From a virus, in IMG/VR virus record IMGVR_UViG_3300032516_000178, positions 1 through 25,742 of that record: a stretch of DNA of 25,742 bases; one strand, 5' to 3'. Position numbers and translations under genes: made by a program. This document shows positions 1 to 25,742 of this stretch, in pieces. The notes beneath the pieces are model-generated. The model worked only from the letters and a program-made list of their open reading frames with translations. It did not search any database and was not told where the DNA came from. Every line of letters starts with the position of its first letter. The first letter of the stretch is position 1.

Positions 1-196
1 GCCCGTAGAAGCGCCGCTCGCGGTCGACAAGGAAGGTGCGCCCGTCGGCGAGCGCCACCCATAGGTTCGGGCCCCGCTTGACGATGCTGGCCACGCGCAG
101 GTATTCGCCGGTGGATTCACGACGCAGGAAGATGGCGCGGCGGGTGTACTTCGCCGCGCGCCGCCAGGGGACGACTTTGAAGCGGGGGCCGCTCAT
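1..196 (-). CDS. Hypothetical protein, N-terminal part (cut by window edge)
   Basis: An open frame starts at ATG 196 and runs without a stop off the left end, giving at least 65 residues. The start overlaps the stop of the upstream membrane-protein gene by ATGA, so the two are probably translationally coupled. The visible part is strongly basic, with many Arg and Lys in residues 5-40. It is followed by a short beta-rich stretch with alternating hydrophobics (around VASIVKRGPNLWVALADGRT), which could be a small SH3-like or barrel fold. I do not recognise the family, and the C-terminus is missing. Coding potential rests on the overlap and on a frame that stays open to the edge. Confidence 0.6.
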   Translation of the reverse strand, partial: MSGPRFKVVPWRRAAKYTRRAIFLRRESTGEYLRVASIVKRGPNLWVALADGRTFLVDRERRFYG

Positions 197-507
197 GCCT
201 TCGCCGCCAAGAGAGCCCCGAACATCACGCCGAGGGCGACGATGCAGAACCCGACGACGATGTTCGGCATGTGGTCGGCGAGCCAGCCGGCGCCAAGGAT
301 GAGGGCGGCGAAGGTGGTCAGGCCGAGGGTGACTGCGAGAGTGGTACGGAGGGCGCGCTCGCGAAATGAGCGTGAAGCGAAGGTGGTCGCCGTTGGACGT
401 GTGCTAGAATCGCGAACGCCTGTGCTGTGATCTGGCAAGGTCCGGCTGGGTGCTGGGGTGCGGCTCACTTTGACAGGGGGGCCGCCCCCAGCTTTTTGCT
501 GGGGCAT
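193..507 (-). CDS. Small two-span membrane protein (104 aa)
   Basis: The N-terminal half (residues 1-50) is polar, Pro/Ser/Thr/Arg-rich and probably disordered. Two hydrophobic segments follow at about residues 55-75 and 82-102, joined by a short loop with Asp-His. I chose ATG 507 because GGGAG lies six bases upstream. An in-frame ATG seven codons earlier has no ribosome site. A consensus-like promoter lies 84 bp upstream, so this gene and the overlapping partial gene to its left probably form their own short leftward unit. The shape (two spans, about 100 aa) would fit a holin, an antiholin or a superinfection-exclusion protein. No family signature is visible and the role is open. Confidence 0.65.
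   Translation of the reverse strand: MPQQKAGGGPPVKVSRTPAPSRTLPDHSTGVRDSSTRPTATTFASRSFRERALRTTLAVTLGLTTFAALILGAGWLADHMPNIVVGFCIVALGVMFGALLAAKA
486..504. other. Small hairpin inside the start of the membrane-protein gene
   Basis: CCCCAGC (486-492) and GCTGGGG (498-504) form a perfect 7-bp stem with a TTTTT loop. It lies directly after the leftward ATG 507, within the first codons of the 104-aa gene. It could hinder initiation there, or it may be chance in GC-rich DNA. On neither strand is it followed by a T-run, so I do not call it a terminator. Confidence 0.35.
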
Positions 508-590
508 ATCATCTCCCGCATGATGCATGGTCAGGACTGGCTACGTCTCTCGGTCACTCCTTCCTCGTCGCTTGCGTGCGGTCGTGTCCG

Positions 591-619
591 ACTCTATAAC
601 CGTGCCTATACTCTGTCAA
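591..619 (-). promoter_or_regulatory. Sigma70-type promoter for the leftward membrane-protein unit
   Basis: On the minus strand a perfect TTGACA (-35, 619-614) is followed after exactly 17 bases by TAGAGT (-10, 596-591, fitting TANNNT). Transcription would begin near 584 and run into the ribosome site and ATG at 507. The TGA stop of the upstream helix-turn-helix gene (618-616) is part of the -35 box, so that gene ends inside the promoter. Confidence 0.6.
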
Positions 620-828
620 GCATTCTTTTCGGTGAGCAGGTGAGCAACCCTTTTCAGCTCGCGAGCGAAAATGAAGCGCTGGCCCTGAGAACCCCGCCGT
701 TCATGCTCGATCTCATTGGCGTTGCACATGCGAATGATGGTGCTCTCGCTGGCTCGGTGGTCCACGCCCTCGTCATGCAATGCCTTCACGAACTCGCCTA
801 CGCGATATGGCTTGCGTCGCCCCGTCAT
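616..828 (-). CDS. Small helix-turn-helix DNA-binding protein (70 aa)
   Basis: The protein is short, basic and predicted helical. The stretch GEFVKALHDEGVDHRASEST followed by IIRMCNANEIEHERRG resembles the winged-helix/excisionase type of HTH, where a helix-turn-helix is followed by a wing with a conserved Arg-Arg-Gly. Near the C-terminus QRFIFARELKRV would be the last strand and helix. The start is ATG 828, with GGGAGGGG just upstream. It faces away from the lipoprotein gene at 981, so the two share a 152-bp divergent control region, and it may regulate that region or the promoter downstream. A recombination directionality factor is the main alternative. The DNA here is more AT-rich than the structural genes. 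Confidence 0.65.
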   Translation of the reverse strand: MTGRRKPYRVGEFVKALHDEGVDHRASESTIIRMCNANEIEHERRGSQGQRFIFARELKRVAHLLTEKNA

Positions 829-920
829 GCCCCTCCCGTCTTCCCATCTGCCACGGGCGCCATCACACGATACACCCGCAGTCCACGGAAAACCCTCACT
901 CTATCCGTTCCCTTGAACGC

Positions 921-949
921 TTCACTTCCCGTGTTGCAAGGACGATACT
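921..949 (+). promoter_or_regulatory. Candidate promoter for the lipoprotein gene
   Basis: TTCACT (921-926) and GATACT (944-949) are separated by 17 bases. Each matches four of six sigma70 consensus bases. The start point would fall near 956, about 25 bases before ATG 981. The match is only moderate. The support is position, in a divergent gap just upstream of a strong ribosome site. Confidence 0.35.
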
Positions 950-950
950 A

Positions 951-962
951 GCCCCTAGGGGC
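951..962. promoter_or_regulatory. Perfect 12-bp palindrome, candidate operator
   Basis: GCCCCTAGGGGC is a perfect dyad lying between the candidate -10 box and the ribosome site of the lipoprotein gene, where transcription would begin. A dimeric regulator bound here would block that start. The divergent HTH protein encoded at 616-828 is the obvious candidate, but nothing in the sequence proves the pairing. Confidence 0.35.
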
Positions 963-980
963 AACGCCAGAGGAGGGGCC

Positions 981-1523
981 ATGAAGAGCGCCATCTTGAC
1001 CGCACTCGTCACGCTCACTGTCGCTGTTGGATGCGGTACTCAGCAGGCGCAGGAGCCGACGCCGACGAACAAGCCGGCTGCGGTGACGCCGAGCGCAACG
1101 GCAGCGGTGCCCGAGCGCCACTACTTCGGCCAGTCACAGATCATCACTTCCGGGGCGACCTCCCTGAAGACGACGCCTCTGCGGATCATAGTCGCCAAGA
1201 ACCATCCGGCAGACGTCGAACCCGTCCAGGTAGGCAAGGGATGGGTCTACGCAGTCGTCACCGTGCGCTTCAAGAACGTCGGCGAGAAGTTCTACCACTC
1301 TCAGGTCGGGATGTGGTCAGAGCTCCGCTGCCAGAAGAATGCCGAGGACAACGTTACCGGGGAGTGGCTCGGAGACATGCAGGGCAACTACGGCAAGCTC
1401 GAGCTGGACCCCGGGCGGCAGATGACGTGGCGGGTCACCTTCACCGTCCGCAGGACGGCCAAGCCGGTCTCGTTCAGTTACCAAGGACCGGGTGACCACG
1501 TCGACACTTGGTATGTGAAGTGA
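981..1523 (+). CDS. Secreted lipoprotein, DUF4352-like (probable moron gene)
   Basis: This is the only convincing rightward gene. ATG 981 follows AGGAGGGG. Residues 1-17 form a lipoprotein-type signal peptide ending AVGC, with Cys18 as the likely lipidated residue (Ala at -3 is less common than Leu). A Pro/Thr-rich linker runs to about residue 45. The rest resembles the DUF4352/telokin-like immunoglobulin fold: GKGWVYAVVTVRFKNVGEKF, then an acidic loop, then DPGRQMTWRVTFTV before the last strands. Members are extracellular, cell-surface beta-sandwich lipoproteins. Its orientation opposite to the late operon, its own promoter region and its convergent hairpin suggest a moron expressed by a lysogen, for example in surface change or superinfection exclusion. 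The protein class is fairly sure; the role is inferred. Confidence 0.75.
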   Translation: MKSAILTALVTLTVAVGCGTQQAQEPTPTNKPAAVTPSATAAVPERHYFGQSQIITSGATSLKTTPLRIIVAKNHPADVEPVQVGKGWVYAVVTVRFKNVGEKFYHSQVGMWSELRCQKNAEDNVTGEWLGDMQGNYGKLELDPGRQMTWRVTFTVRRTAKPVSFSYQGPGDHVDTWYVK

Positions 1524-1548
1524 GGCGTCCCCTGTTGTAGACGCAGTA

Positions 1549-1578
1549 CGGCCCGGACCTATGCCAGCATCCGGGCCG
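1549..1578. terminator. Hairpin between convergent genes, probable bidirectional terminator
   Basis: CGGCCCGGA (1549-1557) pairs perfectly with TCCGGGCCG (1570-1578) over 9 bp with a 12-base loop. It lies in the 60-bp gap between the ends of the rightward lipoprotein gene and the leftward holin gene. There is no T-run on either side, as is common for hairpins in high-GC hosts, so efficiency cannot be judged. Confidence 0.5.
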
Positions 1579-1583
1579 CAAGC

Positions 1584-1799
1584 TCACTTGCTGCCGCTCC
1601 CTATTCCGTACTGCGTGATGAAGGGCGCCAGGTAGTTCGTCAGGAACATGCCGATGCCGGCGATTACCGCCGTGACGACGATCTTCCAATCCTCGCTGCC
1701 CATACCGAAGATGTCCCACTTGAACGTCGCCAGCGAGCCGAGAAGCGCCCACAGGGCGACGACGAGAAGGGTCCAAGCCATGCGCTTGTATCCGTCCAT
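1584..1799 (-). CDS. Holin, r1t-like, two membrane spans (71 aa)
   Basis: Two hydrophobic segments lie at about residues 8-26 and 39-59, separated by a short polar loop (KWDIFGMGSEDWK). The C-terminus is short and polar. The second span, WKIVVTAVIAGIGMFLTNYLAP, read around its core, resembles that of r1t-type phage holins, which oligomerise in the inner membrane and release endolysin at a set time. ATG 1799 is preferred over GTG 1805 because GGAGGTGATC, a near-perfect anti-16S match, directly precedes it. It is the last gene of the late operon and lies three genes after the secreted transglycosylase-like enzyme, which supports a lysis role. The holin call rests on topology and context. Confidence 0.7.
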   Translation of the reverse strand: MDGYKRMAWTLLVVALWALLGSLATFKWDIFGMGSEDWKIVVTAVIAGIGMFLTNYLAPFITQYGIGSGSK

Positions 1800-1801
1800 G
1801 A

Positions 1802-1996
1802 TCACCTCCCCCGCTCTCGCAGTTCACGCCCCACTTCTGAGGCGACGATCTGGTAGTGCTCGCGCGGGCTGCGCGAAGGCTTGACCCGGTAGCAGCCGCG
1901 CCCGCAGCGTTCGCGCACCATGGACGGGCTGAGTCCGGTGCGCGCGGCGAACTCGGCGACGGTGAGGTACCTACGCCCCCGCAGACGCCCCGTCAC
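1802..1996 (-). CDS. Helix-turn-helix protein in the lysis cassette (64 aa)
   Basis: Residues 10-32 (YLTVAEFAARTGLSPSMVRE) form a clear helix-turn-helix of the MerR/excisionase type. Cys31 and Cys35 and a basic wing (YRVKPSRSPREHY) follow, then a C-terminal helix. GTG 1996 overlaps the stop of the 30-aa membrane peptide by GTGA, with no separate ribosome site, so translation is probably coupled. The gene ends immediately before the holin ribosome site. Such proteins bind DNA as transcription factors or recombination directionality factors. Finding one between two lysis-cassette membrane genes is unusual and could mean late feedback control or a stray excisionase. The DNA-binding fold is likely; its target is unknown. 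Confidence 0.65.
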   Translation of the reverse strand: MTGRLRGRRYLTVAEFAARTGLSPSMVRERCGRGCYRVKPSRSPREHYQIVASEVGRELRERGR

Positions 1997-2085
1997 GGCG
2001 CGACAGACAGATAGAGGAACAGGATCGAGGCGACCGCGGCGACAAGAATGAAGGCCACGGCGAAGGTGTACCAGCCGTTATGCAT
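1993..2085 (-). CDS. 30-aa single-span membrane peptide
   Basis: ATG 2085 opens a 30-codon frame that is almost entirely one hydrophobic helix (residues about 4-28, rich in Val, Ala, Leu and Phe) with a polar His-Asn-Gly start and a Val-Ala-Pro end. The stop overlaps the GTG start of the HTH gene, and the start lies nine bases after the stop of the transglycosylase-like gene. It therefore fits the tight packing of the operon. Only a weak ribosome site (GAG) is visible. Placed between a lytic enzyme and a holin, it could be a holin modulator or a pinholin-like peptide. Function is inferred from place and shape only. Confidence 0.5.
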   Translation of the reverse strand: MHNGWYTFAVAFILVAAVASILFLYLSVAP

Positions 2086-2094
2086 CAGTTCATC

Positions 2095-2574
2095 TCACAC
2101 CCACGGCCAGGGCGTCCAGCCGTTGGCGTCGTGAGCCCGTTTGCCGTGAGCCAGACTTGTAGGTCCGTGGTAGGGATTCCAGCGATTAGACCACCAGTCC
2201 GGACCGAACTGGAGAAGGCCCGCGTAGTAGCCAGAGAAGGCGTTAGGGTCGCCGCCGCTTTCGGTCGAGATGACAAGCATGAGGGTGGGAAAGTCGCACC
2301 ATTGCCAGCCAACTCGCCTTGCAGACCGGACCCACCTTGCCACTGCGTTTCCGTACTGAGCGGTGTATCGCCGAGTCGCACTCTCGACATGGCGAGCCTC
2401 GCGGAGTCGCGCCTGAGCCCGGGCAACGGCGCGCTCGGCGTCGCGAACGTAGTGGTGGGCCTCGCGGACGGAGCACGCACCAGACGCCGCGCGAGCAGGG
2501 CTAGCAATGGCAGGCAGCAGAGCCCCAAGCAGAACGACCAGCGTGATAGCGAAGGTTGTTTTGCCATGACGCAC
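2095..2574 (-). CDS. Secreted lysozyme/transglycosylase-like enzyme
   Basis: The 159-aa protein begins with a Sec signal peptide: basic start, hydrophobic core at residues 8-24 and a probable cut after ASPARA at residue 29. An Ala/Arg-rich helical stretch covers about 37-75. The catalytic-looking block is LMLVISTESGGDPNAFSG, with Glu105 as candidate acid, followed by YYAGLLQF, which resembles the Gly-Leu-Met-Gln motif of SLT/Rpf-type muramidases. Cys34 and Cys93 could form a disulfide after export. GTG 2574 is chosen because AAGGAGGT precedes it by about five bases; an overlapping ATG frame gives only a shadow. It would cut cell-wall glycan from outside the membrane. It opens the lysis cassette, upstream of the holin. 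Confidence 0.7.
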   Translation of the reverse strand: MRHGKTTFAITLVVLLGALLPAIASPARAASGACSVREAHHYVRDAERAVARAQARLREARHVESATRRYTAQYGNAVARWVRSARRVGWQWCDFPTLMLVISTESGGDPNAFSGYYAGLLQFGPDWWSNRWNPYHGPTSLAHGKRAHDANGWTPWPWV

Positions 2575-2602
2575 CCGTACCTCCTTGGTGGCCTACAGAA
2601 TC

Positions 2603-2644
2603 GGGGCCGCCGGCCGGACCCGGGACGAGAGGACCGGCGGCCCC
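2603..2644. other. GC-rich hairpin 1 in the fibre-lysis gap
   Basis: GGGGCCGCCGG (2603-2613) and CCGGCGGCCCC (2634-2644) form a perfect 11-bp stem with a 20-base loop. It lies in the 213-bp gap (2575-2787) between the last adsorption gene and the secreted enzyme, about 30 bases before that enzyme's ribosome site. The gap holds no convincing gene. It may terminate or attenuate late transcription, or protect an mRNA end; no T-run follows. Confidence 0.4.
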
Positions 2645-2713
2645 AGCGGGAGATGACCGCATGTCGAGCATGGCGGCGCAGCGTGCGGGGTTCTATGAGA
2701 ACTGACTAGGGGC

Positions 2714-2753
2714 GGCCGGCGGGGCGGAGGGGAGGCGGGCGACCCCGCCGGCC
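2714..2753. terminator. GC-rich hairpin 2 after the last adsorption gene
   Basis: GGCCGGCGGGG (2714-2724) pairs perfectly with CCCCGCCGGCC (2743-2753) over 11 bp with an 18-base loop. It starts about 35 bases beyond the stop of the 110-aa gene in the direction of late transcription. This is the usual place for a terminator or partial terminator that would set lysis-gene levels. No T-run follows. Confidence 0.4.
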
Positions 2754-2787
2754 TATCGCAGGTGGGGCGCCTGCGTCTTTGCGGCGG

Positions 2788-3120
2788 CTAGGCCGCCTTG
2801 ACCGTGACCGTGCCCTTCGCTCGCAGCAGCGGAATCTCCACGCCTCCGCTAGTCTTCGTGAGCCTTGTCACGATGCGGTACTTGCCGACTGCCGTGCCGC
2901 CGAGAGCGGCGAGCTTGGCCTTGCCGTAGTGCTTGCCGTCGACGGTCGACAGCGCGGCGGTGGTGAAAGACGCGGGAGCATCGACGAACGCGCTGCCGAG
3001 CGCGACCATTGCCGCCGCCGCCGTCCAGTCGGCGGATACATAGGTGAAGCCCAGCGCCTCGCACTCGACCTCAAAGACCACGTACTCGTCGGTACCAATG
3101 GTGTAAACTGCGTCGCTCAT
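2788..3120 (-). CDS. Small beta-rich adsorption-region protein (110 aa)
   Basis: The start ATG 3120 overlaps the stop of the 1074-aa fibre gene by ATGA, so the two are coupled. The sequence alternates hydrophobic and polar residues throughout, with two likely beta-sheet halves: residues 5-35 (YTIGTDEYVVFEVE) and 70-108 (KYRIVTRLTK ... GTVTVKAA). It has no signal peptide or membrane span and suggests an immunoglobulin-like or BppU-like beta-sandwich. Small proteins of this kind often follow large fibre genes in phages, as accessory receptor-binding or fibre-capping units. I see no diagnostic motif, so the role is inferred from position and fold type. Confidence 0.55.
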   Translation of the reverse strand: MSDAVYTIGTDEYVVFEVECEALGFTYVSADWTAAAAMVALGSAFVDAPASFTTAALSTVDGKHYGKAKLAALGGTAVGKYRIVTRLTKTSGGVEIPLLRAKGTVTVKAA

Positions 3121-6100
3121 TTCTCATCCCTTCTCGTGGCGGCCTTCCAACCGCTCGGTTGCATGTCGGCCTCCCAGCCGCCTGCGCGAAGGTGGGCCGC
3201 CCACGCCTCGCCTTGCGTCTCCGCCGTCCAGCCTTCGGGCAGGATCCGCGCCTGCCAGCCGTTCGGCATGAGCGTGACCGCGAACACGAGGTTCAAGGCG
3301 ATATCGCGCGTGCCGGTGACGCTGACGCGAGAAACGGCCTCACTGATGAGCTCAAGCTCGCGCGTGACGTTGGCGTTTTTCTGCGCGGCGACGGTGACCG
3401 ACGATACGGCTTCGCTCGCGAGGGCGAGCTCCCAGACCGCGTGCGCGGCGGTGCCCGTCACCACGACCGCGGACTTCGCCTCGCTGGTCAGGTTCATCTC
3501 CAGCGTCTGGTGCGCGGCGGAGCCGGCGACGACCACGCTGCTGACGGACTCCGAGGCGAGCGCGAGCTCCCAGGTGGCGTGAACGATCGCGCCGGCGATG
3601 GTGACGTTGCTGACGGCCTCCGAGGCGAGCGCGAGTTCATGGGTGGTGCCCGACTCGGCAACGGAGCCCGCGACGGTGACGGCGCTCTTAGCCTCCGAGG
3701 CGAGGGCGAGTTCAAGGACCTGGTGTGCGACGCTGCCCGCGACGACGACCGCGCTCTTAGCCTCAGACGCCAGCGCGAGTTCCTGAGTGACGCCGCCCTC
3801 CGCAACGCTGCCGATGACCACCACGGCCGAGACAGCCTCCGAGGCGAGGGCGAGTTCCCAAACGGCGTGGCTGACGCTGCCGACCACGACGACCGCGCTC
3901 TTAGCCTCGCTGGTCAGAGCCAACTCGTGCGTGACGCCAGCCTCGGCAACCGAGCCTGTGATGACGACCGCGCTGACCGCCTCGCTGGTCAGAGCCAACT
4001 CATACGTCGTGCCGCCTATCCCCTTGATGGAGACAGCCCAGCCGATGCCCCACTCAGTCGAAGACGGCGTGACCGTGTAGGTCTTGGCTCCAGCCGAGGC
4101 TTCGCTTCCGGTAGCCGCCCCGAGGTAGATGTAGCCAGCGGAGGCGACGCCGAAGTCGAGTCGTTCGGTGAGGCCGTCCCAACTGGTGAAGCTGCGAGCC
4201 GCACTGGAGTCGATGCCGCAGAAGACGGCGACGACGCAGTCGTTTACAGACGTGGTGACGGAGATGTCGTGCGTAGCTTCGGAGCTCGTCGTGCCGCCGC
4301 CGGTCGGTGCTGTCGAATGATCGACGTGAGGCGTGCCAACGGCATCAAGCGCGCCGTGCAGGGCGACCATCGCAGCGGCCCAGTTGGTGGTGCCCGAGAG
4401 TGAAGCGCCGAAGTCGTCCGCGCTGGTGCCGTCTGCGACGCGGGTGAACAGCCAGGCGCCGTGGTTGCCGCTGACGACGGGAGCCGAACCGATAGTGCCG
4501 CCTTGACAGGTCCAGCCCGTGACGGTATTGAAGTAGCGCGAGGTCGAGTCTTGGGTCACCTCCACGATGAGGAGGTCGCCCGACGCACGCCCTGTGGCGC
4601 TGGCAGAGAGCCCCATCGGCCCGGAAGAGGGCGTATCGACCGCAGAGGTGTTGGACGTTACCCCAACGTAGGCGGCCGGGGTGCCTCCGCCGGCCTCTCC
4701 TCCAGTGACCTCGATAGCAGACTTGGCCTCGCTCGTCAGTGCCAGTTCGTGGGTAGTGCCGCCGGCCTCCGTCACGCTCCCGGCGACGACGACCGCGCTA
4801 TTGGCCTCGGACGTGAGGGCGAGTTCTAGGATCTGGTGGCTGACACTCCCCGCGACCGTGACCTCCGACTTGGCCTCACTGGCGAGGGCCAGTTCGAGCG
4901 TCTGGTGGGCGACGCTGCCGGCGACGACCACCGAGGACTTCGACTCTGAGGTGAAGGCGAGTTCATACGTGGCCGGAGCCTCGACGACCGTGCCTGCAGC
5001 GACGATCGCGCTCTTCGACTCACTCGTAAGGGCAAGCTCCCAGGTGGCATGGGTGAGCGTCCCAGCGGCGACAATGGCAGAGACGGACTCGGAGGTGAGG
5101 GCCAGCTCGAACGTCGTCCCGGTCTGGACGATGAGGATGACAATGCGCGTGTCGGAGAGCGTGACGGTGCCGGTGGTCGCGGGCTTGTAGCCAGCCACGC
5201 GGTTGCCGTCAGTAGGTGCCGTCCAGCTACCAGCACTCCTGACCAGCCCGCGTGTCGCAGCGAAGTTGGCGACCGAACTGCTGCTGATGGAAGACGAGGC
5301 AGCAGCCGTGTCTGAGGCACCTACATCACCGACGCCGACGCTCGTCTCGTTGGTGGCGTCGAGGCCGGTGGACTCGGTGTAGTAACTGGCCCCATCGTAG
5401 TGGCTACTGTTTAGCTGGATGCGCTGGTAGCCGCTGGTGTGTGAACCGGTGCCCGAGTCGGCGTGCCTGACCCGTGCGTGGATGGCGAACTTCGACAATC
5501 CGGCGGCGTTGGAGAGCTTGACCATCACGCAGATGCCGCCGAGGAACTGTTTGCGGGATGACGTAGCACCACCCTTGATGACACCGTTGTAGGTGTTCCC
5601 GTCGGTGAGGTTGGCCTTCACATCTCCGGTCTGGAGCAGGGTAAGATTGGCCGTCGCCACCGTGCTCGTTTCTGCCCCGGTGAGCGCCGTACCTCCCGTC
5701 CCGGCAGCGGTGAAGGTTTCCAACGTGGAGTAGGCGGTGTAGCTGGCGTTCTGCGCCATCGCCAAGTAGTTGATAACCACCGCCGAGATATCGGCCCATT
5801 CGGCGGCGACGTACTTCCAGCCCGCATAGAACCTTGGCGTGCCTTCGGCATAGGTGGCGGTGTACTTGGAGTCGATGAGATCGACAGTGGCGTTGTCGGC
5901 CAGCGTCGCGGAGAAGCCACCCGAGAGCATGGGGATGTAACTGACGGCCTTGGTCGGGTTGGTGATCTCCACCTTGACGCTGCCTGAGTAGACGAGCAAC
6001 GTCGCTGCCGTCCCGGCGCTGGTCCTGATGAAGTAGTAACCGAGTCCGTTATAAGGCGTGAACGTGCCCCGGTAGGTCGTGCGCGTCTGGCTGTTGGCGG

Positions 6101-6341
6101 GCGAGAGGGTACAGACCGAGGTGAGCGAGGCGACCGAGTTGATGGTTGTCGAGTAGACCAGTTCGACGGTCATGCTGGCAGCCGTTGTGGTGACCGTCGC
6201 CTCGAACGTCCACGTCAGCGCGTCCCCGGCCCACTCCGCCGTATCGATGGGCTGCTGCGTGCGCCACCAAGTGACTGCCCCGGCGGCGTTGGTGAGGCCG
6301 AGGTTGACGAGCGGTATGAAAAACTCAGCCTTGGGGGCCAT
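3117..6341 (-). CDS. Giant repeat-containing tail fibre / adhesin (1074 aa)
   Basis: Residues about 1-411 look like two beta-rich, jelly-roll-type domains. Residues 412-548 hold six tandem repeats, 549-780 a separate globular domain (GNHGAWLFTRVADGTSADDF; WAAAMVALHGALDAVGTP), and 781-1011 ten more repeats. The repeat consensus is ELAL(T/A)SEA(K/V)SAVVVAGSV plus a short linker. The C-terminus (1025-1074) carries five Trp-x-Ala units with Trp exactly every nine residues (1029, 1038, 1047, 1056, 1065). There is no signal peptide. Its size, place after the hub and amidase genes, and beta-rich repeats point to a virion fibre or adhesin that contacts the host surface. ATG 6341 follows GGGGGCACCTG, 15 bases after the previous stop. 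I do not recognise the repeat as a named family. Confidence 0.7.
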   Translation of the reverse strand: MAPKAEFFIPLVNLGLTNAAGAVTWWRTQQPIDTAEWAGDALTWTFEATVTTTAASMTVELVYSTTINSVASLTSVCTLSPANSQTRTTYRGTFTPYNGLGYYFIRTSAGTAATLLVYSGSVKVEITNPTKAVSYIPMLSGGFSATLADNATVDLIDSKYTATYAEGTPRFYAGWKYVAAEWADISAVVINYLAMAQNASYTAYSTLETFTAAGTGGTALTGAETSTVATANLTLLQTGDVKANLTDGNTYNGVIKGGATSSRKQFLGGICVMVKLSNAAGLSKFAIHARVRHADSGTGSHTSGYQRIQLNSSHYDGASYYTESTGLDATNETSVGVGDVGASDTAAASSSISSSSVANFAATRGLVRSAGSWTAPTDGNRVAGYKPATTGTVTLSDTRIVILIVQTGTTFELALTSESVSAIVAAGTLTHATWELALTSESKSAIVAAGTVVEAPATYELAFTSESKSSVVVAGSVAHQTLELALASEAKSEVTVAGSVSHQILELALTSEANSAVVVAGSVTEAGGTTHELALTSEAKSAIEVTGGEAGGGTPAAYVGVTSNTSAVDTPSSGPMGLSASATGRASGDLLIVEVTQDSTSRYFNTVTGWTCQGGTIGSAPVVSGNHGAWLFTRVADGTSADDFGASLSGTTNWAAAMVALHGALDAVGTPHVDHSTAPTGGGTTSSEATHDISVTTSVNDCVVAVFCGIDSSAARSFTSWDGLTERLDFGVASAGYIYLGAATGSEASAGAKTYTVTPSSTEWGIGWAVSIKGIGGTTYELALTSEAVSAVVITGSVAEAGVTHELALTSEAKSAVVVVGSVSHAVWELALASEAVSAVVVIGSVAEGGVTQELALASEAKSAVVVAGSVAHQVLELALASEAKSAVTVAGSVAESGTTHELALASEAVSNVTIAGAIVHATWELALASESVSSVVVAGSAAHQTLEMNLTSEAKSAVVVTGTAAHAVWELALASEAVSSVTVAAQKNANVTRELELISEAVSRVSVTGTRDIALNLVFAVTLMPNGWQARILPEGWTAETQGEAWAAHLRAGGWEADMQPSGWKAATRRDEK
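3309..4001 (-). repeat. Protein-coding tandem repeat array B (ten units)
   Basis: Ten direct repeats of 69-75 bp encode residues 781-1011 of the fibre. From Glu to Glu the unit lengths are 25, 23, 25, 23, 25, 23, 23, 23 and 24 residues. Linkers fall into three classes: HAV/HAT before Trp, HQV/HQT before Leu, and EAG-T/ESG-T before His or Gln. Nucleotide similarity between units is high, so the array could expand or contract by recombination. Confidence 0.85.
4698..5108 (-). repeat. Protein-coding tandem repeat array A (six units)
   Basis: Six direct repeats of 69-78 bp encode residues 412-548 of the same fibre, with Glu-to-Glu lengths of 23, 25, 23, 23 and 26 residues. The consensus and linker classes match array B, so the arrays share an origin. 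They are separated by about 700 bp encoding the globular domain. Confidence 0.85.
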
Positions 6342-6356
6342 CAGGTGCCCCCGAGG

Positions 6357-7238
6357 TTAGTTCGACTCGTCGATCGAGATTCCGAAGCCGTCAGCGGCGA
6401 TCGAGAAGGTGTCGCCGGCGTCGATCTGGATATCGGCCGTCAGTTGGTCGATGGCGTAGTAGTAGCCGATGCCACCCGATGCCGTGTCGACGAGGGCGGC
6501 GTAGCGGCAGAGTCCCCAGGCGGTGCCGGCGGCCGCCCAGCCGTTGAAGGCGCTGGAGTTGTGGATGTGGTAGCCGGTGCCGACCGAGGCGGCGGCGTGC
6601 CAGGCACTCGCGCTGGTGACGGCGAGGCGCGCGTAGTTGGTGCCCGAGGTGGAGACCTCGGTGCCGCTGGCGCCGGTGTAGAGGTTGAGCGCCGTGGCCG
6701 AGGTGAAGATGGCGATGTAGGCGGTCGCCGGGACGCGGCCCGAGGTCGACTGGTCGGCTATGCCGAGATGGTTGAGGAATTGCTGCTTGGTGTAGTTCGT
6801 GAGGCCGGCGGCGGTGGTCGTGTCGAGCTTGTACTGCTCGGCTGCGGCGGCGAAGCGCATCGTATCGCCCGAGGCCGGGTCACGCGGCGTGGTCAGGGCG
6901 GCGCCCCAGAGGAAGGTGTCGGCTGCGCTTTGCAGCGAGCCGCCGTTGACCGTCGCCCAGTCGGAACCGACCGACCAAGAGAAGGCGCCCGTCAGCTTGT
7001 TCTGGAGGACGTAGCCGTTGGTCAGGGTGACGACTTCCCAGTTGGTCGCGCCGCGGGTAGCGGTCTGACCGCCGGCAGTGTAGCCGGTGCCGGTCAGCTC
7101 CGTGCCGCCGGTGCCTGCTTCAAGGTCGGTCGGGGTCGTCGTCCAGAGCTTCGTCTTTGGATCGCCGGGGTCCCACGTCGCCCGCCTGAAATACCAGTCG
7201 AGGAGGTTCTGCTCGAGATAGTTGGACATTCCAGCCAT
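6357..7238 (-). CDS. Minor structural protein with duplicated fibre-type domain (293 aa)
   Basis: ATG 7238 follows TAGGAGACCTC, a good ribosome site. Two copies of a common phage virion motif are visible. The first is at residues about 4-62 (SNYLEQNLLDWYF ... TTTPTDLEAGTGGTEL). The second is at about 150-225 (LTNYTKQQFLNHL ... YIAIFTSATALNLY, then GTEVSTSGTNYARLAVTSAS). This motif (N-Y-L-E-x-x-L-L-x-H, then a strand, then G-T-E-V-S-x-x-Y-A-R) occurs in small tail-associated proteins of many siphophages. The C-terminus is beta-rich and acidic. It lies between the amidase and the giant fibre, so it may be the base to which the fibre attaches. It has no signal peptide, and its exact position in the virion is unknown. 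Confidence 0.6.
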   Translation of the reverse strand: MAGMSNYLEQNLLDWYFRRATWDPGDPKTKLWTTTPTDLEAGTGGTELTGTGYTAGGQTATRGATNWEVVTLTNGYVLQNKLTGAFSWSVGSDWATVNGGSLQSAADTFLWGAALTTPRDPASGDTMRFAAAAEQYKLDTTTAAGLTNYTKQQFLNHLGIADQSTSGRVPATAYIAIFTSATALNLYTGASGTEVSTSGTNYARLAVTSASAWHAAASVGTGYHIHNSSAFNGWAAAGTAWGLCRYAALVDTASGGIGYYYAIDQLTADIQIDAGDTFSIAADGFGISIDESN

Positions 7239-7246
7239 GAGGTCTC

Positions 7247-7792
7247 CTATCCGTTGATCTTCGTGCGTTTGCGCCAAGCCGTCAGGAACTTCCACCACTT
7301 CGGCTTCACGGTCGGCACCTTCACCTTGACCGTCTCGCCCGTGGTCAGCGGCAGCCCCGCCGTGACCTTGTTGTACGGGTAGTGGTTGCCCGGGCAGGCG
7401 GTGGCGTTGCCGGGCGCGTCGCGGTGGCGGATGTCGGCGATGCCGCGACGCCGCCTGTGGATATCGTCGTGCAGCCACTGAAGCGCCTTGAGCTGCTTCG
7501 CGGGCATCAGCAGGGTGGTATGGTAGTTACCCTCGGCGCAGACGCCCAGCCAATCATTGTGCCCGAGGCAGTGCGCGCCCATGGCCCACTCCGGGCGCCC
7601 GCGATAGATCTTGCCGTCGGTGCGCACGTAGTAGTGGTAAGCGATGCCGGAGTCGCCGATTGCCACGTGCGTCGCGTGTATCTGCTGCGGACTGCCGGTG
7701 CCGGCGGCGTGATGCCAGACGATCTTCGCTGGCGGCCCCGTGCGATGCACGAGCGCGTGCGCCCACTTGTACTGCTCAGGAATGACGTTCAC
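7247..7792 (-). CDS. N-acetylmuramoyl-L-alanine amidase (endolysin, Amidase_2)
   Basis: This zinc hydrolase cuts the bond between N-acetylmuramic acid and L-alanine in peptidoglycan. The Amidase_2/PGRP domain spans about residues 20-145. The motifs are IVWHHAAG (His27, first zinc ligand), AYHYYVRTDGKIYRGRPEW, HNDWLGVCAEGNY, and HRDAPGNATACPG (His123 and Cys133, the other ligands), in the T7-lysozyme order. The basic C-terminal tail (about 150-181, Lys/Arg/Trp-rich) could bind the wall. No signal peptide is present, so release would need the holin, unless it is carried in the virion. The GTG start at 7792 follows AGGAGG. It sits among tail genes, about 5 kb from the holin, which is unusual for an endolysin. 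Confidence 0.88.
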   Translation of the reverse strand: MNVIPEQYKWAHALVHRTGPPAKIVWHHAAGTGSPQQIHATHVAIGDSGIAYHYYVRTDGKIYRGRPEWAMGAHCLGHNDWLGVCAEGNYHTTLLMPAKQLKALQWLHDDIHRRRRGIADIRHRDAPGNATACPGNHYPYNKVTAGLPLTTGETVKVKVPTVKPKWWKFLTAWRKRTKING

Positions 7793-7801
7793 TGTGCCTC
7801 C

Positions 7802-8065
7802 TCACTTCATCACCGCGTCGCAGAGCCGCGACGACAGTCCCTGCCAGTACTTGGTCATCGCCAGCGCCGCGTCCGTCTGCTCGGTCGCTCTCACAAGCCT
7901 GTCCACAAGCGCCTCAATCACCTGCGCGTCGCAGCGCAGCGGACCCTCTAGGTAGCAGCCCTCGCAGCGGACCTCGCGCCCGTCCCGGCAGCAGCGGCAC
8001 CAGGCGGCCAGAGCGCCGCAGGAGACGCCGGCACGTTGCAGACGCTCAGTGAGGGTGATGTTCAC
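7802..8065 (-). CDS. Cysteine-rich small protein (87 aa)
   Basis: GTG 8065 overlaps the stop of the preceding membrane-protein gene by GTGA. The protein has eight cysteines: 16, 23, 25, 26, 34, 37, 45 and 82. The block WCRCCRDGREVRCEGC, followed by a further Cys in GPLRC, could hold one or two zinc ions or an iron-sulfur cluster. A helical C-terminal half (about 46-87, AQVIEALVDRLVRATEQT) follows. It has no signal peptide or membrane span. It ends nine bases before the amidase start, so both are probably made from one message. I do not recognise a family. It could be a metal-binding regulator or a virion accessory protein. Confidence 0.6.
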   Translation of the reverse strand: MNITLTERLQRAGVSCGALAAWCRCCRDGREVRCEGCYLEGPLRCDAQVIEALVDRLVRATEQTDAALAMTKYWQGLSSRLCDAVMK

Positions 8066-8637
8066 GGCGCGTCCGGACTCGCGCTCGGGACGATGAGATG
8101 TACCTCGCCACCTGAGTGGATGATGTCCTCTTCGACCTGCTGGGCGGCGCACGACGAGGCCCAGTAGGACACGCCCCAGACGACGACCGCGCCGACGGCC
8201 AGCGTCAGCAGCCACTTGACGATGCTCCAGCCGAGGATCATCTCGAAGACGGTGCGCTGGTCGCCGGTCGGGAAAGACCCCTTGCGCTTGTCCACGAACG
8301 CCACGTCCGGCGGGTCATCCTCGCGCCGCGGCGGCGCATGGTGCGAGGCCATGTGGGCGGCGTGGACGGGCGCGTGCTCGGCGCGCACGATCCTCTCGAT
8401 GCGTTCCTGACAGTGCTCCGACGATTCGCGTCGCCAGTCCTGCAGCTCGCGGATGGCGAGGTCGCGGACTACGGCCTCGGTGCAGTGCGCTTGCAGCACA
8501 GCGACGGTCTCCTGATGCCGCGCGACGGCGTCCTGGTCGACGGCCTGCAGCATCCCGTACACGATCTGCGGCGTGAGCTCGTCGCCGTTCTGCTTGCCGA
8601 CGAACTTCTGTACCTCGGACTCGAAGCGGTCGGTCAT
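8062..8637 (-). CDS. Single-span membrane-anchored protein (191 aa)
   Basis: ATG 8637 overlaps the preceding stop by ATGA. Residues 1-90 are charged and helical with likely coiled-coil character (VARHQETVAVLQAHCTEAVV ... ELQDWRRESSEHCQERIERI). Next comes a His-rich stretch (HAAHMASHHAPP), an acidic linker, and one clear membrane span at about 138-160 (WLLTLAVGAVVVWGVSYW). A short tail of about 30 residues follows. By the positive-inside rule (KRKG before the span) the long N-terminal part should be cytoplasmic. It lies between the hub gene and the amidase. A spanin-like, holin-accessory or DNA-ejection role is possible, but I recognise no family. Confidence 0.6.
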   Translation of the reverse strand: MTDRFESEVQKFVGKQNGDELTPQIVYGMLQAVDQDAVARHQETVAVLQAHCTEAVVRDLAIRELQDWRRESSEHCQERIERIVRAEHAPVHAAHMASHHAPPRREDDPPDVAFVDKRKGSFPTGDQRTVFEMILGWSIVKWLLTLAVGAVVVWGVSYWASSCAAQQVEEDIIHSGGEVHLIVPSASPDAP

Positions 8638-10325
8638 CGGCGCCGCCTCGGCGCATGCCAGCCGCTCGGCCCCAGGATTTCGCCGGGCGCACCCTTCGGC
8701 GCCGGACCCGCGACGCCGAGCTCGGTCAGCTGCTCCAGCAGCAGTCCGTCGGCCATGCCCACGTCCATGTCGACGTAGCCGGTGTCGGCGGTGACGTGCG
8801 CCCGCGTGATGAGCAGCGGCCCGGCGCCGCCCTGCTGGCACTCCGCCCAATCGCCGCCGTGGATGTAGGGCACGGGCTTCGTGCCGCCGCCGTACACCGG
8901 CACTGTCGCGCCCGTCAGGGACGCAGGCCCGCTCGACTCACCCGCCCCCAGGTGCGCGGCCAGCCGTTTGGCCAACGCCAACGCCTTCGCGGCGGTGTAG
9001 TTCCTACCGGACCAGTCCACTGTCAGGACCGGCGAGGTGCCGCCCATGAAGGCGCTGCCGGTCGTCCAGCCGGGCTCGGTCGAGATGACCTGTGCGGGCG
9101 TCCCGGCCGGATAGGCGGTCCTGCCGACGCGGCCATAGATGAGGCGCACGGCGCGGGCGATGTAGCTCTCGGGATGCTGCGTCACGTCCCATGTGACGGT
9201 CGGGTCCGCGGCGTCGATGCTGTAGCAGGTCGCCAGGGCGCGGATCGTGGTCGGGCTGGTCGGCAGCGGCTTCGCGCGGAAGACGCCCTGGTGAAAGCCC
9301 CACTCAACGAGCACGTCGGCCTGCATGGCGAGGTCCGCCAGCACCGCCGTGGGGTCGGTGTAGGGCCGCACCACAAGGCTCGGCAGAGCGTTGCCGATGG
9401 TGGCCGTGCTGGAGCTACCGTGCAGGCCGACGACGTTCGCAACCGCGAGCATGGCCTCGTCGATGGTCTTCTCGACGGTGCCCGTGTAGACGATGCAGTT
9501 CTCAAGCTGAATGAAGCGCTCGGCGGTCGTCTTCGTGCCGCCGGCCTTGTTCGACCACAGCGCCAGCGCCACGTAGCCCGCGCCGTTCGCGCCGCCGAAG
9601 GTGTAGTTGAACTCGGCATTATCGTCCTTGGTGTTCGTGGTCCACTGGTGAATGACGGTGTAGGGAGTGCCGGCGCCGGTCGCGTTGAGCGAGTTCGTGT
9701 ACTTGGCGACCCAGATGAGCGCGCCGTTCATGTGGTCGCGGAGGTCGTAGCTGACCGTGCCGCTGATGCGCTTGACGCCCGTCATCGGCCCGCCGTTGGC
9801 TATGAGCAGGTGTTCGGCCCCGAGGTAGGGCACGTACCCGCAGATGCCCGCGCGGTCATGCGGTACCTTGGTATCGTCGCCGACGCGGATGTCGATGCGG
9901 TCGGAGGTGTCGACCGCGTAGCATTTGGGGTTACGCTTGTTGGCGAACCACTGCGACTCGTCGGTGTCCGTGGCGATGTACCCGAGGTCGGTGCGGTTCT
10001 TCGCCACGTCCAGCGCGCCGCCGCAATCGACCGTGACGACGGCTTTCTCGCCCGCGTAGCCGGCGCGCGGGTCGGTGAGGATGTAGCCCTTGTACAGGAC
10101 GGTCGGCACGGCGTCGAGGGTGTGCGTGACGACGACCGCCGGGCCGTGCAGCAGCTCCGGGAACTGCGCCTGTGGGTTGAACGGATCGGCGACCTCGAGC
10201 CAGAACGAGGCCGGGCCGTCGCCGAGCAGGGTCGACTCCCATTCGAGGCCGTGGACGGAGGCGGCGCGCTCGGTGCCGGCGATGGTGACTGAGAGGCCGC
10301 CGTCGAAGAGGGACGTGTAGGCCAC
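8634..10325 (-). CDS. Tail hub / tail-tip protein (Tal or Gp37-like), 563 aa
   Basis: The N-terminal 120 residues follow the layout of phage hub proteins. A beta-rich domain (LFDGGLSVTIAG ... FWLEVADPF) leads into LYKGYILTDPRAGYAG and VTVDCGGALDVAKN, the usual 'shift along the axis, then C-G' pattern of gp27/Tal-type N-termini. A beta-rich central part (about 180-290) could be an inserted carbohydrate-binding-like domain. The hub pattern resumes at about 295-450, and the C-terminus ends in Arg-rich residues. Hub proteins form the trimeric end of the tail tube and hold the fibres. GTG 10325 follows the preceding stop by one base, with only a weak ribosome site. The assignment rests on layout and gene order. 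Confidence 0.6.
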   Translation of the reverse strand: MAYTSLFDGGLSVTIAGTERAASVHGLEWESTLLGDGPASFWLEVADPFNPQAQFPELLHGPAVVVTHTLDAVPTVLYKGYILTDPRAGYAGEKAVVTVDCGGALDVAKNRTDLGYIATDTDESQWFANKRNPKCYAVDTSDRIDIRVGDDTKVPHDRAGICGYVPYLGAEHLLIANGGPMTGVKRISGTVSYDLRDHMNGALIWVAKYTNSLNATGAGTPYTVIHQWTTNTKDDNAEFNYTFGGANGAGYVALALWSNKAGGTKTTAERFIQLENCIVYTGTVEKTIDEAMLAVANVVGLHGSSSTATIGNALPSLVVRPYTDPTAVLADLAMQADVLVEWGFHQGVFRAKPLPTSPTTIRALATCYSIDAADPTVTWDVTQHPESYIARAVRLIYGRVGRTAYPAGTPAQVISTEPGWTTGSAFMGGTSPVLTVDWSGRNYTAAKALALAKRLAAHLGAGESSGPASLTGATVPVYGGGTKPVPYIHGGDWAECQQGGAGPLLITRAHVTADTGYVDMDVGMADGLLLEQLTELGVAGPAPKGAPGEILGPSGWHAPRRRR

Positions 10326-10326
10326 C

Positions 10327-10503
10327 TCAGTCGTCTAGGATCAGATTGATGGAGGTCTTCAGCGCCTGCCAGCAAGTGTGGCAGAGATCGAGTTGCTTGA
10401 GCTTCCCAGTGGGGCGACTGATGACCACGACGGTCGGCTGCGTCGTACCCATGTCAGCATCGCAGCCGTCGCACGTCCAATGGTTCACCACTTCGTTAGC
10501 CAT
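10327..10503 (-). CDS. Zinc-ribbon-like microprotein (58 aa)
   Basis: ATG 10503 shares a base with the preceding stop (TGATG). Two Cys-x-x-Cys knuckles, CDGC (11-14) and CHTC (41-44), are separated by a short beta-hairpin-like stretch (PTVVVISRPTGKLKQLDL). This is the layout of a four-cysteine zinc ribbon or treble clef. A helical C-terminus (WQALKTSINLIL) and two Asp follow. It lies within the tail module, between the IPT/TIG tail protein and the hub. It could be a regulator, a nucleic-acid-binding protein or a structural zinc module. The gene is supported by overlap on one side and a one-base gap on the other. Confidence 0.65.
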   Translation of the reverse strand: MANEVVNHWTCDGCDADMGTTQPTVVVISRPTGKLKQLDLCHTCWQALKTSINLILDD

Positions 10504-10655
10504 CACTTCACCCCGTCTTCGATGACCTCGATGTCGGCGGTCTGGTCGTACTTCGCGCGCAACTCATTGAGTTCTACTTGAGTGATAGCGAGTTGCCTTG
10601 TCAGGTCACCGATGGTGTTCTGCAAGATGACGATCACTGCGTTGGCATCTGCCAT
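10503..10655 (-). CDS. Coiled-coil microprotein (50 aa)
   Basis: ATG 10655 follows TAAGGAGAACAC, a strong ribosome site joined to the stop of the preceding tail gene. Residues 5-38 form one amphipathic helix with a heptad-like pattern (VIVILQNTIGDLTRQLAITQ, then VELNELRAKY). An acidic C-terminus (DIEVIEDGVK) follows. It has no signal peptide, span or metal site. Short coiled coils in this place may help assemble or trimerise tail-tip proteins. The coding case is good; function is unknown. Confidence 0.65.
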   Translation of the reverse strand: MADANAVIVILQNTIGDLTRQLAITQVELNELRAKYDQTADIEVIEDGVK

Positions 10656-10664
10656 GTGTTCTCC

Positions 10665-12512
10665 TTAGAGTGCGGTCCTCGTAAACGCCGTTGACAGAGT
10701 GTACTTGTAGGTCGCGTTCGATACCGTCAACGTGTAGGCAGTGGAGTTGAAGGTGATTTTCAGGCGGTTGCCCGTCGTGTTGTTGTCTTGTATCCAGACG
10801 CCGTCCGCAGAGCTCCAGCCACTAGGCGTACCGGGAAAGTCGGTCTGCGGGTGGATCTTGCCGTCAACGTGAAGGCCACCCGATACGTCGACCACCGTGC
10901 CGGTGAGGGCGACCGACGCGGGGATTGTCACCGTGCCGGTATCCCCTCCAGCGGCGGTGATGGTGTTCGTCCACAGCCTCGCAACGCCGCATTCAGAGGT
11001 GACCACGAGCACGCCGGTCAGCGTAGCGTGTGCCGAAGAGTCGCCGATTTCCAGAGAGCAACTGTTGCCGTATTGGTACACGCTGCCCGTGGTAGCCGAG
11101 CCGATTCTGATGTACGAGGAGCCGCCCCACAGTTCAACGCGACCAGCGTTCTGCCCCACGTTGACAGACGCATTGTTCCCGTTCAACGCGACCCAGTTGG
11201 CGGTGTCAACGGTGTTCAAGCTCATGGCTGGTCCACCGTGACCACAGTTTGTGCCCTGGAACAGCACGAATGCAGAGTCTGCGCCAGCTGTCGAAACCTG
11301 GATAAAGGCACTCGCAGTCTCCCCCGCGACCCCGCTGTACAGACTGATACGGTCACGCAGACTGTTCGTCATCTCGATGCGGTTGCCCGAATCGTAGGTG
11401 CGGATCGTCCCGCCCGTGATGGTAGCCGAGGTCAGCTCGACGGCCACACTGATCGTCCCGGCCGTGAGCTTCGCCACGTCCAGCGTGGCGATGACGGCGT
11501 TGTTCATGGTCACGAGCTGCCACGAGGTGCCGCCCTGGCCGACGTACTGCGCGATGACCTGATTGGCCTCGCCGCCGGTGCCGTAGCGGAACCACACGTC
11601 GCCCGCGAGGTTGGCGGTCGCGCCGGGCACGCCGGAATCGTAGAAGATGCGGTTCTTGCCGTTGGCCGAGGTCTGGATGACGCCGTAGACGGTGCCGAGG
11701 CAGGTGAAGCTCGTGGAGGTCGCGCTGCCGGCCTCACTGTAGACCTTGATGACGCCCGTCACCGCGCCCTCGGGGACGTAGGCGATGAGGCTCGTGGCCG
11801 ACGCGGCGCGGAACACGGCCGGAATCTCAGTCGCGCCCGCGCCCGTGAAGGTGACGCCGGTCACGACGACGAGGCCGGCGGCCGTCCAGAAGTTCGTCCC
11901 CGTGATCGTGATGAGCGCCTGCTCGCCAGCCGACGTGGGCGTGAACGACGTGACGGTGGGGATGAGGCCCACGGGGTAGGTGAAGTTGTCGTTCGCCGTG
12001 TTGGCGCTGATGCCGTAGGCGTTGACCACGGCCACGTCGACGACGCCGCTGCCTGCCGGGGTGGTGACGGCCAAGGCGGTATCGGAGGTAACGGTGAACT
12101 GCGCCAAGGCGGTGCCGAAGAGGACGGCCGTGGCCGTCGTGAAGCCGGTGCCGTTGACCGTCACGGCGTCGCCGCCGTCGTTGTCGACCGCCGAGCTGGG
12201 GACGACGGAGGTCACCGTGGGCGCGGAGCCGCCGCCGCCGCCGGGCGGTCCTTCGTAGGTATCGTAGGTCCAGTTGCTACCGACCGTGGGGGTGCCGCCA
12301 GGGGTCGTGACCTTGACCGAGACGGTGCCGCTGCCGGCCGGGGCGTAGGCGCGTATCTTCGTGCCGGAGACGACGGAGAAGCGCGTGCCCGCACTGACGG
12401 CGCCGAACTTGACCGCTGAGGTGTCCTCCGTGAAGCCGGTGCCGGTGAGGGTGATGAGGGTGCCGGCGGGGCCGCTGGCGGGGTCGAGCGCGGTGACGGT
12501 CGCCGCGGCCAT
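10665..12512 (-). CDS. Tail protein with three IPT/TIG domains (615 aa)
   Basis: Three immunoglobulin-like IPT/TIG domains are arranged in tandem at about residues 4-85, 97-180 and 185-271. Each begins TVT(A/S)..P.SG and contains a GTGF or GTNF turn. A Pro-Gly-rich linker (PPGGGGG) separates the first two. The rest (275-615) resembles the beta-rich distal part of tail-tip/central-fibre proteins, with NNAVIATLDVAKLTAGTI, then repeated short strands, then a compact end domain. IPT/TIG domains on virions often add weak carbohydrate or surface binding. ATG 12512 overlaps the preceding stop by TGATG. The first domain shares 33 identical bases with the neck connector gene. A minor tail/adhesion role is likely; the exact place in the virion is unknown. 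Confidence 0.7.
   Translation of the reverse strand: MAAATVTALDPASGPAGTLITLTGTGFTEDTSAVKFGAVSAGTRFSVVSGTKIRAYAPAGSGTVSVKVTTPGGTPTVGSNWTYDTYEGPPGGGGGSAPTVTSVVPSSAVDNDGGDAVTVNGTGFTTATAVLFGTALAQFTVTSDTALAVTTPAGSGVVDVAVVNAYGISANTANDNFTYPVGLIPTVTSFTPTSAGEQALITITGTNFWTAAGLVVVTGVTFTGAGATEIPAVFRAASATSLIAYVPEGAVTGVIKVYSEAGSATSTSFTCLGTVYGVIQTSANGKNRIFYDSGVPGATANLAGDVWFRYGTGGEANQVIAQYVGQGGTSWQLVTMNNAVIATLDVAKLTAGTISVAVELTSATITGGTIRTYDSGNRIEMTNSLRDRISLYSGVAGETASAFIQVSTAGADSAFVLFQGTNCGHGGPAMSLNTVDTANWVALNGNNASVNVGQNAGRVELWGGSSYIRIGSATTGSVYQYGNSCSLEIGDSSAHATLTGVLVVTSECGVARLWTNTITAAGGDTGTVTIPASVALTGTVVDVSGGLHVDGKIHPQTDFPGTPSGWSSADGVWIQDNNTTGNRLKITFNSTAYTLTVSNATYKYTLSTAFTRTAL
12468..12500. repeat. 33-bp direct repeat, copy 1 (in tail IPT/TIG gene)
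   Basis: This stretch is identical base for base to 18017-18049, about 5.5 kb away. On the minus strand both encode TVTALDPASGP at the start of an IPT/TIG domain. The identity covers third codon positions too, so recent copying or gene conversion is more likely than protein-level conservation alone. Confidence 0.85.
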
Positions 12513-12910
12513 CAGGGGATTCGATTCAGTTGCACGTCAAGGATCGTCCAGAAGGCGACGGCCACGCCATCGTCCATGGCGTAGGTGACGCGCGGCGAGG
12601 CGACAATCTGGTAGGTGACGCTACCCAAGACGAGGTTCTTCGGTGAGGCCGCCGTGCAGGCGTCGATCTTCGTATTGATGGCTTGCACCTTGCTGTCAAG
12701 GTCGGAGAGGCTGCTGCCCTTGCATCGGATGGGCAGGACCACGGGAACGTAGTATGCCTCGCTGACGTTGGTCTGAGTGAGGGCGCCGCTGTAGGAGCGT
12801 TGTTCGTCAAAGGTCTTCAGCTTGGCGCCCATGCTGGCGCCGACCCAGAGGATGTAGCTGGTGCCGTTGTTCAGGTCGAGTCCGTCGAGAGTGCAGGTGA
12901 GGAGCGCCAT
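12512..12910 (-). CDS. Small distal-tail-like protein (132 aa)
   Basis: The start ATG 12910 shares a base with the tape-measure stop (TGATG). The protein is beta-rich with a central helix (LSDLDSKVQAINTKIDACT, about residues 67-86). It ends in a strand pattern (VTYAMDDGVAVAFWTILDVQ) that resembles the barrel closing strands of tail-tube-like or distal-tail N-terminal domains. Directly after the tape measure is where siphophages place the distal tail protein, which forms the ring joining tube and tip. At 132 aa it is much shorter than classical Dit proteins, lacking any galectin-like C-terminal part. The role is inferred from place and fold pattern. Confidence 0.5.
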   Translation of the reverse strand: MALLTCTLDGLDLNNGTSYILWVGASMGAKLKTFDEQRSYSGALTQTNVSEAYYVPVVLPIRCKGSSLSDLDSKVQAINTKIDACTAASPKNLVLGSVTYQIVASPRVTYAMDDGVAVAFWTILDVQLNRIP

Positions 12911-14385
12911 CAGCGGCCACGCCGTGAGCGCGCGAGACTGCGGCCGACTGCACGCTCAACGTGCGGCGCCAGGATCTCGCCGACTTCGCGGGCCGTGCCG
13001 ATGAGGGTAGTGCCGCCGGGGACGACGACGTTGACGTTGATGGTCATTTCGCCGCCCGATATGCCGGACGCCGCCAGGTCGGCGAGGCCGCGACTCGGGC
13101 TCCTGTGCGCGACCACCGTCTCGCGGCCGTGGGCGACTATGGGATACCCGCTGGCGGGGCCGTTGATCCCGCCGCCGAACGCCCGGTCAGGCGGGCGGTA
13201 CCCAGGCGGCATACGCCCCTTCCCAGCCTGCGCGGCGCTGCTGGCGGCGCGGCTGATGGCACCCCACGCATCGAGGATGGTGTTGACCACGCCCGCGATA
13301 CGGTTGACCACGCTGAGGATGTCCTCGAAGGCAGACACTATCTCCGCTTTGTGGTCGATGATGTAGGCGCCGAACTTCTTGGCCGCGTCCCAGCTCTTCT
13401 TCAGGTAGTCCCAGACGTTCTGCAGCTGCGGGACCATCTGGCCGATGGCCTTCTCCCAGCCCTTCTTCTCAACGAGCTTGCGGAAGCGGGCGACCCATCG
13501 CGCAGTCACGCGCAAGGCTCCTATGAGCGGCCCTGAGAGGGTATTGATGATCGGCACGAGGGCGGCGTAGGCGTTGACCTTGATGCCCTGCCAGAGCACG
13601 GAGATGTGGCGCTGATTCTGGCGGTACTTCTTGAAGGCGTCCACGGAGCGCGTGCCCATGATGAGGCCGGCGTCCTTCAGCCACTTCGTGAACTTGGCCA
13701 TTTCCTCGCGCGACTTCACGATCCACGGCAGCATCGTGCGTGCGCCCTTGCCGAAGAGAAGTGCCCCGATGGCGGCGCGTGTGGCGGCGTCCTTGACGGC
13801 GGAGAGTTTGTCTCGTGCCTCGCCGAGCACGTCGTCCATCTTGCGCCAGTCGCCGTCGGCCTCCTTGAGGCTGATGTGCAGGCGGGAAAAGCCCGTGATG
13901 GCGTCCTTCTTGGCGGTGCGCGCCTTGTCGAGCGCCTTGTTGAACATGAAGACGCCGGTAGCCCCGGCCTTGGCCTCGACGCCGGCGAGCTGGAACTGCC
14001 CCGCGAGCTTCGAGGACAGCGCGTAGCTGACGCCCGTGAGGCGGTTCATCTCGACGACGCGCCCCATCCAGTCCTCGTAGGCGGCCTTGGCCTTGAACAC
14101 GAAGACGACGAGGCTGGCCATGGCCGCCACGAGGGCGGCGATGCCGAGGGTCACGCCGGACAGCGCGATGCCGGCCAGGGCGCCGAACTTGCCGAAGCTG
14201 GCCCCTAGCGTCTTGAGCCCGGTGCCTGCCTTGGCGAAGTGTCCCGTGAAGAGGTTCTTGAAGATGTTGCCCATGAGGCGCAGGCGGCCGCCGAAGGTGT
14301 GCACGTCGGCGCTGCCCTTCTTCAGGGCGCGTGAGAGGCCGCGGTCCTTGCCGACCAAGCCGACCTCTATCTCATTGGTTGCCAT
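12910..14385 (-). CDS. Tape measure protein (491 aa)
   Basis: The protein is long, helical and Ala/Lys-rich. It has a hydrophobic segment at about residues 67-97 (LAGIALSGVTLGIAALVAAM and on) that could enter the host membrane at DNA ejection. It has long amphipathic helices (155-400) and a Gly-rich C-terminus with GGGINGPASGYPIVAHGRET, typical of tape-measure ends. It lies directly after the frameshifted chaperone pair, which is diagnostic for siphophages. Tape-measure length sets tail length. At roughly 0.15 nm per residue the tail would be about 70-75 nm, which is short. ATG 14385 overlaps the end of the frameshift product by 14 bases. No peptidase or muramidase motif is visible. Confidence 0.85.
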   Translation of the reverse strand: MATNEIEVGLVGKDRGLSRALKKGSADVHTFGGRLRLMGNIFKNLFTGHFAKAGTGLKTLGASFGKFGALAGIALSGVTLGIAALVAAMASLVVFVFKAKAAYEDWMGRVVEMNRLTGVSYALSSKLAGQFQLAGVEAKAGATGVFMFNKALDKARTAKKDAITGFSRLHISLKEADGDWRKMDDVLGEARDKLSAVKDAATRAAIGALLFGKGARTMLPWIVKSREEMAKFTKWLKDAGLIMGTRSVDAFKKYRQNQRHISVLWQGIKVNAYAALVPIINTLSGPLIGALRVTARWVARFRKLVEKKGWEKAIGQMVPQLQNVWDYLKKSWDAAKKFGAYIIDHKAEIVSAFEDILSVVNRIAGVVNTILDAWGAISRAASSAAQAGKGRMPPGYRPPDRAFGGGINGPASGYPIVAHGRETVVAHRSPSRGLADLAASGISGGEMTINVNVVVPGGTTLIGTAREVGEILAPHVERAVGRSLARSRRGR

Positions 14386-14925
14386 GACTCGCCCTCGCGT
14401 ATTCGTTGTGCTTCTTCACGGCGGCGGCCCACTCGCGCATCGTCAGCTCGCCGACTTCGGGGAGCGTCCAGCCGAAGGTGCGCGCGATTTCGAGGCGGTC
14501 TTCGAGCGAGGGACGCTCCGGCGCCTCTGCGCGCGATTCTCTAAAGGGTCCGCAGCCTCGACAGCGGCGCTCATGGCCGCGTAGAAGCCCTCCAGCAGTT
14601 GGCCGTAGGAGAGCGACTCGGAGAAGTCCTCGAAGGTGACCTTCTCCCTGCGCCGCTCGGTGATCCACGAGAAGCCCAGCAGCAGCACGGGGTCGATGTC
14701 GAGCAGGGACTCGGGACGCCAGTCGTCCGGCGGTTCCCACCCTTCCTCGTCGACCTTCTCGCCCCACTTCTGGCGGGCCTCCGAGCTGGCCTCAGAGAAG
14801 GCCGCCTGAATGCGCGAGCCGGCGGCCTCGGGGTTACACTTCGTGGCCTCGCGGAAGGCGAGCACCTCGGCGACGTGCCACTCGTCGATGTTGAGGTCGA
14901 TGTCGACGTGACGCTTGGCGACCAT
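14372..14925 (-). CDS. Tail assembly chaperone GT-type frameshift product (184 aa)
   Basis: This is the -1 frameshift extension of the chaperone gene. Codons 1-128 are shared with the short form. At CCCTTTA (14548-14542) ribosomes slip back one base and continue in a frame that adds 56 residues, beginning RESRAEAPERPSLEDRLEIA. The added part (LEDRLEIARTFGWTLPEVGE, then MREWAAAVKKHNEYARA) is the compact helical domain expected of a lambda gpT-like extension, which binds tube subunits while the G part coats the tape measure. Both forms are absent from mature virions in known phages. The extended frame ends 14 bases inside the tape-measure gene. The evidence is the exact heptamer, the correct frame and the gene order. 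Confidence 0.82.
14443..14925 (-). CDS. Tail assembly chaperone, short (G-type) form (160 aa)
   Basis: ATG 14925 follows a GGGGGGATAA ribosome site that contains the stop of the preceding gene. The first 128 residues are acidic and helical (FSEASSEARQKWGEKVDEEG, then LLDIDPVLLLGFSWIT). After the slip site the unshifted frame gives a 32-residue Arg/Ser/Lys-rich tail, which is short and low-complexity. It corresponds to lambda gpG: it binds the tape-measure protein and keeps it soluble while the tube forms. The gene lies between the gp10-like gene and the tape measure. The family is recognised from position, length and the frameshift signal. Confidence 0.8.
   Translation of the reverse strand: MVAKRHVDIDLNIDEWHVAEVLAFREATKCNPEAAGSRIQAAFSEASSEARQKWGEKVDEEGWEPPDDWRPESLLDIDPVLLLGFSWITERRREKVTFEDFSESLSYGQLLEGFYAAMSAAVEAADPLENRAQRRRSVPRSKTASKSRAPSAGRSPKSAS
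14542..14548 (-). promoter_or_regulatory. Programmed -1 ribosomal frameshift site CCCTTTA
   Basis: On the minus strand the zero frame reads C CCT TTA, exactly the X XXY YYZ form that allows both tRNAs to slip to CCC TTT. After the slip the -1 frame continues for 56 codons into the chaperone extension. I did not find an obvious simple stem directly downstream by eye; folding would be needed. Confidence 0.85.
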
Positions 14926-15528
14926 TTATCCCCCCCAGGACTTCTGTTCAATGTCCAGATTCGTGCTCTTGACGGTGACGGCGACGCCGTGCTTGGCGCC
15001 GATGTCGGCGAGGCCGTGGGCGTAGGTGGAGCCAACGAAGTGGCGCAGGTGGTAGGCCTCGTTCCAGATGAAGTAGCCGCGCGGCTTGCGGGGCTTGTAA
15101 TAGATGAAGTGGCCCTTGCCACCGACGCTCACGTTGGCGAGGCGCTTGCTGCCGCCCATGGCGCTCAGAGCGGCGTGGCCGCGGTTGGCGGCGCGAATCA
15201 CTCCTGCCCCGCCGCGATGCCAGAAGGAGGTGCCGCCGAACTCCTGCAGGATCAGGTAGCCGCCGGGGTCGTGGACGCCGACGGCGGCGCGGGCGAAGGT
15301 AGCCTTGCCGTAGACGCGGCGCTTCAGGGTGCCGGGCGGCTTGTGCGAGTGCGAGTCCTTGGCTGAGCGGTGGCCCATGGGCGCATTCCGCTTCACGTCG
15401 ACCACGGCGCGGCGCTGGATCTTCTCGTTCACGCCGCGCATCTCCTTGCGGTAGCCGGACATGCCCTTGAGCGCCTTGACCAGTTCGTCAACGCCCGTGT
15501 ACTCGATGCTGTAGCCGCCGGTCGCCAT
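14926..15528 (-). CDS. HK97 gp10-like tail completion protein (200 aa)
   Basis: The N-terminus matches the HK97 gp10 family pattern: YTGVDELVKALKGM, a helix with RRAVVDVKRNAP, then GTLKRRV and, after a short strand, YLILQEFGGTSFW (the usual 'vEfGT' motif). Family members act at the head-tail junction or tail completion and are needed for joining tails to heads. The C-terminal part (about 125-200) is an extra beta-rich stretch with several Tyr, His and Lys. ATG 15528 follows the tube-protein stop by three bases. Its place after the tube gene, not before the tail terminator, is unusual. No ribosome site is clear, so coupling is likely. Confidence 0.7.
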   Translation of the reverse strand: MATGGYSIEYTGVDELVKALKGMSGYRKEMRGVNEKIQRRAVVDVKRNAPMGHRSAKDSHSHKPPGTLKRRVYGKATFARAAVGVHDPGGYLILQEFGGTSFWHRGGAGVIRAANRGHAALSAMGGSKRLANVSVGGKGHFIYYKPRKPRGYFIWNEAYHLRHFVGSTYAHGLADIGAKHGVAVTVKSTNLDIEQKSWGG

Positions 15529-15531
15529 GGG

Positions 15532-16548
15532 TCAGATCGTGGTCGCCGTTTCGATGACCTCTACCTTGTAGGGCAGGTCGGTGCCGTTGCTGCGCGCCTG
15601 GATGGTGAGCGTCTGCGGGCTCGGGCCATCGGCGGGTGCGCCGTCGGGCGGGTCGCTGACGATGTAGCCGTCGGGGATCGTGATGCGCAGCGTATAGGGG
15701 TAGGTCGTGGCGATGATGGCGCCGACGTACTCGACGATCCAGGCGCGGCCAGTGTCGGCGGCCATGTCGTCGAAGGTCATCGTGAGGTCGGAGAGGTCGA
15801 TGCCCAGCTCGAGGGTCGCCTCACGGTAGCCGGCCTCGATGGGCTCGATGCGCTTGCCCGTCGAATCCATGTAGCGGCCGTCGGTCTTCAGGTTGTTGTT
15901 GACCGCGAACTTCCAGTCACGGACGCCAGCCAGCGCGGTGCCGGCACGCTTCACGACGCCGGCGTTCGTCCAGAAGAAGGGCACGTGCTCGGCGGGCGCC
16001 GAGTAGGCAGCCAGGTCCGTGGCGTGCGTGTATGACTGCGCATCGAGGTCGAACGAGCCCTTGACCGGGCCGCCCGCCTCACCGGAGAGCTCGAAGCCGG
16101 TGCACTTGCAGCCGGCCAGGGTGAGCGGCTCGACGACGCCCGCCTTGGTGACGTAGCCGCCCTGCATCGTGAGGCTCGATTGCGAGGCTACCTGCATGGA
16201 GCCCGGCTGGAAGGTCGCGAGGTAAGCGGTGGTGGCGGCCTGTTGCACGCAGGTGGGCGTACCGCCGACGGCCCAAGCCAGCAGCTTGAGCAGGCCTTTG
16301 CGCGTGAACTCGACAGACAGTGAGCCCTCGCCGCCGTCGTTGTACATCACGTCGCCGGTGCTCGAACGGGTGATGAGGCCGGGGGAAAACGCCTCACTCT
16401 CGAAGCGGCCGATGCGCGGCTTGAAGCCCATCGGCGGGATGTGGCGGACGAACTGCGCGACCGTGACAGCGGTGCCATGCGCGGTCTCGACGCCGTAGCC
16501 GACTTGGGCATCTGAGCCCCGAGGTAGACGGGTTACAGTATGAGCCAT
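15532..16548 (-). CDS. Major tail (tube) protein (338 aa)
   Basis: This protein should form the stacked rings of the tail tube. It is beta-rich and starts with VGYGVETAHGTAVTVAQFVR, like many siphophage tube proteins. GEGSLSVEFTRKGLLKLLAW (helix after strand), a central SGEAGGPVKGSFDLDAQ, and DWKFAVNNNLK follow. The C-terminus (about 275-338) is a further beta domain, possibly exposed and immunoglobulin-like, ending YKVEVIETATTI. ATG 16548 follows AAAGGAG with good spacing. Position after the terminator candidate and before the chaperones fits exactly. The length is typical of tube proteins with an added outer domain. Confidence 0.75.
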   Translation of the reverse strand: MAHTVTRLPRGSDAQVGYGVETAHGTAVTVAQFVRHIPPMGFKPRIGRFESEAFSPGLITRSSTGDVMYNDGGEGSLSVEFTRKGLLKLLAWAVGGTPTCVQQAATTAYLATFQPGSMQVASQSSLTMQGGYVTKAGVVEPLTLAGCKCTGFELSGEAGGPVKGSFDLDAQSYTHATDLAAYSAPAEHVPFFWTNAGVVKRAGTALAGVRDWKFAVNNNLKTDGRYMDSTGKRIEPIEAGYREATLELGIDLSDLTMTFDDMAADTGRAWIVEYVGAIIATTYPYTLRITIPDGYIVSDPPDGAPADGPSPQTLTIQARSNGTDLPYKVEVIETATTI

Positions 16549-16554
16549 TCGGAC

Positions 16555-16716
16555 TCACTCTCCTTTCGGCTGAGGCGCCTTGCGCCAGAGCGGCTGCAGG
16601 AGCAGTCCGGCGGCGACTTCGGCAGGGACGTTCGTGGGCTTGCCGGGCTCGACGATGAGGTGAGCGTCGGCGACGTAGACGGGTTCGGGGCCGCTGTAGA
16701 CGAGCTTCACGGTCAT
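16555..16716 (-). CDS. Small protein between tail terminator and tube genes (53 aa)
   Basis: ATG 16716 overlaps the stop of the tail-terminator gene by ATGA and has AGGAGG directly upstream. The product is a compact beta-rich stretch (MTVKLVYSGPEPVYV, then AHLIVEPGKPTNVPAEVA) followed by a helix and a basic end. The pattern 'x-Pro-Gly-x-Pro-x-x-Val-Pro-x-x-x-Ala-x-x-Leu' is common in small phage neck/tail genes that encode a short beta-barrel. The function is not known. Its own stop lies within the ribosome-site region of the tube gene, so expression of the two is linked. Confidence 0.65.
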   Translation of the reverse strand: MTVKLVYSGPEPVYVADAHLIVEPGKPTNVPAEVAAGLLLQPLWRKAPQPKGE

Positions 16717-17189
16717 GCCTCCTGCACGATGCGTGCGCCGTAGGAGATGGTCACGGAGGCGGCGTAGTAGTGCGCCCCGGTGGAGCCGATAAGGGTCGCC
16801 TCGTTGGCCTCTTCGCGGAAGCGGTAGGGCGGCCCGCTCCAGGACACTGAGTCGTCCACGGTGGGGTCGCCGCCGGCCGCCTGACTCACGGCGGCGATGG
16901 TCTCGGCGAGCAGTTCGGAGGCGCGGGCGCGGGCGGCCTCGATGGCTTCTTCCCCGGTGCCCTGCACGGTCGCGTCGGCGACCACGCGCAGGGTGCCGGC
17001 GTCAGTGAGGAGGTCAAAGTGCATCGCCTCGGAGGTGGACTCGTCGGCGGCCACGGCGAGGCCCTCGAGGGCTTCGGTGCGCCGCGGGCCGGTGGCGATG
17101 TCGACCTCGGCCAGCGGCGTCCAGGCGAGCAGCAGGTCGCGCAGCGCGGCCGGCATCGTGAAGAGGCGCGTGGGCAGGGTGGCGCTCAT
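16713..17189 (-). CDS. Tail terminator-like protein (158 aa)
   Basis: ATG 17189 overlaps the connector stop by ATGA. The sequence has an N-terminal helix (LPTRLFTMPAALRDLLLAW), beta strands with an acidic loop, a helix (EEAIEAARARASELLAETIA) and closing strands (HYYAASVTISYGARIV). This alpha-beta layout, and the place between a neck connector and the tube protein, fit the tail terminator, which caps the tail tube before joining to the head. No strict motif exists for the family, so I rely on order and layout. A minor head-tail completion protein is the alternative. Confidence 0.55.
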   Translation of the reverse strand: MSATLPTRLFTMPAALRDLLLAWTPLAEVDIATGPRRTEALEGLAVAADESTSEAMHFDLLTDAGTLRVVADATVQGTGEEAIEAARARASELLAETIAAVSQAAGGDPTVDDSVSWSGPPYRFREEANEATLIGSTGAHYYAASVTISYGARIVQEA

Positions 17190-18061
17190 GCGACTACCAC
17201 GGTCTCCTCTTCGTACTCAGACAGGATCGCGTCGACTTCGTCGTCACCGGTCCAATGCGGGCGCTTGCCGGGGTAGGGGAAGCGCGCTGGTACGCCGGCT
17301 TCGGTGTAGTCACGGGCGCCGAGGGGCAGGTCGCCTTGCGCCAGGATGCGCACGCAGTACAGCAGGGCGGCGCGCTTGATGAGGACGGGGACGGAAGCCC
17401 AGCCGTACAGGTAGGTGACGGACACGGCGAGGTCTTGGTAGCCGGTGGAGCTTGACCAGAGGCCGCCGTCGGTGCGCACGAGGCGCCCGCGCGGCTGCGC
17501 CTTGATGGCCGCCAGCTCGGGGGCCGTCAGGGCGACGCCGTCGATGGCGGCGGCGCTCACGGTCAGCGGGCGGCGCGGCTTCTCGTGGGCGGGATTGCCG
17601 CGCGAGACGGTGAGCGCGTTCGTGCGGTTGCCGTCGAGGACTTCGGTGATGAGCGCCGGCAGGAAGGGCACGCGGCAGGCGGCCTCGAAGCGGGCGCGCA
17701 CGACGATCTCGGCGGCCGTGATGTCGGAGCCCGTGCAGGCGGCCAGGGGCTGGATGCCGGAATCGGTGAACGCCTGCGCCTCGGCGGTGGTGAAGAGGCC
17801 GTCGGAGTAGCTGAACAGGTCGACGCCGGACGTGGCGCTCGTTCCGCCGGGCGTGACGACGGTGACGTGTGCGAGGCCAGTCCCCGCCGGGGAGACGGCC
17901 ACCACCTGCGTCGCTGAGAGCACGGCGAACGGGGTCGCGCTGGTAGCGCCGAACTTGACGGAGGTCGCGCCGGTCAGGTCCGTGCCTGTGATGGAGACGA
18001 CGCTGCCACCGGCGAGGGGGCCGCTGGCGGGGTCGAGCGCGGTGACGGTGGGGACGGCCAT
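17186..18061 (-). CDS. Head-tail connector with N-terminal IPT/TIG domain (291 aa)
   Basis: Residues 3-88 form an IPT/TIG immunoglobulin-like domain (TVTALDPASGP, then GGSVVSITGTDL, then VTVVTPGGTS). From about residue 90 the protein reads as a gp6/connector-type helical adaptor: LFTTAEAQAFTDSGIQPLAA, SDITAAEIVVRARFEAACRV (Cys conserved in many actinophage versions), a beta hairpin, and a helix with VPVLIKRAALLYCVRILAQG. The C-terminus is TGDDEVDAILSEYEEETV. ATG 18061 lies one base after the preceding stop. Such adaptors dock on the portal. An added IPT domain would stick out at the neck. The fusion is continuous in one frame, without a break. Confidence 0.65.
   Translation of the reverse strand: MAVPTVTALDPASGPLAGGSVVSITGTDLTGATSVKFGATSATPFAVLSATQVVAVSPAGTGLAHVTVVTPGGTSATSGVDLFSYSDGLFTTAEAQAFTDSGIQPLAACTGSDITAAEIVVRARFEAACRVPFLPALITEVLDGNRTNALTVSRGNPAHEKPRRPLTVSAAAIDGVALTAPELAAIKAQPRGRLVRTDGGLWSSSTGYQDLAVSVTYLYGWASVPVLIKRAALLYCVRILAQGDLPLGARDYTEAGVPARFPYPGKRPHWTGDDEVDAILSEYEEETVVVA
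18017..18049. repeat. 33-bp direct repeat, copy 2 (in connector gene)
   Basis: It is identical to 12468-12500 and encodes TVTALDPASGP on the minus strand at the start of the connector's IPT/TIG domain. The two genes differ on both sides of the stretch. Confidence 0.85.
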
Positions 18062-18062
18062 C

Positions 18063-18608
18063 TCAACTCTCGATGCTGTAGCCCACGTTGACGCGGTGCG
18101 TGGTCGCGGTGACGGAGGTGAAGCAGAGCGGCGTCGCGGCCGTGAGCACAAGCGGCGAGCGCGAGCCGTCGAAGTGCATCGGCGTGTTGGCGGCCAGCAG
18201 TGCGGCGGCGAGCGTCGCGCCTGAGCAGACGACCGTTCCTGCGGTGCCGGCTCCGGTGACATTGACCGGGATGGTGAAGGCCACGGCGCTAGAGTTTGTG
18301 GCTACGTAGGTGCCGTCGATGTTCGGCGTAGAGTTGGAGCCGCTGATGATCACCGTCGAACCCGTGGGCACGTAGGCGCCGCAGGTCACGAGGGTCGGGT
18401 TGGCGATGCTTATCGCGGTGATGGTGGCCCCGGCGATGGCGGGACCGTCCAATAGTTTGAGGTCGCCGGCGGCCGTGGCGCCGTTGGCGAGGCAAGCCCA
18501 GTGGACGACGATGCGCGAGCCAGCCGCGGGTACGGCAACGAGCACGACGTTGGTCTGCGCCGAGCCGTAGGTGGCGGAGACGGTCTTGGCGGCGGTTACC
18601 CCCGCCAT
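18063..18608 (-). CDS. Putative head decoration protein with inserted domain (181 aa)
   Basis: Residues 1-57 and 131-181 align with the neighbouring 109-aa protein, for example TNxxLVAVPAAGSRIVVHW early and RSPLVLTAATPLCFTSVTAT late, followed by a Gly-Tyr. Between them about 72 residues are inserted. The insert (ITAISIANPTLVTCGAYV, then VIISGSNSTPNIDGTYVA, then GAGTAGTV) resembles the small beta module found repeatedly in phage tail and fibre proteins ('ITxIsxaxPtvVT ... tISG ... NGtytv'). ATG 18608 follows the preceding stop by one base. The place after the capsid gene suggests a capsid decoration or neck-whisker role. The insert would be a displayed domain. The family is not formally identified. 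Confidence 0.55.
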   Translation of the reverse strand: MAGVTAAKTVSATYGSAQTNVVLVAVPAAGSRIVVHWACLANGATAAGDLKLLDGPAIAGATITAISIANPTLVTCGAYVPTGSTVIISGSNSTPNIDGTYVATNSSAVAFTIPVNVTGAGTAGTVVCSGATLAAALLAANTPMHFDGSRSPLVLTAATPLCFTSVTATTHRVNVGYSIES

Positions 18609-18609
18609 G

Positions 18610-18939
18610 TCAGTCCATCTCCACTGTGTAGCCGACCGTCAAACGCGAGGTCGTACTCGTGACGGAGGTGAAGCAGAGCGCGGTAGCGGCGGTGAGGACG
18701 AGCGGCGAACGCTTGCAGTTCACGTAGAGCGGCGTGTTAATCGGCAGGAAGGCGTCAAAGAGGATCGTGCCACCGGAGCCGTCCAGCAGTTCGACCTCGC
18801 CGGCCGCGGCGCCGTTGCTGATGGTGAACCACTGCACGACGATCTTTGATCCTGCGGCGGGCGCTGAGACTACAGAGGCGTTTGTCTGCGTGCCGGCGTA
18901 GACCTTGCAGACGCTGTAGCCGCCCGAGACTCCGGCCAT
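18610..18939 (-). CDS. Putative head decoration protein (109 aa)
   Basis: A small beta-rich protein: VPAAGS-type turn (SAPAAGSKIVVQW at 25-37), NGAAAGEVELLDGSGGT, then RSPLVLTAATALCFTSVTST and a C-terminal GYTVEMD. It is the uninterrupted relative of the next gene's product and shares the C-terminal 'x-V-x-Y-x-V-E' strand with the two 128-aa proteins upstream. ATG 18939 shares a base with the preceding stop (TAATG). Small beta-sandwich proteins just after the capsid gene often bind the outer capsid. No signal peptide is present. The role is inferred from gene order and from being one of four related products. Confidence 0.55.
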   Translation of the reverse strand: MAGVSGGYSVCKVYAGTQTNASVVSAPAAGSKIVVQWFTISNGAAAGEVELLDGSGGTILFDAFLPINTPLYVNCKRSPLVLTAATALCFTSVTSTTSRLTVGYTVEMD

Positions 18940-19181
18940 TACTTCGGCCCCTTCGTGCGCGGCTGCGGCTTCGCGGTACGCTTGGCGGTGTTCTCAGGCG
19001 CCGCCTTCTCAGCCGTCTCGATGACCGGCTCAGGCTTCGCGTCCTTGACGATCTCGGCGATGCCGTTGCGCACGAGGTCGGCGATGACGCCGGGATGCGT
19101 GATCTCGACGATGCCCCCAGCCTCGGGCCAAGGCTCGCCGTCATGCGTGCCGCTGGGGCTTCTGAGCATGCGGAGCCTCAT
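18939..19181 (-). CDS. Small basic-tailed head protein (80 aa)
   Basis: ATG 19181 overlaps the preceding stop by TGATG. Residues 1-46 have the form 'x-R-x-L-x-S-P-x-G-x-x-x-G-x-x-W-P-x-x-G-G-x-V-x-I', then GVIADLVRNGIAEIV, a helix ending in a Gly turn. This is a small fold seen in short phage head genes. Residues 47-80 are a Pro/Lys/Glu-rich, probably disordered tail ending in Lys. It separates the two pairs of decoration-like genes. A head-neck accessory role is likely but not proved; the tail might bind DNA or the capsid surface. Confidence 0.6.
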   Translation of the reverse strand: MRLRMLRSPSGTHDGEPWPEAGGIVEITHPGVIADLVRNGIAEIVKDAKPEPVIETAEKAAPENTAKRTAKPQPRTKGPK

Positions 19182-19567
19182 CAGTTGCCCCCTTCGACGA
19201 GGTACCAGACCACGTAGTCGATGGTGGTCGCCGTGGTGGTCACGGTGCCGGTACGCAGCATCGAGACGGGCGTGTTGGCCAGTGACCAGTGGCCCAGGTG
19301 CGTCGCCGTGACGTTGGCCGAGTCGGCACGGTTGATAACGAGGTTGTCCATGTCGGTCGTGGTCATCTGCCAGGCGACCTCCGCTCCGGCACCGACGAGG
19401 ATGGCGGTCGACCCGTCGGCGTTGCCCTGCGAGCGAACGTCGACGTCGACGATCTTGTACCGCTTGCTCGGGTCGGCGGCGACGATGGTGTTGGGAGCGG
19501 TGGCGGTCGTCAGGATGTCAGCCACGGCGATGGTGCCGCTTTTGCAGAAGACACGTGGGAAGGCCAT
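19181..19567 (-). CDS. Putative head decoration protein, paralog 2 (128 aa)
   Basis: This protein has the same length as the 128-aa upstream neighbour and matches it in key places: a start 'MA-x-PR-x-x-C', LTTA around residue 20, and the C-terminal strand DYVVWYLVEGG against DYCVYYTVEGG. It is almost entirely alternating beta strand with Thr-rich turns. ATG 19567 follows the previous stop by six bases, with GAGG just upstream. Two equal-length adjacent relatives suggest duplication and divergence, perhaps giving two types of capsid-surface protein. No signal, span or catalytic motif is visible. Confidence 0.55.
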   Translation of the reverse strand: MAFPRVFCKSGTIAVADILTTATAPNTIVAADPSKRYKIVDVDVRSQGNADGSTAILVGAGAEVAWQMTTTDMDNLVINRADSANVTATHLGHWSLANTPVSMLRTGTVTTTATTIDYVVWYLVEGGN

Positions 19568-19573
19568 GGAACC

Positions 19574-19960
19574 TCACCCACCTTCGACGGTGTAGTACAC
19601 GCAGTAGTCGACGGAGCTGGCGCCGGTGACGGTGGCGGTCAGGCCCTTGATGAGCAGGCCGTCGCCCTTGGTGAGCGCGGTGCCGAGCTTGGTGCAGGTC
19701 ATGCCGGAGGTGCCCTCGCGGAGGATGAGGTTGGCGGTCATGCTCGCCGCCGTGCCGACCATGACCTCGTTGGTGCTCGAGGAGTCGGAGACGTTGACGG
19801 AGGCGGTCGTGGCGACGGTGCCGCCGAGGGCGCGCATCCAGCCGCCGACGACGCGGATGGTGCGGTCGGCGGCGCCGGGCACGATGAGCACGCCGGCGGT
19901 GGTGAGGGTTGCGGCGAGGCAGTTGCCGGCGGCGCAGCGGAGTCTTGGATAAGCAGCCAT
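19574..19960 (-). CDS. Putative head decoration protein, paralog 1 (128 aa)
   Basis: This is the first gene after the major capsid protein and its hairpin. ATG 19960 has AAAGG about nine bases upstream. The product is beta-rich with Thr/Ser/Gly turns: TLTTAGVLIVPGAADRTIRV, TASVNVSDSSSTNEVMVG, LTKGDGLLIKGLTATVTG, and an end DYCVYYTVEGG. Three cysteines (9, 14, 88) lie in the N-terminal and central parts. Direct position after the capsid gene is where many phages place decoration or cement proteins that strengthen the shell. The family is not certain; the three related genes downstream support a shared virion role. Confidence 0.6.
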   Translation of the reverse strand: MAAYPRLRCAAGNCLAATLTTAGVLIVPGAADRTIRVVGGWMRALGGTVATTASVNVSDSSSTNEVMVGTAASMTANLILREGTSGMTCTKLGTALTKGDGLLIKGLTATVTGASSVDYCVYYTVEGG

Positions 19961-19984
19961 TTACGGATGCCTTTCTGTTGAGGT

Positions 19985-20012
19985 GGCGGCGGGCCATTGA
20001 CGGCCCGCCGCC
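19985..20012. other. Strong hairpin after the major capsid gene
   Basis: GGCGGCGGGCC (19985-19995) and GGCCCGCCGCC (20002-20012) form a perfect 11-bp, nearly all-GC stem with a six-base loop. It lies in the 69-bp gap after the capsid stop, before the ribosome site of the first decoration-like gene. In this position it could partly terminate transcription or shield capsid mRNA from decay, giving more capsid than downstream products. No T-run follows. Confidence 0.6.
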
Positions 20013-20029
20013 CGTAACGGTCTTGAGTC

Positions 20030-21256
20030 TTACGCCATGATCATGTGCTTGATGGCGTCGGTCTGACCGAGGTCGCCGTCGACCCAGATCGCGTATCTGA
20101 ACGTCTGCTCGAAGTGGGTGAAGGCCACCGACGGGTCACGGTCGAAGACCATGCCGGGGCCGCTGTAGCGCACCCAGTAGTGGCTGAAGTCGCCGTAGAC
20201 GATGGGATGGTTGGCGGTGGCCACAGTCTCACCGCTCGCTTCCTCGTAGCAGGGGTTGCCGAGCAGACGGTCGGGCTCGTTGCCGACCGTGCTGGGGCTC
20301 CAGAGGTAGCGACCTTCGTCGTCCTTCATCTTGGCGAGGATGACGTAGGCGGTGGTGCTGAACAGCCAGGCGCAGGACGGGCTCATCCTGTAGCCGGGCA
20401 GCACGCTGAGCTTGAGCGAGATCAGTTCGTCGAAGGTGAACGTGCCGACCGCCGCGGCAGTGACGCCGAGCGTGGTGGTCGTGGTGGTCTTGCCGAACAC
20501 GCCCTGAGGCAGCGTGCCGGTGCCGGCACCGGCGGCGAGGCCAGCGGCGACGGAGGTGGCGATGGCGCGCCCGGCGAGGTCGCCGAGCAGGCTGGCGAAG
20601 TTGATGTCCGAAGACGCCAGCATTTCGTCTGCCACGGCGAAGAAGCCGTCATACCGCTGAGCACCCAGGGTCGTGCGGCCGAGGACGGGATCAGAGACAG
20701 TGGCGGCCGCACCTTCCGCGTGGGCCGAGGCGGCGGCATCGGTGGTCAGGTTCGGGATGTACATGATCTCGAAACCCGGCGTGCGGATGATCGAAGGATT
20801 CGCCTTGAGCAGCCCAGACTGGGCGTTCATGTGCATCTCGACGGTCTGCCACACCGGGTTCGCGAACGTGTACTTGCCGTAGATCGTGGTGTCGATGGTG
20901 GTCATGTCCGTGCGGTACTCAGGAGCGCCTATCGGCACCGTGAGCGTCTGCGTCTCACCCTTCATGAAGGCGCGGGCCGCGTCGCGCTGCACCTGCGCTT
21001 GGTCGGCTGGCACCGCGGGCGCCGTCTGGTAGCGGGCGCGCTCCTCCGACACGGAGGCTTCGGCGACGGCGAGATCCTGTTCCTTCTGGATCGCCTCGCG
21101 GTATACCCGCTCATCGGACATCGCCCGCTGGAAGGATTCGTCTGCCTCGGCGGAGAGGACGGGGTTGTCTCCCGCCTCCTCGACGATGCGGCGGCCTTCC
21201 TCGATCGCTTGGTTCCGCTTGTCAATGAGCAAGCGGATTCTGTCGCTGTTCTCCAT
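20030..21256 (-). CDS. Major capsid protein, HK97 fold (408 aa)
   Basis: The N-terminal 75 residues form a charged coiled coil (ENSDRIRLLIDKRNQAIEEG, then EADESFQRAMSDERVYREAI). This is the scaffold-like delta domain that the neighbouring protease normally removes. The HK97-type shell domain follows: ANPSIIRTPGFEIMYIPNLT, ALGDLAGRAIA-type helix, FTFDELISLKLSVLPGYR (spine helix region), WLFSTTAYVILAKMKDDEG, and the C-terminal VYGDFSHYWVRY with a final IWVDGDLGQTDAIKHMIM. ATG 21256 shares a base with the protease stop (TGATG) and has GAAAGG six bases upstream, so I prefer it to longer starts inside the protease gene. It should be the most abundant virion protein. Confidence 0.88.
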   Translation of the reverse strand: MENSDRIRLLIDKRNQAIEEGRRIVEEAGDNPVLSAEADESFQRAMSDERVYREAIQKEQDLAVAEASVSEERARYQTAPAVPADQAQVQRDAARAFMKGETQTLTVPIGAPEYRTDMTTIDTTIYGKYTFANPVWQTVEMHMNAQSGLLKANPSIIRTPGFEIMYIPNLTTDAAASAHAEGAAATVSDPVLGRTTLGAQRYDGFFAVADEMLASSDINFASLLGDLAGRAIATSVAAGLAAGAGTGTLPQGVFGKTTTTTTLGVTAAAVGTFTFDELISLKLSVLPGYRMSPSCAWLFSTTAYVILAKMKDDEGRYLWSPSTVGNEPDRLLGNPCYEEASGETVATANHPIVYGDFSHYWVRYSGPGMVFDRDPSVAFTHFEQTFRYAIWVDGDLGQTDAIKHMIMA

Positions 21257-21960
21257 CACGAGCCTTTCATTTGCTGACATTCGCCGAGCCAGAGCTTGGC
21301 TGCGTTCACGGGCGTAGCGCGCTTCGGCTCCGGCGGCAGGGCTTCGACGGGTGCCGTTTCCGGCGGCGCGTCGACGGGCTCTGCGGTGGCCGCATCGCGG
21401 GTGGTGAGCAGTTCGGTGATCGTCTCGGCTTCGGCGTCGATGCCGAGCGCCTTGGCGTAGCTGCGGACAGCGCGCTTCACGTCGACCAGGGTCTCGGGGT
21501 TCGCGCCCCACAGGACTGGCGAGCACTCCCACAGACGGACCTCGGTCAGCGTCCGGTGCGGCAGCTGGCCTTCGCGTTCCTCCCACTTGTCGCGTATGAC
21601 CTCGAAGCTGAACGAGGACTGGCGCACCTTCCCGGTGGCGATCTTGCGGTGGGCGCTTATGCCATCCGGGTCGAGCAGGTCGAGGTCGGCCTCGTAGTTC
21701 AGCGCGTGCTCATCGGTGTCGAAGCGCGCGGTGCCGCTGTCTTCGGTGCCGAGCACGCGGTTCGGATCGTGGCCGAGCACCACGGCGAGGCCGTCGTGCT
21801 CCTTGAGTGTTTTCGCGAAGGCGCGAGGGCTCACGGACTCGGTGAACCCGGCGACCTCGTACTCGTTGCCGAACACGGCACCCGTGCCGCGAATGGTCAC
21901 GGTGTTATCCGCGGCCGAGCGCACCTCAACGGGCGCAGTGACGATGCGCGTCTCAATCAC
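21256..21960 (-). CDS. Prohead protease, HK97 (S78/U35) family (234 aa)
   Basis: This serine protease matures the procapsid by cutting the capsid delta domain and itself. The conserved residues are visible: VVLGHDPNRVLG with His64, KVRQSSFSFEV with Ser116 in the 'S-F-x-F' motif, and LWECSPVLWGANP with Glu145. The fold region covers about residues 20-160; the rest is a helical, acidic and Pro-rich tail (TAEPVDAPPETAPVEALPPE), possibly a scaffold-like or self-cut portion. GTG 21960 overlaps the preceding stop by GTGA and has AGGAGG about eight bases upstream. Portal, protease and capsid in this order is the standard HK97-type head module. Confidence 0.9.
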   Translation of the reverse strand: MIETRIVTAPVEVRSAADNTVTIRGTGAVFGNEYEVAGFTESVSPRAFAKTLKEHDGLAVVLGHDPNRVLGTEDSGTARFDTDEHALNYEADLDLLDPDGISAHRKIATGKVRQSSFSFEVIRDKWEEREGQLPHRTLTEVRLWECSPVLWGANPETLVDVKRAVRSYAKALGIDAEAETITELLTTRDAATAEPVDAPPETAPVEALPPEPKRATPVNAAKLWLGECQQMKGS

Positions 21961-22208
21961 TTGGATGCCTCCTGTCTGACGATAGCCAGAGGTGTGTAGT
22001 GCTTGCAGGGCGCCGGCAGCGCGAGCACGAAGTTCTCCGCGTTCTGCACCACGGTCACGCCGTGCATTTCGAGGAACTTCTTCGAGCCGCAGATACCGTC
22101 CATGGCGACCACGACGTTAGCGCAGCAGCCGCCGCAGCCGACGCAGGGCTTCCCGCAGGTGAAGACGCGGCAGATGCGCGGGCGGTTCTCATAGTCACGG
22201 CAGGGCAA
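21957..22208 (-). CDS. Cysteine-rich metal-binding protein, YkgJ-like motifs in unusual order (83 aa)
   Basis: Nine cysteines occur in 83 residues: 3, 13, 18, 22, 25, 28, 29, 40 and 68. Residues 3-16 read CRDYENRPRICRVF and residues 22-29 CVGCGGCC. These match the two motifs of the YkgJ/UPF0153 zinc- or iron-chelating family (C-x-x-C-x-x-C-C and C-x-x-Y-x-x-R-P-x-x-C-R-x-F), but in reversed order. Later come CGSKKFLEMHG and PCKHYTP. TTG 22208 is chosen because the first motif begins directly after it; the ribosome site (AGG) is weak and the start overlaps the portal end by 14 bases, so coupling is likely. The frame runs open further upstream, but that part is Ala/Thr/Pro-rich shadow. The role is unknown; metal binding is likely. 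Confidence 0.6.
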   Translation of the reverse strand: MPCRDYENRPRICRVFTCGKPCVGCGGCCANVVVAMDGICGSKKFLEMHGVTVVQNAENFVLALPAPCKHYTPLAIVRQEASK

Positions 22209-23412
22209 CGGGAGCCTGGCCTGGGTCTGTGGACGGAACAACGAGCGACCCGTCCTCGCCAATCGGCGCGTAGCTGGTCTGCATGTAGCGGGCGTCGCCG
22301 CCCTTGTAGGGGTTCTGATTCTCGAGGCGGCGGATATCGTTGGGGCTGAAGGCGCCGTTGCGCACCATGGAGTCGTAGAACGAGGCGCGGGCGGCGCTGT
22401 CACCACGCATCAGGCCGTTGACCGTGAAGCGCGCCAAGTTCAGCGGGTCGCCGTACTGCACGAGGCGCGTGAGGGCGGCCTCGATGCGGACCAGCCAGGG
22501 GAGCAGGGTGTGCGTCACGAACATTGTCTGCTGCTGTTCGATGCCGGTGCCCCAGCTCGAATCCTTCTCGACGTCGGCGATCATGTGCGGCGGCACGCGG
22601 AACCAGCGCGCGACCTCGCTCACCTGGAACGAGCGCGTCTGCAAGAACTGCGCCTGTTCCTGCGTCATTGACATCGACTTGTACGTCGCGCCAGAGAGGA
22701 TTGCCACGCCCTGCGCATTCGCCGCCCCGCCGTGCTTGGCCGTGAATATCTCCCACATCTCCTTCGCCTCGGGCTGCGTCATGCCGGGCTGCGCCTCGAG
22801 GACGGCGGAGACCGTGGCGCCGTTGTGGTAGAAGGCGTTGCCGAAGGTCTCGGCCCCGAGGCCGAGGTCGATGGTCTGGCGGGCACATTCCACCGGTGAG
22901 AGGCCGCGAATGCTCCCCGGAAGCATGAGGCCGGGGATGTGGACGCACTGCTGCTGGGACAGGGTCTCGCCGCCCCATCTGTACGTGAGCGCATTCGTCG
23001 TCGGGTCGCGCTGGACGCTCACCACGCGCGGATCGAGTGGCCACAGTTCAAGGTACTCGCCGCTGCGAACAAGGCCCCAGAAGGCATTCCCGTCAAGCAG
23101 CAGGCTGGTCACCGTCTGCTGCACGAACTGCGGCCATGTGGACTCGGGGTTCGGGCGCTCCATCCAGTCGGGCGACTTCCCGGAAAAGCGGAGGTTCGGC
23201 GGGTAGTCCTTGTAGACACCGATGGGCAGGGTCATCACCGTCTCGCTGATGAGCGACACGGCGGCGTAGACGGCTGAGAACGTGAGCGCGGTCTCGTGGC
23301 TGATTGGCGTGGCCAAACTGAAGCCCGGGCTACCGCCCCATGAGAAGCCGCTATCGAATGGGGACGTGAACGGCGAACGCAGCGAACGCAGGGACCGTCC
23401 GATGAGGCTCAC
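22195..23412 (-). CDS. Portal protein, HK97 family (405 aa)
   Basis: The portal forms the dodecameric ring at one capsid corner through which DNA is packaged and the tail attached. The N-terminal core has TFSAVYAAVSLISETVMTLP and IGVYKDY. Next come PQFVQQTVTSLLLDGNAFW and YRWGGETLSQQQCVHIPGLM (typical portal strands), then ARQTIDLGLGAETFGNAFYH with NGATVSAVLE, and ARWFRVPPHMIADVEKDSSW (the conserved 'fgVPp.li' helix end). GTG 23412 overlaps the preceding TM-microprotein stop by GTGA. The C-terminal third (about 330-405) is helical and then disordered, Pro-rich. Length and motifs are normal for the family. Confidence 0.9.
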   Translation of the reverse strand: MSLIGRSLRSLRSPFTSPFDSGFSWGGSPGFSLATPISHETALTFSAVYAAVSLISETVMTLPIGVYKDYPPNLRFSGKSPDWMERPNPESTWPQFVQQTVTSLLLDGNAFWGLVRSGEYLELWPLDPRVVSVQRDPTTNALTYRWGGETLSQQQCVHIPGLMLPGSIRGLSPVECARQTIDLGLGAETFGNAFYHNGATVSAVLEAQPGMTQPEAKEMWEIFTAKHGGAANAQGVAILSGATYKSMSMTQEQAQFLQTRSFQVSEVARWFRVPPHMIADVEKDSSWGTGIEQQQTMFVTHTLLPWLVRIEAALTRLVQYGDPLNLARFTVNGLMRGDSAARASFYDSMVRNGAFSPNDIRRLENQNPYKGGDARYMQTSYAPIGEDGSLVVPSTDPGQAPVALP

Positions 23413-23576
23413 TCGGACGCCTTTCGCGGTCGGTCAATCAGAAAGGCTGCCGCCAGGCAGAGCGCGCCGGCGACTGTGATGGCTAGATAAGGATGGACAA
23501 GTCCAGCGAGCAGGATGAGCCCACCCGCCAGAAGCCCGGCGCCGGCGATGTCGAGCGCGATTGTGAGGTGGCGCAA
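23409..23576 (-). CDS. TTG-started two-span membrane microprotein (55 aa)
   Basis: A 55-codon frame begins with TTG 23576, preceded by GGAGGA at ideal spacing, and ends by overlapping the portal GTG (GTGA). The product is two hydrophobic segments (about residues 5-26, ALDIAGAGLLAGGLILLAGL, and 28-46, HPYLAITVAGALCLAAAFL) with a short His-Pro turn, and a charged end (IDRPRKASE). It is too short to be found by tools that need ATG/GTG starts. Small membrane genes between large terminase and portal exist in several siphophages without known function. Inner-membrane insertion is likely by sequence; the role is open. Confidence 0.65.
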   Translation of the reverse strand: MRHLTIALDIAGAGLLAGGLILLAGLVHPYLAITVAGALCLAAAFLIDRPRKASE

Positions 23577-23641
23577 GCAGCGTCCTCCGCGTTGACCGAC
23601 TCCATCGTGGGGGACGTCAAGCCTTTAGCCGGGGCCAATTT

Positions 23642-25240
23642 TCAGGCGGCGTCGAAACTGAAGGCGGCGGACTTCTTCACGGGTTCCTGCGGCGCCATGG
23701 CGCGCTCGAGGGCGATGAGCTGACTCGTGATCCCGTCGATGGAGTCCGGCGACTTCTTCTTGCTCGGCCGCATGGCCTCGTAGGGGTTCACCTCGGCGAC
23801 CACGTTCTGACTCATCCAGCGCATCGCCGGGTTGCCGCCGTGGTCGATGAGGTAGTCGACAAGCAGCTTCTCGTAGAGCCGGCAGGGAGCGTTCATCACG
23901 CTGGCGTACTGACTCACCTTCTCCATCACTAGCTTGTCCAGGTCGAACTCGTCAAGCAGCGTGATGATGTGCGGTGCGTGCCAGGGGTCGTAGCCGAGCG
24001 CCCGCACGTCGAAGGTGTGGCAGTCGGCGGCGATCTGCGCGGCCACGGCGCGGTAGTCCATGGAGGCGCCGGGAACGAGGTTGACGTAGCCGGCCTCAGC
24101 CCAGGAGCGGATGTCGTCACGCATCCGGGCGCGGCCGGCCAGCGAGCCTTCGGGAATCCAGAGGCGCGTGAGTACGTCGGCGCCGTCGTCCTCGTCGTGA
24201 GGGAACCACCACGAGAGGGCGGTGAAGTCCTTGGTGCTTGACAGGTCGAGACCGCCGAAGCAAGGCCGCCCGACGTTGCGCAGGGCGATGCGCTCGGGAC
24301 CGGACGACTGCCCGCAGGCGTCCCATGCGTCGATCGGCAACCAAGCCTCGTCGACGGTCACCCACTGATTGAGGCGCAGACGCAGGAAGGCGCGCTTGGC
24401 CGAGGGGATGCGCTGCGCCTGACGATGGGCGCGGCGGAAGTCTTCGATGTCGAGCACGCCGGCCTGCAGCATGGGATTGCAGGCGTACCAGGTGGCCTCA
24501 TCTTCCCAATCGGCGTCGGGCGGCGCGGCATAGATCTGCGCGAAGAACGAGGGGTCATCGGCGATTCCGGCGAGCACGTCGCGGGCGTACTCGTGCATGT
24601 CCCACGCGGGGCCGGTCTGGAAGGCGCCGGCGGTCGTGAGGATGAACAGCAGGGGCTGTTCGCGAGCGCCCATGCCCTCCTGGATCACGTCGAGCAGGTC
24701 GCGACTACGGTGGCGGTGCAGTTCGTCCACGGCGGCGGCGCTCGGGTTGATGCCGTCCTCGTAGTTGGCGTCCGACGAGAGCGCCTGATAGTAGGAGTCG
24801 AGGGCGGCGACATAGATGCGTTTGTCGCGGTCGTAGAGCTTGACCGGCTGGCCGCGGAACTTCGGGAAGAGGGCCGGCGAACGGCGCACCGAGGCGGCCA
24901 TGATCTTGTACATGCGGCCGGCTCCCTCACGAGTCGGCGCCCCCGTGTAGACCTCGCCGCCGTGTTCCTCTTCGTCGTAGAGGCATTTGAGCAGGCAGCC
25001 GGCGATGTCCGTCGTCTTGGAGTTCTTCTTTGGCACCTCACGGTAAATCGTGCGGTAGCGGCGGCGGCCGTCGGCGTTGAGGGTGCCGAAAACGGAGCGC
25101 AGGAAGGCGGCCTGGTCGGGCGTGGGAACGAAGGGGACCGGGCGGCCCTTGGTCAGGTAGAGGCGCTTGCAGAAGAAGAGAACTGCACGATCGCCGGCAG
25201 CCTTGCCGGGGTCGGGCCGGGCGCTCATAAAAGTCTTCAT
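23642..25240 (-). CDS. terL: Terminase large subunit (532 aa)
   Basis: The ATP-driven motor and headful or site-specific nuclease of DNA packaging. The ATPase half shows an adenine-side motif FVPTPDQAAFL (37-47), a Walker A-type loop VPKKNSKT (69-76), and a Walker B with acid pair AAAVDELH (Asp172, Glu173), followed by the coupling motif LLFILTTAG (197-205). The nuclease half begins near 325 with CFGGLDLSSTKDFTA (Asp332) and has a further acid in ALGYDPWHA (Asp418), the RuvC/RNase H-like arrangement. The start at ATG 25240 overlaps the small-subunit stop by ATGA. The length is normal. It belongs to the broad Terminase_1-type group usually paired with P27-like small subunits. Confidence 0.92.
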   Translation of the reverse strand: MKTFMSARPDPGKAAGDRAVLFFCKRLYLTKGRPVPFVPTPDQAAFLRSVFGTLNADGRRRYRTIYREVPKKNSKTTDIAGCLLKCLYDEEEHGGEVYTGAPTREGAGRMYKIMAASVRRSPALFPKFRGQPVKLYDRDKRIYVAALDSYYQALSSDANYEDGINPSAAAVDELHRHRSRDLLDVIQEGMGAREQPLLFILTTAGAFQTGPAWDMHEYARDVLAGIADDPSFFAQIYAAPPDADWEDEATWYACNPMLQAGVLDIEDFRRAHRQAQRIPSAKRAFLRLRLNQWVTVDEAWLPIDAWDACGQSSGPERIALRNVGRPCFGGLDLSSTKDFTALSWWFPHDEDDGADVLTRLWIPEGSLAGRARMRDDIRSWAEAGYVNLVPGASMDYRAVAAQIAADCHTFDVRALGYDPWHAPHIITLLDEFDLDKLVMEKVSQYASVMNAPCRLYEKLLVDYLIDHGGNPAMRWMSQNVVAEVNPYEAMRPSKKKSPDSIDGITSQLIALERAMAPQEPVKKSAAFSFDAA

Positions 25241-25740
25241 ACGGGCGGATTGCCGTCGAGGTCGCTGTCGTCGTCAGGCGGCAGCGGTTCTTCGCGACCG
25301 AGCCTCATGCGAGCCATCGGCGAGAGACCGAGGTCGGAGCGGTGACGCTGGAGGGACTGGCGCCACTGATTCAGCAGCATGGCGACGGGGTTCTTGACGG
25401 GGCCGTTCGCGCCCTCGACGACGAAGCCGCGGCAGCTCAGCTGGCGTTCGCACTGCAGCACGCGGGCATGGCAGAGGCAGTAGTCGACCACGCCGGTCGC
25501 ATCGGTCTTCGTGAGCATGCCGCGGCGCTCAAGCTCCATCACGGTGAGTTCCCATTCGGCGTGCGCGTCCTCGACGAGACGCTTCGTGTTGCGGCCCCCG
25601 AAGATGTGCCGCCAATCGGGCTCGCCGGGGTGGTATTCGGGCGGGGATTCGGGGACGAATGCGGGGCGATGACTCGGATCTTGGCCGCCCTTGACGACTC
25701 GCAGAGATGACGGCTTCTTCGCCGGTCCTCGGCTACCCAT
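25237..25740 (-). CDS. terS: Terminase small subunit, P27 family (167 aa)
   Basis: The N-terminus GSRGPAKKPSSLRVVKGG is characteristic of P27-type small terminases. A region with PPEYHPGEPDWRHIFGGRNT and a helical DNA-binding core follow (AEWELTVMELERRGMLTKTD, then DYCLCHARVLQCERQL), then GPVKNPVAMLLNQWRQSLQR. The C-terminus is acidic (PPDDDSDLDGNPPV), probably for contact with the large subunit. The protein recognises phage DNA for packaging and regulates the motor. ATG 25740 lies two bases from the window end, so the ribosome site cannot be seen; the family-typical N-terminus supports the start. Confidence 0.88.
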   Translation of the reverse strand: MGSRGPAKKPSSLRVVKGGQDPSHRPAFVPESPPEYHPGEPDWRHIFGGRNTKRLVEDAHAEWELTVMELERRGMLTKTDATGVVDYCLCHARVLQCERQLSCRGFVVEGANGPVKNPVAMLLNQWRQSLQRHRSDLGLSPMARMRLGREEPLPPDDDSDLDGNPPV

Positions 25741-25742
25741 CA

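What the first reader, a model, noticed from the sequence alone, without database searches (positions are those of the whole stretch)
3117..6341. Split repeat shaft: 6 + 10 near-identical 23-26-residue repeats around a globular domain in one fibre
The sequence shows 16 copies of ELAL(T/A)SEA(K/V)SAVVVAGSV plus a linker, at residues 412-548 and 781-1011, with a 232-residue non-repeat domain inserted between array A and array B. Unit lengths alternate, mostly 23 and 25 residues, and linkers fall into three recurring classes (HA-W, HQ-L, EAG-T-H). I know of no named repeat with this consensus. Inference: the arrays form beta-structured stalks that space receptor-binding domains, and unit number may change by recombination between similar DNA copies, tuning reach or host range.
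Basis: partly seen in the sequence, partly recalled or inferred. Interest (0 to 1): 0.72.

Follow-up and report, generated by a model that had tools for sequence, protein, structure and literature searches.

The report
Repeat-built stalk of phage adhesin
An environmental phage gene encodes a likely cell-attachment fibre built from 16 copies of a 23-26-residue beta repeat with a separate domain inserted between them; related phages keep the repeat but change its copy number and swap the inserted domain, and similar periodic proteins sit beside the same fibre gene in many phages.

Summary
In detail: ORF 3117-6341(-) (1074 aa) has 6 + 10 units at aa 412-548 and 781-1011, split by 232 residues. 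The copies are not near-identical: 59% DNA and 62% protein identity over the 21-residue core, with synonymous codons randomised. No Pfam, PHROG, NCBIfam or PDB family fits. Five other IMG/VR phages carry the repeat: 14, 16, 7+14, about 24-25, and at least 6 (truncated) units; sister phages at about 87-95% DNA identity have 14 versus 16. Domains beside or between arrays differ. In the window and four relatives the gene lies 1-2 genes below a Gp80-like gene (PF23140, GP4 fibre I), shared at 87-92% protein identity even between largely unrelated backbones. AlphaFold2 gives two beta strands per unit (pLDDT 78), resembling a two-strand beta-solenoid. In 7 of 8 sampled named phages a gene directly beside Gp80 is also periodic (mostly 20 residues), against 1 of 86 other genes. 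Best reading: the stalk of the adhesin payload in a GP4-fibre-I-type attachment cassette. New variant of a known kind; receptor, oligomer and virion location are untested.

The parts
3117..6341 (-). repeat-bearing fibre / adhesin payload gene, 1074 aa
   Evidence: ORF; 16 units; follows a Gp80-like gene as in relatives
5109..6341 (-). N-terminal non-repeat region, aa 1-411
   Evidence: 30% identity over 148 residues, E 1e-11, to the N-terminal region of the L007 fibre; no Pfam or phage match
4698..5108 (-). array A, 6 units, aa 412-548
4002..4697 (-). inserted globular domain, aa 549-780, lying at the length-variable linker position between two units
   Evidence: 28% identity over 189 residues, E 3e-7, to the domain preceding the repeats in L009; no Pfam, PHROG, NCBIfam or cultured-phage match
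3309..4001 (-). array B, 10 units, aa 781-1011
   Evidence: AlphaFold2 of aa 852-968 (5 units) pLDDT 77.9, pTM 0.68, two strands per unit
3120..3282 (-). C-terminal tryptophan repeat, aa about 1020-1074, Trp every 9 residues
   Evidence: similar W-repeat C-termini in L006, L008, L010 and in genes beside divergent Gp80 genes of L018-L021
2788..3120 (-). small 110-aa gene overlapping the fibre gene by 4 bases
   Evidence: small genes follow the fibre in L006, L007, L008, L010; 21-23% identity in alignment, pairwise E 9e-4 with L007
6357..7238 (-). Gp80-like (PF23140, podophage GP4 fibre I) gene immediately upstream
   Evidence: Pfam E 1.4e-26; 64-68% identity to the gene upstream of the repeat fibre in L006, L007, L009, L010

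Best explanation
The gene encodes the adhesin payload of a phage attachment cassette of the GP4-fibre-I kind. Each 23-26-residue unit forms two short beta strands (ELALxSE and SAVVVAG) with a tight SEAxS turn and a variable second loop; the units stack into a beta-solenoid-like stalk. The variable loop is where large domains are accepted, so the stalk acts as a modular rod that carries and spaces exchangeable binding or enzymatic domains. The Gp80-like protein encoded upstream would be the fibril linking the payload to the virion, and the small protein encoded downstream may help attach or assemble it. Shown by computation: the units, their conservation, copy-number variation, domain exchange, the neighbourhood and the association with PF23140. 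Inferred: solenoid geometry in the real oligomer, virion location, receptor binding, and the roles of the neighbours.
For: Repeats. Same repeat in 5 further phages. The gene follows the Gp80-like gene directly (window, L007) or after one gene (L006, L009, L010); Gp80-like is 64-68% identical to the window's and 87-92% between relatives, while TerL is about 27%, portal about 25% or undetected, and G001 shares little with G002/G004 by blastn outside Gp80 and, for G002, the repeats and short pieces: an exchanged cassette. G002 and G004 match at 87-94% DNA over long stretches up to the end of Gp80, but no blastn match covers their fibres, whose domains differ. Unit counts 16, 14, 16, 21, about 24-25, at least 6; sisters L006/L010 keep end units and differ inside. 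AlphaFold2 pLDDT 77.9 with two strands per unit; VIA-align matches to two-strand solenoids such as SufB/SufD, Z 8.6-10.1 at rmsd 2.5-2.8. Adjacent-gene periodicity beside PF23140 in named phages: 7 of 8 versus 1 of 86 other genes. A published working model for phage LSH1 has a GP4-like fibril, an Ig-fold protein and a payload with a poorly predicted beta-helical C-terminus (PMC13243795); a large protein of its named relative Slicko01 carries a 20-residue repeat array near a weak PF23140 match.
Against: No virion proteomics, no receptor, no host. The structure is a monomer prediction from a shallow alignment (15 rows); fibre shafts are usually trimers and could fold otherwise. The solenoid resemblance is below the level the tool calls safe for repeats, and the top row (CsgA, Z 14.9) has rmsd 8.9. 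The insert has no solved or annotated relative found here. In the 8-locus test the neighbouring gene was chosen on either side after inspection and four of the phages are mycobacteriophages, so the counts are not fully independent. The Slicko01 protein was identified by size, duplicated domains and neighbours, not by comparison with LSH1 itself.
Confidence: 0.72

Rival explanations
1. The repeats form a trimeric, intertwined beta shaft (beta-spiral or beta-prism, as in adenovirus fibre or some phage fibres) rather than a monomeric two-strand solenoid. This concerns the shape only and is compatible with the adhesin role.
For: Tail fibres are commonly trimers (general knowledge); two short strands per repeat would also suit a spiral; the LSH1 authors describe a fibre chain predicted alone that made sense only as an interdigitated trimer (PMC13243795).
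Against: The unit is 23-26 residues against about 15 in adenovirus shafts (general knowledge); the monomer model aligns with two-strand solenoids at rmsd 2.5-2.8 over most of its length. Oligomers could not be modelled here.
Confidence: 0.35
2. A passive spacer or structural tail protein (minor tail or collar decoration) with no receptor-binding role.
For: PHROG 240 calls the Gp80-like neighbour a head protein; no receptor evidence; L006 and L010 have the array with almost no other domain.
Against: Exchange of lectin-like and enzyme-like domains in the same slot; sharing of the cassette between backbones; a tryptophan-repeat C-terminus also in Gp80-adjacent genes of distant phages.
Confidence: 0.2
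3. Unit number is changed often by slippage between near-identical DNA copies, giving rapid tuning of fibre length.
For: 14 versus 16 units between sister phages.
Against: In the window the copies are only 59% identical in DNA, codons are randomised and the longest exact match is 24 nt.
Confidence: 0.15
4. The repeat belongs to a known family, as Pfam hits suggest (Dna2 in the window; SymE and Beta_helix in L008).
For: Hits pass curated cut-offs: Dna2 23 and 27 bits against 22.4, SymE 38 against 29, Beta_helix 30 against 25.9.
Against: The Dna2 and SymE matches cover 18-39 residues of unrelated enzyme or toxin families, no stretch passes on its own in the full proteins, and the families named differ between relatives: chance sums over repeats. 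Beta_helix names a general fold type and agrees with a beta-structured stack.
Confidence: 0.02

Closest known systems
PF23140-associated fibre cassette: GP4 fibre I (Gp80) and the LSH1 gp34-gp36 module (PMC13243795)
   Same: Gp80-like gene beside a payload gene with extra domains plus a repetitive beta region, and a small neighbouring gene
   Different: 23-26-residue unit instead of about 20; a domain splits two arrays; no detectable sequence homology of the repeat to the 20-residue versions; LSH1 itself was not available for comparison
20-residue repeat proteins associated with Gp80 (Venkman gp51, MEP401 gp59, Kamiyu gp33, CELFI gp23, Slicko01 WGH49683)
   Same: tandem short units; next to or near a PF23140-like gene in the loci sampled (for Venkman only its relatives show this); Venkman gp51 also has a tryptophan-repeat C-terminus
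   Different: period 20; profile-profile score no better than shuffled controls
Two-strand-per-turn beta-solenoids (SufB/SufD, CAP C-terminal domain, RTX beta-roll, curli CsgA)
   Same: predicted fold arrangement, about two strands per unit
   Different: no sequence relation; unrelated functions; model only
Adenovirus-type beta-spiral fibre shaft
   Same: repeat-built stalk carrying a binding domain (general knowledge)
   Different: longer unit; domain inserted within the shaft; no sequence match in the PDB

Membership tests
GP4-fibre-I-type attachment cassette | PF23140 (Gp80) gene next to the payload gene | tested here: met
   (E 1.4e-26)
GP4-fibre-I-type attachment cassette | payload gene with additional globular domain plus periodic beta region | tested here: met
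   relatives
GP4-fibre-I-type attachment cassette | a small Ig-fold partner encoded alongside (as LSH1 gp36) | tested here: inconclusive
   small genes of about 99-113 aa follow the fibre in relatives, but the fold was not predicted
GP4-fibre-I-type attachment cassette | physical link of Gp80-like fibril to payload on the virion | not testable with these tools
   no structure or proteomics for this phage
20-residue Gp80-adjacent repeat family | homologous repeat sequence | tested here: not met
   hhalign score 8.7 against shuffled controls up to 14.3; 7.8 with 34 of 100 shuffles as good for L016
Two-strand beta-solenoid | about two strands per 20-26-residue coil, stacked | tested here: inconclusive
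   AlphaFold2 pLDDT 77.9 and VIA Z about 10 at rmsd 2.5; Foldseek found nothing significant in PDB
Trimeric beta-spiral fibre shaft | trimer with interleaved strands | not testable with these tools
   single-chain prediction only
Pfam Dna2 (PF08696) | match over most of the 204-position domain profile | tested here: not met
   only 39 positions match, inside the repeats

The most novel reading that the evidence does not exclude
Phages widely carry an unrecognised class of adhesin stalk: short two-strand beta-repeat arrays encoded beside GP4-fibre-I (PF23140) genes. The arrays diverge or are replaced (20- and 23-residue versions) while keeping their architecture, and their loops act as sockets for exchanging receptor-binding or enzyme domains between phage lineages.
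Probability: 0.4. Interest if true: 0.65.

Novelty: new variant of a known kind. Interest (0 to 1): 0.5.

Why it matters
It gives a sequence handle for a kind of phage adhesin stalk that domain libraries miss and that structure predictors handle poorly. It may explain the poorly predicted beta-helical region reported next to GP4-like fibrils in phage LSH1 (PMC13243795), and it suggests where receptor-binding domains are swapped in uncultured phages. If the association with PF23140 holds broadly, adhesin genes could be located in many genomes by looking beside that gene for periodic proteins.

Tried and rejected
Pfam Dna2, SymE and Vgb_lyase hits on the repeats: rejected as chance sums over repeats. 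tblastn of the fibre, of its N-terminal region, of the insert and of the L008 and L010 repeat proteins against cultured phages: no match; with the L007 fibre only its lectin-like part matched, in cyanophages. Bacterial genome scans with the repeat and with Gp80-like: no relatives, so the host is unknown. Homology of the 23-residue unit with the 20-residue repeats: not detectable. The first AlphaFold2 job on a less well registered alignment gave pLDDT 65.6. Foldseek in PDB gave no significant match; the viral library gave one uninformative uncharacterised hit at E 4e-4. PDB sequence searches with the fibre, the repeat profile and the Gp80-like profile: none. A scan for relatives of the insert found none. 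Several paper searches found nothing on repeat number or solenoids in tail fibres.

Full report
What is there. The ORF 3117-6341 on the minus strand encodes 1074 residues. Unit lengths are 23-26, with alternation only in part. The copies are alike in protein (mean 62% over the 21-residue core) but old in DNA: 59% mean identity, synonymous codons as different as chance predicts, longest exact match 24 nt. The protein sequence therefore seems to be under strong selection and the copies are not recent duplicates. The C-terminus is a separate tryptophan repeat with exact 9-residue spacing.

Family status. No Pfam, PHROG or NCBIfam model, PDB chain or cultured-phage record matches credibly. The Dna2 and SymE hits are short chance matches on repeats. 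A profile-guided scan of IMG/VR found five other phages with the same unit. A further record, L011, is a 100% identical copy of the L009 phage contig over the part held.

Comparison of relatives. The unit profile gives 14 (L006), 16 (L010), 7 + 14 (L007), 24 (L008; 24-25 by two searches) and at least 6 (L009, cut by the contig end) against 16 in the window. L006 and L010 are sister phages, about 87-95% identical in DNA over long stretches. Their first two and last eight units correspond in order, though one of the eight pairs weakly, while the interior has four units in one and six in the other with mixed best matches. Domains around the arrays differ. In L007 a metallophosphoesterase-like region (weak, E 3e-4) and a laminin-G/concanavalin-like lectin domain (E 2e-16) lie between two arrays. 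In L009 a relative of the window's insert (28%) precedes the repeats. In L006 and L010 there is almost nothing but repeats. In L008 a lectin-domain ORF lies directly upstream. The insertions between arrays fall between complete units, at the loop whose length varies.

Neighbourhood. The gene directly upstream in the window is Gp80-like (PF23140, E 1.4e-26). In L007 it is also directly upstream; in L006, L009 and L010 one other gene lies between; the L008 contig is cut before this point. It is 64-68% identical to the window's protein and 87-92% identical among the others. Yet TerL and portal of the L006/L010 phages are only about 25-27% identical to the window's, and the TIG-domain and g8634 tail genes are shared well only with the L007/L009 group. 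Between G001 (L006) and G004 (L009), Gp80 is the only blastn match; between G001 and G002 (L007) the matches are Gp80, repeats and a few short pieces. G002 and G004 match at 87-94% over long stretches up to the end of Gp80, but their fibres give no blastn match. This is the pattern of an exchanged attachment cassette with a rapidly swapped payload.

Structure. With 15 registered five-unit windows, AlphaFold2 gave pLDDT 77.9 and pTM 0.68 with two strands per unit. VIA-align placed the model with two-strand-per-turn beta-solenoids, SufB/SufD at Z 8.6-10.1 with rmsd 2.5-2.8; the top row, CsgA, has rmsd 8.9. The tool warns that such Z values can reflect a common arrangement for repeats. The oligomer could not be modelled, so a trimeric shaft remains open.

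A wider class. Distant relatives with about 30% identical Gp80-like genes (L018, L020, L021) encode short proteins nearby with 20-residue repeats and a similar tryptophan-repeat C-terminus. Venkman gp51 of a cultured Methylophilales phage is a homologue (E 4e-35) lying among tail-fibre genes. In eight named phages with PF23140-like matches, a gene directly adjacent to it is periodic at better than all 100 shuffles in seven, against 1 of 86 other genes. The side was chosen after looking and some of the phages are related, so this is strong but not a clean test. The repeat sequences of the 20- and 23-residue types are not detectably homologous. A 2026 paper on phage LSH1 proposes that an Ig-fold protein (gp36) attaches a GP4-like fibril (gp35) that carries a payload (gp34) whose C-terminus is a poorly predicted beta helix, and asks whether a repetitive motif is the reason (PMC13243795). 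In Slicko01, a relative named there, the 1843-aa protein I take to be the counterpart has a 20-residue repeat array in its C-terminal part, near a gene with a weak PF23140 match. That supports the repetitive-motif idea, though LSH1 itself was not available.

Verdict. The stalk-with-domains reading is well supported as a computational inference; receptor binding, virion location, oligomeric state and length tuning are not shown. It is a new variant of a known kind of attachment module, with a repeat for which I found no name.

Noticed in passing
window 3120-3282: C-terminal tryptophan repeat with exact 9-residue spacing, also at the end of Gp80-adjacent genes in distant phages.
   Followed up: partly
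L046 11570-17101 (Slicko01 WGH49683): 1843-aa protein with duplicated N-terminal domains and about 25 units of a 20-residue repeat; probably the protein whose spacers PMC13243795 calls poorly predicted beta helix.
   Followed up: partly
L048, L050, L053, L055 next to PF23140-like genes: Minor tail or tail genes of MEP401, LeBron, Kamiyu and CELFI have 20-residue periodicity beside the Gp80-like gene.
   Followed up: partly
L052 4719-7001 (Desulfofustis phage): Protein annotated as capsid protein beside a Gp80-like gene has a strong repeat at lag 28 (SYDLKLDVS motif); the annotation is doubtful.
   Followed up: no
window 3117-6341 and L008 551-2449: Pfam Dna2 and SymE models score above their curated cut-offs on these repeats: false positives that could mislead automatic annotation.
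   Followed up: yes
L009 and L011: Two IMG/VR records of an identical phage both end inside the repeat fibre gene, perhaps because repeats break assembly.
   Followed up: partly
window 2095-2574: Small, possibly secreted lytic-transglycosylase-like protein near the fibre module (weak match only, E 0.06).
   Followed up: no
window 10665-12512: Protein with IPT/TIG domains, 48% identical over its first 250 residues to genes in the L007 and L009 phages but not found in L006/L010.
   Followed up: no
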